This document shows positions 1 to 64,000 of a DNA stretch of 64,000 nt, piece by piece; position 1 is the first letter of the stretch; each line of letters starts with the position of its first letter. Made by a program: the position numbers and the translations under genes. The DNA comes from Bartonella machadoae (GTDB taxonomy: Bacteria > Pseudomonadota > Alphaproteobacteria > Rhizobiales > Rhizobiaceae): positions 1,033,095-1,097,094 of the forward strand of contig NZ_CP087114.1 of NCBI RefSeq assembly GCF_022559585.1. The letters run 5' to 3'. Below the pieces are notes generated by a model. It was given only the letters and a program-made list of their open reading frames with translations, had not been told where the DNA came from and did not search any database.

Positions 1-47
1 AAAATGCTTAGTTTTTGTGATTAAACTAAAATTTGGAGTAGAGAGCA

Positions 48-461
48 ATGTTGCAGCCAAAGCGCACAAAGTTCCGTAAACAATTTAAGGGCCGTATTCA
101 CGGTGTTTCAAAAGGTGGTACGGATTTGAATTTCGGTGCTTACGGACTGAAGGCTGTAGAGCCTGAGAGGATTACTGCCCGCCAAATTGAAGCGGCGCGT
201 CGTGCCATTACACGTTATATGAAGCGTTCTGGTCGTGTGTGGATTCGTATTTTTCCAGATCTTCCCGTGACATCTAAACCGACTGAGGTCCGTATGGGTA
301 AAGGTAAGGGAAGTGTTGATTATTGGGCGACTCGTGTTGCACCTGGGCGTATCATGTTTGAACTTGATGGGGTTCCTGAGGATGTGGCGCGTGAAGCATT
401 AAGATTGGGTGCTGCAAAGTTACCTATTAAAACGCGTTTCATACAGCGTATTGCTGAATAA
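48..461 (+). CDS. rplP: 50S ribosomal protein L16 (uL16)
   Basis: This is the large-subunit protein that helps shape the A-site tRNA binding region near the peptidyl transferase centre. The 137-residue product has the family length and the typical opening [16 protein letters not shown], with the conserved basic core ending in the GKGKG stretch around residues 84-88. A GGAG Shine-Dalgarno lies just before the ATG. It is followed after 12 bases by rpmC, as in the S10 operon; the upstream members lie outside the window. Assignment is by direct recognition of the family. Confidence 0.98.
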
Positions 462-473
462 AGAGGTAAAGCG

Positions 474-674
474 ATGAGAGCCACAGAGTTACGGGCGCAA
501 ACGCTCGACCAAATGAAAGATGAATTGGTTAAGTTGAAGAAAGAGCAGTTTAATTTGCGCTTTCAGAAAGCAACGGGTCAATTGGAAAAGACTGCACGTG
601 TTAGGCAGGTTCGTCGTGATATCGCGCGTGTTAAAACTTTTCTTCGTCAGAAGATAAACGAAAGTAAGGTTTGA
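474..674 (+). CDS. rpmC: 50S ribosomal protein L29 (uL29)
   Basis: This small helical protein sits at the nascent-chain exit of the 50S subunit and helps dock trigger factor and SRP. The 66-residue sequence has the two-helix pattern of the family, with the characteristic [14 protein letters not shown] segment in the middle. It lies between rplP and rpsQ with short spacers (12 and 11 bases), the standard order, so it is co-translated with them. Nothing unusual is seen. Confidence 0.98.
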
Positions 675-685
675 GGAAATAAGAG

Positions 686-925
686 ATGCCTAAACGCATT
701 TTGCAGGGTGTTGTCGTAAGCGACAAGAGTGATAAAACTGTGGTTGTTAAAGTAGAGCGGCGCTATTCTCATCCGCTTCTTAAGAAGACTGTTAGAAAGT
801 CTAAGAAATATAAGGCACATGATGAGGATAACCAATTTAAAATTGGAGATCAGATTTTTATCCAAGAGTCTAAACCAATTTCGAAAGATAAGTGTTGGGT
901 TGTTCTTAAAAGCAGTGTAGCGTAG
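686..925 (+). CDS. rpsQ: 30S ribosomal protein S17 (uS17)
   Basis: This OB-fold protein binds 16S rRNA early in 30S assembly. The 79-residue product starts [19 protein letters not shown] and carries the conserved [27 protein letters not shown] core, here in residues 25-47. The start ATG has the AGGAAATAAGAG sequence upstream. It is the last gene of the S10-type group in this window; a 146-base spacer separates it from rplN, longer than the other gaps in this block. Confidence 0.97.
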
Positions 926-1015
926 TTAATGAGGTTTATTGTTATAAAAGTTAACGGTAGATTTCTTTCTATTGATGGTTTTTGAGTAATAGCTTTATGG
1001 TTATTTGGCAGGTAA

Positions 1016-1044
1016 ATCCGGGTGTGTTAGAGGCATAACCGGAT
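1016..1044 (+). promoter_or_regulatory. Possible hairpin leader ahead of rplN
   Basis: The 146-base gap between rpsQ and rplN holds a perfect 6-bp inverted repeat, ATCCGG and CCGGAT, with a 17-base loop, 28 bases before the rplN start. It is not followed by a T-run, so it is not an intrinsic terminator. It may be a leader or processing element of the spc operon. The stem is short and the role is inference. Confidence 0.3.
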
Positions 1045-1071
1045 ATCAGTGTTAAGAGAAGGTGGCCAGTC

Positions 1072-1440
1072 ATGATTCAGATGCAAACAAACCTCGACGT
1101 TGCCGATAATTCAGGTGCTCGTCGTGTCATGTGCATCAAAGTGTTAGGCGGTTCAAAGCGTAAATATGCTTCGGTCGGTGACATTATTGTTGTTTCGGTT
1201 AAGGATGCTATTCCTCGTGGCCGTGTTAAAAAAGGTGATGTGATGAAAGCTGTAGTGGTTCGCACTGCTAAAGATATTCGTCGCGTAGACGGTAGTGTTA
1301 TTCGTTTTGATAGTAATGCTGCTGTTTTGGTTGATAATAAGAAAGAGCCGATCGGTACACGTATCTTTGGACCCGTTCCTCGCGAACTTCGTGGTAGGAA
1401 TCATATGAAGATCATTTCCCTCGCTCCTGAAGTGCTCTAA
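1072..1440 (+). CDS. rplN: 50S ribosomal protein L14 (uL14)
   Basis: L14 is a universally conserved beta-barrel protein at the subunit interface, contacting 16S rRNA helix 14. The product has exactly the usual 122 residues and opens [18 protein letters not shown], with the diagnostic GPVPRELR motif near the C-terminus. It begins the spc operon order rplN-rplX-rplE. A long spacer with a weak hairpin precedes it, so a separate promoter or processing site is possible. Confidence 0.98.
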
Positions 1441-1452
1441 GGAGTGGTTGTT

Positions 1453-1767
1453 ATGCAAAAGATTCGAAAAGGTGATAAAGTCGTTGTTTTATCCGGTAAG
1501 GATAAAGGATGTAGTGGTGAAGTAATTAAGGTGAATCCAAAAGAAAATAAGGCTGTTGTTCGTGGCGTTAATATGGTTAAACGTCATCAACGTCAGACAC
1601 AAAAACAAGAGGCTGGAATTATTTCTAAGGAAGCTCCAATTCATCTATCTAATTTGGCGATTGCTGATCCTAAAGATGGTAGGCCTACACGTGTAGGTTT
1701 TCGTATGAATGCAGATGGTAATAAGGTTCGTTTTGCCAAGCGTTCGGGAGAGTTGATTAATGGCTGA
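1453..1767 (+). CDS. rplX: 50S ribosomal protein L24 (uL24)
   Basis: L24 is one of the two assembly initiators of the 50S subunit and later sits near the exit tunnel. It contains an N-terminal KOW motif, seen as [19 protein letters not shown] at residues 5-23. I chose the ATG at 1453 because AAGGAG lies nine bases upstream and the protein then opens [10 protein letters not shown] as in relatives; an in-frame GTG at 1444 would add three residues. The end overlaps rplE by eight bases, implying translational coupling. Confidence 0.97.
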
Positions 1768-2317
1768 AGAAAAACAAACACCACGCATGAAAACGCATTA
1801 TTTTGAAGTGGTTCGTAAAGCGTTGCAAGAAAAGTTTAATTATAAGAATGCGATGCAAATTCCGCGGGTTGATAAAATTGTGGTTAATATGGGAATTGGT
1901 GAAGCAACTGCCGATTCTAAAAAACCGTCTATTGCTGCAGGGGATTTGGGGTTGATAACAGGTCAGAAGGCTGTTGTTACCCGCGCACGTAATTCCATTG
2001 CGACCTTTAAGGTTCGTGAAGGGATGCCACTTGGGGCTAAAGTTACATTGCGTAAAGATCGCATGTTTGAATTTTTAGATCGTCTTGTTACGATTGCACT
2101 TCCACGGGTTCGTGACTTTCGTGGTTTGAACCCAAAAAGCTTTGATGGTCGTGGTAATTTTGCTATGGGTATTAAAGAACACATTGTGTTTCCAGAGATC
2201 AATTATGATAAAGTTGATCAAATTTGGGGCATGGATATTATCGTTTGTACGACAGCAAAAACGGATGATGAGGCACGTGAATTGTTGCGTGCTTTTAATT
2301 TTCCTTTTCGTTCGTAA
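1760..2317 (+). CDS. rplE: 50S ribosomal protein L5 (uL5)
   Basis: L5 binds 5S rRNA and forms the central protuberance, contacting P-site tRNA. The 185-residue protein has the family landmarks [16 protein letters not shown] (residues 34-49) and the C-terminal [19 protein letters not shown]. Its start overlaps the end of rplX. Position and order match the spc operon, and the length is normal. Confidence 0.98.
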
Positions 2318-2341
2318 CGGCAAATGTAGCGAGGTAGGATT

Positions 2342-2647
2342 ATGGCCAAAGTAAGTGCTGTTGAAAAAAATAAGCGTCGTGAAGCAATGGTGAAACGTTA
2401 TGCTGCACGTCGTGCGCGTTTGAAAGCAATCGTTATGGATCAGAAGGTTTCTCTTGAAGAGCGTTTCAAAGCTTCTGTTCAATTAGCAGGGTTGCCACGT
2501 AATTCTGCAAAGGTTCGTGTTCGTAATCGTTGTGAGGTTTCGGGACGTCCACGGGCTTATTATCGTAAACTAAAAATGTCGCGAATTGCATTGCGTGAAC
2601 TTGGCTCTATAGGCCATATTCCAGGCATTGTTAAATCTAGTTGGTAA
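2342..2647 (+). CDS. rpsN: 30S ribosomal protein S14 (uS14), zinc-free type
   Basis: S14 is a late-assembling 30S head protein. At 101 residues it is the long, zinc-independent form: the short form's paired CxxC motifs are absent, and only one cysteine appears in [17 protein letters not shown] (residues 62-78). The conserved C-terminus [11 protein letters not shown] is present. It lies 24 bases after rplE and is followed closely by rpsH. Confidence 0.98.
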
Positions 2648-2661
2648 GAGGAGATTACTCA

Positions 2662-3060
2662 ATGTCTATGTCAGATCCTCTTGGTGATATGTTAACGCGT
2701 ATTCGTAATGCGCTTGGTCGTAAAAAAAACAAAGTGGTTACACCTGCTTCTAAGCTTCGTGCACACGTTCTTGATGTTCTTCAGTCTGAAGGTTATATTC
2801 GTGGTTATAAGCAAGTCGATTTAGGTGGTGGAAAAGCTGAAATTGAAATCGAGTTGAAATATTTTGAAGGATTGGCTGCTATTCGTGAGGTTTCACGTGT
2901 TTCAAAGCCGGGTCGTCGTGTCTATGTTTCTGCTAAATCCATTCCTCAAGTGGCAAATGGTCTTGGTATTTCAATTTTATCCACTCCTAAAGGCGTTATG
3001 GCAGATCATGAAGCACGTGAACAGAATGTTGGTGGAGAACTCCTTTGTCGTGTTTTCTAA
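2662..3060 (+). CDS. rpsH: 30S ribosomal protein S8 (uS8)
   Basis: S8 binds the central domain of 16S rRNA and, in enteric bacteria, represses the spc operon by binding its mRNA; whether it does so here is unknown. The start at 2662 gives [16 protein letters not shown], the usual opening, and is preceded by an AAGAGGAG Shine-Dalgarno. A longer reading from a TTG at 2641 would overlap rpsN and is unlikely. The C-terminal [20 protein letters not shown] block is typical. Confidence 0.97.
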
Positions 3061-3097
3061 GTAATGTTAAGAAAACAGAAAAAAGTAGGTGAGAATA

Positions 3098-3631
3098 ATG
3101 TCTCGTATTGGAAAAAAACCCATTTCAATTCCTTCTGGAGTTACCGCAACTGTTGAAGGACAGTTGGTTAAGGCAAAGGGTCCAAAAGGTGAGCTGAGTT
3201 ATGTTGTTAATGATGAAGTTCTCGTGAAATTTGAGGAAAACTTTATAATGGTTTCACCGCGGGATCAATCAAAAGATGCACGCTCTAAATGGGGAATGTC
3301 ACGCTCAATGATTGAAAATATTTTTTGTGGTGTGAAAGATGGTTTTGAAAAGAGGTTGGAAATCAATGGGGTTGGTTATCGTGCGGCTTTACAGGGAAAA
3401 GATATTCAGCTGTCGTTAGGTTTTTCCCACGATGTGATTTATAAAGTGCCATCAGGGATTACTGTGACGGTTCCTAAACCTACAGAAATTGTTATTTCTG
3501 GGATTGATAAACAGCAGGTTGGGCAAGTTGCAGCAGAAATTCGCGAATATCGTAGACCTGAGCCTTACAAAGGTAAAGGCGTCAAGCATGCTGATGAGCG
3601 TATCTTTCGTAAAGAAGGTAAAAAGAAATAA
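3098..3631 (+). CDS. rplF: 50S ribosomal protein L6 (uL6)
   Basis: L6 lies at the base of the L7/L12 stalk near the factor-binding site. The 177-residue product has two related alpha/beta domains and the signature [25 protein letters not shown] tail, seen at the C-terminus. I start it at the ATG at 3098 ([15 protein letters not shown]); TAGGTGAG upstream fits a ribosome binding site, and an in-frame GTG at 3089 is less likely. Confidence 0.97.
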
Positions 3632-3643
3632 GGATTTTGTATT

Positions 3644-4006
3644 ATGGTTTCTTCTAAGGACATTATCCAGCGTCGTGCACGACGTGTTCGTCGTAAAGTC
3701 AAAATGGTTTCTAGTGGTCGTCCACGCCTTAGTGTTTATCGTTCGAATCAGAACATTTATGCTCAAATTATTGATGATTCTCGTGGGCATACCCTTGTTT
3801 CGGCATCTACCCTTGAAGGTGAATTAAAAAAGTCATTAAAAAGTGGTGGTGATAAAGAGGCAGCTTTTGCTGTTGGTAAATTAATTGCGGAGCGTGCAAA
3901 AGAAGCCGGTGTTAATGAAGTGGTTTTTGACCGTGGAGCGTATGTGTATCATGGTAGAGTGAAAGCTTTGGCTGAAGCTGCTCGTGAGTGTGGGTTGAAC
4001 TTCTAA
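3644..4006 (+). CDS. rplR: 50S ribosomal protein L18 (uL18)
   Basis: L18 binds 5S rRNA together with L5 and L25 and brings it into the 50S subunit. The 120-residue sequence has the basic N-terminal [11 protein letters not shown] stretch, the [20 protein letters not shown] core (residues 26-45) and the terminal [18 protein letters not shown] spacer of 114 bases follows before rpsE, in which I see no gene or clear structure. Confidence 0.98.
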
Positions 4007-4120
4007 AGTGTTTTATTTAAAAACTGAAGTAAGAAGATTTTAAGGTATTTCATATGGGTTCTTCTAGTATTAAAGGAGAACTTTGTTATAGTGCTTCCGG
4101 AAAAGAAAAAGGAATGAGGA

Positions 4121-4660
4121 ATGGCACAGAAAGAGCGTGATGAGCGTGAAAGTGAATTTGTCGATAGACTTGTTCATATCAATCGTGTTGCTAAAGTTGT
4201 GAAGGGTGGACGCCGTTTTGGTTTTGCTGCTCTTGTTGTTGTTGGAGATCAAAAAGGTCGTGTTGGTTTTGGTCATGGTAAAGCACGTGAAGTGCCAGAG
4301 GCTGTTCGTAAAGCTACAGAAGCAGCAAAGCGTGGAATGATTTATGTTCCATTACGGTCTGGACGTACATTGCATCATGATCTTGAGGGACGTCATGGGG
4401 CAGGTCGTGTTTTGTTACGTTCGGCTTCTGCTGGTACTGGTATTATCGCTGGTGGACCAATACGCGCTATTTTTGAAACGCTTGGTATGCAGGATGTTGT
4501 TGCAAAATCACTCGGTTCGTCGAATCCATATAATATGGTACGTGCAACATTTGATGCGTTGAAAAATCAAATGCATCCTAGAGATATTGCGGCGCAACGT
4601 GGTATCAAATATTCGACTTTACAGGCACGGCGTCGTCATTTAGTTGATGCGGAAGGGTAG
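4121..4660 (+). CDS. rpsE: 30S ribosomal protein S5 (uS5)
   Basis: S5 sits at the mRNA entry channel and affects decoding accuracy. It has the N-terminal double-stranded RNA-binding fold, visible as the [20 protein letters not shown] segment at residues 14-33, and the C-terminal domain with [19 protein letters not shown]. Start ATG at 4121 is preceded by AAGGAATGAGG. The 179-residue length is usual for alphaproteobacteria. It leads rpmD by 31 bases. Confidence 0.98.
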
Positions 4661-4691
4661 TTTCTGAGATTATCAGAAAAGGAATGTGGAA

Positions 4692-4898
4692 ATGGTTCAG
4701 AAAAAATCTCAGAGTGGTAAAACTGTGACGATAGAACAAATTGGAAGTCCAATTCGGAATTCACAGATTCAGCGTGCAACCTTGAAGGGACTAGGATTAA
4801 ATAAAATGCACCGTCGGCGTGTTTTAGAAGATACCCTTTGTGTGCGGGGGATGATTGCTAAGGTTAGCCATCTTGTTCGTGTTATAGATGAAGGTTAA
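4692..4898 (+). CDS. rpmD: 50S ribosomal protein L30 (uL30)
   Basis: L30 is a small 50S protein found in most but not all bacteria. The product opens [21 protein letters not shown] and contains the conserved [21 protein letters not shown] block. I chose the ATG at 4692 because AAGGAA lies seven bases upstream; a GTG at 4686 would add two residues. It is 68 residues long and lies 20 bases before rplO. Confidence 0.96.
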
Positions 4899-4918
4899 AG
4901 GTTGCGGGAGTAAAAGAT

Positions 4919-5398
4919 ATGAGACTCAATGAGCTGCGTGATCGTGAAGGCGCAACAAGAGATCGTAAACGTGTTGGACGTGGTATTGGTTCTGGTACCG
5001 GCAAAACAGGCGGTCGTGGTGTAAAAGGGCAAAAATCACGTTCTGGTGTTTCGCTTAATGGTTTTGAAGGTGGGCAAATGCCTATTTATCGGCGTTTGCC
5101 AAAGCGTGGTTTCAGAAATTTCTTTGCTAAAACGTATAATGAGGTTTCTCTAGCACGTATTCAGTTGGCAGTTGATGCAGGTAAGCTGAATGTTGAGAAG
5201 CCTATTGATATTGTTTCTTTGAAAGAAGCTGGTATTATCCGTCGGGTCAAGGATGGGGTACGCCTTCTTTCTGATGGTGAATTGAAAGCAAAAATTATAG
5301 TTCATGTTTCCGGTGCTTCTAAGGCCGCTTGTGTTAAGGTTGAAAAAGCTGGTGGGCAAGTTGTTTTTCCTGAGGTTGTTCCAGTAAGCTCGTTTTGA
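4919..5398 (+). CDS. rplO: 50S ribosomal protein L15 (uL15)
   Basis: L15 is an assembly protein of the 50S subunit with a long N-terminal extension that threads into 23S rRNA. The extension shows the expected glycine-rich run [19 protein letters not shown] at residues 20-38, followed by the globular domain. It has 159 residues. A 153-base spacer with no obvious gene separates it from secY. Confidence 0.98.
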
Positions 5399-5551
5399 TG
5401 TGAAAGATGCTCTAGGGAAATTTAGGTGCTTTATTGAAGGGGCCTTTTAGGGAGAGTTTTTAAGTTTTGCATTTTTTATGTATGACAATGTAAATTTTAA
5501 GGGTTATACTTCTGTGATTTAGAGAACTGGAGTGTAAATGGGAGACGTTTT

Positions 5552-6898
5552 ATGGCATCAGCGGCAGAGCAGTTTGCTTCCAATGTGAGCTTTGGTACTT
5601 TTGCGCGTGCAATCGAATTGAAAAAGCGCATTTGGTTTACTTTAGCAGCGCTTCTTGTCTATCGCTTTGGTACTTATATCTCTCTTCCTGGTATCAATAT
5701 TGATTCTTTACGACAGACATTTGAACATCATGCATCTGGTGTCTTAGGATTGTTTAATATGTTTGCCGGAGGTGCTGTTGGGCGTATGGCAATTTTCGCA
5801 TTGGGTATTATGCCATATATATCAGCTTCCATTATCGTGCAGTTATTAACTTCAGTGATTCCTTCCTTAGAAACTCTCAAAAAAGAGGGTGAACTTGGCC
5901 GTAAAATTATTAATCAGTATACGCGTTATGTAACAGTGGTTTTGGCAATTTTGCAGGCATTTGGTATTGCCGTTGCGCTTGAAACTGGCATAGGAACAGG
6001 ACTCCAAATTGTTGTTGAACCCGGTCTTATGTTTCGTATTTCTTCTGTTATTACCCTTGTTGGTGGAACGATGTTTCTCATGTGGCTTGGTGAACAGATT
6101 ACTTCACGTGGTGTTGGTAATGGGGTATCCCTTATTATTTTCACAGGTATTGTTGCTAATCTCCCTTCTACTTTTGCCCAATTGTTGACTGCTCATAGTC
6201 AGGCTGATTTGTCAACTTTTTTGCTGATAGGAATTGTTCTTATCGCGGTTTCTGTTATTGGAGTTATTGTTTTTGTAGAACGTGCACAACGGCGAATTCT
6301 TATTCAATATCCAAAACGTCAGGTTGGTAATCAAATTTTTCAAGGCGATATGTCACATCTGCCTTTAAAATTGAATATTGCTGGTGTTATTCCCCCCATT
6401 TTTGCTTCATCTTTATTATTGTTGCCTGCAACTATTAATAATTTTTCTGATAAAATGCCTCAATGGATGCAGGCTATTTCTTATTCTCTTAGTCACGGAC
6501 AACCGCTTTATATGGTTGTTTATGCACTTTTGATGGGGTTCTTTTGCTTTTTTTATACGGCGATTGTGTTTAATCCAAGTGATACAGCAGACCAGTTAAA
6601 AAAACATTCTGGTTTTATTCCTGGAATTCGTCCTGGTGAGCGTACGGCTGAATATATTGATTATGTTTTGACACGTATTACGGTTGTCGGAGCGGTGTAC
6701 ATTATTTTGGTCTGTTTATTGCCTGAATTTATGATATCTGCGTTACAGGTTCCTTTTTATCTTGGAGGAACATCTTTGTTGATTGTTGTTACTGTTACGC
6801 TTGATACAGTTGCTCAAATTCAGGGGCATCTTGTTGCCCATCAATATGAAGGTTTGATTAAAAAATCAAAACTTCGTGGAGGTAGAAGGAATCGATGA
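5552..6898 (+). CDS. secY: Preprotein translocase channel subunit SecY
   Basis: SecY forms the protein-conducting pore of the Sec translocon in the inner membrane, working with SecE, SecG and SecA. The 448-residue sequence has ten hydrophobic segments, the plug-region [20 protein letters not shown] motif after the first segment, and the cytoplasmic loop motif [13 protein letters not shown] near residues 355-367. The stop codon overlaps the start of adk by four bases (ATGA), indicating translational coupling. Its place after rplO is the standard spc order. Confidence 0.98.
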
Positions 6899-7473
6899 GA
6901 GTTATTCTTTTAGGACCTCCAGGGGCTGGAAAAGGCACACAGGCTAAAATATTGACTGAGAAGTATCACATTCCTCAGTTGTCAACAGGTGATATGTTGC
7001 GTGAAGCAATTGCCAAGGAGACAGAAGTTGGAAAAAAGGCCAAAGCGATTATGCGTTCTGGTGCTTTGGTTTCGGATGATATTGTTAATCAAATTGTATC
7101 AGATCGCATTGATGAAAGTGATTGTGTAAACGGTTTTGTTTTGGATGGATATCCTCGGACTGTAGGACAGGCAGAAGCATTGCAAAGGATTTTACAGTCA
7201 AAAAATATGCGACTTGATGCTGTTATCGAATTGAAGGTTGATGAGAATGCGCTGATTGAGAGAATGAAGAAGCGCGTTGAGGAAACTATAGCTGCTGGTG
7301 AGCAGGTCCGTTTAGATGATAATTCTGTCGCATTTGCGAAGCGATTGGTCGAATATCGTGAAAAAACAGCTCCTCTCTCAAAATTTTATTCAGGAAGAGG
7401 ATTGTTGAAGGTCATTGATGGGATGATCGGTATTGATGAAGTTTCACGCGTGATTAGGGAGTTTCTTCAATAA
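6895..7473 (+). CDS. adk: Adenylate kinase
   Basis: This enzyme interconverts ATP plus AMP and two ADP in the cytoplasm. The P-loop [11 protein letters not shown] lies at residues 7-17, and the AMP-binding [11 protein letters not shown] and DGYPRT motifs follow. At 192 residues it is the short form, without the extended zinc-type LID insertion, which is usual in alphaproteobacteria. It overlaps the end of secY by four bases and is followed by a 178-base gap before rpsM. Confidence 0.98.
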
Positions 7474-7593
7474 CATTTTTTTTAGAAATAAATGAAAAGT
7501 GTTGACTTTTTTTGTAATATCTATCAAAAGAAGTCTAATTTATTTCAGTGAGATATTAAGATTCGGTGTGTGTTTGTATCGGATCATCTTTTT

Positions 7594-7620
7594 CTGTAAG
7601 GTGCATCAGGTATTTTACAG
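7594..7620 (+). promoter_or_regulatory. Short inverted repeat in the adk-rpsM gap
   Basis: CTGTAA and TTACAG form a 6-bp stem with a 15-base loop, ending 31 bases before the rpsM start. It could belong to a leader or control site of the alpha operon, but the stem is short and AT-rich and there is no downstream T-run. Function is inference. Confidence 0.25.
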
Positions 7621-7651
7621 CTAATGTCAATATAAATCAAGGAGAGTAGGC

Positions 7652-8020
7652 GTGGCTCGTATTGCTGGCGTCAATATCCCGACAAATAAGCGTGTCATTG
7701 TTGCGCTTCAGTATATTCATGGGATTGGACCAAAATTTGCTCAAGAAATTACTAAAAAAGTTGGTATTCCTATAGGGCGTCGTGTTCATGAGCTTTCTGA
7801 TGCAGAGGTATTGCAAATCCGTGAAGCGATAGATCAGGGTTATCAAGTTGAGGGTGATCTTCGGCGTGAAGTTGCTATGAATGTTAAACGTTTGATGGAT
7901 CTTGGTTGTTATCGTGGTTTGCGCCATCGTCGTTCTTTACCTGTTCGGGGGCAACGTACGCATACAAATGCGCGTACGCGTAAGGGACCAGCTAAGGCAA
8001 TCGCAGGTAAGAAAAAATAA
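7652..8020 (+). CDS. rpsM: 30S ribosomal protein S13 (uS13)
   Basis: S13 lies in the 30S head and forms bridges to the 50S subunit and contacts with P-site tRNA. The 122-residue product has the expected opening [15 protein letters not shown] and the basic C-terminus with [14 protein letters not shown]. The start is GTG at 7652, supported by AAGGAGAG upstream and by the family N-terminus. rpmJ, found before rpsM in enteric bacteria, is absent here, as is usual for alphaproteobacteria. Confidence 0.98.
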
Positions 8021-8146
8021 CAGTTTTTTAGAAAAGAAGGTTTGTTTTTTAAAGTGTTTTGTTTCTTGTTTATTCATTTTTAATGAGAACAAGGAAGGTG
8101 GAGCTGCTGGTGTTACGGCAGTGGAGAGATCGTTGAAAGGAAGATT

Positions 8147-8536
8147 ATGGCCAAGGAAGCCACGCGTGTTCGTCGTCGCGAACGTAAAAATATTTCATCG
8201 GGTGTTGTTCATATCAATTCAACATTTAACAATACAATGATTACAATTACGGATGCACAGGGGAATACAATTGCATGGTCATCTGCTGGTGCCCAGGGAT
8301 TTAAGGGGTCACGTAAATCAACACCCTTTGCTGCTCAAGTCGCTGCGGAAGATTGTGCTAGAAAAGCACAGGAGCATGGTATGCGTTCGTTAGAGGTTGA
8401 AGTTTGTGGTCCTGGGGCAGGTCGTGAGTCTGCTTTGCGTGCATTGCAATCTGTTGGTTTTATCATTACTTCTATTCGTGATGTAACACCAATCCCTCAT
8501 AATGGATGTCGTCCACGAAAAAGACGGCGTGTTTAA
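8147..8536 (+). CDS. rpsK: 30S ribosomal protein S11 (uS11)
   Basis: S11 forms part of the 30S platform near the mRNA exit. The 129-residue sequence has the conserved [20 protein letters not shown] block (residues 23-42) and the C-terminal [16 protein letters not shown] 126-base spacer separates it from rpsM. The start ATG is preceded by AAAGGAAG. Confidence 0.98.
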
Positions 8537-8630
8537 TTGGGTATTGTTTTTTGTTGTCAGGGAATCCTCTGATGTTCACATTGGTCGTTACGATTGAATG
8601 GTAGCGGAACTAAAGAACGGGAATGAAAAT

Positions 8631-9644
8631 ATGATCCAGAAAAACTGGCAGGAACTGATTAAACCCAATAAGGTTGAGTTTGCTGCACATGATAATCCAA
8701 ATGTTTTGAGCGTGATTGCAGAGCCTCTTGAACGTGGTTTTGGTTTAACGTTGGGAAATGCGCTTCGGCGTGTGTTGTTGTCATCACTGCGCGGTGCCGC
8801 AATTACTGCTGTACAGATTGATGGTGTGCTACACGAGTTTTCGTCCATTCCGGGCGTTCGTGAGGATGTTACAGATATTATTCTTAATATCAAAGAGATT
8901 GCACTTCGTATGGAAGAAGAAGGGCCTAAGCGTGTCGTTATTTGTAAGGAAGGTCCTGGTGTTGTAAAAGCTGGGGATATCAATACTATTGGAGATATGG
9001 AAATTCTGAATCCAGAGCATGTTATTTGTACGCTCGATGAAGATGCTGAGATTCGAATGGAGTTTATTGTTAATACAGGAAAAGGGTATGTTCCATCTGA
9101 TCGTAATTGTGCTGATGATGCGCGAATAGGTCTTATTCCTGTTGACAGTCTTTATTCACCAATTCGTAAAGTATCCTATAAAGTAGAAAATACGCGTGAA
9201 GGTCAAGTTTTGGATTATGATAAATTAACGCTTACGATTGAAACAAACGGTGCTGTAAATGGTGAGGATGCTGTTGCTTTTGCTGCACGTATTCTTCAGG
9301 ATCAGTTATCATTGTTCGTCAATTTTGAGGAGCCTCAAAAGCAAGAGGTTGAAGAGCCTGATCCAGAGCTTTCCTTTAATCCTGCCCTTCTTAAAAAGGT
9401 GGATGAATTAGAACTTTCAGTTCGGTCGGCAAACTGTCTTAAGAATGATAATATTGTCTATATTGGTGATCTTATCCAAAAAACAGAGGCCGAAATGCTT
9501 CGGACGCCGAATTTTGGACGAAAATCGTTAAATGAAATTAAAGAAGTTTTGGCATGTATGGGATTGCATCTTGGTATGGAAATTTCTGCGTGGCCACCTG
9601 AAAACATTGATGATCTTGCTAAACGTTATGAAGATCAGTATTAA
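8631..9644 (+). CDS. rpoA: DNA-directed RNA polymerase subunit alpha
   Basis: The alpha subunit dimerises to nucleate RNA polymerase assembly and contacts upstream promoter DNA and activators. The N-terminal domain shows the [19 protein letters not shown] motif; the C-terminal domain carries the helix-hairpin-helix region with [15 protein letters not shown] and [14 protein letters not shown] start it at the ATG at 8631 ([17 protein letters not shown]), giving 337 residues, the family norm; an upstream in-frame ATG at 8598 would add 11 atypical residues. Confidence 0.97.
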
Positions 9645-9669
9645 AATTTAGAATTTAAGGAGATAATTC

Positions 9670-10098
9670 ATGCGCCATAGTAAGTCAGGTCGCAAGTTGA
9701 ACCGGACTGCCAGTCACCGTAAAGCGATGTTTGCTAATATGGCGGTTTCATTGATTGAGCATGAGCAGATTGTGACGACTCTACCAAAAGCTAAGGAAAT
9801 CCGCCCTATTGTTGAAAAACTCGTTACACTCGGTAAGCGTGGGGGATTGCATGCGCGTCGGCAAGCAATTGCAACGCTTCGTGATACGGCGAAAGTTGCA
9901 AAGCTGTTTGATACGCTTGCACCGCGTTATGCATCACGCAATGGTGGATATTTACGGATTATGAAAGCGGGATTTCGTACCGGTGATAATGCTCCCATGG
10001 CTGTTATAGAGTTTGTTGATCGTGATGTTGATGCGAAGGGGGCGGTAGATCGTATCCGTACGGAAGATATTACGAATGGAAAAGAAGCTTCTTCATGA
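9670..10098 (+). CDS. rplQ: 50S ribosomal protein L17 (bL17)
   Basis: L17 lies near the nascent-chain exit of the 50S subunit. The 142-residue product opens [20 protein letters not shown], a hallmark of the family, and contains the [13 protein letters not shown] motif. It follows rpoA after 25 bases with AAGGAG before the start. It closes the ribosomal protein block and is followed by an intrinsic terminator. Confidence 0.98.
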
Positions 10099-10133
10099 AG
10101 TTAAAGTAATTCCTTTTGACTGCGTTTTAAAGA

Positions 10134-10157
10134 GCCGCCTTTTCAGGGCGGTTTTTT
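10134..10157 (+). terminator. Intrinsic terminator after rplQ
   Basis: A CCGCC/GGCGG stem with a 7-base loop is followed at once by six T residues. It lies 36 bases after the rplQ stop and ends the long ribosomal transcript. Confidence 0.9.
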
Positions 10158-10362
10158 ATTCGTATTTTTCAAGAAGTTTTACTTAAAACATGATAAGAAT
10201 ATTATAAGATGTTGAATTACTTTATTTTTATAATATTTTCGTTCAAATGGTTGTTTTTTCCTTCATTATAAATATTAATAAAAACTGTTTGTTTATGGAG
10301 GATGAGAGGATTTCTTATCTTATTAATATTAAAAAGTGGATGTGTTTTTTTAGGAGTAGGTT

Positions 10363-11757
10363 ATGAGGTATTCTCTTTTGGTGGGGCTTTTTTTTGTTAT
10401 TATGACACTGATGTCCTTTGATTGCGCGTATGCTCACATTCCGCAAACACAAAAAGAAATGACTCTTTCATTTGCGCCTCTCGTTAAAAGGACGACTCCG
10501 TCTGTTGTGAATATTTATGCGGCGCGGCAAATCAGAGCGCGTTCTCCTTTTGAAGGTGATCCATTTTTTGAGCAATTTTTTGGTCGTTTCCAAAATAGCC
10601 GCCCCTTGCGGAGACAATCATCTCTTGGGTCGGGTGTGATTGTTGATCCACGTGGTTTGATTGTTACCAATTATCACGTTATTAAGGATGCAGATGAAAT
10701 TAAAGTTGCTCTTTCTGATGGACGTGAATTTGAAAGTAAAGTGAAGTTAAGAGATGAGGAGACAGATATTGCTGTTCTTGAAATTGATGCAAAGGGTGCT
10801 CAGTTTCCTATTCTTCCTTTAGGAGATTCAGATGCAGTTGAGGTTGGTGATCTTGTTTTAGCGATTGGTAATCCTTTTGGGGTTGGTCAAACAGTCACAA
10901 GTGGTATTGTTTCAGCGCAGGCACGTACACGTGTTGGTATTTCTGATTTTGACTTTTTTATTCAAACAGATGCTGCCATTAATCCAGGAAATTCTGGTGG
11001 CGCTTTAATTGATATGAAGGGGCAACTCATTGGGATTAATACGGCTATTTATTCGCGCTCAGGTGGTTCCGTAGGGATTGGTTTTGCTATTCCATCAAAT
11101 CTTGTAAAGGTAATGCTTGATACTGTTAAACGTGGTGGAAAATATTTTGTGCCCCCCTATATTGGTGCATCTTTTCAAAATGTTACACCTGATATTGCGG
11201 GTGGCTTAGGTTTAGAAAGCCCTTATGGTGCTCTTGTTACTGAGGTTATCGAAGATAGTCCTGCTGCTAAAGCTGGTTTAAAAGTAGGCGATGTCGTTTT
11301 GCGTGTACAAGGGATGCGCATTGATAGTCCAGATGGTCTTGGATATCGTTTGATGACAGCTGGTATTGGGCATAGCCTTGTTTTAGAATATTTACGAAAT
11401 GGAAAGTTGTTAAAGACGCAAATAACCGTTTCTTCAGTGCCGGAATCGGCATTTTTAAAATCTGAAAAAATTATTGGTGAGGGGCCTCTTTCTGGTGCTG
11501 AGGTTTTGGATTTAACACCGCAAAATAGTCGACGTTTTCATCTTCCAATATCTGCAAGGGGTGTTGTGATTAGCAAGCTTGATGAAATGAGTAATGCTGC
11601 TGGGATTTTTCGCCCCGGAGATATTTTGCGTGTCGTTAATGGCCACAAAATTCAAACAGTGAGTCAGTTAAAAAAGATTCTATTGCAAGGTCGCCCGCGT
11701 GTTTGGCAATTAGAATATGAACGTGATGGCATGTATATTCGCCAATTTATTCGTTGA
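10363..11757 (+). CDS. Periplasmic Do-type serine protease with PDZ domains
   Basis: This DegP/DegQ-family protease is expected to degrade or chaperone misfolded proteins in the periplasm. It starts with a signal peptide (residues 1-24, ending near CAYAHI). The trypsin-like domain keeps the catalytic triad: His105 in TNYHVI, Asp135 in ETDIAVLE and Ser211 in NPGNSGGAL. Two PDZ domains follow, around residues 262-350 and 375-460. At 464 residues it is a full-length family member. rarA starts just after its stop. Whether it should be called degQ, degS-like or htrA is not decided by sequence alone. Confidence 0.92.
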   Translation: MRYSLLVGLFFVIMTLMSFDCAYAHIPQTQKEMTLSFAPLVKRTTPSVVNIYAARQIRARSPFEGDPFFEQFFGRFQNSRPLRRQSSLGSGVIVDPRGLIVTNYHVIKDADEIKVALSDGREFESKVKLRDEETDIAVLEIDAKGAQFPILPLGDSDAVEVGDLVLAIGNPFGVGQTVTSGIVSAQARTRVGISDFDFFIQTDAAINPGNSGGALIDMKGQLIGINTAIYSRSGGSVGIGFAIPSNLVKVMLDTVKRGGKYFVPPYIGASFQNVTPDIAGGLGLESPYGALVTEVIEDSPAAKAGLKVGDVVLRVQGMRIDSPDGLGYRLMTAGIGHSLVLEYLRNGKLLKTQITVSSVPESAFLKSEKIIGEGPLSGAEVLDLTPQNSRRFHLPISARGVVISKLDEMSNAAGIFRPGDILRVVNGHKIQTVSQLKKILLQGRPRVWQLEYERDGMYIRQFIR

Positions 11758-11764
11758 GGTTTTT

Positions 11765-13084
11765 TTGAATAAAGATTTTTTTACTTCGTCTTTTGATCTT
11801 CATAGTAATAAAAATCGGCCGCTTGCAGAGAAAATGCGTCCTCGCTCTCTCAATGATGTGATGGGACAAAATCATTTAGTTGGAGAGGAGGGTGTACTTT
11901 CACGTATGATAGCTACAGGCTCCATTGGTTCAATGATTTTCTGGGGGCCTCCAGGGACAGGAAAAACAACGGTTGCGCGCTTGATAGCCGCTGAAACAGA
12001 CTTTGCCTTTGAGCAAGTTTCTGCTATTTTTACCGGCGTTTCTGAACTCAAAAAAATTTTTGAAAGTGCTCAGAAACGTTTTATATCTGGGCACCGAACA
12101 CTTTTATTTGTTGATGAAATTCATCGATTTAATCGTGCGCAACAGGATAGTTTTCTTCCTGTCATGGAGGATGGAACTCTTATTCTTATCGGGGCAACAA
12201 CGGAAAATCCTTCCTTTGAACTTAATGCGGCCCTTCTTTCTCGTGCCCGTGTTTTAACATTTCTTCCACATAATGATGAAAGCTTGCGCATGCTTTTGAA
12301 GCGTGCTGAAGAAATGCAAGGAAAATTACTTCCTTTAGATGATGATGCGAGAGATGTTTTAATTGGGATGTCTGATGGTGATGCGCGGACAGCATTAACA
12401 TTAGCAGAGGATGTTTGGGGGCTTGCCCAACTGGGAGAGATCTTTGATGCTGTTTCTTTGCAAAAAATAATTCAACGTCGTGCTCCCATTTATGATAAAG
12501 GAAGAGAGGGGCATTATAATCTTATTTCAGCATTGCATAAATCAGTTCGTGGATCTGATCCTGATGCTGCGCTTTATTATTTAGCACGTATGTTTGATGC
12601 CGGAGAAGATCCTCTTTATATTGGACGAAGATTGGTTCGTATGGCTGTTGAAGATGTTGGTTTGGCAGATCCGCAAGCTCTTGTTATTTGTAATGCGGCA
12701 AAGGATGCTTATGATTTTTTAGGATCACCTGAGGGAGAATTGGCTTTGGCTCAGGCGTGTCTTTATGTTGCAACTGCACCAAAATCAAATGCAACATATC
12801 TCGCCTATAAAGCTGCTATGTCTTGTGCACGTAAAAATGGTTCTTTGCCTCCCCCACAGCATATCCTTAATGCGCCTACAAAATTTATGAAGGAAGAGGG
12901 GTATGGAGATGGTTATCGTTATGACCATGATGAGCCAGATGCTTTTTCAGGACAGAAATATTTTCCTGAAAAACTTGGGCGTCAGATCTATTATCAACCA
13001 CGAGAACGTGGTTTCGAGCGTGAGATTATCAAGCGTCTTGCGTGGTGGAAGCAATTGCGTAAAAAACGAGCCAATCAAAAATGA
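11765..13084 (+). CDS. rarA: Replication-associated recombination ATPase RarA (MgsA)
   Basis: RarA is an AAA+ ATPase related to clamp loaders that acts at stalled replication forks. The Walker A motif GPPGTGKT is at residues 61-68 and Walker B LLFVDEIHRFN follows; the C-terminal MgsA domain includes GEDPLYIGRRLVRMAVEDVG. I chose a TTG start at 11765 because GAGG lies six bases upstream and it clears the protease stop by seven bases. An ATG at 11717 would add 16 residues within the protease gene. The 439-residue length fits the family. Confidence 0.93.
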   Translation: MNKDFFTSSFDLHSNKNRPLAEKMRPRSLNDVMGQNHLVGEEGVLSRMIATGSIGSMIFWGPPGTGKTTVARLIAAETDFAFEQVSAIFTGVSELKKIFESAQKRFISGHRTLLFVDEIHRFNRAQQDSFLPVMEDGTLILIGATTENPSFELNAALLSRARVLTFLPHNDESLRMLLKRAEEMQGKLLPLDDDARDVLIGMSDGDARTALTLAEDVWGLAQLGEIFDAVSLQKIIQRRAPIYDKGREGHYNLISALHKSVRGSDPDAALYYLARMFDAGEDPLYIGRRLVRMAVEDVGLADPQALVICNAAKDAYDFLGSPEGELALAQACLYVATAPKSNATYLAYKAAMSCARKNGSLPPPQHILNAPTKFMKEEGYGDGYRYDHDEPDAFSGQKYFPEKLGRQIYYQPRERGFEREIIKRLAWWKQLRKKRANQK

Positions 13085-13379
13085 AACTTTTATTAAAACA
13101 GCATTTTTCTTGGCTTTAAGCTTATTTTACATCAATTGTAATTTATCATCCTCCGTTAATGGTCTCAATCATGTGGTAAACAATTGTTATTATTGCGAAA
13201 TAAGAGGCTCTTTTGTTTTTTAAGTTTAGATACGCTTAAAAAGCAAATTAAAAATATTTATTTCACTTTAATTGTCTGATTGTTTTATCTTTATGGTTTC
13301 AGTTGTATGGGGTGTCGTTTCATTTTGATTGGTGATGAATTTTTTTATCAATCGTGAGAAACTGGTTAAAAGTGAGAGT

Positions 13380-13400
13380 TTCTTAAGTGTGTCTTAAGAA
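13380..13400. promoter_or_regulatory. Perfect palindrome upstream of recA
   Basis: TTCTTAAG and CTTAAGAA form a perfect 8-bp inverted repeat around the 5-base centre TGTGT, about 290 bases before recA. Its dyad form suggests a binding site for a dimeric regulator. There is no following T-run, so it is not a terminator. The regulator is unknown. Confidence 0.4.
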
Positions 13401-13449
13401 GTATGAGGGGGGATATCTTGAAGTTTGTGTTGAAATTTACATTGTTTCT

Positions 13450-13496
13450 TTTCTAGAGGAGCGCTATAACTGTACTAGTTTTTTCCTTTCTAGAGG
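13450..13496 (+). repeat. 10-bp direct repeat TTTCTAGAGG upstream of recA
   Basis: TTTCTAGAGG occurs at 13450-13459 and again at 13487-13496, 37 bases apart. Such spacing, between three and four helical turns, could suit paired protein-binding sites, but chance or a small duplication is possible. Confidence 0.45.
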
Positions 13497-13693
13497 GATG
13501 TTTTGGGGAGTACATTAGTGCTATAGGAGAAGGCGTATTGCTTATTTATTTTAGAGTAATGGTGTATTTAAGATGCAATGAGAGGAAAAAAATAGAAATA
13601 GTCTGTGAAAATCTAAACTCAAGACTTTAGTTAAACTAAAATAACAGTGTACACTCAATATTAGGTTATTGTGAATCGATCAAGGATATTATC

Positions 13694-14737
13694 GTGGATA
13701 AAGCAAAGGCTCTCGATGCAGCTCTCTCTCAAATTGAACGTTCTTTCGGTAAAGGCTCTATTATGCGTCTTGGGCAAAAAGAGCAGGTCGTTGAAATTGA
13801 GACAATTCCAACGGGTTCACTCTCCTTAGATATTGCTTTGGGTGTTGGTGGGTTGCCTAAGGGGCGTATTGTTGAGATTTATGGACCAGAAAGTTCTGGG
13901 AAAACAACATTAGCTCTTCATGCTATTGCTGAAGCACAAAAAATTGGTGGGGTTTGTGCTTTTATTGACGCAGAGCATGCTCTTGATCCTATTTATGCGC
14001 GTAAGCTTGGTGTTGATTTAGAAAATTTGTTTATTTCTCAGCCAGATACTGGTGAGCAGGCATTGGAAATTACAGAGACATTGGTTCGTTCTGGTGCTGT
14101 TGATGTGCTTGTTGTTGATTCCGTCGCTGCTTTGACACCACGTGCGGAAATTGATGGTGAAATGGGTGATGCTTTACCTGGATTGCAGGCACGGTTGATG
14201 AGTAAAGCATTGCGAAAATTAACAGCAGCAATTTTTCGCTCTAACTGTATGGTTGTCTTTATTAATCAAATTCGCATGAAAATTGGTGTGATGTTTGGTT
14301 CTCCTGAAACGACAACAGGCGGAAATGCTTTAAAGTTTTATGCTTCTGTTCGTTTAGATATTCGTCGCATTGGATCCATTAAAGATAGAGATGCAATCGT
14401 TGGTAATCAGACGCGTGTTAAAGTGGTGAAGAATAAACTCGCACCTCCATTTAAACAGGTTGAATTTGACATCATTTATGGTGAAGGCATTTCCAAAGTA
14501 GGTGAATTGATCGATTTGGGTGTTAAAGTTGGCATTGTGGAAAAATCTGGAGCATGGTTTTCTTATAATTCTCAGCGTTTAGGACAGGGGCGTGAGAATG
14601 CAAAGCAGTTTTTGCGTGAACATGCCGAAGTAGCTACAGAAATTGAAGCCGCTTTGCGGCAAAACGCTGGTTTGATTGCGATTGAGCTGCTAGAAAATGC
14701 AGGGTCAGAAAATACAGAAGGCGACGAAACAATATGA
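13694..14737 (+). CDS. recA: Recombinase RecA
   Basis: RecA forms filaments on single-stranded DNA, drives strand exchange and triggers LexA self-cleavage. The Walker A motif GPESSGKT is at residues 64-71, and the loop containing [20 protein letters not shown] and the [13 protein letters not shown] block match the family. The start is GTG at 13694 with AAGGA eight bases upstream. The length of 347 residues is normal. It stands alone, with long gaps on both sides, and alaS follows 207 bases later. Confidence 0.98.
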
Positions 14738-14944
14738 GAGAGTGCTTTTGCCATAGCAATTCATTCATATGAAATCTTTCTGTTTTTATTTAAAAATTTG
14801 AAGTATTAAAATCATTTATTTTTCGATTTTTTTTGAAAAAATTCTGCTTTTTGATTAAATTGACTCTGCATGTGTAGCAAAGAGGATGTTTAACGAGAAG
14901 GATTTTGTTTTTATGATTTTGCGCTGTATTCTACAGGTATCAAT

Positions 14945-17608
14945 ATGAATAGTGTCAATAATATTCGTTCAACTTTTCTCGATTATTTTCGGATTAATGG
15001 ACATACAATTCTTCCTTCTAGCCCACTTGTTCCACGTAATGATCCGACACTTATGTTTACAAATGCAGGGATGGTGCAGTTTAAAAATGTTTTTACTGGG
15101 CTTGAACAGCGTTCTTATAAACAAGCCGCAACGGCACAAAAATGTGTCCGAGCGGGTGGAAAACATAATGACCTCGATAATGTTGGCTATACGGCGCGCC
15201 ATCATACTTTTTTTGAAATGTTAGGGAATTTTTCTTTTGGTGATTATTTTAAAGAAGAAGCCATTTTTTTATCATGGAAGCTTTTAACAAAGGAATTTTG
15301 TCTTCCAAAAGAGAAATTATTGGTAACAGTTTATCAGAGTGATGATGTTGCTGCTGAATTATGGCGTAAAATTTCAGGACTTCCAAATGAAAAAATTATT
15401 CGTATTGCAACAGCTGATAATTTTTGGGCAATGGGGGATGTTGGTCCTTGCGGTCCTTGTTCAGAGATTTTTTATGATCATGGTGATAAAATCTGGGGCG
15501 GACCTCCTGGAAGTCTGGAAGAAAATGGTGATCGCTTTATTGAGATTTGGAATCTCGTCTTTATGCAGTATGAGCAGGTGAGCAAGGATGAACGTGTTGA
15601 ATTGCCTCATCCTTCTATTGATACGGGCATGGGATTAGAGCGTATTGCTGCTGTTTTACAGGGTGTTCATGATAATTATGATATTGATCTCTTTCGTGCA
15701 TTAATCAATGCATCCCAAGAAATAACAGGGATTGAGGCAACGGGTGATTTTGTGGCGAGCCATCGTGTGATCGCTGATCATCTTCGCTCGTCAGCATTTT
15801 TGATTGCTGATGGTGTTCTTCCTTCTAATGAAGGGCGAGGCTATGTTTTACGTCGTATTATGCGCCGTGCTATGCGTCATGCACATCTTCTTGGTGCTCA
15901 AAAACCATTGATATATCGTCTTTTACCTGCTTTAATTCGCGAAATGGGACAAGCCTATCCTGAATTGGTTCAGGCTGAATCTTTGATTTCAGAAACTTTA
16001 AAGTTAGAAGAAACGCGGTTTCGTAAAACTCTTGAACGAGGACTCGGTTTGTTGAATGAAGCAAGTAGCGATCTCAAAGAAGGGGATCATTTTAATGGTG
16101 AGGTTGCCTTCAAGCTTTATGATACTTATGGTTTTCCGCTTGATTTAACACAGGATGTTTTGCGACGTCGTGGAATATCTGTTGATGTTGAGACTTTTGA
16201 TAAAGCGATGGAACGTCAGAAAGCAGAAGCGCGTGCCCATTGGTCTGGTTCTGGGGAAACTGTAACAGAAAAGATCTGGTTTTCTATTTGTGATAAAATA
16301 GGTGCTACGGAATTTTTAGGTTATGAAACAGAGAAAGCCGAAGGGATTCTTACCGCTCTTATTTGTGATGGTGAAATTGTTGATCATGTTTCTGTAGGGC
16401 AGAAAGCCATTCTTATCACCAATCAAACACCTTTTTATGGTGAATCTGGTGGACAGATCGGTGATAGCGGTATTATTTCCGGTGAAAATTTTGTTTTTGA
16501 GGTGCATGATACTCAGAAAAAAGCTGATGGTATTTTTATTCATATTGGAGAGGTGAAGTCTGGTCAAGCAAAGGTATCTGATTGTGTAGAATTAGCCGTT
16601 GATGCTATTCGTCGTAAGAAAATTCGTGCAAACCATTCCGCTACCCATTTATTACACGAAGCTTTGCGTCAAACATTGGGATCGCATGTGACACAAAGAG
16701 GTTCTTTTGTCTTACCCGACCGATTACGTTTTGATTTTTCTCATCCAAAATCTGTTTCTTCAGAAGAATTGAAGAAAATAGAAGATTTAGCAAATGATAT
16801 TGTTTTGCAAAATAGTGAGGTAACAACACGCCTTATGCTTGTGGATGATGCCATTTCTGAAGGAGCAATGGCATTATTTGGTGAAAAATATGGTGATGAA
16901 GTCCGTGTTGTTTCTATGGGAACCAAGCTTGAACAGGAAGGATTTAAAAAAGACTGGTCAATTGAGCTTTGTGGGGGGACACATGTGAAGAGAACAGGGG
17001 ATATTGGTTTAATTCATATTGTTTCTGAAAGTTCTGTGGCAGCTGGAGTTCGTCGTATCGAAGCTTTAACAGGTACAGCTGCGCGCCTTTATCTTAGGCA
17101 CCAAGATGAGCGTATGCATGAGATTGCTCGTCTTTTAAAAACTTCCCCTCCTGATATAGAAGAACGGATACAGGTTTTACTTGATGATCGTCGTAAGCTT
17201 GAAAAAGAGTTGAATGATGTACGCAAGAAGATGCTGCTCAGCGGTGAGATGATACAAGGTGGTCAAGAAGATGTTATCATCATCAATGGCGTTTCCTTTA
17301 TGGGACAGGTTGTGAAAAATATTTTACCGCGGGATCTTAAAGCGTTAGTGGATTCTGGAAAGAAGAAAATTGGATCTGGAGTTGTTGCTTTTATTGGTGT
17401 TTCAGAGGATGGTAAGGGGAGTGCTGCTATTGGCGTTACTGATGATTTGACAGACAAGCTGAATGCTGTTGATTTGGTGCGTATTGTTTCAGGTGTTCTT
17501 GGTGGGAAAGGTGGGGGTGGTCGTCCCGATATGGCACAGGCTGGTGGTCCTGAAGGGGATAAGGTTGGTGATGCACTTGCGGCATTGAAAGCTGCTCTTG
17601 GAGGATAA
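14945..17608 (+). CDS. alaS: Alanine-tRNA ligase
   Basis: AlaRS charges tRNA-Ala and edits Ser- or Gly-tRNA-Ala. The class II catalytic domain fills the N-terminal third (for example [13 protein letters not shown]). The editing-domain metal site keeps HxxxH at His564 and His568 and the CGGTH motif at Cys676-His680. The C-terminal DHHA1 domain ends with the glycine-rich [16 protein letters not shown]. At 887 residues it is full length. The recA-alaS order is common in alphaproteobacteria. Confidence 0.98.
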
Positions 17609-17707
17609 TGCCGATTGATTATTGGTGTTGCTGAGCTTCGAGATCTCTTTAAAAAAGGAATTTTTTCGTTTCGGTCTATTTCTTTCTTAAAGGTGAAAGA
17701 GTTTTCT

Positions 17708-19492
17708 CTATGAAGCTATTGCTTTATGTAAGGAGGCTATATTCTTGTCATCTTCTATGATTGATTGATCAAATGCTAAGCCCCCAGTTTTTAAGAGTTT
17801 ATAGAAGCGACCACCTTTATCGATTAATTCTTGAAAGCTTCCTTTTTCAATTAAGTGACCTTGTTCTAAAAATAGCACAATGTCAGCATCGCGTATTGTT
17901 GAAAGGCGATGTGCTATAATAAAAGTGGTCCGGTTCTGGCTTATGCAATCAAGAGCTTCTTTTACATATGCTTCTGTTTCAATATCAAGAGCACTTGTTG
18001 CTTCATCTAAAATAAGAATGGGGGCATTTTTTAAAACAGCGCGTGCAATTGCTAATCGTTGTTTTTCTCCACCCGATAATTGAGAACCTCGCTCACCAAC
18101 CATTGTGTCGTAACGATCGGTTTTTTTCAAAATAAAATCATGGGCAGCTGCTATTTTTGCTGCTTCATAAAGTTCCTCATCTGTTGCGGTTGCTCTTCCT
18201 ATTGAGATATTGTCATAAATACTGCGGTTGAAAAGGCTTGCGTCTTGAAACACTGTTGCTAGAGATTTGCGTAAGGATTCACGGTTAACGGAGCGTATAT
18301 TGATGCCGTCAATGGTGATATGTCCAAATGTGGGGTCGTATACACGCTGTAACAAATTGATTAATGTTGTTTTTCCAGCGCCCGTTGGTCCTACAATTGC
18401 AACAGTTTGACCTGTTTTTACTTCAAAGGAAATGTTAAAGACACCTTGAGAAGAATTAGGAAATTTGTAAGTAACATGATGGAATTGTATTGCACCTTTA
18501 ACATTTTGGAGGGAAGGTAAGTTTTCAGGTTCGTTGATATGAAAGGTTGAGTCCTCCATGACAAAGAATTCTTGTAGTTTCGCTTGTGAGGATACGATTA
18601 AATGAATAAAATCGCTTATTTGATCCAGGCGGCTAATCATGAGTTGTGCAAATCCAACAAAGGCAACAATTTCTCCTACACGTAATTGGTTTTTTGCTAC
18701 AAAAAAAGCGCCAAGAAGAAGGATACAAACTATTGAAATTGTTGAAGTCATTCGGTTTAAACCACTGGCAACAGCCCACCAATTGAGAACAGGGTTTTGT
18801 GCTTTAAGAAGATCATTTGTATGCTGATTCAGTACTAAGCTTTCTTCTTTGATCCGATGATAGCTTTGTACAATGGAAACGTTGGAGATTGAATCACTAA
18901 TATGTTGAAAAACATTGTGATGATAGCTTTCTACAGCAGTTTGTCCGTTTTTTGTTTTGTGCGTCACTAAACGTGCAATTAATATATAGATAATGGCAAG
19001 TACAACGAGAACTGTTGAGAGGCGCCAATTCATATTAAAAGCTATGGGAATGAGAACGAAGAATGCGACAAAAGTTGAAAGATGTTGACGCATAAAATCA
19101 AGCCATATGGTTGACATGGAGTCTACGGCGCGTAAAAGTATATGAAGGGTGTTAGAAGTTCCACGCTGTTGATGCCAAATTAAAGGCATGGCGATGATAC
19201 GCTCAAAAGATTCAGTTAAAATAGCTAAACGGCGTCTATGTGCTAAACGATCAGCACTGCGTGCAATAAGAACATAAGCAATAATATGAGAAAGACCAAA
19301 ACATACCCAAATTGTAAGAGTAGGGATAACGGCTAATTTTTCTGCAATAGAGTCAATGACACGTCCAAATAAAATGGGCTCTGCAATAGTAATAATAGCC
19401 AATATAACATTAGCGGTACAGATTAAAACAGAAGTCTTTTTTTCTCTGTTTAGATAATTAAGAACACGTGCATATGTTTTAAATAAGGACAC
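17708..19492 (-). CDS. ndvA: Cyclic beta-1,2-glucan-type ABC exporter NdvA/ChvA
   Basis: This is a half-size ABC exporter with fused membrane and ATPase domains, closely matching the rhizobial NdvA family from its opening MSLFKTYARVLNYL onward. In relatives it moves cyclic beta-1,2-glucan from the cytoplasm to the periplasm. Six hydrophobic segments fill residues 20-300. Walker A GPTGAGKTT lies near residue 370, the signature LSGGEKQR near 472 and Walker B ILILDEATSALD near 490. It converges with alaS. No glucan synthase (ndvB/chvB) lies in the window, so the actual substrate is not shown. Confidence 0.9.
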   Translation of the reverse strand: MSLFKTYARVLNYLNREKKTSVLICTANVILAIITIAEPILFGRVIDSIAEKLAVIPTLTIWVCFGLSHIIAYVLIARSADRLAHRRRLAILTESFERIIAMPLIWHQQRGTSNTLHILLRAVDSMSTIWLDFMRQHLSTFVAFFVLIPIAFNMNWRLSTVLVVLAIIYILIARLVTHKTKNGQTAVESYHHNVFQHISDSISNVSIVQSYHRIKEESLVLNQHTNDLLKAQNPVLNWWAVASGLNRMTSTISIVCILLLGAFFVAKNQLRVGEIVAFVGFAQLMISRLDQISDFIHLIVSSQAKLQEFFVMEDSTFHINEPENLPSLQNVKGAIQFHHVTYKFPNSSQGVFNISFEVKTGQTVAIVGPTGAGKTTLINLLQRVYDPTFGHITIDGINIRSVNRESLRKSLATVFQDASLFNRSIYDNISIGRATATDEELYEAAKIAAAHDFILKKTDRYDTMVGERGSQLSGGEKQRLAIARAVLKNAPILILDEATSALDIETEAYVKEALDCISQNRTTFIIAHRLSTIRDADIVLFLEQGHLIEKGSFQELIDKGGRFYKLLKTGGLAFDQSIIEDDKNIASLHKAIAS

Positions 19493-19696
19493 AGGTAATT
19501 ATCTCCACGCACTCGTTATCGATTCTTGTAATTGCTAAATTTTGAGCTAATAAAATTTAAACAGTAAGAAAATGCAATTTTAAATACGGATTGTAATATG
19601 ATGTGATAAAGCCAATTCTATAGGATGGAGACTTTGTATTTTTTAAAGAGATAAGCGAAAAATAATCAATAAAATTATATCGGTGAGGAAGCTTTT

Positions 19697-20686
19697 ATGG
19701 CAGGCGTAGAAATAAAAAAGGTTGAAATAGATGAAAACGGAATGCGCGTAGATCGCTGGTTTAAAGTGCATTATCCAGGCCTTGGATTTGGATATTTACA
19801 AAAATTGCTGCGTTCTGGTCAAGTACGAGTTGATGGTGGACGTGTAAAAGCCGATACGCGTCTTGTGATGAGGCAATCTGTTCGTGTACCGCCTCTCCCT
19901 ATTGATGACAAGAAGAGTTTTTCTGTAACGAATAAAACACTTCGTGAAGAGAATGATGAAATTATTTTGAAAAAAATGCTGCTCTATGAGGATCCAAAAG
20001 TTTTTGTTTTTAATAAACCGGCTGGGCTAGCTGTACAAGGTGGTTCTGGCTTGACACGCCATGTTGACAATATGCTTGAGGTATGGCGCAATAAAAAAGG
20101 TGAAAAACCGCGTTTGGTTCATCGGCTTGATCGTGAAACATCTGGTGTGCTTGTTGTTGCTCGATCAAGAGGGGCTGCACAGGCTTTAACAGCTGCTTTT
20201 AGAACACGAGAAACAAAAAAGACTTACTGGGCATTGGTTCGGGGAGTGCCGAAAAAAAAACAGGATAAAATTTCAACATGGATGGTTAAAGATATCACAA
20301 CACAAGGTGATAAAATGCGTGTTTGTGAACATGGGGAGCCTGATGCTGACCACGCAGTTTCTTACTACCGCGTTTTAGATACGAGGGGGCGGGCTCTTTC
20401 GTGGCTTGAAATGGAACCCTATACGGGAAGAACACATCAGTTACGTGTGCACGCTGCTCATATAGATCACCCGATCATTGGTGATTCAAAATATTTTTTT
20501 TCTGATAGTAATTGGACGCTACCGGGGGGAATTCAAAATCGCCTGCATCTTCATGCGCGCCGTATTCGTATCCCTCATCCTTCAGGAGGGCTATTGGATG
20601 TTATCGCGCCTTTACCTCCTCATATGGTGCAAAGCTTTAATCTTTTGGCTTTTAATGAAAGTGATGGAGATACAGAAACAGAATAA
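19697..20686 (+). CDS. rluC: RluC/RluD-family 23S rRNA pseudouridine synthase
   Basis: The enzyme isomerises specific uridines in 23S rRNA. An N-terminal S4-like RNA-binding region (residues 14-75) is followed by the RluA-family catalytic domain with the motif HRLDRETSGVLVVARS, whose aspartate is the catalytic residue, and the later GRTHQLRVHAAH. At 329 residues it has the usual size. RluC is the closest family name in alphaproteobacteria, but the exact target uridines cannot be read from sequence. It is followed by a 637-base gap. Confidence 0.88.
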   Translation: MAGVEIKKVEIDENGMRVDRWFKVHYPGLGFGYLQKLLRSGQVRVDGGRVKADTRLVMRQSVRVPPLPIDDKKSFSVTNKTLREENDEIILKKMLLYEDPKVFVFNKPAGLAVQGGSGLTRHVDNMLEVWRNKKGEKPRLVHRLDRETSGVLVVARSRGAAQALTAAFRTRETKKTYWALVRGVPKKKQDKISTWMVKDITTQGDKMRVCEHGEPDADHAVSYYRVLDTRGRALSWLEMEPYTGRTHQLRVHAAHIDHPIIGDSKYFFSDSNWTLPGGIQNRLHLHARRIRIPHPSGGLLDVIAPLPPHMVQSFNLLAFNESDGDTETE

Positions 20687-21323
20687 GAGAAAAATTTTTA
20701 CGGTTTGTTCTTTTTGATTTATGAAAAATTCAGGTGATTTCGTAAAGTATAGTTGTTATCAATAGAATTGTGGGTAAGCTTCCCGCCATTAAAGAATTAT
20801 TCTATTATGTCGTAAAACATTGTTGTTTAGGGTGGTGATATCAGGCGGGGAAATTTTTATGCAAAGGGCGATTGATGATATGAGACGAATGTGTGGAATA
20901 CCTTTACCATTGTTTAAGCAAGGTGAGGCGGTAAGTAAATTGCACTGCTCTAGGTTTTTTTTGATAATGCGTTTTTTTCTTCTTTAACAATTCTGTTAGA
21001 AATGTTTTTAGAGTTGTTAATGGGTGTATATAGCACCATTTGTAGATGGATCATTGCAAGCTAACGAACCTCTTCGCCATCATGTTCAACACATTCAAGT
21101 TTTCAATCAAGACAAATACTTTTAAAAAGGGTTCTAACTGTTGTTGCCGAATATAAAAGAGCATTCACTCTTGCTTTGTTTGTAAAATAGATATGAAATA
21201 TAAATTAGAGTGATGCTGGTAAGATTTTTTCTCTTTGGGGTAGGCAGGTTTAATTAAACCTCATTGTGATATATAAACCTAGAAAGAACAGTAAAGCTAT
21301 TAAAAAGATCAGAGGTAAACAAT
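20687..21323 (+). other. 637-base gap between rluC and the ATP12 gene
   Basis: No reliable gene is seen. In many Hyphomicrobiales a HAD-family phosphatase gene lies between rluC and the ATP12 chaperone gene (recollection, not checked). I could not recognise HAD motifs here in any frame. The longest initiated frame of note, 20860-20985 (41 residues), has no recognisable domain. Confidence 0.55.
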
Positions 21324-22106
21324 ATGCGTGAAATTTTGAACCATTTTGATATGCCATTGAATAAAAATCATTCTGTTCAGAAGAGTCAAAAAATTTCATG
21401 CTCACCACTTGCAAAACGATTTTATAGGCAAGTAAAAACTTCATGTGAAGAAGGAGGCTTTGCTATCTTGTTGGATGGAAGTCCAGTGAAAACACCGGCA
21501 AAGTGTCCTTTTCTCGTACCAACAGAAGCTTTTGCTCTATTAGTGGCAGAGGAATTTGAGAACCAAAGACAAGTTATTAATCCAGCAAAAATGCCAATCA
21601 CACGTCTTGTTAATACTGTTATTGATGGCATAGCTGGTGATATGCAGGTTGTTTTTGAAGATTTATTACGTTTTGTTGCCTGCGATATGATCTTTTATCG
21701 TGCACAAACACCAAAAGAGCTAGCACAGCGGCAATGTGAACAGTGGGATCCTTTATTGGATTGGGCAGAAGAAAAACTTGGTGCTCGGTTTCATTTGACA
21801 GAAGGGATTATGCATGTTGAACAATCACGAGAAGCTATTCAAGCGGTTAGCAATTACCTTCGTAAATTTGCTTCTCCTTATATGCTTGCAGCACTTCATA
21901 TGGTGACAACTTTAACAGGATCAGCTCTTATTGCTTTTGCAGTTGTGGAAAAAAAAATTGATGCAGATCATGCTTGGAATATTGCTCATTTAGATGAAGA
22001 TTGGATGATAGAACAATGGGGCGTTGATGAAGAAGCAATGGTACGCCGTACTGGCAAGAAAGCTGAATTTGATGCTGCTGTGAAAGTCATGACAACTTGT
22101 TTGTAA
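21324..22106 (+). CDS. ATP12-family F1-ATPase assembly chaperone
   Basis: The product matches the ATP12 family, whose mitochondrial members chaperone the F1 alpha subunit during ATP synthase assembly; bacterial members are found mainly in alphaproteobacteria. Supporting blocks are FYRQVKTSC, the LLDGSPVKTPAK segment (residues 49-60), the MPITRLVNTVIDGI stretch and the DEDWMIEQWGVDEEA tail. The length is 260 residues. It converges with the next gene, 35 bases away. The chaperone role in bacteria is inferred from family membership. Confidence 0.85.
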   Translation: MREILNHFDMPLNKNHSVQKSQKISCSPLAKRFYRQVKTSCEEGGFAILLDGSPVKTPAKCPFLVPTEAFALLVAEEFENQRQVINPAKMPITRLVNTVIDGIAGDMQVVFEDLLRFVACDMIFYRAQTPKELAQRQCEQWDPLLDWAEEKLGARFHLTEGIMHVEQSREAIQAVSNYLRKFASPYMLAALHMVTTLTGSALIAFAVVEKKIDADHAWNIAHLDEDWMIEQWGVDEEAMVRRTGKKAEFDAAVKVMTTCL

Positions 22107-22141
22107 GAAAAAGTTTCTTTTATTTATGCACGCTATTTTTC

Positions 22142-22690
22142 TTACTCAGTGTATTTTGTGATTTTTTGCGGATTAACTTTTATTTTTTCCAATCCAGGAA
22201 GTGATTCACTGGTGATGTTTAAGATTGCTTCATCATTTCCACGAATAAAATACCAATTGTTGTTATCAAGAAGTGCAATAACTTCCGTTTGAATAGAGCA
22301 CTTTTTTCCAGAATTTGTTGTGGTAATAAACTCTACAGGTATAACAAAATACGGAATACCGTTATCAAGTTTGCCTTCACGCTTTCGTTTTTGGTCAATG
22401 TGAATACTCTCAATTTTATAATTTTTCGCTAATCGCTCTATTTGGCTTTTCATGATCTGTTGGAATTGTGATTTACTAAAATTTTTCTTAGCCGTTAAAT
22501 CATTGATAATTTGGGGAGGAATAGCGCTTAAGATGGCATTTGCATCAGCATTTTGAATTGCTTTGCTGTAAGCAGATGCTGCTTTTTCCAGGTCTATAAG
22601 TCTTTGATTGGTAATTGTAGAGGCTTGAGTTGTTGATATCATAAAGGCAATGCATAAAAAAATGGGAAATAGAGAACAGATTCGCAGCAT
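22142..22690 (-). CDS. Secreted protein of unknown function
   Basis: I do not recognise this 182-residue protein. It begins with a clear signal peptide (residues 1-23, MLRICSLFPIFLCIAFMIST, with likely cleavage after TQA), so it should be periplasmic or surface-exposed. The mature part is mixed charged, with a predicted helical first half rich in Ala, Gln and Lys and a beta-rich second half containing VIALLDNNNWYFIRG, a pattern reminiscent of small NTF2-like folds. One cysteine is seen in the mature chain. It is transcribed alone between the ATP12 gene and glnA. Confidence 0.75.
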   Translation of the reverse strand: MLRICSLFPIFLCIAFMISTTQASTITNQRLIDLEKAASAYSKAIQNADANAILSAIPPQIINDLTAKKNFSKSQFQQIMKSQIERLAKNYKIESIHIDQKRKREGKLDNGIPYFVIPVEFITTTNSGKKCSIQTEVIALLDNNNWYFIRGNDEAILNITSESLPGLEKIKVNPQKITKYTE

Positions 22691-22793
22691 TAGAAACCTT
22701 ATTCATTGATTTGGATGAATTCAGTTAGACTTATACAACAAAAGCACATAAGCAAAAAGCTCGTTGTGCTCTTTGACGAGGAGAATATCCACA

Positions 22794-22819
22794 AAAATGG
22801 AAGATGAAACCTCCATTTT
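22794..22819 (-). terminator. Likely intrinsic terminator of glnA
   Basis: AAAATGGA and TCCATTTT form an 8-bp stem 27 bases beyond the glnA stop. Read on the minus strand the second arm runs into a five-T stretch, consistent with rho-independent termination, although the stem is AT-rich. Confidence 0.6.
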
Positions 22820-22845
22820 AAATCAAAAGGATAATCGATTATTCT

Positions 22846-24255
22846 TTAAACAGAATAATACATATCAAATTCGACAGGATGAGGCGTTGTTTCATAACGT
22901 AAAACTTCTTGCATTTTTATTTGAATGAAAGAATTAATTTGATCATCGTCAAAGACATCACCCGCTTTCAAAAAGCTACGATCTTTATCAAGTGCTTCAA
23001 GTGCTTCGCGCAGACTTCCTGAAACTGTAGGAATTTCTTTAAGCTCTTTTAAGGGAAGGTCGTAAAGATCTTTATCCATAGCCTGTCCAGGGTGAATTTT
23101 ATTTTTGATTCCATCAAGACCAGCCATTAAGAGTGCTGCAAATGCTAAATAGGGATTTGCTGTTGGATCTGGAAAACGCACTTCTACGCGTTTTGAATTT
23201 GGCGAAGAACTCATTGGAATTCGACAAGATGCGGAACGATTGCGTGCGGAATAAGCAAGAAGGACAGGCGCTTCATAACCCGGAACTAAACGCTTATAGG
23301 AGTTTGTCGATGGATTGGTAAAAGCATTAATTGCTTTGGCATGCTTAATGACGCCACCTATAAAAAATAAGCAAGTTTCTGATAGTCCAGCATATTCATT
23401 GCCCGCAAAAATTGGTTTGCCATCTTTCCAAATAGACATGTGAACATGCATGCCTGAACCATTATCACCAAAAACCGGTTTTGGCATGAAAGTTGCTGTT
23501 TTTCCATAGCTATTTGCTATTTGATGGACAACATATTTAAAAATCTGCATCTTGTCAGCTTCACGAACGAGCGTGTCAAAGCGAATACCCAATTCATGTT
23601 GTCCTGCTGCCACTTCGTGATGATGCTTTTCTACGCGGACTCCCATATCTTTGAGTGCTGTGAGCATTTCAGAGCGTATATCTTGGCAAGAATCGAGTGG
23701 GGGAACAGGAAGATAACCGCCTTTCATTCTTGGGCGATGACCAAGATTGCCCGTTTCATATTCTGTATCATCATTGGATGGAAGTTCACTGGAATCAAGT
23801 TTAAACCCCGTATTATAAGGATCTGTTTTATAGCGTACATCATCAAAGATAAAAAATTCCGCTTCTGGACCGATATTAATTGTATCACCGATTCCTAAAG
23901 ATTTCATATAGACTTCAGCTCTTTTGGCGATAGAACGAGGATCTCTGCGATAAAATTCTCCAGAAACAGGATCAAGCACGTCACAAAAGAGGACTAAAGT
24001 GGATTGTGCAAAAAAGGGATCAATATGTGCTGTTTCTGGATCTGGCATTAAGACCATGTCAGATTCATTAATTGTTTTCCATCCGGAAATGGAAGAACCA
24101 TCAAACATAACACCATCGCTAAATGTATCTTCATTGATTTCTGCGATATCCATTGTGATGTGATGCAACTTTCCTCGCGGATCGGTGAAACGTAGATCAA
24201 CAAAACGGATTTCGTTATCTGCAATCTGTTTGATAATGTCTGATGCGGTTGTCAT
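22846..24255 (-). CDS. glnA: Type I glutamine synthetase
   Basis: This enzyme makes glutamine from glutamate, ammonia and ATP and is the main route of ammonia assimilation. The 469-residue product matches dodecameric Gln[17 protein letters not shown] at residues 50-65, the [16 protein letters not shown] metal and glutamate-binding block, and [10 protein letters not shown]. The adenylylation-site context [11 protein letters not shown] is present near residue 400, so GlnE-type control is expected. It lies 58 bases after glnB on the same strand, the usual glnB-glnA pair. Confidence 0.97.
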
Positions 24256-24313
24256 ATTTCAATTTCCTTATGTGGGATTGAGGGAGTAAAAAAGGTGCAT
24301 TTGTTATTATTTC

Positions 24314-24694
<381 letters not shown>

Positions 24695-24937
24695 TCACAT
24701 TATATTGGCAACTATAAGATGTCCAACAGATACTTTGTGCACAAAAAGTCAAAAACTATTTCATTTTACGGTTTTTGGCAAAAGTTTTTTATAGTTTGGA
24801 ATGAAATGATATCGTTTTTTGAAAAAAGTCTATAAAGCATAAAAATGATAGCAATGATATAGCAATGGTTAAGAGATGTTTTGTTCTTTTTTTACTGTGC
24901 TGCGCGTTTTATAAAAAGAGCTGTTGTAGAAGGGATT

Positions 24938-27838
24938 CTATAAAGGTCGGCGCAGCAAAACTTCTTTTAAAAATTTTCCCGTATAGGAAGAGGGGATTTG
25001 AATAATATCTTCAGGACGTCCAACCGCAACGATTTCACCACCACGGTCCCCACCTTCTGGACCTAAATCAATAATCCAGTCGGCTGTCTTAATAACTTCA
25101 AGATTATGTTCAATGACGACAACAGTGTTGCCTTGCTCGACAAGTTCGTGCAGAACTTCGAGGAGTTTCGAAATATCATGGAAATGTAAACCCGTTGTTG
25201 GTTCATCCAAAATATAGAGTGTACGTCCCGTTGTTTTGCGTGAAAGCTCTTTAGCAAGTTTTACACGTTGGGCTTCACCACCAGAAAGTGTTGTGGCTTG
25301 TTGTCCTAATTTGATATAGCCAAGACCAACTTTACTGAGAGTCTTTATTTTGTTGTGAATGGTAGGAACAGCTTGGAAAAATTCTTCCGCTTTTTCGATT
25401 GTCATATCTAAAATATCAGCGATAGATTGTCCTTTAAACTTTACTTCAAGTGTTTCTCTGTTATAGCGTTTCCCTTGGCAGACATCGCAAGTAACATAAA
25501 CATCAGGGAGAAAGTGCATTTCAATTTTGATAACTCCATCACCTTGACACGCTTCGCAGCGTCCTCCCTTAACATTAAATGAAAAACGTCCTGCTTGATA
25601 ACCGCGGGCTTTTGATTCTGGAAGCTCAGCAAACCATTCACGGATCGGAGTAAATGCACCTGTATAGGTTGCTGGATTAGAGCGTGGAGTACGTCCAATA
25701 GGTGCTTGGTTGATATCAATGACCTTGTCAAGAAACTCTAATCCTTCAATTTTGTCATAGCTTGCGGGGCTATGATAACTTCCCATGATATGGTGTGATG
25801 CAGCTTTAAAAAGAGTTTCAATGAGAAATGTTGATTTTCCTCCGCCCGAAACACCCGTTATGCATGTGAAGGTTCCAAGAGGAATATCCGCATTGATGTT
25901 TTTGAGGTTATTTCCTCGGGCTCCAATAACTTTAAGCTTTTTCGACTTTGATATTTTGCGTCGTTGAGCAGGGAGTGGAACAGCCATTTTTCCCGAAAGA
26001 TATTGTCCCGTGAGAGAAGATGCATTTTCTATAATTTCCTGCGGTGTACCTTGCGCTATGATTTCGCCTCCATGAACGCCTGCAGCAGGACCCATATCAA
26101 CCACATAGTCTGCTGTAAGAATGGCATCTTCATCATGCTCAACAACGATAACTGTGTTGCCAAGATCACGCAGATGATGCAGCATTTTCAAAAGGCGTTC
26201 ATTATCGCGTTGGTGTAAGCCAATAGATGGTTCATCTAAAATATAAAGGACGCCTGTAAGACCAGAACCAATTTGAGATGCTAACCGAATACGTTGACTT
26301 TCTCCCCCTGAAAGGGTGCCTGAGTTTCGTGATAAGGTAAGATATTCGAGTCCCACATGGTTTAAAAAAGCTAAGCGTTCACGAATTTCTTTTAAAATAC
26401 GTACTGCGATGTTGCGTTGTTTTTCCGTGAGATATTGATGAATATTGGCAAACCAATCATCTGCTTTTGAGATGGAAAGTTCTGATATTTGCCCAATATG
26501 CATCCCATGGATTTTAACGGCTAATGCTTCTGGTTTTAGACGATAGCCATGGCATGCTGGACAAGGTGAAGAAGACATATAATGTTCGATTTCTTCACGG
26601 GACCATGTAGAATCGGTATCCTTCCATCGCCTCTCCATATTAGGGATGATTCCTTCAAAGGAGTGAATCCTTTTATAGGCGCTTGAATCATTTTTATAAA
26701 TAAAGGTGATTTCTTTGCTTTTTGTACCATAGAGAATAGCCTGTTGTGCTTCATTCGAGAGGACACACCATTGATCTGTAAGTTTAAATCCGTAAACTTT
26801 ACCCAATGCTTCTAAGGTTTGGCTATAGTATGGTGAAGATAGCTTAGACCAAGGCGCTATTGCACCATTTTTTAAAGTGAGATTTTTATTTGGTATGATT
26901 TTTGCTGGGTCTACAGCTTTTTTGATGCCAAGCCCGTCGCAAAGAGGACAAGCGCCAAAAGGATTATTAAATGAAAAAAGACGGGGCTCAATTTCAGGGA
27001 TAGAAAATCCAGAGATGGGACAGGAAAATTTTTCTGAAAAAACAAGCCGTTTGTGTGTTTCATTTTTCGATTTATGAGCAGATTTTTTTGTGGTTTCGTT
27101 TTCTGCTAAGGGATGGTCAGCCATTTCAGCAACTGCGATTCCATTGGCGAGCCGTAAACAGGTTTCTATACTGTCAGCTAGGCGAGAGGTCATGTCAGCG
27201 TACACAACAATGCGGTCTACGACGACATCTATGTCATGTTTATATTTTTTATCAAGAGAGGGAATATCAGGAATTTCATAAAATTGACCATCAACTTTAG
27301 CGCGTTGAAATCCTTTTTTTAAAAGCTCTGTCAGTTCTTTTTTATATTCTCCTTTTCGCCCTCGTACGAGAGGTGCCATAATAAAAATTCGCGTCCCTTC
27401 TGGTAAAGACATAATTTGATCAACCATTTGGCTTACCGTTTGGCTTTCAATAGGAAGTCCCGTAGCAGGGGAGTGAGGGGTGCCAATACGTGCAAAGAGA
27501 AGGCGCATGTAATCATAAATTTCAGTGACGGTTCCTACCGTTGAACGAGGATTACGGCTGGTTGTTTTTTGTTCAATGGATATTGCTGGAGAAAGACCAT
27601 CTATGCGATCGACATCGGGTTTTTGCATGACTTCCAAAAATTGACGTGCGTAAGCGGAAAGGCTTTCAACATAGCGGCGTTGGCCTTCGGCATAAATTGT
27701 ATCAAAAGCTAAAGAGGATTTGCCTGATCCAGAAAGGCCCGTGATAACAATCAGTTGGTCCCGTGGAAGATCAAGATCAATATTTTTAAGATTATGTTCA
27801 CGCGCACCGCGAATGGATATGTATTTTTGTTGAGTCAT
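24938..27838 (-). CDS. uvrA: Excinuclease ABC subunit A
   Basis: UvrA recognises bulky DNA lesions in nucleotide excision repair and loads UvrB. The 966-residue protein has two ABC ATPase modules: Walker [14 protein letters not shown] near residue 33 and [13 protein letters not shown] in the second half, each with an LSGG signature. Zinc-binding cysteine pairs are seen in CPLCDGLG and in the CEACQGDG and [10 protein letters not shown] motifs of the second module. It is divergent from ssb, an arrangement also found in enteric bacteria. Confidence 0.98.
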
Positions 27839-28167
27839 ATTTTATCCTTGGCATATACAAAACTGCGCATCTAAAATAGGGTATAACCGCCTTATGAAAT
27901 TACAATATATTTAATTGCTTTAACAGGGATAAAGAAGGCACGTCCTATGAAAAGAAAAACACAAAGAGCAGCTTTTTTCTCTAAATGCTAGAATAAACTA
28001 TGCGCGATTATCATCTTTTGTTATAATCACACGAAGTGACCTCCTAAATGAAATAGCAAAGTCTACATTGAAGGTCAATTGCAGAGGTGCAAATGAGAAG
28101 GTCTAGGTGGTAATAACTGCTGTACAACAAAAATTGTTTTGCGAATTAAGATTTTGGAGTTTATGCG
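27839..28167. other. Divergent uvrA-ssb intergenic region
   Basis: This 329-base region should carry both promoters. GTTC and GAAC tetramers are wholly absent, so there is no alphaproteobacterial LexA box of the GTTC-N7-GTTC form. No gene or strong hairpin is seen. Confidence 0.6.
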
Positions 28168-28686
28168 ATGGCTGGTAGCCTTAATAAAGTGATTTTAATT
28201 GGTAATCTTGGTGCTGATCCTGAAATTCGCCGCTTGAATTCTGGTGATCAAGTGGCAAATTTGCGTATTGCTACTTCAGAAAGCTGGCGCGATCGTAATA
28301 CAAATGAACGTAAAGAGCGCACAGAGTGGCATAGTATCGTTATTTTTAACGAAAACCTTATCAGAGTTGTGGAACAATATTTAAAAAAAGGAAGCAAAAT
28401 CTATATTGAAGGTCAGCTGCAAACACGCAAGTGGCAAGATCAAAATGGGAATGATCGTTATACAACAGAGGTTGTTTTGCAAAAATACCGTGGTGAATTG
28501 CAAATGCTTGATGGACGGGGTGGTGCTGGTGGAGAGCAAATGCAAGGGGCAAATCAGTCAAGCGGAAGTTATGGCGGTGGTGGTTTTGGTGACAGTTATT
28601 CTGGTCACAGAGATGATTTTGGTCAAAACAATCATCAAGCAAGAGAAGACTTTTCACATAAATTAGATGATGACGTTCCTTTTTGA
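28168..28686 (+). CDS. ssb: Single-stranded DNA-binding protein
   Basis: SSB coats single-stranded DNA during replication and repair and recruits partner proteins. Residues 1-110 form the OB fold with [20 protein letters not shown] and the WHSIVIFNE block. A flexible Gly/Gln-rich linker follows, and the acidic tip ends DDDVPF, the conserved partner-binding tail. The length is 172 residues. The start ATG at 28168 has GGAG upstream. It is divergent from uvrA and precedes gyrA. Confidence 0.98.
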
Positions 28687-28902
28687 GATTGCGAACAGTG
28701 TTTTTCTTCGTTGTTTGTTTCAGTTTTTTAAAGTTTAGGAAAAGAGTCCTCGTTTATTTTATCCATGATTTTTAATATACGTAAATAACATGTTGAAAAT
28801 TATTGTTAAACTTTTGCCTTCGTTGCGGATGAGAAATTAGCATTTTGGCATTTTTTTCGCTATAAAGAGTAAAGTGATTCTTTATTTGAAAGTCTTGAAG
28901 CT

Positions 28903-31683
28903 GTGACCGATCTTACTCCACTACAAGAACGTGATGTGCTGACCGGTATTAAACCAATCAGTATTATTGATGAAATGCAACGCTCTTATCTCGATTATGC
29001 AATGAGCGTAATTGTTTCCCGTGCACTTCCTGATGTCCGTGATGGACTGAAGCCGGTTCATCGGCGTATTCTTCACGCCATGAATGAGATGGGGCTTTCT
29101 TTCAACAAACCTTATCGTAAATCTGCTGGTGTCGTTGGTGAGGTTATGGGGAAATTCCATCCTCATGGGGATGCTTCGATTTATGATGCGTTGGTGCGTA
29201 TGGCACAGGACTTTTCTTTGCGAAACCCGTTGATTGATGGACAGGGGAATTTTGGTTCTGTTGATGGTGATCCGCCTGCGGCAATGCGCTATACAGAATG
29301 TCGTTTGGAAAAAGTTTCGGAAGAACTTTTAGCGGATATTGATAAAGATACCGTTGATTTTCAGGATAATTATGATGGACGTGAGCGTGAACCTGTTGTC
29401 CTACCGGCACGTTTCCCTAATCTTTTGGTTAACGGATCAGGCGGTATTGCTGTAGGAATGGCAACCAATATTCCTCCTCATAATCTTGGTGAGGTTGTTG
29501 ATGGTTGTATCGCCTTGATTGATAATCCTAACATAACGCTTGATGAAATCATTAAAATTATCCCCGGTCCTGATTTTCCTACGGGGGGGATTATTTTGGG
29601 CCATTCTGGTATTCGTTCCGCCTATGAAACTGGACGTGGTTCAGTGATTATGCGTGCTAAGGTTGATATTGAAGAAATTCGCAATGGTCGACAAGCAATT
29701 ATTGTCAGTGAAATACCTTATCAGGTTAATAAAGCAACAATGATTGAAAAAATGGCCGAATTGGTGCGTGATAAACGTATCGAAGGAATTTCTGATTTGC
29801 GTGATGAGTCTGATCGTGATGGCTACCGCGTTGTTATTGAACTCAAGAAGGATGTTGTTGCCGAGATCGTTTTAAATCAATTATATCGTTATACGCCCCT
29901 GCAAACTTCTTTTGGTTGCAATATGGTTGCGTTAAATGGGGGAAAACCGGAACAGATGGCGTTGCTTGATATGCTTCGTGCCTTTGTTTCTTTCCGAGAA
30001 GACGTTGTTAGTCGGCGAACGAAATATCTTTTGCGTAAAGCGCGTGAACGTGCCCATGTTTTGGTCGGTCTTGCACTTGCTGTTGCTAATATCGATGAAA
30101 TTATAGCACTCATTCGCAAGGCTCCTGATCCACAAACAGCGCGTACACAATTAATGGAGCGGTGCTGGCCAGCTTTTGATGTCGCCCCTTTAATTAAACT
30201 GATTGATGATCCTCGTCATATTATCCATGATGATGGGACTTATAATTTATCTGAAGAACAGGCGCGTGCTATTTTGGAATTGCGTCTGCAAAGGTTAACG
30301 GCACTTGGGCGTGATGAAATTGCCGATGAATTGAATAAAATTGGCGTGGATATTACCGATTATCTTGATATTCTTGCGTCTCGATCACGTATTATGGGGA
30401 TTGTGAAGGATGAGCTGAGTGCCCTTCGTGAGGAGTTTGCAACACCGCGACGCACTGTCTTTGGTTTTGGTAGTGCTGAGATGGATAGCGAAGATCTGAT
30501 TGCTCCAGAAGATATGGTGGTGACGGTTAGTCATAGTGGCTATATTAAGCGTGTGCCTCTCAATACATACCGAGCGCAGCGTCGCGGGGGTAAGGGGCGT
30601 TCTGGTATGTCTACCAAGGATGAGGATTTTGTAACGCGACTGTTTGTGGCTAATACCCATACTCCGGTTCTTTTCTTTTCATCACGTGGAATTGTTTACA
30701 AGGAAAAAGTTTGGCGTTTACCACTTGGTACGCCCCAATCACGCGGGCGAGCTCTGATTAATTTACTTCCTTTACAGCAAGGTGAACGCATAACAACTAT
30801 TATGCCTTTACCAGAAGATGAAGCGCATTGGGGTACATTGGACATTATGTTTGCAACAACGCGTGGAACTGTACGTCGTAATAAATTATCAGATTTTGTT
30901 CAGGTGAATCGTAATGGCAAAATTGCCATGAAACTTGATGAAGAGGGAGATGAAATTCTTTCTGTTGAAACTTGTACAGAACATGATGATGTTGTTTTAA
31001 CAACGGCTAATGGACAATGTATTCGTTTTCCAGTTGTTGATGTTCGTGTTTTTGTCGGGCGTAATTCGGTGGGGGTCCGTGGCATTAATTTGGCAGACGG
31101 TGATAAGGTTATTTCGATGACACTCTTAGAGCATGTTGAGGCGACTTCGGTTGAACGTTCCGCTTATATCAAACGTGTGATGAATGAACGGCGTGCTGCT
31201 GGTGCCGATGCTGAAGATATTGTAACTCTTGAGGAAGAAGATGAGGGAAGCGAAACAGAGTTAACAGATGAGCGCTATGCAGAGCTTCAGGCGCGTGAGC
31301 AGATGCTTTTAACAGTGAGTGAATTTGGTTATGGAAAACGGTCTTCCTCCTATGAATTTCGCATTTCTGGACGTGGTGGAAAAGGAATTCGTGCAACAGA
31401 TCCATCTAAGACAGCTGGAATTGGTAAATTGGTAGCGGCTTTCCCAGTGAAAGCACAAGATCAAATTATGTTGGTCTCAGACGGTGGACAACTCATTCGT
31501 GTCCCTGTGGAGGGTATTCGTATAGCAGGTCGTTCAACAAAAGGGGTCACAATTTTTAATACAGCTGAGGGTGAAAAAGTCGTATCGGTTGAACGTATTT
31601 CTGAATCTGAAGATGATGATCATCAATTAGATGATGTCTCTGAAAAATATCCTGATACGGTTGATGAAAGCACAGAGAAATAA
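28903..31683 (+). CDS. gyrA: DNA gyrase subunit A
   Basis: GyrA is the breakage-reunion subunit that introduces negative supercoils with GyrB. The catalytic tyrosine is Tyr130 in [10 protein letters not shown], and the C-terminal wrapping domain has the GyrA box QRRGGKG. The start is GTG at 28903, giving [16 protein letters not shown]. The quinolone region reads [10 protein letters not shown]: Ala91 is equivalent to E. coli Ser83, and Asp95 to Asp87. An acidic insertion near residues 765-795 ([20 protein letters not shown]) is common in alphaproteobacterial GyrA. The length is 926 residues. Confidence 0.98.
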
Positions 31684-31707
31684 TTTTCAAGGGGGCGAAG
31701 TGAAACG

Positions 31708-32226
31708 ATGAAAATTGCTCTTTATGCTGGTTCTTTTGACCCTCTTACAAATGGTCATCTTGATGTTTTGCGGGGCAGTCTGGTTTTGGCTGATAAGCTT
31801 ATTGTCGCTATAGGTGTACAGGCTAAAAAAAAACCACTTTTTACTTTTGAAGAGCGTGTTGATTTAATTACTGAAGTAGGAAAAGATTTGTTAAATGTGG
31901 GGACTGATCGGTTGCAGGTGCTTTCATTTGATTCTCTTTTGATTGATAAGGCTCAAGAGATTGGTGCTTCATTTCTTATTCGTGGATTACGTGATGGTAC
32001 TGACCTTGATTATGAAATGCAAATGGCGGGGATGAATGCTATCATGGCTCCTCAATTACAAACTGTCTTTTTGCCGGCAAGCGTTTCTGGACGCGTCATT
32101 ACCTCTACATTGGTTCGTCAGGTCGCTTCTATGGGGGGGGATGTCGCGTCCTTTGTGCCTGCAAATGTTGCGAAAGCTTTACGTTTAAAATTTTTATCTG
32201 TAAAGGAAGATGATGATGTCTCTTAG
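31708..32226 (+). CDS. coaD: Phosphopantetheine adenylyltransferase
   Basis: CoaD transfers AMP from ATP to 4'-phosphopantetheine, the penultimate step of coenzyme A synthesis. The nucleotidyltransferase motif TNGH occurs in [14 protein letters not shown] (residues 8-21), and the later [19 protein letters not shown] is typical. It has 172 residues. It lies 24 bases after gyrA, with AAGGGGGCGAAG upstream of its ATG, and its end overlaps the next gene. Confidence 0.97.
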
Positions 32227-32809
32227 AATTTTTGCTCTTTTGACGTGTCTTTTTTGTTTTTTTTCCTTGAGTGCTGGTGCAGATGATTCTAACATAACCG
32301 ATGATGCAAATGTCCTCATTTTATCTCTTAAAAAGGGTGACGTGTTTATTCGTCTTCGTCCTGATTTGGCACCAAAACATGTTTTGCAAATCAAGAGATT
32401 AACAAAGGAAGGTGCATACAATAATGTTGTCTTTCACCGTGTTATTCCAGGTTTTATGGCACAGACTGGTGATGTTCAATTTGGAAAAAAAGGCAGTGCA
32501 GATTTTGATGCTAAACGTGTTGGGAGTGGTGCTTCCAATTATCCCAATATACCAGCAGAATTTTCAAAGCAGCCCTTTAAGCGTGGTACCGTTGGGATGG
32601 CACGAGCACAAGATAAAAATTCCGCAAATTCTCAATTCTTTATTTGTTTTGATGATGCTCCTTTTTTAAACGGTCAGTATACTGTCGTTGGAGAGGTTAT
32701 AAAGGGAATGGACGTTGTTGATACAATTAAAAAAGGCACCACAAGTAATAATGGATCTGTAAAAGATCCCGATGTTATTAATGCTGCCACTTTACAAGCT
32801 GATAGATGA
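32216..32809 (+). CDS. ppiA: Periplasmic cyclophilin-type peptidyl-prolyl isomerase
   Basis: The enzyme catalyses cis-trans isomerisation of prolyl bonds during folding of exported proteins. A signal peptide ([18 protein letters not shown], ending near SAGA) is followed by the cyclophilin domain with [33 protein letters not shown] and the late [12 protein letters not shown]. Three in-frame ATGs lie at 32210, 32213 and 32216; I favour the last because AAGGA is then eight bases away. The gene overlaps the coaD end and is followed by a cytoplasmic paralogue. Confidence 0.92.
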
Positions 32810-32828
32810 GTCAAAGGAGTTTAGCCGT

Positions 32829-33341
32829 ATGACTGAGATTAAAGATTTAGAAAATACCTTAATTCTTGAAACAACAAAGGGGAGAGTTGTTATTGGGCTT
32901 TTTGCTGATTTAGCGCCTAGTCACGTTGCACGTATTAAAGAGCTTGTGCGTGAAGGTGCTTATGATAATGTTGTTTTTCATCGTGTTATTGATGGTTTTA
33001 TGGCTCAAACGGGAGATGTGCAATTTGGAAAAAAGGATGGCACCGAATTTAATTTATCACGTGTCGGTATGGGGGGCTCAAAGAAGCCTAATTTGACAGC
33101 AGAGTTTTCAAATCTTTCTCATAAGCGTGGTACAGTTTCGATGGCGCGTAGCCAGAATCCAAACTCTGCTAATTCACAGTTTTTTATTTGTTTTGCAGAT
33201 GCTCCTTGGCTTGATCGTCAATATTCCATATGGGGACAAGTTATTGAAGGTATGGAAAATATCGATAAAATTAAGCGTGGTGAACCTGTTATAGAACCTG
33301 ATACAATCATTAAAGCGACAATCGCTGCCGATGCAAAATAG
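32829..33341 (+). CDS. ppiB: Cytoplasmic cyclophilin-type peptidyl-prolyl isomerase
   Basis: This is a second cyclophilin, lacking a signal peptide, so it should act on proline isomerisation in the cytoplasm. It begins MTEIKDLENTLILETTKGRV and keeps [16 protein letters not shown] and [19 protein letters not shown]. The two genes are similar along their length and probably arose by tandem duplication. I chose the ATG at 32829, with AAAGGAG upstream. An in-frame ATG at 32772 would overlap the first cyclophilin gene. The length is 170 residues. Confidence 0.94.
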   Translation: MTEIKDLENTLILETTKGRVVIGLFADLAPSHVARIKELVREGAYDNVVFHRVIDGFMAQTGDVQFGKKDGTEFNLSRVGMGGSKKPNLTAEFSNLSHKRGTVSMARSQNPNSANSQFFICFADAPWLDRQYSIWGQVIEGMENIDKIKRGEPVIEPDTIIKATIAADAK

Positions 33342-34196
33342 TATAAATTATACGTGTTTTAATTTTAAGCACGTTGAGTGAAGATATTCTGGTCTGATTG
33401 TTGTCTTCAGTGTAGTAGAGATCAGTTGTTATGTCTTGGAATCTAGAGGTTTGGAGACTAAAAGATGTGTGTGATTCTCTATGTTTTATTTGTATGAGGT
33501 TTTCTTATTTATCAGTGCTATTCGGTATACGGATGTGATCTTTGCATTTGTTTGCCATTTTAATAGTTGTATTGCTATATAACTAAAACATGAATGGCCG
33601 ATTGCATTCTCTTAACTATAGGATCTATAGCTTCTTACAGTTGTTCTCCGTTTTATGTATGTGTTTTGAATTTTATATTTTTGTATAAATGGGTTTGAAG
33701 AGGCAAAGAGCTAGGATAATTCTTTGTCTTGAGAAACCTTTAAAAGCAGATGAGAATGCTTCTGCATTTACCTCTTCTGACTTCATTGAATAAGGGTCGT
33801 TCTAGGTTTGAGTGTTATGGTTGTTCGTTGTACGTAAGAACAAGATGTTTTGTTGTTGCTTATGCTATTATAGCTTTCGATTTTTTGCTTAAATTATATT
33901 GGTTATACGAAGTAAGATCGTTGTTGTTTGAACAACGATTTTAGAACAGTGGTGTATAGAAATATAAAGGATATGTTGTTGGTCTATCAGATGTTTTGGG
34001 GAAATAAGATTATTGCTTTACTTATGATGATTGTTTGGTAACAAAATTTTATTTACTCTATTCAATTCTTTTATACTGATTACAGTATTGAGCGAATCGA
34101 AGGTCAATCCATAAAACTTATGAAGGTGCCATAAGAAAAGGTGTAACTTTTCTTTTTATGGCGATATGAATTTGTAGAATCAAAAAGATAAGAGTG
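33342..34196 (+). other. Gene-free gap where queA would be expected
   Basis: The 855-base stretch between ppiB and tgt is AT-rich and holds only short frames without recognisable motifs. Many Hyphomicrobiales carry queA, the epoxyqueuosine-pathway ribosyltransferase-isomerase, between the cyclophilins and tgt (recollection). I see no QueA motif in any frame. A hairpin lies just upstream of tgt (34129-34161). Confidence 0.6.
34129..34161 (+). promoter_or_regulatory. Hairpin just upstream of tgt
   Basis: CCATAA/TTATGG and GAAAAG/CTTTTC form two stacked 6-bp stems with a 6-base loop and a three-T bulge. The inner stem is followed by five T residues. It ends 35 bases before the tgt ATG and could act as a weak terminator or attenuator. 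It does not resemble the preQ1 riboswitch consensus that I know. Confidence 0.35.
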
Positions 34197-35315
34197 ATGA
34201 TAAAGACATTTCATTATAGAAAAATTGCTCAAGATGGATGTGCGCGTCGTGGTGAAATTATAACGAGTCGTGGGAGTGTTCGTACACCCGCATTTATGCC
34301 TGTTGGTACGGCAGGAACTGTTAAAGCCATGTATATGGATCAGATACGTGCTCTTGGTGCAGACATTATTTTGGGCAATACTTATCATTTAATGTTGCGT
34401 CCTGGAGCAGAGCGTGTTGCTCGTTTGGGAGGATTGCATGAATTTTCACGTTGGTCTGGACCCATTTTAACCGACTCTGGCGGATTTCAAGTTATGTCAT
34501 TGGCGGGAATTCGTAAAATTACCGAACAAAATGTTATTTTTCGTTCTTACATTAATGGCGCATATTATGAAATGAGTCCGGAGCGTTCTATTGAAATCCA
34601 AGGGCTTCTTAATTCTGATATTCAGATGCAGTTGGATCAATGTATTGCACTACCTGCTCGTGAAAAAGAAATAGAAGCTGCTATGGAACTTTCATTGCGG
34701 TGGGCACAGCGTTGTAAAACAGTTTTTGGGAATCAACCAGAAAAAGCATTGTTTGGTATTGTTCAGGGGGGGGATAATATGAAACTGCGTGAACGTTCTG
34801 CACAAGCGTTGAAAGAGATGGATTTGAAAGGTTATGCTATTGGGGGGCTTGCCGTTGGCGAACCACAGAGTGTGATGACAGCCGTGTTGGATGTTACTTG
34901 TCCAATTTTACCAGAGGATAAACCACGCTATCTCATGGGGGTAGGAACACCTGATGATATTTTACACAGTGTTGCTCGTGGTATTGACATGTTTGATTGT
35001 GTTCTACCGACCCGTGCGGGACGCCATGGTTTAGCTTTTACGCGTTTTGGTAGAATTAATTTGCGAAATGCGCGTTATGCAGAGGATCCCCATCCCCTTG
35101 ATCCACAGTCTCTTTGTCCCGCTGCATATGATTATAGTTGTGCTTATTTACATCATTTGATCAAATCTGGTGAGTCTCTTGGTGGTATGTTGTTGACTTG
35201 GAACAATCTCTTTTATTATCAGCAGCTTATGCAAGGAATTCGTGATGCTATTGAAGAAGGGTGCTATAGTGACTTTTGCGCTGAAACACGTGCTTTATGG
35301 AAGAAAGGACGTTAA
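34197..35315 (+). CDS. tgt: tRNA-guanine(34) transglycosylase with degenerate zinc site
   Basis: Bacterial Tgt exchanges guanine 34 of GUN-anticodon tRNAs for the queuosine precursor preQ1. The fold and active site look intact: DSGGFQVMSL, LDQC, FGIVQGG, GGLAVGEP and the nucleophile Asp267 in MFDCVLPTR. The zinc site is not. Against the usual CxCxxC...H pattern, the first Cys is Ser305, the second remains as Cys307, the third is Ala310, and the His is Asn336. I use the ATG at 34197; a GTG at 34194 is adjacent. At 372 residues there is no truncation. Confidence 0.93.
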   Translation: MIKTFHYRKIAQDGCARRGEIITSRGSVRTPAFMPVGTAGTVKAMYMDQIRALGADIILGNTYHLMLRPGAERVARLGGLHEFSRWSGPILTDSGGFQVMSLAGIRKITEQNVIFRSYINGAYYEMSPERSIEIQGLLNSDIQMQLDQCIALPAREKEIEAAMELSLRWAQRCKTVFGNQPEKALFGIVQGGDNMKLRERSAQALKEMDLKGYAIGGLAVGEPQSVMTAVLDVTCPILPEDKPRYLMGVGTPDDILHSVARGIDMFDCVLPTRAGRHGLAFTRFGRINLRNARYAEDPHPLDPQSLCPAAYDYSCAYLHHLIKSGESLGGMLLTWNNLFYYQQLMQGIRDAIEEGCYSDFCAETRALWKKGR

Positions 35316-36024
35316 AGCGTTGATTGTAATGAACAACATTTGCTTTTTTCATGTTACTTAATTCATTTTATCTTAAGAGCTTTTGCTAAAAATGAAGCCA
35401 GAAATGTCTTTTAGACATATACAATTGTAATTGATCTAAAATAAGCGTCTCGTTTGTTGGTATATGTTCTTTTTTTGACTGTAATAATCAACAGAAACTG
35501 TTACTCCGGTACGCGCTACCTGATCCGGAGAGAAACAGTTTGTTCCTGATGGTTGTTTAGATCAACAATGTTAATGAGGGGTTAGCAAATCCTTAAGGAA
35601 GTATGAAAATTGCATTTTTATAGGGTGATTTCTATTTTTTATCCTTAAACAATCAAGTTATAACAAAGGCTGTCTTCTTTAGCAGTAGGTATGAAGGTGT
35701 TTTTTTTGAATTGAAGGTTTAAAAATGCAAACATTTGATACAGTGCTAAGCTTATCTTTTCTGATCATGATATTTTCATAACGGATGTTTTATTTAAGCT
35801 ATAGAATATTGTCGATTTCATGCATCTAAAGAACAAATTTTATTTGTTAAAGTGGATATTTTGATATCTCACGACAAAAGAAAACGAAAAGCGTTTTTAT
35901 TGTAGAAGATGTTTTAATATTTTATTGGGTTTTATTGGAAATTTTTAGAAAGCAATATAAGAAGACTCTGCGTTTATTTCTACCATATTACAGATATTTA
36001 TGATTAAAGTATCACTCTATAGAA
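35316..36024 (+). other. 709-base gap between tgt and an MFS gene
   Basis: No gene of more than a few dozen codons is convincing here. The only notable structure is the strong hairpin at 35495-35541. The rest is AT-rich sequence without recognisable promoter or tRNA features. Confidence 0.55.
35495..35541. other. Strong two-part stem-loop in intergenic DNA
   Basis: AAACTGTT pairs with AACAGTTT (8 bp) and CTCCGG pairs with CCGGAG (6 bp), with small bulges between them and a 15-base loop. It is GC-richer than its surroundings, lies 180 bases beyond tgt and has no T-run. It could be a small RNA, an mRNA structure or a protein-binding site; I cannot name a family. Confidence 0.5.
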
Positions 36025-37233
36025 ATGAAAAAGATGAGGGATTCTGATAGAAAAGACATTCTTGCTTTAGGCATTGATTTGAGAACACGCTATTTGGCAA
36101 ATTTCGCTCTTGCCGTCGGGAGCTTTGCTATCGGTACTGCGGAATTTGTTGCGATGGGGTTACAGCCAGAAATGGCACGAAGTTCATCTGTTGATATTCC
36201 TACCGCTGGTCAATATATTTCTGCTTATGCATTGGGTATTGTGATTGGAGCGCCTCTTTTAGCTGTTGTGACAGCTCAGTTATCACGTAAAATTGTGCTG
36301 ATAGGACTAATGTTTTTTTATGCGCTGGCAAATATTGCCAGTGCTTTTTGTTCTGATTTTAGCGTATTAGTAGCGTTGCGGTTTATCAGTGGTTTTCCTC
36401 ATGGTATCTATTTCGGTCTTGCAACTTTGGTTGCCGCTTCGATGGTAGAAATGAAAGAACGTTCCAAAGCTGTTGGGAATGTTATGCTTGGTTTAACAAT
36501 TGCGACCGTTTTGGGAGCGCCGAGTGCAACTTGGATTGGTCAACTTGTTGGTTGGCAGATTGCTTTTGTCCTTGTTGGTGCTATTTCTTTATTATGTTGT
36601 TTGCTTGTTTGGAAATTTTTACCTTCGGGTTTGAAGATTGCAAAAACAAGTCCTCTACGTGAACTTGGTGCCTTAAAGCAAAAGCAAGTGTGGTTTCTCT
36701 TGATGATGGTTTCTGTTGGAGCTTCAGGATTATTTTCTGTTTTCACTTATATTAAGTCAACATTAATGCATATTTCTGGTGTTTCGCTTGATTTTGTGCC
36801 ATTTATTATGCCGCTAGTTGGATTTGGTATGGTGATAGGGAATCTTTTAGGACCTAAATTAGCAGTGAAAATTGGCATTTCACCATTAATATTTTTTTCG
36901 ATGCTTTGGAGTACATTTGTTTTTTTTCTTTTTTTCTTTTTATCCCATACTCCATTAACAGCTGCATTAGGATGTTTTTTTGTTGGTACTTCTTTTGCAG
37001 CTATGCCTTCTATACAAACAAAAATTATGGATATCACTCTTCATGGGCAGATTTTGGCAGGAGCATTAATGCAGTCTGCTTTTAATATTGCCAACGCTCT
37101 TGGCGCAGAATCTGGAGCATGGGTTTTGAGATTGGGCTATAGTTATGAATATACCGCTATTGCGGGGGGGATTTTAACTTTATGGGGTTTACTGATTTTT
37201 TGCTTCTCATGCTATATGGAAAAGTATGATTGA
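36025..37233 (+). CDS. MFS drug/sugar efflux-type transporter (DHA1-like)
   Basis: This 402-residue inner-membrane protein has twelve hydrophobic segments and MFS signatures of the AraJ/PbuE-like DHA1 group, including FAIGTAEFVAMGLQPEMA (residues 32-49) and the RFISGFPHGIYFG motif in the fourth to fifth segment region. Such proteins export drugs, sugars or purines by proton antiport; the substrate here is unknown. A second start ATG at 36034 is possible. It is convergent with another MFS gene 40 bases away. Confidence 0.85.
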   Translation: MKKMRDSDRKDILALGIDLRTRYLANFALAVGSFAIGTAEFVAMGLQPEMARSSSVDIPTAGQYISAYALGIVIGAPLLAVVTAQLSRKIVLIGLMFFYALANIASAFCSDFSVLVALRFISGFPHGIYFGLATLVAASMVEMKERSKAVGNVMLGLTIATVLGAPSATWIGQLVGWQIAFVLVGAISLLCCLLVWKFLPSGLKIAKTSPLRELGALKQKQVWFLLMMVSVGASGLFSVFTYIKSTLMHISGVSLDFVPFIMPLVGFGMVIGNLLGPKLAVKIGISPLIFFSMLWSTFVFFLFFFLSHTPLTAALGCFFVGTSFAAMPSIQTKIMDITLHGQILAGALMQSAFNIANALGAESGAWVLRLGYSYEYTAIAGGILTLWGLLIFCFSCYMEKYD

Positions 37234-37272
37234 CATTTTTTGCTTTTGAGAGAAAATATTGTTTCATTTAAT

Positions 37273-38697
37273 TCAGTGCTTTGATTGTCCTATGGGATTT
37301 TTTAATATGCGATAGGAAACGCGTAGAGCAAATGGAATACCAAGGCAAAATAAAAAACTGATCAGTACGGCAAGAAGAGTTTTAGCAGCTGAAATCATTC
37401 CTATTATTCCTCCCGGATTAAAGAGACCAGCGAAATTTGTGATTGTTCCTGCAAGTGTTGCACTTAACGCAGCGGAAAAGAGCTGTACAGAGGTAAGTGA
37501 TTCGCTAGCACGTAGAGCATCCTCATTGTTTGCAGATTGTAAGATCCGTGTTAACAAATGCGGCCAAGCTATGCCTGCGCTAATCCCGATAGCAAATAAT
37601 GCTAAGCAAATGATAAAAATATGTTCAGATGTAGAATCTTTCATTGGAATAAGCCATAAAAGACTGCTTATACCTAAAAGACTTAATATTGGTGAATAGA
37701 CGATGATGCTGCGAACTTTTTGGGAGGATACTCCAGCGCTTGATAAGGAACCACATGTCCAACCCAAGCTTGTGAGTGATGCTATATAACCGGCAATAAG
37801 CGGGGTTTGTCCATGAAGCTCTTGAAGAAAAAGTGGAAAGTAAAGCTCCATGCTATACACCACTGTCGTCATAACGAGTATCAAGACATAAATAGGAAAA
37901 AACTCAGAGGAGACTGAAAAGGATTTATGCGGCAACATGGGGTGAAGTGTGGATTTTTCAACTTTTGCTAGAACAAGGAAAAGGATCAATCCGATAATTA
38001 ATCCACAGATTTGCACAATTTTGGTATTTATAGCACCACAAGCAGAAATAATAAAAATTAACAAAATAAGTATGAAAAGTTGTAAGAGAGGAAGAGGGGA
38101 TGTTGGAATCTTTCTTTTATTTTCTTTTGGTAAAACTTTAAGAGCTATGAGAGAGAAAATTATTGCTAATGTGCCAATGATCCAAAAGGATGCTCTCCAT
38201 GCGCCATAATATACAGAAATGCCACCAATAGCTGGTCCTAGCAAGGTTGATATTCCCCACATCCCAGAGATAATACTCAACGCATGAGACCATAGAGATG
38301 GACTAAAGGCAAGACGCACCATAGAATAGGATAGGGATAGTAAAGAACCGCTTCCAAATCCTTGAATAAAACGCCCTAGTAAAAATAATGGCATAGTTGA
38401 AGCCATACTGCATATGAAGGTACCAACAGTAAAAATGAAACCAGAGATTAAATAAGCTTTACGAGGACCTATTTTTTCTAATATTTTTGTTGCAAGTGAA
38501 GTTCCAAGGAGTGACGCTGTAATAAAAACAGTTGCCACCCAAGAATAATACAGCTCTCCCATTTCGCTCATAAGAGAGGGTAAAATAGTAATAACAATAT
38601 AAACGTTCGTAGCATGTAATATAACACCGCCTGTAAACGTTAAAAAGCGAATACCATTTTTACCCAATAAAAGTGCAGACCAGCTTTTTTGTTCCAC
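37273..38697 (-). CDS. MFS transporter, multidrug-type
   Basis: This 474-residue inner-membrane protein has about 14 hydrophobic segments, in keeping with the DHA2-type drug:proton antiporters. The family motif region reads GRFIQGFGSGSLLSLSYSMVR near residues 107-127, and LGPAIGG follows in the fifth segment. The substrate is unknown. It is convergent with a DHA1-like gene and lies 121 bases from icd on the same strand, separated from icd by a likely terminator. Confidence 0.85.
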   Translation of the reverse strand: MEQKSWSALLLGKNGIRFLTFTGGVILHATNVYIVITILPSLMSEMGELYYSWVATVFITASLLGTSLATKILEKIGPRKAYLISGFIFTVGTFICSMASTMPLFLLGRFIQGFGSGSLLSLSYSMVRLAFSPSLWSHALSIISGMWGISTLLGPAIGGISVYYGAWRASFWIIGTLAIIFSLIALKVLPKENKRKIPTSPLPLLQLFILILLIFIISACGAINTKIVQICGLIIGLILFLVLAKVEKSTLHPMLPHKSFSVSSEFFPIYVLILVMTTVVYSMELYFPLFLQELHGQTPLIAGYIASLTSLGWTCGSLSSAGVSSQKVRSIIVYSPILSLLGISSLLWLIPMKDSTSEHIFIICLALFAIGISAGIAWPHLLTRILQSANNEDALRASESLTSVQLFSAALSATLAGTITNFAGLFNPGGIIGMISAAKTLLAVLISFLFCLGIPFALRVSYRILKNPIGQSKH

Positions 38698-38769
38698 TGT
38701 TTTTGCTATTTAGTAAAGAGTTGACTTCTTCTCTTTATAAGGTAGTTATTTGAATTTGCCAAGAAAAGA

Positions 38770-38799
38770 TTCAAAGCTCTCCTTTTGTAGAGCTTTGAA
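38770..38799 (-). terminator. Likely intrinsic terminator of icd
   Basis: TTCAAAGCTCT and AGAGCTTTGAA form a perfect 11-bp stem with an 8-base loop 20 bases beyond the icd stop. On the minus strand the stem is followed by the T-rich TCTTTTCTT. Confidence 0.7.
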
Positions 38800-38818
38800 A
38801 TTTTAGTAAAGTTATCAA

Positions 38819-40033
38819 TTAATTGCCCACAGCTTTTTTAAGATTTTCATCAATTTTATCAAGAAAACCTGTTGTAGAAAGCCATTTTTGTTTGGGTCCA
38901 ATCAAAAGTGCCAGATCTTTTGTCATAAAACCTTCTTCAACGGTTTTAATACAAACTTCTTCTAATATTTTGGCAAAGTTTTTTAATTTCTCATTGTTAT
39001 CGAGTTTAGCTCGGTGCGCTAATCCACGTGTCCATGCAAAAATAGATGCAATAGAATTTGTTGATGTTTCTTCACCTCTTTGGTGTTGACGGTAATGGCG
39101 TGTTACTGTGCCATGTGCCGCTTCTGCTTCAACAATTTTGCCGTCTGGTGTCATAAGAACAGAGGTCATAAGACCGAGGGAACCAAAGCCTTGGGCAACA
39201 ATATCAGATTGAACATCACCATCATAATTTTTACATGCCCATACATAGCCACCCGACCATTTAAGTGCGGAAGCAACCATATCATCAATAAGGCGGTGTT
39301 CGTAATATAATTTACGATTTTCAAATTCATCTTTAAACTCTGCATCAAATATTTCTTGAAAAATATCTTTAAAACGGCCATCGTAAGCTTTCAAAATAGT
39401 ATTTTTTGTTGAAAGATAGACTGGAACATTCCGTTGAAGTCCGTAATTAAAAGATGCGCGGGCAAAGTCACGGATTGATTCATCAAGATTATACATAGCC
39501 ATGGCAACTCCTGCGCTTGGCGCATCAAAAATATCGTGTTCGATGATTTGATTATCAACTCCGACAAATTTAATACTTAGCTTGCCTTCACTAGGAAAGG
39601 TAAAATCTGTGGCTTTATATTGATCCCCAAACGCATGGCGCCCAATAATGATTGGTTTTGTCCAATTAGGGACAAGACGTGGCACATTTTTACAGATAAT
39701 AGGTTCGCGAAAAATGACACCCCCTAAAATATTACGAATTGTGCCATTGGGTGATTTCCACATTTTTTTTAGGCTAAATTCTTTAACACGTGCTTCATCC
39801 GGCGTGATGGTTGCACATTTTATGCCAACTCCATATTTTTTTATAGCGTTGGCAGAATCGATAGTTACCTGATCATTGGTTGCATCTCGATTTGTAACGG
39901 AAAGGTCGTAATATTTAAGTTCAATATCGAGATAGGGGTGGATCAATTTATCTTTAATATATTTCCAGATGATACGGGTCATTTCGTCCCCATCGATTTC
40001 AACAACGGGATTTTCTACTTTTATCTTTGCCAT
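38819..40033 (-). CDS. icd: NADP-dependent isocitrate dehydrogenase
   Basis: The enzyme oxidatively decarboxylates isocitrate to 2-oxoglutarate in the TCA cycle. The 404-residue product belongs to the eukaryote-like, homodimeric class: it opens [20 protein letters not shown] and contains [20 protein letters not shown] and the [20 protein letters not shown] metal and cofactor block. It is transcribed alone, with a terminator after it and a long gene-poor region upstream. Confidence 0.97.
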
Positions 40034-40390
40034 TAGAAGTCCTTTTTTGTTTGAGTGATATTAGTTTATAGCACTTTCAGGCTTATAATGAAAAGTAAAA
40101 ACAGGGATGATAGAAGAGCATTCGAGTATAATATTGTTAGAATATACCATTAATAGAATAAAAATTTTATTGATGCGTTAACTTCTTAAAAAACGAATAT
40201 GATCATTACAGAGTTGAATGAAAAATTTATGGAATAATAATGGGAAGTGTAACTTATCGCATGTATAGGAAATATTTCTTTTTTATTATATTGCATTTAA
40301 TTGTTTTTATAAATTGATATTACATTCTATGAATAAGCGGATGAGTGAGGCTGTAAATCTTTGTCTTGTCTAAGAATTTATCGTCATGCC
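40034..40390. other. 357-base gap upstream of icd
   Basis: This AT-rich stretch should contain the icd promoter, transcribed leftwards. No gene or clear repeat is seen. Confidence 0.5.
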
Positions 40391-40576
40391 TTATTTGCTT
40401 AGAGAAAGATCTCTTAAGGTAACTAAGCCTATTTCGCGACGACGTTTGTGGATGGTATAACGATAAAGCCATAGAGTATTACCATCATCTGTACGTTTCT
40501 GAAGGAACAAGTCGGCTTCATCATACTCTTTGCTAGCCTCCAATGTTGCAACAGCCCTTGCATTTAAATGATTCAT
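40391..40576 (-). pseudogene. N-terminal fragment of a phage-type tyrosine integrase
   Basis: The 61-residue frame resembles only the N-terminal Arm-DNA-binding domain of phage or island tyrosine recombinases: EYDEADLFLQKRTDDGN is followed by LWLYRYTIHKRRREIGL and LRDLSLSK, matching the usual D-G-x-G-L-x-L ... W-x-x-R-Y ... R-R-x-x-G-L-G ... S-L-x-x-A-R pattern. It stops there; a full integrase has about 400 residues and the catalytic R-H-R-Y domain is missing. I read no continuation in the other frames downstream. tRNA-Glu lies 600 bases away, so this is probably the scar of an island or prophage. Confidence 0.6.
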
Positions 40577-41175
40577 TAAAGGGACTTTTATTCCTTTCTA
40601 AACACTTTTCTCCATATATCAACTTCGCTTGTGAGGTGCAAACAAGAGACTTTACTTAATCCAATATGAAATGGTTTGAAATAAGAAAATCCTATAATAC
40701 TCGGGAGGGGGAATTCAATATGCAAAATGATAAATTATCATTATAAACCAAAAAGTTACATTTCTAAAGAAAGGTCGAGTATGTTAGAAGCAGAGCGCTA
40801 TAATCAAAAAGAGTTTGCAAAAACACATATTAGATTTGTTTTTCAAAATATCTAAGAGATCCTTAAAGTTTTAGAGATAGAAAAGAGAGTATCAGGCACG
40901 CTTGCACAAGAAATTAAGAGGATATGCATTAATACAGCTTATAAACTCTAATTTATTAAAAAATAAAACTCTTTAACAAAGATTTTTTTATAAATTTCTT
41001 ATTTTATCACCAATATGTACATTAAAGCGCCTTAGGAGAAGGAAGATAATCACACAGCAATACCAATTCCTACAGAGAAGATTTCGAAAATCCTATTCCC
41101 TAACCTTTATTTACAAGTCCCTCACTTAAAAAAACATATGGAGAATCAATAAATTATCTGTAATAAAAAAGAATA
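40577..41175. other. Gap between integrase fragment and tRNA-Glu
   Basis: No intact gene. A frame from 40781 runs 24 codons, meets a TAA and then stays open for about 30 more codons; it may be a decayed small gene, but no domain is recognisable. No copy of the tRNA 3' end was found that would mark an att site. Confidence 0.4.
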
Positions 41176-41250
41176 TGGTACGCCCAAGGGGAATCGAACC
41201 CCTGTTTCCGCCGTGAAAGGGCGGCGTCCTAACCGCTAGACGATGGGCGC
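41176..41250 (-). tRNA. tRNA-Glu (anticodon TTC)
   Basis: On the minus strand the sequence folds as a cloverleaf: acceptor arm GCGCCCA with TGGGCGT, anticodon loop in CCCTTTCACG giving anticodon TTC, T-arm with GGTTCGATTCC, and an encoded 3' CCA. The top acceptor pair is G-U. It stands alone in a gene-poor region close to an integrase fragment. Confidence 0.95.
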
Positions 41251-42796
41251 AGACCAATGATGAGGCTTATAGAGAGGATCTTTTTACTTCGCAAGCCCTC
41301 TGAGTGATTTTTTTGAAAAAAACACGTTTTATTGAGTTATTTTGACTATGTTCCTCTCACTTTTAGTTAGATTTTTTTATTTTCTGGAGCTGTTCGTAAA
41401 AAAATAGGAAAAATAATTGTTATGGTTGATAGAAAGTTTTTTGGCACTACATTCATAGAATGATATCCTTTGTACTGATTCATTTTGAGGAAGAAATCAA
41501 AATAATAATCAATATTCTGAATATACTGGTGTTTTTGAGCGTATACTCTTTAGCGCTTTATTTGTTCAAAAACGTTCTATGAAGAAGAGCTGTCATTGAG
41601 ATTTTTGAGAAAATTACAAACCACTGCAAAATTTAATACACTGCGTTGTTTGTTGAAAAGAGTGATTGTAAGCTTAAAAATGATACGAATCATGTAAAAA
41701 TTATCTTTACAGTGGATTGTAGATTCGTTTTGTTTCCTTAAATAAAAGAATACGCATACCATAGGTAAAAAGTGTTGAATCCTCTTTCAAGAAGAAGGGA
41801 GGTTAATTACCACTTTTTATTTTTATGTGGTTGAATAAAAAACTTTGCAATAAGTGAAATTTTGTTCTTTGCTTTTTACTATCGCTGAAAAAATCTTTTA
41901 TTTGAAAGCTGTTGTACATGTAGGCGGTTGGGTACGTTTAATCGTAATGTATTAAGTTTATGAACTGTTGATGATACATTGATGTAAAATAGTTTAGCTT
42001 TATAAAGGTTATCGTGAAACTGTATCGCGCAATATTTCATGATGATGTTGTTATAAATTAAATCTTATGATTTCTGATGTGAGGTATTAGAAGGTATGAC
42101 AGCTGTCCTCTTTAAGGAGAAGATCTTTCTATTATAGCTTAACCAGTAAGAGATGTATCACTATTATCTCATGAATTTGTTTTTTTCGTTTCCTTAAATT
42201 GATCTGAAAAAATGTTGTTTGTTCAATATTTGTTGGATTGGAAGAGAAGCTTTATATATGATTTTAAGTCTTGAATCGTTTTTTTAATGATCGTTTGCCT
42301 CTGTAAATTTGAAAGATTTCTAGTGAAAATACCTGTAATATTTTTGCTTATGTATAAAATGTTCTTTAATATAGAAGATAAGTTTTTTATGAGAAATAAG
42401 AGACTTATAAGTCTATGAAGATAAAATTTTGTTGAGGTTATAGGGATTATAAAAGGGATTGTGATGCCTTCTTTTAAAAACAATGTTCCTTTATGTTGTT
42501 ATCGTTTAAAAGATGGATACAAAACAATACAGAATTTATGATTGAAATTTTTTAATGAACATATTTCAATTTCCAGTACCTAAAGCAGTTGTTTTTATTA
42601 AGGTTATTACTCTTTAAAAATAAATATTTTGTTTTTATAAATTTGATTAAACGCGTAATGTTATTGTATTAGAGGGAAAATGAGTTGAATAGAATGGGGG
42701 AGTTCTTTAAATGATTTTTGGTTGTAAGCATCGTTTTGATTGATTTTTGCATCATCTAGATATTTTGCAAAAGAAGATAGGGTAAGCAGTTAGGTA
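41251..42796. other. 1.5-kb gene-poor region between tRNA-Glu and hom
   Basis: This is one of the longest gene-free stretches in the window. It is very AT-rich. Frames on the minus strand (for example 42223-42483, 86 residues, and 41577-41762) are rich in Ile, Lys and Leu, lack ribosome binding sites and resemble no family that I know. It probably represents decayed DNA plus the hom promoter. Confidence 0.55.
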
Positions 42797-44107
42797 ATGG
42801 CAGAAGCTTTAAAGGTTGGTATTGCGGGGCTGGGTACGGTTGGTAGCTCAGTAGTGAGAATTCTACATGAAAAGGCGAGTAGTTTAGCTTGCCAATGTGG
42901 ACGACCAATTAAAATTGTTGCGGTTAGCGCACGTGATAAGAGCCGTAATCGTGGAATTGATTTGAGTGATGTGAGGTGGTTCGATTCACCTGTAGATATG
43001 GCTTTATCCGATGAGATTGATGTTTTTGTTGAATTAATTGGTGGTGAATTAGATGTTGTGTATGAAGCTGTGAAAAAAGCGCTTGAGAGGGGACATCATG
43101 TTGTTACTGCTAATAAAGCGCTTCTCGCTCGACATGGAGTAACACTTGCTGCCATTGCAGAAAAAAAAGGTGTTTTTCTTCATTTTGAAGCGGCTATTGC
43201 TGGGGGAATTCCTGTTATAAAAGCGATGAGAGAATCACTCGCTGGAAGCCATATATCGCGGATTTATGGTATTCTCAATGGAACTTGCAACTATATATTA
43301 ACACGCATGTTTACAGAAGGCCTTTCATTTGAAGATTGTTTGGCAGATGCACAAAGACTTGGTTATGCTGAAGCTGATCCAACTTTTGATATTGGGGGAA
43401 ATGATACCGCTCATAAATTAGCTTTATTGACGAGTTTAGCATTTGGAACGGCAGTTTCGTTAGATGATGTTTATGTTGAAGGAATTAGCAATATCTCGCA
43501 GATTGATATCCGTGCGGCTGATGAATTGGGGTATCGGATTAAACTTTTAGGGGTTGCATTGAAAACCGATTCTGGAATCGAGCAACGTGTTCATCCAACA
43601 ATGGTACCGACGTCATCAATGATTGCACAGATTCATGGTGTAACGAACGCTCTTTCTATTCAAAGTGATTTATTGGGGGAGTTGCTGTTTTCCGGTCCTG
43701 GAGCTGGAGGGGTGGCAACAGCATCAGCGGTTATTGGTGATGTAGTTGACATAGCAAAAGCGCATCACGGTTTTCAGTATGCACCTGTTTTTAGAAGTCC
43801 AGCATTGGAACTTTCTCCTCATAAAAGAGCGCGTATTTCTCATCATGCTGGTGGTTATTTTATTCGTTTGAATGTTCATGATCGTGCTGGTGTTTTTGCC
43901 GCAGTTGCACAGCATATGGCAGACAATCATATTTCATTAGAGTCCATTGTTCAAAGATCTTTTGTAGACAGCCAGATTGTAAAAACAATTATTTTAATAA
44001 CCCATGAAACAACAGAAGTGAATGTACGGCAAGCACTTGCAGCAATTGAAAAAGATGGTCATCTTGTTGCAAAATCTCAATTCATTCGTATCGAACCGAT
44101 GGCATAG
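42797..44107 (+). CDS. hom: Homoserine dehydrogenase
   Basis: The enzyme reduces aspartate semialdehyde to homoserine, the branch point towards threonine and methionine. The NAD(P)-binding motif GLGTVGS is at residues 11-17, the catalytic-domain block GGIPVIKAMRESLAG and GILNGTCNYIL follow, and a C-terminal ACT domain (about residues 350-430, starting YFIRLNVHDRAGVFA) suggests threonine feedback control. It has 436 residues. glpX follows 148 bases later. Confidence 0.97.
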   Translation: MAEALKVGIAGLGTVGSSVVRILHEKASSLACQCGRPIKIVAVSARDKSRNRGIDLSDVRWFDSPVDMALSDEIDVFVELIGGELDVVYEAVKKALERGHHVVTANKALLARHGVTLAAIAEKKGVFLHFEAAIAGGIPVIKAMRESLAGSHISRIYGILNGTCNYILTRMFTEGLSFEDCLADAQRLGYAEADPTFDIGGNDTAHKLALLTSLAFGTAVSLDDVYVEGISNISQIDIRAADELGYRIKLLGVALKTDSGIEQRVHPTMVPTSSMIAQIHGVTNALSIQSDLLGELLFSGPGAGGVATASAVIGDVVDIAKAHHGFQYAPVFRSPALELSPHKRARISHHAGGYFIRLNVHDRAGVFAAVAQHMADNHISLESIVQRSFVDSQIVKTIILITHETTEVNVRQALAAIEKDGHLVAKSQFIRIEPMA

Positions 44108-44255
44108 AATTGATAGTTTGTTTTATAATGACAAAGCGAGAAGCTTGAATATTTTTCTTTTGTGAAAAGTTCTTGTCTTTGCTAAAAGCTTACTTCTTAA
44201 TGCTTCACAATAAATGCTAATGCTTTTGTTAGTACTCATTTAGTAGGATTTTTAT

Positions 44256-45245
44256 ATGCCCACAATTCAGAAGAATTTAAATGGACTTGATCGTATTCTA
44301 ACACTTGAATTGGCCCGTGTCACTGAACGTGCGGCTGTTGCAGCTGCACGGTGGCGCGGTCGTGGTGATGAAAAAGCCGCTGATCAAGCTGCGGTAGATG
44401 CAATGCGCCAAGAACTGAATCGGTTGCCCATTGATGGTACAGTCGTGATTGGTGAAGGTGAACGTGATGAAGCTCCAATGCTTTATATTGGAGAGAAAGT
44501 AGGACTTCAAAAAAATGGGATAGCGATTGATATTGCACTTGATCCACTTGAAGGAACAACAATTTGTGCCAAAAATCTTGCTAATTCCCTCGCTGTAATT
44601 GCAATTGCTGAAAGGGGTAATTTGCTTTATGCTCCTGATGTTTATATGCAAAAAATTGCTGTTGGTCCCGGTTATCCTAAAGGGGTTGTCGATATAGATG
44701 CTTTGCCTGCTGATAATATTCACGCCCTAGCAAAAGCTAAGGGTGTGGCTGTTAATCAGGTGACTGTTTGTATTATGGATCGACCACGCCATAAGAAATT
44801 AATTGAGGAGGTGCGAGCAACAGGGGCATCAATTCGTTTAATTGGTGATGGGGATGTTGCGGCTGTTATCGATACAACTGACCCAGATGAAACGGGTGTT
44901 GATATCTATATGGGGATTGGTGGAGCACCAGAGGGGGTATTAGCGGCAGCAGCCTTGCGTTGTATTGGTGGGCAGATGCAAGGACGTTTGCAGCTTGATA
45001 CAGAAGAAAAAATCGCACGTGCAGCCAAAATGGGGATTGAGAACCCTCATAAAGTTTATACAATGGAAGAGATGGCAAAGGGGGATGTGTTGTTTTCTGC
45101 AACAGGTGTGACAGATGGCAATATGCTTTCTGGTGTTAAATTTACCCCTCATTATATTCAAACGGAAACGCTTGTCATGCGTTCACATACCGGCACAATT
45201 CGTCATATTAAAGCACAGCATAGGGATTATACAAAATTTGATTAA
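44256..45245 (+). CDS. glpX: Class II fructose-1,6-bisphosphatase
   Basis: GlpX hydrolyses fructose-1,6-bisphosphate in gluconeogenesis. The 329-residue product has the family metal-site motifs GEGERDEAPMLYIGE (residues 66-80) and ALDPLEGTT. In related alphaproteobacteria hom-glpX is often followed by recJ (recollection); here ilvE is met instead on the opposite strand, so the downstream part of that block has been rearranged or lost. Confidence 0.95.
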   Translation: MPTIQKNLNGLDRILTLELARVTERAAVAAARWRGRGDEKAADQAAVDAMRQELNRLPIDGTVVIGEGERDEAPMLYIGEKVGLQKNGIAIDIALDPLEGTTICAKNLANSLAVIAIAERGNLLYAPDVYMQKIAVGPGYPKGVVDIDALPADNIHALAKAKGVAVNQVTVCIMDRPRHKKLIEEVRATGASIRLIGDGDVAAVIDTTDPDETGVDIYMGIGGAPEGVLAAAALRCIGGQMQGRLQLDTEEKIARAAKMGIENPHKVYTMEEMAKGDVLFSATGVTDGNMLSGVKFTPHYIQTETLVMRSHTGTIRHIKAQHRDYTKFD

Positions 45246-45300
45246 TGTTTTTTTGCGTAACCTGTCAACAAATGAAAGCAGATTGTTTTTTTAAAAAGTG

Positions 45301-45340
45301 CGCTTCCATAAAAACTCTAAGATATGTCTTTATGGAAGCG
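45301..45340. terminator. Terminator-like hairpin between glpX and ilvE
   Basis: CGCTTCCATAAA and TTTATGGAAGCG form a perfect 12-bp stem with a 16-base loop in the gap between the convergent glpX and ilvE. On the minus strand it is soon followed by CACTTTTT, so it probably terminates ilvE; it may serve both directions. Confidence 0.75.
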
Positions 45341-45359
45341 TTGAAAAATTATTTAATCT

Positions 45360-46466
45360 TTATGAGAGCGGAACAGAATGTACCCAGCCATTTTTATCTT
45401 CTATGTTGCCTTTTTGAAGGTCAACGAGCTGTGTTAGAAATTGCTTTGTCATATCACCAATCGTTTCATTTCCGATAACAAACTCGCCATCTTTGTATTT
45501 AAAACGTCCAATTGATGTAATAACAGCTGCTGTACCACAAGCAAAGACCTCTTTAAGGTGACCATTTCGTGCATCTTCTTTGAGTGCTGCAAAAGAATAA
45601 GGGCGTTCTTCTATTGTTAGTCCCATTTGTTGTGCCAATTGTAAAATTGAGTGACGCGTTATCCCTGGAAGGATAGTGCCATTGAGTGCAGGTGTTACAA
45701 GTGTATTATTTGCCATAATAAAGTAAACGTTCATGCCACCAAGTTCTTCAATCCATTTATGTTCAACCATATCAAGAAAAAGCACTTGGTTACAATTATT
45801 TTGTTCTGCGTTGCTTTGTGCTAGTAAGCTTGCTGCGTAGTTGCCACCACATTTTGCAGCGCCTGTGCCTCCTGGACCAGCACGGCTATAATCTGTTTCG
45901 ATCCATACGCTAATGGGCTTTTCTTCTCCTTTAAAATAGGATGCAACGGGAGATGCTATGATACAAAAAAGATATTCTTGAGAAGGGCGAACGCCTAAAA
46001 AGGCTTCATTGCCAAACATGAATGGACGTATGTAGAGGCTTGAATTTGGAAGATCTGGAACCCATTTTTGATCAATTTTTACCAATTGATTAACGGCATC
46101 TAAGAAAATATCTTTTGGCAATTCTGGCATAGCCAAACGCTTTGCTGATTCTATTAAACGTTGTGCATTGGCTTTAGGGCGGAATAACAAGATGCGTCCA
46201 TCTTTTGCACGATAGGCTTTTAAACCTTCAAAAATTTCTTGCCCATAATGCAAGACGGTGCTTGCTGGATTAATCTCTAAAGCTTTGTATTGAGAAATAA
46301 CAGCGTTATGCCAACCTTTGTCTTTAGTCCATTGGATGGTACACATATGATCTGTAAAAAATCGACCAAAACCAGGATTTTTTAGAATTTCTTCACGATT
46401 CTCGTCTGATAAAGGAGAGGGATGTTTTTCTATTTTAAACGGAAGCAGTGATGTGGAAGTTTTCAT
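45360..46466 (-). CDS. ilvE: Branched-chain amino-acid aminotransferase
   Basis: This PLP enzyme interconverts leucine, isoleucine and valine with their keto acids. The 368-residue product is the longer, eukaryote-like class: the YGQEIFEGLKAYRAKDGRIL block lies near residues 78-97 and the PLP lysine is in GTGAAKCGGNYAAS. Length and motifs are normal. It is transcribed alone, convergent with glpX, with a strong terminator-like hairpin at its end. Confidence 0.95.
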   Translation of the reverse strand: MKTSTSLLPFKIEKHPSPLSDENREEILKNPGFGRFFTDHMCTIQWTKDKGWHNAVISQYKALEINPASTVLHYGQEIFEGLKAYRAKDGRILLFRPKANAQRLIESAKRLAMPELPKDIFLDAVNQLVKIDQKWVPDLPNSSLYIRPFMFGNEAFLGVRPSQEYLFCIIASPVASYFKGEEKPISVWIETDYSRAGPGGTGAAKCGGNYAASLLAQSNAEQNNCNQVLFLDMVEHKWIEELGGMNVYFIMANNTLVTPALNGTILPGITRHSILQLAQQMGLTIEERPYSFAALKEDARNGHLKEVFACGTAAVITSIGRFKYKDGEFVIGNETIGDMTKQFLTQLVDLQKGNIEDKNGWVHSVPLS

Positions 46467-46769
46467 AATTAAAACCTTTTAGGATATGCTTTGTTGCGAC
46501 GTGTTTTTTATTATAAAAAATAATAAGATACTTTCATTATAACTTTATTCTTAGCAAAACATTTGTGTCAATGCTTTATTATAGAATTAATTTTAAAGCC
46601 TAGAGACTCTTGAGAAATCCTTTTTGTTTTCATATTCCTTCTTTTTGATTAAGTAATCTGGAACTTTTAGTGATATTGAGCGTTTTTCAAAACAAATATC
46701 TGAATAATTTCATCTATGCCCATGTATATTTTGTAACTTAGATAGGGGAATTAAAAAAAGGAATTCACT
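46467..46769. other. Divergent intergenic region upstream of ilvE
   Basis: This 303-base AT-rich stretch should hold the promoters for ilvE (leftwards) and for the small membrane protein gene (rightwards). No leader peptide or attenuator was recognised. Confidence 0.45.
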
Positions 46770-47063
46770 ATGATTGATAGAAATTACCACACATATGAGA
46801 AACGTATCGCTGATGAAAAACAAGAGCGTGAACAGCTTAATTCAATTGGTAGAGGCATCCTTGCTATTCTTCTTGGAGTTTTTATTATTTGGTTTGTGTT
46901 TGGCTTTTTAGGATCTTTTTTTGAAAAGTCTCCTGAACATATCTCTCATCATAATGCTATACAATCAGATCAAACGATAACAGGTCCGAAAAAAGATTTA
47001 AATTCGACATCACAAATACCTGATACTTATAAAGAAACGACACCATCTTTGTCTCATGAATAA
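46770..47063 (+). CDS. Small membrane protein of unknown function
   Basis: I do not recognise this 97-residue protein. It has a charged N-terminal segment (residues 1-26), one strong hydrophobic helix (about 29-50, ILAILLGVFIIWFVFGFLG) and a polar Ser/Thr/Pro-rich tail that would face the periplasm. An AAAGGAA site five or six bases before the ATG supports translation. It is convergent with the SPOR-protein gene, and a hairpin separates them. Confidence 0.7.
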   Translation: MIDRNYHTYEKRIADEKQEREQLNSIGRGILAILLGVFIIWFVFGFLGSFFEKSPEHISHHNAIQSDQTITGPKKDLNSTSQIPDTYKETTPSLSHE

Positions 47064-47199
47064 TCCTTCAGATGAAAAATCGGATGAGGCAGAGATTAAA
47101 GTATAAAATTTTTTCAATATATAAGCTTAAACATAAATATATAAGCTAAATAATTGAGATGATTTAAGCAACTGAAATAAATCAGTAAATTGACATTAA

Positions 47200-47243
47200 A
47201 ACAAATCATGCAGTGGTTTTGAAAAGCTGCTGCATGATTTGTT
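47200..47243. terminator. Terminator-like hairpin at the end of the SPOR gene
   Basis: AACAAATCATGCAG and CTGCATGATTTGTT form a perfect 14-bp stem with a 16-base loop. The right arm overlaps the stop codon of the minus-strand SPOR gene. On the minus strand the stem is followed by a short T-rich tail, TTTAATG, so it is a plausible but imperfect terminator for that gene, and it may also stop readthrough from the small gene on the plus strand. Confidence 0.65.
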
Positions 47244-49809
47244 AGCGTGTGATGAAGCAATTTCCTCCAGAATTTTTTATTTCTTCACAAAGATTTATAG
47301 CATCATTCCGATTGTAGGTTTGTATGCGAACACGATAGTAGGTTCCTTTTTCTGGTATGAGAGCAGATTGAATATTTAAAGGCCGATCACCAATGAGGAA
47401 GCCAAATTTGGATTTTATGTTTTTCAAAGAAACAGTTGCCAATGCATGGGTCGGTTGGGATGCAAGTTGTACGTAATAACTTTCTGAATTTTGTGTGGTT
47501 ACGTGGCTCGATGATAATGGACGAGAATCAACATATTTTTGTTGTTCTGCATTTCTTTCTGGACGTGAAGGAAGTGGTATAACTTTTCCTTCAAGATGAG
47601 AAACAGAAGTGTTTTCAGCTATTATTTTATCAATATCATTTGTAAAAGTGTGTTCCGTTTCTTCGTTGTTTGTATTGGATTCGTCCGCAGAGATAATAGC
47701 AGAAGAATCTTGAGGTTGACCATCAGCGGTTTGATCAATCGTTTCTTCTGGTTCATCTGTCGGTTTTTCTTCTGTGTAATGCTTCGGCGCTAATACAACT
47801 GTACCATCTTGATTTACAATAACAGTTTGTACTTCTCGCGTTGGAATGGTGTGATTCATCGCTTCAGTCACTGCATCTTCAACATCAGATTGATTAGGAG
47901 AAGAGGAGGAAAGATTTGTCGATTCTTGTTGGTCTAATTCCGTTAAATCTTCAGGCTGTTCAGAACTATCAATAAGGGATTGTTGTGTATTTTCTTGTTT
48001 TTCACTTTGTCCAGTTGTTTGTTTATAAATATCTAAATTATGTGCAACATCATTCTTTGTTTCCGTTGTTTCTTGCTTGAATTTAAAGGGCGTATCATCA
48101 GCACGGATGATGGGGGTCGTTTCATTTTTTTGTGATGGCATAAAAAAATGAAAGTAACTAAAAAAACCAACGGCTATTAAAGTAAGAAGAACAACACTTT
48201 TGGTAAGAGTCTTACCAACAATAAAATTTTTTAAGGGAGAAGTGTTTGATGCATGCGTGGTGATTTCATCTGTTCCTCTGTATAACGGATTTTCTGTAAA
48301 AGAGGAAGAATGATATTCTACATTGTCTGTAGAGGAATAGTTGATATTCTGATTCTGGGAATTTATGTGTATATTTTCTTTTGAATTTTCCATAGTTTGA
48401 TGAAAAATTTCATTGAAAACATCATTTTGTTGTTGATGGCGTGAAAAATCGTCTGCTGAAACATTTCCTACATTGAGGACATCAGCAAATTCTTCTTTCA
48501 AATCATCCGTTGGCACATCATATTCTGGAGCTTCATATGGAACTTCAGGAACCATAATGGGTCCCGTTTTTTCTACAATTTCCTCTGCAAATTTATAAGT
48601 ATCGACATTGGGAGGGGGAGAGCCTCTGTCTGTATAGTTATGAGCAAAAAAACGCCCTTTTTGTTCTGTATTAGGGCACTCTGATGGGGGGTCTATATGA
48701 TTTAAATTATTTTGATGATATCTTCCTTTTTCATTGCTTTTCTCAAAAATATTTTCAGCGCTGGTGGTGTATGGTACTTGAGTATTATGGTATTCTTGAG
48801 CTGTTTCAGCATAAGATCCTTGCTTTATCGCTTCTTCTTCATAAAACTGAGGATAATCAGTAGTTTGGGACTCTTGTGGAAAGCCTTCTAAATGAGAAGG
48901 TTTGTTGATTCGTGTTGAATCCAAAGGTGATAGAAAATCAGTTGCTCTTTCATTTCTTGCGGTATCTTGTCTTTCTGAAACAAGGTCAGAAGATGAAGAA
49001 AATGTATTGCTCTCTTTGGAGGAGTGGGAGAGATCAGAGTAATATTCTGTAGCCAAAATCTCTTGATCAGCGGAAACTTTATAGGGATGATTCACAGGAG
49101 TACTGTAGAAGTCTTGATTACTCTCATGATTTTGTTGTACCTTTGAAGTCTCTTTTTGTTGCGAGATTGTTTGTGAGAAATGGTGCGTTTGTTCAGTTGG
49201 TTGTGTGGTATCTTCTCTGATATTATCGTGTTTACCTGCTTCATTAAAAAAGAAATTTTCTGATCGTTCATTAAAACCACTTTTCCCAAAAAAAGGATCA
49301 CTACGGGTTGGTATTGCTCTGTTTGGAGGTGTTTGATTCTTTTGGATGGGTAAGGGAGAAAGTGCGTCTAAAATTTGCTCTTCATCATGATTAACAGCCG
49401 AAGAGTATTGCTTTCCAGACAAAGATTTATTTTGTTCTAAGCGATTTAAGGAAGCTTTTGACAAAGTATCAGAGGTTGCTTCGCGGTTTCCCCATTGCCT
49501 CTTTTGATCATCAAGAGGCAAGTTATTTGTTAGATTGTTTTCAAGCTCTGCTTCTAAAAAGGACAAATCAAAATCATTATCAGATGACGGTTTAGGGGAG
49601 GATGCGGGTTCAGGGCGATGAGATGCTGCTCGATCAGTCTGTAAGGAAGAATAATCGTTTTGATTTCCGTTTTGTTTATTCGGATTAAAAATTCGCGTAA
49701 GTCTGTCTAAAGGATCATGATGTTCATGATCTTGTTTTGTTTCGTGCGGATTTTTGCGATTGTTATCGCTCATAGCTTTTCTCACATAATGATCTGCATT
49801 TGCGTGCAA
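47242..49809 (-). CDS. Large SPOR-domain membrane protein
   Basis: This 855-residue protein has a very long, low-complexity N-terminal part (residues 1 to about 535, rich in Ser, Asn, Gln, Glu and Thr), one transmembrane helix (about 537-556, SVVLLTLIAVGFFSYFHFF), an acidic linker and a C-terminal SPOR domain (about 780-855, starting SYYVQLASQPTHALA). SPOR domains bind denuded peptidoglycan at division sites, so a cell-envelope role is expected with the SPOR domain in the periplasm. It follows argS, as in related bacteria. No catalytic domain is seen. Confidence 0.85.
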   Translation of the reverse strand: MHANADHYVRKAMSDNNRKNPHETKQDHEHHDPLDRLTRIFNPNKQNGNQNDYSSLQTDRAASHRPEPASSPKPSSDNDFDLSFLEAELENNLTNNLPLDDQKRQWGNREATSDTLSKASLNRLEQNKSLSGKQYSSAVNHDEEQILDALSPLPIQKNQTPPNRAIPTRSDPFFGKSGFNERSENFFFNEAGKHDNIREDTTQPTEQTHHFSQTISQQKETSKVQQNHESNQDFYSTPVNHPYKVSADQEILATEYYSDLSHSSKESNTFSSSSDLVSERQDTARNERATDFLSPLDSTRINKPSHLEGFPQESQTTDYPQFYEEEAIKQGSYAETAQEYHNTQVPYTTSAENIFEKSNEKGRYHQNNLNHIDPPSECPNTEQKGRFFAHNYTDRGSPPPNVDTYKFAEEIVEKTGPIMVPEVPYEAPEYDVPTDDLKEEFADVLNVGNVSADDFSRHQQQNDVFNEIFHQTMENSKENIHINSQNQNINYSSTDNVEYHSSSFTENPLYRGTDEITTHASNTSPLKNFIVGKTLTKSVVLLTLIAVGFFSYFHFFMPSQKNETTPIIRADDTPFKFKQETTETKNDVAHNLDIYKQTTGQSEKQENTQQSLIDSSEQPEDLTELDQQESTNLSSSSPNQSDVEDAVTEAMNHTIPTREVQTVIVNQDGTVVLAPKHYTEEKPTDEPEETIDQTADGQPQDSSAIISADESNTNNEETEHTFTNDIDKIIAENTSVSHLEGKVIPLPSRPERNAEQQKYVDSRPLSSSHVTTQNSESYYVQLASQPTHALATVSLKNIKSKFGFLIGDRPLNIQSALIPEKGTYYRVRIQTYNRNDAINLCEEIKNSGGNCFITR

Positions 49810-49926
49810 TAAATGGTTAATTTTGATTTATTATCTTTTAAAATTGTAAATTTCCCCCTCCTACAATAAGAATATATGAAAAAGTTTAGCAATAAGGTAT
49901 CTATTTTATGTATTTATAGAACTTTT

Positions 49927-51684
49927 TCAACGCATTTCTATTGGTGCTTCGACTCCTACAATTGTAAGTCCTGATGATAAAATGTTTATGACAGCTTGTA
50001 TCAATCCTAGTCTAGCGAGGGATAGTTCTTTATCGTTAGGTTGAATGAAACGTAAATTGAGATTATCGCTTCCTTTATTCCAATGAGTATGAAAGCTAGA
50101 AGCAAGGTCATAGAGATAAAAGGCCAATCGATGGGGTTCTTTATGAATTACAGCTTGTGTAATGATACGAGGATATTCAGAAAGTTTGCGTATTAAGGAT
50201 ATTTCATTATCATCGGTTAATCGGTTAAGATGCGCAATCATGGTATCATGTGAGAGATTCTCAATATGAAGAATCTCTTGTGCTTGACGAATGACAGAGT
50301 GGCAACGCGCATGTGCATATTGTACGTAAAAAATGGGGTTATCTTTTGATTGTTCTGTTACTTTGGCAAAGTCAAAATCAAGAGGTGCTTCACATTTACG
50401 GTAGAGCATCATAAAACGCACTGGATCACGGCCAACTTCTTCTACAACATCACGCAGTGTAACAAATGATCCTGCTCTTTTCGACATACGTACAGGTTGA
50501 CCATTGCGAAAAAGCTTTACCAGTTGACATAAAAAGACGCTTAATTTGGCTTTATCACCAGAAATTGCTTTTGCCATTGCTTCTAGTCGCTTTACATAAC
50601 CAGCATGGTCCGCACCGAGAATATAAATCATTTCATCAAAATGACGATTGAATTTATCATGAAAATAAGCAACATCTGCAGCAAAATAAGTATAAGAACC
50701 GTCAGACTTTACTAAAACACGGTCTTGGTCGTCTCCTACATCCGTTGAACGGAATAAAGTTTGTTCACTTGGTTCCCAGTCTTCTCTATTTTGTCCTTTT
50801 GGTGGAGGAAGCTGGCCTTTGTAAATATAACCATTCAAGGTGAGTGCATTAATCGTGTTACGAATAGCACGCGCATTATCTGCATAAAGCATTCGCTCAG
50901 AGAAAAAGATATCATGATAAATATTAAGGGCAGCTAAATCTTCGCGAATCATTGACATCATGGCATAAACTGCACGTTCTTTTACGATAGAGAGCGCTTC
51001 ATTTTTATCCATAGTGAGTAATTGATCATCAAATTCTTGGGCAAGAGCTCGCCCCAACGGTATTAAATATTCACCAGGATAGAGCCCTTCTGGAATTGCA
51101 TTGATTTTTTGTCCAAGAGCTTCGCGATAGCGTAATAATACAGAGTGAGCCAGTACTTCAATTTGTTGACCAGCATCATTGATATAATATTCTTTTGTAA
51201 TGTCGTAGCCAACAAATTGCAACAAATTAGAGAGAACGTCTCCAACGACCGCTCCACGGCAATGTCCGACATGCATTGGCCCTGTTGGATTTGCTGATAC
51301 ATACTCAACATTGATGCGCTTTCCTTGTCCGATTGGAACACGACCATAAGAAGTGCCTAATTCAAGCATGGATTTTATTGCATCTTGCCAAAATGGTTTT
51401 GTAAGCGTGATATTGATAAATCCAGGACCGGCAACATCAATAGAGTCGATAGAGGGATCATTTTGCAGAAGTTCTATGATTTTTTCTGCAAGCACACGTG
51501 GATTAAGCCCGATAGGTTTTGCAAGCACCATCGCAGCATTGGTTGATAAATGACCATGAGAGGAATCACGTGGAGGGTCAACAGTGATTTTTGATAAATC
51601 TAAGACTTCTCCATTTTTTCCTTTTATAGCAGATAATTCGAGTGATTTTTTAATTTTATTCTCGAAGTTTTTAAAAACATTCAT
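49927..51684 (-). CDS. argS: Arginine-tRNA ligase
   Basis: ArgRS charges tRNA-Arg. The class I signature appears as HVGH at residues 138-141 in [15 protein letters not shown], and the KMSKS-like loop as [10 protein letters not shown]. The N-terminal additional domain (residues 1-110) and C-terminal helical anticodon-binding domain are present, and the 585-residue length is usual. It lies 30 bases after dgt and upstream of the SPOR gene, a conserved order in the group. Confidence 0.97.
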
Positions 51685-51714
51685 ATCGCGCTTCCATCAT
51701 ATATTCAAAAGCAA

Positions 51715-52917
51715 TTAAACAAAATCATCTGTACGGTCAAATAAACGGTGATATTCGCGTAGAGCATAATGATCGGTCATACCTGACAGAAAATCAGCAA
51801 TGAGACGTGCTAACTCTTGATTTGTTAGGTGAGCTGTTTTGCTGTGCCAACTTTCAGGCATTACATTTGGATTGTGATAATAACAGTCGAATAATTTTTG
51901 TACAATGCATTTTGCTGTATTGCGACGGTTGAGAACTTGTTCATGGTAATAGAGATTTTTAAAGAGAAAGTCCTTTAGTTCTTTTTCATATACTGCCATT
52001 TTAGGGGAAAAAGTAACAATGGTTTGTTTTGCTTGGTGAATGTCGTTTATGCTTTTGGGTTTGATATTGGCTAAATTCTTTTGTGATTGTTTAATAACAT
52101 CCTCAACCATAGTTGTTATCTGTTTGCGCACCAGTTCGTAACCGCGCCGAGTTTGATCAAGCTGTGGATATTCTGCTTGTATAGCTTCTAATAATGCTGC
52201 GGTTAACGAAATTTGCTCGAATTGATCGAGTGTTAAAAATTGTGAACGTAAACCGTCATCAATATCATGGGCATTGTATGCAATATCATCAGCAATAGCA
52301 GCGCATTGTGCTTCTAGACCAGCAAAGCAATCGAGCTCAAGGTCTTGCTTCGCGTTGTACTGTAGAATATCGAGAGGAACCTCTTTTTTGTTCGCATAAG
52401 GACCTAAAAGGGGACCGTTGTGTTTGACAAGGCCTTCTAAGGTTTCCCAAGTAAGGTTAAGCCCATCAAAATTTGCATAGCGCTGTTCTAATTTTGTGAC
52501 AATGCGTAAGGCTTGTGCATTATGGTCAAACCCTCCATACGGGATCATTGCTTCATTAAGGGCATCTTCGCCCGCATGGCCGAAAGGGGGATGGCCAAAG
52601 TCATGAACAAGGGCAATAGCTTCGGCAAGGTCTTCATCAAGACAGAGCGCACGGGCTAATGTTCGTGCAATTTGAGAAACTTCTATTGAATGTGTTAGTC
52701 GGGTACGGTAATGGTCGCTTTCATCGGCAATAAAGACTTGTGTTTTATGTTTAAGCCGTCGAAATGCGTTAGAATGGATAATACGATCTCTATCGCGTTG
52801 AAAAGGTGATCGGAGAGCACTGGTCGTTTCATTGAATAATCTCCCACGACTTGTTTGCGGGTTGGCGCTATACACCGCTCGAGATTGGTAATTGATATTA
52901 ATATTGCTTATATCCAT
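51715..52917 (-). CDS. dgt: dGTPase-like deoxynucleotide triphosphohydrolase
   Basis: The enzyme is an HD-superfamily hydrolase that releases tripolyphosphate from deoxynucleoside triphosphates. The metal site is visible as His76 in [12 protein letters not shown] and His105-Asp106 in [17 protein letters not shown]. At 400 residues it is the shorter form, whose substrate range can be broad. It lies directly upstream of argS and diverges from the Fe-S carrier gene. Confidence 0.94.
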
Positions 52918-53024
52918 TGTAAACTGTCTATTCTCATCTTAAAATTAAGGTTTGTCTCTCTTTATAAACTTCTTCTTTTGTTGGGGATACCCTTTCTTGA
53001 TAGTTTAATACAAGGATATGTAGA

Positions 53025-53348
53025 ATGTGTGTGAATATTTCAGATGTTGCTGCTCAGAGGGTTGCACAAATCCTTTTGAATGAACCCGATAAAATAGGAT
53101 TACGTATTTCTGTTGAAGGTGGTGGATGTTCGGGTTTTTCTTATAAATATAATTTGGTTTCGGAAACACATGAAGATGATTTTATCCTTAAAAAAGATGG
53201 GGCGGTTGTCTTTATTGATTCCTTATCGCTTTCCTTTATGGAAGGAGCTGAAATTGATTTTGTTGATGATCTTATGGGACAGTCTTTTCAAATTCGTAAC
53301 CCCAATGCCGTTTCATCATGTGGGTGTGGGGTGAGTTTTTCAATATAA
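53025..53348 (+). CDS. erpA: A-type iron-sulfur cluster carrier (ErpA/IscA family)
   Basis: A-type carriers accept Fe-S clusters from the assembly scaffold and pass them to apoproteins. The three ligands of the family are Cys35 in GGGCSGFSY, and Cys99 and Cys101 in SSCGCGVSF. The 107-residue length is normal. The divergence from dgt is common in this group. ErpA and IscA are hard to separate by eye; the symbol is the likeliest choice. Confidence 0.85.
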   Translation: MCVNISDVAAQRVAQILLNEPDKIGLRISVEGGGCSGFSYKYNLVSETHEDDFILKKDGAVVFIDSLSLSFMEGAEIDFVDDLMGQSFQIRNPNAVSSCGCGVSFSI

Positions 53349-53391
53349 CGCAGGTAACTTTGTAATATTGTTTCTTGAAAAAAGGATCACT

Positions 53392-54378
53392 TTGGTCAAC
53401 AATGCAAGAATGAGCATTCTTACAAAAATATTGCGCCGATGGTTGTGTTTGTGTGTAGCGCTTAGCTTTGTGATGTGGAGTCATTGTGTCTTTTCTGAAG
53501 AAGGAAAAGAGCAGGATGATCAACAAAAACAATCAACAAACTTTTCTTTGCAATCTCAAGATCATGAAAAAGAAAATTCTGTTCCTCAGTCCCAACTTAT
53601 CTTACATGCCCGTTTGAAAAACAGCAGTGAAAATATTGCAGAAGGGCTCGTTTGGCGAGTTTATGCTCCCGTTTTAGGCATTGATGATAAATTACCACTT
53701 GTTGCGACTTATGAAGGTGGCAGTGCACATTTTAACTTAGAGCCAGGGCGTTATCTTGTTCATGTCTCCTTTGGTCATGCGAGTGGCATGTCTCGTGTAA
53801 GTTTAGACAGTGGACAAAATCTTGTTAAGAATTTTAATCTTGATGCTGGTGGTGTTATTCTAAATGCTACACTGCTCAATGGTGCAATCAATGAAAAAGA
53901 ATTGCGTTTTATTCTTTATGAAGATGAAAAAGAAAATGATGATACTGGTGTGATTTTGTCAAATATTAAAGCCCAGTCAATTGTACGTTTGAAAGCTGGT
54001 CACTATCATGTTGCTTCTCATTATGGCACCATTAATGCTGTTGTTCGTTCTGATATCCAAGTCGATGCAGGAAAAATTACAGAAGTCACTCTTGAACATC
54101 AGGCTGCTCAAATCGTTTTAAAGTTGGTACGGCAAGAAGGAGGCGAAGCGCTTGCAGATACAAGTTGGTCTATTACCAATGATTCTGGTGATATTATTTA
54201 TGAAACCGTTGGTGCTTATGTTTCGCTCGTGTTAGCTGAGGGTGAATATATTGCGATTGCTAAAAATCAAGATAAAATTTATCAAAAAGTTTTTTCTGTT
54301 GTTTCTGGGCATGATGAAGATATAAGTGTGATAGCAAATACACAAAATATGCAACAAATCGACGAAGAAATAGATTAA
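53392..54378 (+). CDS. Secreted protein with three beta-rich repeats
   Basis: I do not recognise a named family. A signal-peptide-like segment (MSILTKILRRWLCLCVALSFV... ending near VFS) is followed by a polar stretch and then by three related units of about 80 residues. Each starts with a strand (for example LILHARL, VILNATL, QIVLKLV), has a middle strand such as LVWRVYAP, LRFILYE or TSWSITN, then a turn of the L-x-x-G-x-Y/H type (LEPGRYLVHV, LKAGHYHVAS, LAEGEYIAIA) and a final V-x-x-G strand. This is like bacterial Ig-like or Cna-B-type beta sandwiches. I favour a TTG start at 53392 (AAAAGGA upstream); ATG 53410 is an alternative. Confidence 0.75.
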   Translation: MVNNARMSILTKILRRWLCLCVALSFVMWSHCVFSEEGKEQDDQQKQSTNFSLQSQDHEKENSVPQSQLILHARLKNSSENIAEGLVWRVYAPVLGIDDKLPLVATYEGGSAHFNLEPGRYLVHVSFGHASGMSRVSLDSGQNLVKNFNLDAGGVILNATLLNGAINEKELRFILYEDEKENDDTGVILSNIKAQSIVRLKAGHYHVASHYGTINAVVRSDIQVDAGKITEVTLEHQAAQIVLKLVRQEGGEALADTSWSITNDSGDIIYETVGAYVSLVLAEGEYIAIAKNQDKIYQKVFSVVSGHDEDISVIANTQNMQQIDEEID

Positions 54379-54423
54379 GCGTAATTTATGACATAGATTG
54401 TGATGAGAGACAGGTAGAAGGTT

Positions 54424-55211
54424 TTGGCTATAGAAATTTCAACAGTTGGTGTGTTTTTTGCTGGGGCATTATCTTTTTTATCACCGTGTGTTTTGCCACT
54501 CGTTCCTCCTTATTTGTGCTATATGGCAGGGATTGGTATTGATGACTTTCGTTCAGAAAAGCGTGAGGGAAAATCGTTTATACGGTGGGGGCTGTTCTCT
54601 TCTGTTTTTACTTTTGTTCTTGGTTTTACAACGGTTTTTGTTGCTTTGGGTGCTAGTGCAAGCACAATTGGCAAGTTTTTAGGGTATTATCGTGACTGGT
54701 TTGCGCTTGTTGCTGGAGTGATCATTATCATTTTTGGTTTAAATTTTTTAGGACTTTTCAAGATTGCTTTTTTATTTCGTGAGTTACGTTTTCAAACACA
54801 CAAAATGTCAGCTGGGCCTTTAGGAGCTTATGTTATTGGTTTAGCTTTTGCATTTGGCTGGACACCCTGTATTGGTCCAATTTTGGGACCTGTTATAACC
54901 CTTGCTGGAACAAAAGACACTGTAGGTGAAGGAGCTCTCCTGCTAGCTGTTTATGCGTTAGGTCTTGGCGTGCCTTTTTTCTTAGCGGCTTTATTTTCTA
55001 GTAGTTTTATGAGATTTCTAGGAGTTTTTCGTGTTCATTTAGGAAAAATTGAAAAAATTATTGGTTTTTTTTAGTTGTAACAGGTATTTTGTTTTTAACA
55101 GGTTCTATGCAGGATCTTTCCTTTTGGCTTCTGGAAAAGTTTCCTTTGTTAAGCAATGTTGAAGCTATTCGTTGGCATGATATTAAAAGTTTTTTTGAAT
55201 TTTCTCGTTAG
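54424..55211 (+). CDS. ccdA: CcdA-type thiol/disulfide membrane protein, frame-interrupted
   Basis: CcdA-like proteins carry reducing power across the inner membrane for cytochrome c maturation. Cys22 in [13 protein letters not shown] and Cys149 in [11 protein letters not shown] are the expected conserved cysteines among six hydrophobic segments. The first frame ends at a TAG at 55072-55074, straight after GGT TTT TTT in a run of eight T. The -1 frame then continues in register with a typical C-terminal segment ([20 protein letters not shown]) up to a stop at 55211. It is either a mutated gene, a sequencing error, or a gene decoded by slippage. The start is TTG at 54424. Confidence 0.8.
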
Positions 55212-55225
55212 CATTGTGTGTTTTT

Positions 55226-56575
55226 ATGGTTAGAAATTGCCTTTCTATTGTCCTTGCAGCAGGTGAGGGGACGCGGATGAAATCGTCTCTTCCCAAAGTG
55301 CTTCATAAAATTGCTGGATTACCCCTTATATGCCATGTCATAAAACAAATAGAATTGGCAGGTGTTGCACAATTAGCTGTTGTTGTGGGAAGAGGAGCAG
55401 AAGATGTCACTCAAGTTGTTCAATCATTTGTAAAAAATGCGATGATTTTTGAACAAAAAGAGCGTTTAGGAACTGCTCATGCTGCTCTTTGTGCTCGATC
55501 AGCTTTGCAAAAAGGGGTGGACGATGTTCTTATTGTTTTTGGTGATACCCCTTTGATTGAACAAGATTCATTGCTTAAAGTCCGTATGCAACTTGCTGAG
55601 GGAGCAGATATTGTTGTTGCTGGTTTTTATGCTTTAGATCCAACAGGTTATGGGCGTCTGTTAGAGAGAAATGGCAAACTTATTGCGATTATAGAAGAAA
55701 AAGATGCAAGTGATGAAGAAAAAGGAATTTCTTTTTGTAATGGTGGAGTAATAGCCATTAACGGAAAATATGCCCTTTCTCTTTTAGAAAAGGTTAATAA
55801 TAATAATTTGAAAAAAGAATATTACCTAACAGATATTGTCTCCATTGCATCGCGTGAAGGATTGGATATCCGCGTTGTTGAAGTGCCTTTTGATAATGTG
55901 ATAGGGATTAATAATTGTGTAGAGCTTTCTGAAGCCGATGCTTTGTGGCAAAAGCGTAAAGCACGTGATTTAATGCTCTCTGGTGTTACGATTCTTAAAC
56001 CAGAAACGGTTTATTTTTCTCATGATACAGAAATTGAACCAGATGTGATCATTGAACCAAATGTTTATTTTGGGTTGGGGGTAAAAGTACATTCTGGTGC
56101 CGTTATCCATGCATTTAGTTATCTAGAAGGTAGTGTGGTTGGTGGGGATGCACGAATTGGTCCTTATGCACGTTTGCGTCCTGGAACGGAATTAGCCCGC
56201 TCTGTGAAGATTGGCAATTTTTGTGAAATTAAACAAGCAAAAGTGGGGGAGGCGACTAAGATTAATCATTTAAGTTATATTGGCGATGCAGAAATTGGGG
56301 CATATAGCAATATTGGAGCTGGTACCATTACTTGTAATTATGATGGATTTCACAAATATAAAACTGAAATTGGTGATAATGCTTTTATTGGTTCCAATTC
56401 AGCCCTTATTGCTCCACTCATTATTGGAGAAAGTTCTTATATCGCTTCAGGAAGTGTTATTACCGGAAATGTGCCGGTAAACAGTATAGCTTTTGGGCGT
56501 GCCCGACAGGTGATAAAAGAAGATTATGCAGCAAGATTACGCGCACGTTTGTCTGCCAAAAAACAGAAAAAGTAA
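55226..56575 (+). CDS. glmU: Bifunctional UDP-GlcNAc pyrophosphorylase / GlcN-1-P acetyltransferase
   Basis: GlmU makes UDP-N-acetylglucosamine, the precursor of peptidoglycan and lipopolysaccharide. The N-terminal nucleotidyltransferase shows [19 protein letters not shown], and the C-terminal left-handed beta-helix has the acetyltransferase residues around [16 protein letters not shown] chose the ATG at 55226 ([15 protein letters not shown]); an earlier in-frame start at 55214 would add four residues. The 449-residue length is normal. glmS follows 157 bases later, a functional pair. Confidence 0.96.
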
Positions 56576-56732
56576 TCATTTTTAGTGTATTTCTTTACTT
56601 TATGATGATTTCATAATTGGGGAGGGGCTTATTCTTAAACATTGCTGTATACTATATTTTATTTATTGATATCTTAAGGTTTTGAATAAAGGATGTTGAA
56701 CATAAATCTGGGATGTGTGTTGGAGTTTTTTA

Positions 56733-58556
56733 ATGTGCGGAATTATTGGAATTCTTGGAAATAAGAGTGTTACATCCTCTTTGATTGAAGGTTTGAAACG
56801 TCTTGAGTATAGAGGCTATGATTCCTCTGGTATAGCAACAGTCCATAATGGACGCCTTTATCGTATGCGTGCTGAAGGGAAGCTTATTCATTTAGAAGAA
56901 AAATTAAAAAAGAACCCTTTGGAAGGAAATTTAGGAATTGGTCATACACGTTGGGCCACGCACGGCGTTGCTGTAGAACGAAATGCTCATCCTCATATCA
57001 CTGAACGTCTTGCCATTGTTCATAATGGTATTATTGAAAATTTTGTAGAATTGCAAAAAGAGCTCATTGAGGATGGTTATCTCTTTGCAACAGAAACCGA
57101 TACCGAAGTTATTGCGCATTTAATTACACGTGCTTTAGAAAGTGGTCTTTCACCACAAGAGGCGATGCGCACAAGTTGGAAAAGGTTGCAGGGTGCTTTT
57201 GCTATTGCTGTTATTTTTGCGGGTGAAAATAATCTTATGATTGCTGCTCGCTCTGGTCCACCGCTAGCGATTGGCTATGGAGAAGATGAATTTTTTATCG
57301 GGTCTGATGCAATTGCTTTGGCACCATTCGTAAATCATATTAGTTATATGGAAGATGGTGATTTAGCTGTTTTCACGCGTGAGGGAGTAACAATTTATAA
57401 TGTAGAAAATCAACAGGTAGAACGTCCTATTAGTGCATTATTGGAAGAATCCTTATTTGTTTCTAAGGGTAATCATCGTCATTTTATGCACAAGGAAATG
57501 TTTGAACAACCTGAAGTGATTTCTCATAATTTGGCGCGTTATCTTAATCTTGGAAATTATACAGTTCGTTTGTTTGATAATTTGATGGATTGGAAAAAGA
57601 TTAACCGTTTATTATTTGCAAGCTGTGGAACAGCTTATTATTCGACTTTAGTTGCACGCTATTGGTTTGAAAAGTTTGCTGGTTTAAGTGTTGATAATGA
57701 TGTTGCTTCGGAGTTTCGTTATCGTGAACCGCCCATGACACCTGATATATTACCGGTATTTGTTTCCCAATCTGGTGAAACAGCAGATACATTGGCTTCT
57801 TTGCGTTATTGTCGCGAACGTGGTGTGAAAACAGCAACAATTGTAAATGTTGAGCAATCGACCATGGCGAGAGAAGCTGATTTTATTCTACCAACATTAG
57901 CAGGACCAGAAATTGGTGTTGCCTCAACAAAAGCCTTTACTTGTCAGTTAGCAACCCTTTCTGCTATGGCGCTTAGTGCTGCTAAACAACGCGGATCTCT
58001 TTCAGAGGAAGAAGAACATCAGTTTGTTCAACAATTAGCAGAGGTGCCGCGAATTTTAAATGAGGTTTTAAAGTTAGATGATAAGATTGAACGGATTTGT
58101 CGTCATTTAGTAAATGTAAAAAGTGTTCTTTATCTTGGCCGTGGTACTTCTTACCCAATTGCTTTGGAGGGAGCCCTTAAGCTGAAGGAACTTTCTTATA
58201 TCCATGCCGAAGGTTATGCAGCAGGTGAGTTAAAACATGGACCTATTGCACTGGTGGATGAGACGATTCCAGTGATTGTTGTTGCACCTTATGATCGGTG
58301 GTTCGAAAAGACTTTTTCTAATATGCAAGAAGTCGCTGCGCGCAATGGTCGTATTATTTTGATAACAGATGAAAGAGGGGCAGAAGCTGTGCATCTGGAT
58401 ATGTTATCGACTATTATTTTGCCAAATATTCCAGAATTTGTTGCACCTATTGTTTATGCGTTACCCATTCAGCTAATTGCATACCATACCGCTGTTTTAT
58501 TGGGAACAGATGTTGATCAACCTCGTAATTTGGCAAAATCAGTCACTGTTGAGTAA
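56733..58556 (+). CDS. glmS: Glutamine-fructose-6-phosphate aminotransferase
   Basis: GlmS makes glucosamine-6-phosphate from fructose-6-phosphate and glutamine, the first step towards UDP-GlcNAc. The start at 56733 is set by the N-terminal nucleophile Cys2 in MCGIIGILGN, so the longer frame from 56715 is unlikely. The glutaminase domain (residues 1-240) is followed by two SIS domains with SCGTAYYSTLVARYW and the C-terminal DQPRNLAKSVTVE. The length is 607 residues. It works with glmU immediately upstream. Confidence 0.97.
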   Translation: MCGIIGILGNKSVTSSLIEGLKRLEYRGYDSSGIATVHNGRLYRMRAEGKLIHLEEKLKKNPLEGNLGIGHTRWATHGVAVERNAHPHITERLAIVHNGIIENFVELQKELIEDGYLFATETDTEVIAHLITRALESGLSPQEAMRTSWKRLQGAFAIAVIFAGENNLMIAARSGPPLAIGYGEDEFFIGSDAIALAPFVNHISYMEDGDLAVFTREGVTIYNVENQQVERPISALLEESLFVSKGNHRHFMHKEMFEQPEVISHNLARYLNLGNYTVRLFDNLMDWKKINRLLFASCGTAYYSTLVARYWFEKFAGLSVDNDVASEFRYREPPMTPDILPVFVSQSGETADTLASLRYCRERGVKTATIVNVEQSTMAREADFILPTLAGPEIGVASTKAFTCQLATLSAMALSAAKQRGSLSEEEEHQFVQQLAEVPRILNEVLKLDDKIERICRHLVNVKSVLYLGRGTSYPIALEGALKLKELSYIHAEGYAAGELKHGPIALVDETIPVIVVAPYDRWFEKTFSNMQEVAARNGRIILITDERGAEAVHLDMLSTIILPNIPEFVAPIVYALPIQLIAYHTAVLLGTDVDQPRNLAKSVTVE

Positions 58557-58961
58557 AAATAGATTTGATATCTTTGAAATTTTTTGAAGAATAATGAAGA
58601 GAACAAAAATTAATTTATAATAATAATTTGTCATTTTCTCTATTGAATGAGGGTACTGAAGAGAGGGATATCTTTTCCATTTCAGAAGCAAAAGTTATTT
58701 GCTTATATCTCATAAAAGAGAGCGGGAGCGTAGAGAAAAAACAGTGTTAGAACGGCTCAATATTGTCTTTTGTACTTGTCTTTATATGCAAAAATACTAT
58801 TCCAAGGGGATAAGGGGATAGAGAATGGTGCTGGTGGCTTATATTACCCTATAAGTTATAAGGCGATTATGGACTAGGGATCTTGCATTATATTATTTAC
58901 GGGGGGTGGAGAAAATGTAAGGGAGCCTTAAACAGATGGTAAAACTTCACCTGTTTTATTG
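58557..58961. other. Gap between convergent glmS and recG
   Basis: This 405-base stretch has no convincing gene. Near 58930-58955 an imperfect 9-bp inverted repeat (AAACAG arm with CTGTTT arm) could terminate recG on the minus strand. Confidence 0.5.
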
Positions 58962-61070
58962 TTATCCTGCTCGTAAGAGACGTGTGGCGTCGTCTCGTCC
59001 GAAAAGGTAAAGGAGCAAACGTAAAGTTTGTCCTCGTTCGGAAGAAAGATGAGGGTCATGTTGTAAAAATAAACGTGCATCTCTTCTTGCTATTGATAAA
59101 AGATCACTATGGACTGCAAGGTTTGCCATGTGAAACTCAGGCATACCGGACTGTTTTATCCCTAAAAGCTCTCCTTCTCCTCGCAGGCGCCAGTCTTCTT
59201 CAGCAATTTTAAAACCGTCTTCTGTATTGCGTATAATATTAAGGCGCTCTGCGGCCATTTTTGTTAGAGGATCTTTATAGAGTAAAATACAGGAGGACTT
59301 TTTTTCTCCCCGTCCAACACGTCCACGCAATTGGTGCAATTGTGAAAGGCCAAAATGTTCTGCGTGTTCTATAATAATGATTGAAGCATCAGGAATATCT
59401 ACGCCTACCTCAATAACCGTGGTGGCAACTAAAATACGAATATCTCCACATTTAAAAGATGCCATAGCTGCTTCTTTTTCATCTGTAGACATTTTTCCAT
59501 GTATCATACCAACAAGGGTGCCAAATCGTTCTTGGAGAAGAGCAAAACGACTTTCAATTGAGGTGAGATCAAGAGTGGTAGATTCTTCTACTAAAGGACA
59601 AATCCAGTAAAGTTTTTCACCTGTTTTTAATGCAATGGTAATTCGTTCTATGAGTTCATGAATGCGTTTTAAAGGAAGTGTCGCCGTCGTAATTGGTTGT
59701 CGTCCAATTGGTTTTTCAGTAATTTGGGAGACATCCATATCACCAAAAGCTGTTAAGACGAGTGTGCGTGGAATAGGGGTGGCTGTCATGACCAGCATAT
59801 CAGGTTGATGACCTTTTGCTGTAAGGGCAAGACGTTGATGTACACCAAAACGGTGTTGTTCATCGATAATGGCTAAGGCAAGGTTGTTGTAAGAAACACT
59901 GTTTTGTATGAGGGCATGGGTTCCGATGATAATAGAAGCTTGACCTGATAAAATATCGTTTAAAATATTTGTGCGCAATTTTCCTTTTTCTCGTCCCGTT
60001 AGAAGAACTGTTTGTAGCCCAATCTTTTCAGCAAGAGGCGCAATTGTTGCAAAATGTTGTCTAGCAAGAACTTCTGTAGGAGCCATTAAGGCTGATTGTC
60101 CTGAATTTTCAGCAATTTGCGTCATTGCCATGAGTGCAACAACGGTTTTTCCTGCTCCTACATCACCTTGGAGCAGCCTTAACATCGGTTCTGGTGAAGC
60201 AAGATCGTTTGTAATATCTTGTATTGCTTTTGTTTGTCCATTTGTTAGTTGGAAGGGAAGGGATTTTAACAATTTTTGCGTGTAAATTCCTGTTGGCGGC
60301 CGAGATACGCCGGCAAGAGATTTTGTTTTTAAGCGCATCAATCCGAGAGCCAGTTGACAAGCGAGTAATTCATCATAGGCAAGTCGTTTGCGTGCTGTGC
60401 TTTCTAAGCTTAAATCATCAGGATTGATGGGGGTATGGATGCGGCGTAAAGCAACCGGAAAAGAGGAAAAATTGTGCTGCTTTTTGACACTTTCTTCTAT
60501 CCATTCTGGTAAGAGAGGAATATAATCTAAAGCATTTTGTATTGCACGTCTTAGTGTTTTTACTGATAATCCAGCAGTAGAGGGGTAAATAGGTTCAATG
60601 AAGGGAATTTGATTTGATTGCTCGCTTGATACGATGTGATCGGGATGTACCATTGAAAGTTGTCCATTAAACTGTTCAACTTTACCTGATACAATAACCT
60701 TTTTTCCTTCCGGTAGTTGCTTTTTTAACCAAGAATGTTGCGCATGAAAAAAAACTAAATTTATTTTTCCTGTTGGATCATGGGCAATGACACGATAGGG
60801 TAAACGATTACGACCAATGGGTGGTGGTTGATGCTGGTCAATAACAATTTCGAGAGTGATGGTGGAGCCCTCTTGTGCACAGGCAATACTGGGACGCATT
60901 CTACGGTCTATAACAGAATGGGGCATTAATTGCAGAAGATCAATAAGGGTAGGTTCACGTTGTATAGGATTAATATTTAAGACTTTAGCCAGTAAAATAT
61001 ATACTTTAGGCGTAACCCCAGAGAGGGTGCGGATAGAATTGAAAAGAGGGGTAATAAGACTTGGAAGCAT
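58962..61070 (-). CDS. recG: ATP-dependent DNA helicase RecG
   Basis: RecG remodels stalled forks and branch-migrates Holliday junctions. The N-terminal wedge domain (about 1-250) precedes the helicase core with Walker A GDVGAGKTVVALMA, the DEQH box in IIDEQHRFGVHQR and the motif III segment ATPIPRTLVLTAFGD. The length of 702 residues is typical of alphaproteobacteria. It is convergent with glmS and divergent from dnaE. Confidence 0.97.
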   Translation of the reverse strand: MLPSLITPLFNSIRTLSGVTPKVYILLAKVLNINPIQREPTLIDLLQLMPHSVIDRRMRPSIACAQEGSTITLEIVIDQHQPPPIGRNRLPYRVIAHDPTGKINLVFFHAQHSWLKKQLPEGKKVIVSGKVEQFNGQLSMVHPDHIVSSEQSNQIPFIEPIYPSTAGLSVKTLRRAIQNALDYIPLLPEWIEESVKKQHNFSSFPVALRRIHTPINPDDLSLESTARKRLAYDELLACQLALGLMRLKTKSLAGVSRPPTGIYTQKLLKSLPFQLTNGQTKAIQDITNDLASPEPMLRLLQGDVGAGKTVVALMAMTQIAENSGQSALMAPTEVLARQHFATIAPLAEKIGLQTVLLTGREKGKLRTNILNDILSGQASIIIGTHALIQNSVSYNNLALAIIDEQHRFGVHQRLALTAKGHQPDMLVMTATPIPRTLVLTAFGDMDVSQITEKPIGRQPITTATLPLKRIHELIERITIALKTGEKLYWICPLVEESTTLDLTSIESRFALLQERFGTLVGMIHGKMSTDEKEAAMASFKCGDIRILVATTVIEVGVDIPDASIIIIEHAEHFGLSQLHQLRGRVGRGEKKSSCILLYKDPLTKMAAERLNIIRNTEDGFKIAEEDWRLRGEGELLGIKQSGMPEFHMANLAVHSDLLSIARRDARLFLQHDPHLSSERGQTLRLLLYLFGRDDATRLLRAG

Positions 61071-61485
61071 AAGGAAATTTAGCTTGCTCTTATTCTTTTT
61101 TCTAGTCCTTTAAAAGCGCTTTTTGGGGATAATTTCTATAAGGGAACTTTTTTATTTATATTTCAAGTTTTAAGCAGAAAAATGAAAATTTTAAAATGTG
61201 TAAAATAAAAAGAAGTAGGAAAAAATATCAATATTCGTAATATTCTCTACAATACTTCCCTTTTTCTTTTTATCTATTTATTTGCTGTGTATAGAGGTAT
61301 TTTCTTAATGGAAGTCTTCTCTAAATCGCAATAAAATTAGAATGTCTTATTAAGGTGTTAGGGTCCTATATGGTGATGTGTTTATAATAATTAAGTTAGA
61401 GTGTATCCTATTATACAAATAAAGGTTGCGATTTGGTATTTATTTTATTGTGGGAAATTTGAGAGTGGTAGAAGATAAAAGTAAA
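61071..61485. other. Divergent region between recG and dnaE
   Basis: This 415-base AT-rich region should contain both promoters. No gene or strong repeat is seen. In-frame alternative GTG starts for dnaE lie at 61450 and 61465. Confidence 0.5.
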
Positions 61486-64000
61486 ATGCGAGATAAAAAA
61501 AAATCTCTTCCTCGCTTTATTCATTTGAGAGTGCATTCTGCCTACTCATTGCTCGAAGGGGCTTTAAAAATACCACAAATCATTCAACATGCAATTTCAG
61601 ATCATACTCCAGCGGTTGCTATTACCGATACGAATAATTTATTTGGTGCTTTAGAGTTTTCGCAATATTGTTTTTCTCATGGAATTCAGCCTATTATTGG
61701 CTGTCAGCTCGCAGTTGATTTTGGTGATGAAAATAATAATCCACATTTTGCTAAAGGGCGCCATTCTTCTGATCTCTGCTCTCTTGTTTTGTTAGCTTCT
61801 AGCGAGATTGGTTATGCGCATTTGGTTCGTCTTGTTAGTCGTGCCTATCTTGATAAGTGTGATATTGATCCCCCTCATATTAAAGTAAATTGGTTGTCGT
61901 TACACAGTGAAGGAATAATCGCTTTAACAGGTGGTAGGGGAGGTCCACTTAATTTTTCTTTGGCGGAAGGTAGAAAAGAATGCGCTGTTGAACGTTTAAT
62001 TTCTTTGAAGAAAATTTTTGCTGATCGTCTTTATGTGGAATTACAGCGGCATAGCTCTTTTGATAAACAAATAGAGGCTGCGCTTATTGAATTGGCGTAT
62101 AAATATGAAATTCCTCTTGTTGCAACCAATGAAGCTTTTTTTCTAAATAGAGAAGGGTTTGAAGCACATGATGCACTGATGGCAGTTGCAGAGGGGCAAA
62201 TTGTTTCGAATCCAGAGCGTAAACGTGTCACACCAGATCATTATTTGAAGTCACAAGATGAAATGGTTGCATTGTTTTCTGATCTTCCAGAAGCTTTGGA
62301 GAACAGCGTTGAAATTGCCTTGCGTTGTCATACTGCTACGCCTATTAGAAAACCAATTTTGCCACGTTTTGTAGAACAGTCTATTGATTCGAACCGTGCT
62401 TTAGAACTGGAAGATAGGGAATTATTAGATCAGGCTAAGGCTGGTTTAAAAATGCGACTTGAGACTGTTGGATTGGCCGAAGGATATACAATTGCAGATT
62501 ACGAGCAGCGGCTTGATTATGAAGTTTCCATTATTACACGTATGCAGTTTTCTGGCTATTTCCTTATCGTTTCAGATTTCATAAAATGGGCGAAGTCTCA
62601 TGATATTCCTGTTGGTCCAGGGCGTGGTTCTGGTGCGGGGTCACTTGTTGCTTATGCGTTGACTATTACCGATGTTGATCCATTACGTTTTTCTCTTCTT
62701 TTTGAACGCTTTCTTAATCCAGATCGTGTTTCTATGCCGGATTTTGATATTGACTTTTGTCAAGAACGACGCGAAGAAGTTATTCATTATGTTCAAAAAA
62801 AATATGGGCGTGATCAAGTTGCCCAAATTATTACTTTTGGTAAATTACAAGCGCGTGCGGTGTTGCGTGATGTTGGGCGTGTCTTAGAAGTACCTTATCG
62901 ACAGGTGGATTATCTTACAAAATTAGTTCCTGCTACACCTGGAAGCCAAGTTGAATTGGCTGATGCTATCAAGGATGAACCTAAATTTGCGGAGGAAAAG
63001 AAAAAAGATCCTGTTATCGGGCGAACATTGGATATAGCGCTTCAGCTCGAGGGGCTTTATCGCCATGCATCGACTCATGCGGCAGGAATTGTTATCGGTG
63101 ATCGTCCGCTTGCAGAGCTTGTTCCTATGTATCGTGATCCTCGTTCTGATATGCCTGTGACACAATTCAATATGAAATATGTTGAACAAGCAGGGCTCGT
63201 AAAATTTGATTTTCTGGGATTAAAAACACTTACTATTTTGAAAATGGCGGTAGATTTTGTCGCAAGAAAGGGGATTAAAATAAATTTGTCGAATATCCCT
63301 CTCAATGATGAAGCGACCTATGCTATGATGGCACGTGGTGAAACAGTTGGTGTGTTTCAGGTTGAAAGCTCTGGTATGCGCAAGGCGCTGATTGGGATGA
63401 AACCAGATCGTATTGAAGATATTATTGCTCTTGTTGCACTTTATCGTCCTGGTCCAATGGAGAATATTCCGACCTATAACGCACGCAAACACGGGGAAGA
63501 GGAAATTGCTTCTATTCATCCTAAAATAGATCATCTGATTCAAGAAACACAAGGTGTTATTGTCTATCAGGAACAAGTGATGCAGATTGCGCAGGTGCTT
63601 GCTGGTTATTCGCTTGGAGAAGCGGATTTGTTGCGTCGTGCTATGGGGAAAAAGATTCACGAGGAGATGCAAAAACAGCGTACGCGCTTTGTAAAGGGTG
63701 CTGTTGATGGCGGTGTTGATAAAGAGCAGGCAGATATTATTTTTGATCTTTTAGCAAAATTTGCAGATTATGGTTTTAATAAGTCACATGCCGCTGCTTA
63801 TGCGATTGTTTCCTACCAAACAGCTTATATGAAAGCACATCATCCCGTTGAATTTTTAGCCGCTTCAATGACATATGATATGACAAATACAGATAAGTTA
63901 AATGATTTTCGACGTGAAGCATTAAGGCTAGGTATTAAGGTGATTGCACCTTGTGTGCAAACATCACATCGTGTGTTTGAAGTTGGTGATAACTGTATTT
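61486..64000 (+). CDS. dnaE: DNA polymerase III subunit alpha (5' part, cut by window end)
   Basis: DnaE is the replicative polymerase. The first 838 codons are seen without a stop and the gene runs past the window. The N-terminal PHP domain begins at FIHLRVHSAYSLLEGAL, and the polymerase aspartates are Asp419, Asp421 and Asp423 in PDFDIDF (E. coli has PDFDVDF). The GPGRGSGAGSLVAYAL motif precedes it. I use the ATG at 61486, while GTG starts at 61465 or 61450 are possible since no start has a strong ribosome binding site. It is divergent from recG. Confidence 0.95.
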   Translation, partial: MRDKKKSLPRFIHLRVHSAYSLLEGALKIPQIIQHAISDHTPAVAITDTNNLFGALEFSQYCFSHGIQPIIGCQLAVDFGDENNNPHFAKGRHSSDLCSLVLLASSEIGYAHLVRLVSRAYLDKCDIDPPHIKVNWLSLHSEGIIALTGGRGGPLNFSLAEGRKECAVERLISLKKIFADRLYVELQRHSSFDKQIEAALIELAYKYEIPLVATNEAFFLNREGFEAHDALMAVAEGQIVSNPERKRVTPDHYLKSQDEMVALFSDLPEALENSVEIALRCHTATPIRKPILPRFVEQSIDSNRALELEDRELLDQAKAGLKMRLETVGLAEGYTIADYEQRLDYEVSIITRMQFSGYFLIVSDFIKWAKSHDIPVGPGRGSGAGSLVAYALTITDVDPLRFSLLFERFLNPDRVSMPDFDIDFCQERREEVIHYVQKKYGRDQVAQIITFGKLQARAVLRDVGRVLEVPYRQVDYLTKLVPATPGSQVELADAIKDEPKFAEEKKKDPVIGRTLDIALQLEGLYRHASTHAAGIVIGDRPLAELVPMYRDPRSDMPVTQFNMKYVEQAGLVKFDFLGLKTLTILKMAVDFVARKGIKINLSNIPLNDEATYAMMARGETVGVFQVESSGMRKALIGMKPDRIEDIIALVALYRPGPMENIPTYNARKHGEEEIASIHPKIDHLIQETQGVIVYQEQVMQIAQVLAGYSLGEADLLRRAMGKKIHEEMQKQRTRFVKGAVDGGVDKEQADIIFDLLAKFADYGFNKSHAAAYAIVSYQTAYMKAHHPVEFLAASMTYDMTNTDKLNDFRREALRLGIKVIAPCVQTSHRVFEVGDNCI

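What the first reader, a model, noticed from the sequence alone, without database searches (positions are those of the whole stretch)
34197..35315. Tgt has lost three of its four zinc ligands but kept its catalytic residues
The zinc-binding C-terminal motif of bacterial Tgt (CxCxxC plus a His about 26 residues on) is replaced: Ser305 (35109-35111), Cys307 kept, Ala310 (35124-35126) and Asn336 (35202-35204). The catalytic nucleophile Asp267 and the preQ1 pocket (DSGGFQ, LDQC, IVQGG, GGLAVGEP) are intact. In studied Tgt enzymes the zinc supports folding and tRNA binding, so a zinc-free but active enzyme would be unusual. I recall published work on queuosine salvage in Bartonella henselae with a lone Tgt and transporter, but I cannot check whether the zinc loss is described.
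Basis: partly seen in the sequence, partly recalled or inferred. Interest (0 to 1): 0.7.

Follow-up and report, generated by a model that had tools for sequence, protein, structure and literature searches.

The report
Zinc-less Tgt shared by many alphaproteobacteria
A tRNA-modifying enzyme described as zinc-dependent has lost its zinc-binding residues in this bacterium, in every genome of its order examined here and in several related groups, while keeping its catalytic residues, which suggests that the zinc is dispensable.

Summary
The Bartonella Tgt at 34197-35315 has Ser305, Cys307, Ala310 and Asn336 where E. coli Tgt has C302, C304, C307 and H333; catalytic and pocket residues are intact. 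This is neither peculiar to Bartonella nor tied to its loss of queuosine synthesis. None of 167 Tgts examined from the window's order has the full site (154 keep one ligand, 6 two, 7 none). Elsewhere in the class 105 of 130 are complete; outside the class 50 of 50. On trees built without these columns the site changes at least 10 times, and one origin is rejected (p-AU 1e-5). Asp93 and Asp267 are present in 429 of 429 rows. queA sits beside tgt in 58 of 60 other family genera searched, so the loss came before the salvage lifestyle. Published genetics suggests that two such enzymes work: B. henselae Tgt (partial complementation in E. coli) and S. meliloti Tgt (mutant phenotypes). The best reading is a zinc-free Tgt inherited from an alphaproteobacterial ancestor. 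Metal content and structure are untested; no structure prediction could be obtained. Seven searches of an open-licence library found no description of the loss.

The parts
34197..35315 (+). tgt, bacterial tRNA-guanine(34) transglycosylase, zinc ligands lost
   Evidence: TIGR00430 453.9 bits; PF01702 490.2 bits; only TIGR00430 match in the genome
35109..35126 (+). former CxCxxC zinc motif, now S305-L-C307-P-A-A310
35202..35204 (+). Asn336 in place of the fourth zinc ligand (E. coli H333)
34473..34475 (+). Asp93 (Z. mobilis D102), catalytic, kept
   Evidence: 429 of 429 rows D
34995..34997 (+). Asp267 (Z. mobilis D280), catalytic nucleophile, kept
   Evidence: 429 of 429 rows D
33914..34192 (+). 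possible queA remnant immediately upstream, where relatives carry intact queA
   Evidence: QueA pieces in order along the stretch, but each at chance level (best E 0.07-0.1; the downstream control gap gave 0.056); queA next to tgt in relatives

Best explanation
This is an orthologous bacterial Tgt that works without the structural zinc. It exchanges G34 for preQ1 (and queuine poorly, as published for B. henselae) by the usual Asp nucleophile chemistry, presumably as the usual homodimer. The C-terminal subdomain keeps its length and its dimer-interface aromatic positions, but small or polar residues (S-C-A/T-N) stand at the old ligand positions, so the knuckle is presumably held by ordinary packing. 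The loss was inherited: an ancestor, possibly shared with Caulobacterales-type lineages, gave up the outer two cysteines, and the histidine went later. Shown here: the residue losses, their distribution, repeated origin, conservation of catalytic residues, single copy and purifying selection. Taken from papers: activity of the B. henselae enzyme and phenotypes of an S. meliloti tgt mutant. Inferred: absence of metal, packing as its substitute, and activity of the window's own enzyme.
For: Residues. Genus: 68 of 68 intact Tgts S-C-A/T-N. Order: 0 of 167 Tgts with CCCH, at most two ligands kept. Class outside the order: 105 of 130 CCCH. Other classes of the phylum: 50 of 50 CCCH. Trees: at least 10 changes; single clade rejected, p-AU 1.0e-5. 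Catalytic residues 429 of 429. Dimer hot-spot positions in 162 non-CCCH rows: Y317 162, H320 162, Y313 151, F83 146; spacing kept in 160 of 162. One Tgt in the own genome and in 60 of 61 family genomes, the other being one gene in two overlapping pieces. Bartonella dN/dS median 0.075, also 0.075 over residues 298-350. queA within 0.7 kb of tgt in all 58 family genomes that have it over cut-off (positions compared by eye). L042 comes from a 1,931,047-base contig, the length listed for B. henselae Houston-1 in PMC2798158, and is S-C-A-N; that strain's Tgt partially complements E. coli (PMC11570991). Six proteins named S. meliloti are S-C-T-S; the S. meliloti tgt mutant is defective in symbiosis and is not rescued by preQ1 in the HeLa assay (PMC3568095).
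Against: No metal measurement or structure: the prediction job failed and could not be repeated. B. henselae complementation was only partial, and preQ1 and Q in B. henselae tRNA were about 1000-fold below a typical E. coli sample (PMC11570991). The S. meliloti passages show no complementation of the tgt mutant itself and no Q measurement. Bartonella without queA have a higher median dN/dS (0.075, 1418 pairs) than those with queA (0.021, only 23 pairs), hinting at relaxed constraint. Two of 71 genus genomes have tgt in pieces. Three of the 66 order rows (one family, small genomes) fall outside the main zinc-less clade, and the 95-row tree separates the Caulobacterales-type rows, so one loss for the whole order is not proved. 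The candidate compensating residue Trp335 does not track the loss on independent pairs.
Confidence: 0.8

Rival explanations
1. The loss is a Bartonella-specific decay or adaptation that goes with loss of the queuosine pathway and a lone Tgt salvaging preQ1/queuine.
For: 58 of 71 Bartonella genomes have no queA over cut-off; tgt is in pieces in 2 of 71; dN/dS is higher in the queA-less species; only traces of preQ1 in B. henselae (PMC11570991). Pelagibacter, which that paper groups with Bartonella as lacking the enzymes that make Q-tRNA from preQ1-tRNA, is zinc-site deficient too in the two Pelagibacteraceae rows seen (L148, L149).
Against: All 167 order-level Tgts lack the full site, and queA is over cut-off in 58 of 60 other genera of the family. 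The 13 Bartonella with queA have the same S-C-A-N.
Confidence: 0.05
2. A metal site is rebuilt from other residues (the remaining Cys307 with His319/His320 or a newly gained ligand), so the enzyme still binds zinc.
For: Cys307 is kept in 142 of 162 non-CCCH rows and His320 in 162 of 162. His277 is present in 148 of 162 against 9 of 148 CCCH rows.
Against: His319 and His320 are common in zinc-type enzymes too (109 and 146 of 148), so they are not new ligands. His277 lies ten residues after the nucleophile in sequence; its place in the fold was not examined. Twelve rows keep none of the four ligands (7 order, 5 named). No other Cys or His passes the 40% mark only in the non-CCCH rows.
Confidence: 0.1
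3. The zinc-less Tgt is a poor enzyme or a non-catalytic tRNA binder and another enzyme makes Q.
For: Partial complementation only, and trace preQ1 (PMC11570991).
Against: Catalytic residues 429 of 429. One Tgt in 60 of 61 family genomes; the other (G462) is one gene in two overlapping pieces. The S. meliloti tgt mutant has clear phenotypes.
Confidence: 0.08

Closest known systems
Bacterial Tgt (TIGR00430; Z. mobilis 1ozm/1enu, E. coli b0406)
   Same: Length, Asp93/Asp267, preQ1 pocket GGLAVGE, dimer hot-spot aromatic positions, spacing of the C-terminal subdomain (all by sequence)
   Different: Three of the four zinc ligands replaced; relatives have lost two to four
Eukaryotic QTRT1/QTRT2
   Same: TGT family; QTRT1 keeps both catalytic Asp (PMC6165067 passage)
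   Different: Both subunits keep all zinc ligands (PMC3660597 passage); QTRT2 shows the reverse pattern, zinc kept and catalysis lost
B. henselae bTGT of Quaiyum et al. 2024 (PMC11570991)
   Different: The paper treats substrate specificity; zinc is not mentioned in its main text

Membership tests
Bacterial Tgt (TIGR00430) | Whole-protein score over the curated cut-off | tested here: met
   453.9 against 306.75 bits
Bacterial Tgt (TIGR00430) | Two catalytic aspartates (Z. mobilis D102, D280) | tested here: met
   Asp93 and Asp267; 429 of 429 rows
Bacterial Tgt (TIGR00430) | preQ1-type pocket (Asp147, Gln190, GGLAVGE) | tested here: met
   GGLAVG as the preQ1-type site in PMC11570991
Bacterial Tgt (TIGR00430) | CxCxxC...H structural zinc site, part of the zinc domain called a hallmark of TGTs in PMC6165067 | tested here: not met
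   S305, C307, A310, N336. Score, catalytic residues, position beside queA in relatives and published activity of B. henselae Tgt keep it in the family, so I take the site as typical rather than defining
Bacterial Tgt (TIGR00430) | Homodimer interface aromatic cluster (F92, W326, Y330, H333 in Z. mobilis; PMC5395182) | tested here: met
   F83, Y313, Y317, H320, by sequence only; W326 is Tyr here
Bacterial Tgt (TIGR00430) | tRNA-guanine exchange activity of the window's own enzyme | not testable with these tools
   Activity seen in print only for B. henselae Tgt in E. coli

The most novel reading that the evidence does not exclude
The structural zinc of Tgt, described as required for activity and as a family hallmark, is dispensable. 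A metal-free Tgt arose early in Alphaproteobacteria and repeatedly afterwards (at least 10 changes on the tree), first losing the outer cysteine pair and later the histidine. It is the only Tgt found in the Bartonella and family genomes searched, most of which carry queA and presumably make Q with it.
Probability: 0.75. Interest if true: 0.55.

Novelty: new variant of a known kind. Interest (0 to 1): 0.5.

Why it matters
Papers state that TGT needs zinc, that its ligands are highly conserved or that the zinc domain is a hallmark (PMC9508795, PMC4425180, PMC6165067; passages). A large natural set of zinc-less, apparently functional orthologues, with intermediates (SCSH, CCSH, CNLH), makes the role of the zinc directly testable and shows how a structural metal site can be shed while the catalytic residues stay fixed. 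It also warns against reading zinc-ligand loss in one genome as decay or as specialisation for salvage.

Tried and rejected
Trp335 as a compensating residue: 137 of 162 non-CCCH rows against 44 of 148 CCCH rows, but over 8 independent pairs it goes the same way in 2.0, the other way in 1.2 and does not differ in 4.7 on average (median p 1), so it is rejected.

A second, zinc-type Tgt covering for this one: none in the own genome; one Tgt in 60 of 61 family genomes, and in G462 one gene in two overlapping pieces.

preQ1 riboswitch near tgt or the transporter gene: no Rfam match at gathering scores in window 31000-38000 or in L377.

Single origin of all non-CCCH Tgts: rejected.

Structure model of the old zinc cage: not obtained.

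Paper searches for a description of the loss, seven in all: 0 papers; 11, 10 listed; 1; 15, 14 listed; 38, 25 listed; 0; 0. Of the listed papers I read passages of PMC6165067, PMC5395182, PMC9508795, PMC4425180, PMC13329287 and PMC3660597; those passages do not describe it. The other listed papers were seen as listings only. Only openly licensed PMC papers are held and no supplements were read, so absence from print is not shown.

Full report
What is there. The window lies in a 2.7 Mb single-contig genome whose nearest Tgts are named Bartonella. The ORF at 34197-35315 is a complete bacterial Tgt: TIGR00430 453.9 bits, 54% identical to E. coli K-12 Tgt over 352 residues, and the only TIGR00430 match in the genome. 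The catalytic aspartates and the preQ1 pocket are intact.

How far it extends. In the genus, 70 of 71 genomes have a match; 68 are over the cut-off without internal stops, two are in pieces and one (85% complete) has none. All 68 (own copy included) are S-C-(A or T)-N. In the rest of the GTDB family, 33 genomes were read (30 of the 60 others, plus 3) and none has a complete site. In other families of the order, 66 of the 138 matching genomes were read and none is complete. Together 167 Tgts of the order keep none (7), one (154) or two (6) of the four ligands. The order carries no name in these tables; I take it as Hyphomicrobiales, the NCBI order of Bartonella and its named neighbours. In the rest of the class, 130 of the 167 matching genomes were read and 105 are complete; 30 of these are the best scorers and 100 were chosen by hand from the listed rows, so this is not a random sample. 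Outside the class, 50 of the 73 matching genomes (30 best and 20 lower scorers) were read and all 50 are complete; so is E. coli. Of 80 named GTDB loci, themselves the best matches to the window's Tgt, 40 are complete. The incomplete ones include Brucella, Mesorhizobium, Rhizobium, Agrobacterium, Hoeflea, Bradyrhizobium, Methylocapsa, Xanthobacter, Phenylobacterium, Hyphomonas, two of the three rows named Erythrobacter with a listed state or its neighbours (L103, L117; L116 is complete), and two Pelagibacteraceae. Two Bradyrhizobium, a Methylocapsa, a Xanthobacteraceae and a Hyphomicrobiales MAG have none of the four ligands.

History. On a 310-row tree built without the ligand columns, 144 non-CCCH rows form one clade (support 93) of Hyphomicrobiales with Caulobacterales, Hyphomonadales and Parvularculales; three rows of the window's order (one family of small genomes) lie outside it; the state changes at least 10 times in all. 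A 95-row maximum-likelihood tree also needs 10 changes, and holding all 54 non-CCCH rows together is rejected (p-AU 1.0e-5). There the Caulobacterales-type rows form a group of 5 apart from the main group of 30, so whether those two share one loss is not settled. Among 232 non-CCCH rows none has lost the histidine while keeping both outer cysteines, and 36 keep the histidine with at least one cysteine gone, so the outer cysteines most likely went first. Counts of changes cannot by themselves separate gain from loss; loss is inferred because the outgroups are complete.

Function. Asp93, Asp147, Gln190 and Asp267 are fixed in 429 of 429 rows. The Z. mobilis dimer hot-spot positions and the subdomain spacing are kept. 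Bartonella tgt is under purifying selection: median dN/dS 0.075 over 1441 of 2278 pairs (561 saturated and 276 outside dS 0.1-1 left out). All pairs used fall within the queA-less (1418, median 0.075) or the queA-bearing group (23, median 0.021), so constraint may be somewhat relaxed where the pathway is gone. Published work, read as full Results for PMC11570991 and as passages for PMC3568095, reports that B. henselae Tgt partially complements an E. coli queDF tgt mutant with preQ1, and that an S. meliloti tgt mutant is defective in symbiosis and in a HeLa-cell assay and is not rescued by preQ1 there. L042 comes from a contig of exactly 1,931,047 bases, the length given for B. henselae Houston-1 in a table of PMC2798158 (passage), and is S-C-A-N. 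Six database proteins named S. meliloti are S-C-T-S. Zinc-less Tgts are thus very probably active; that they hold no metal is inferred.

Relation to salvage. queA is over cut-off in 58 of the 60 other genera of the family searched, and in all 58 it lies within 0.7 kb of tgt (positions compared by eye). Thirteen of 71 Bartonella have queA over cut-off, all 13 beside tgt and all 13 S-C-A-N. In the window, QueA-like pieces with stops lie in order at about 33914-34192, but each is at chance level (best E 0.07-0.1, against 0.056 in the downstream control gap), so the remnant rests on order and position alone. A QPTR-family transporter gene with an open frame of 241 codons lies elsewhere in the genome. 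So the zinc site went first and the queuosine pathway was dismantled later.

Comparison with the known. TGT is said to require zinc (PMC9508795, citing a 1995 mutagenesis study that I did not read), its ligands are called highly conserved (PMC4425180) and the zinc domain a hallmark (PMC6165067); all three seen as passages. The present enzyme is a Tgt by score, catalytic residues, pocket and gene neighbourhood of relatives but fails the zinc feature. I file it as a zinc-less variant of bacterial Tgt.

Limits. No structure model was obtained and metal content is untested. Other phyla were not surveyed. L114 carries an acidobacterial label but groups with Hyphomonas and may be a mislabelled bin.

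Noticed in passing
window 33342-34193: No ORF of 90 aa or more lies wholly within this gap between the second cyclophilin gene and tgt; its last 280 bases hold QueA-like pieces in order, each at chance level, a possible queA remnant.
   Followed up: partly
L069 (G032) and L070 (G042): tgt is in pieces in two of 71 Bartonella genomes; a third (G062, 85% complete) has no match.
   Followed up: no
Tgt residue 277 (window 35025-35027): His277 is present in 148 of 162 non-CCCH rows and 9 of 148 CCCH rows, ten residues after the nucleophile in sequence; the cause is unknown.
   Followed up: partly
window 36025-37233 (+) and 37273-38697 (-): Two MFS transporter genes directly downstream of tgt, below the cut-offs of the NCBIfam models shown.
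   Followed up: partly
window 32210-33341: Two tandem cyclophilin-type prolyl isomerase genes upstream of tgt.
   Followed up: no
L114: A contig labelled Candidatus Sulfopaludibacter (Acidobacteriota) has a Tgt that groups with Hyphomonas: a mislabelled bin or a transfer.
   Followed up: no
G462 (family search): Both tgt and queA appear split in two overlapping pieces in one otherwise complete genome, possibly sequencing errors.
   Followed up: no
L173, L160, L251 (GTDB family f4 of the window's order): Small genomes (1.3-1.4 Mb) whose incomplete-site Tgts fall outside the main zinc-less clade in both trees: a separate loss or a long-branch effect.
   Followed up: no
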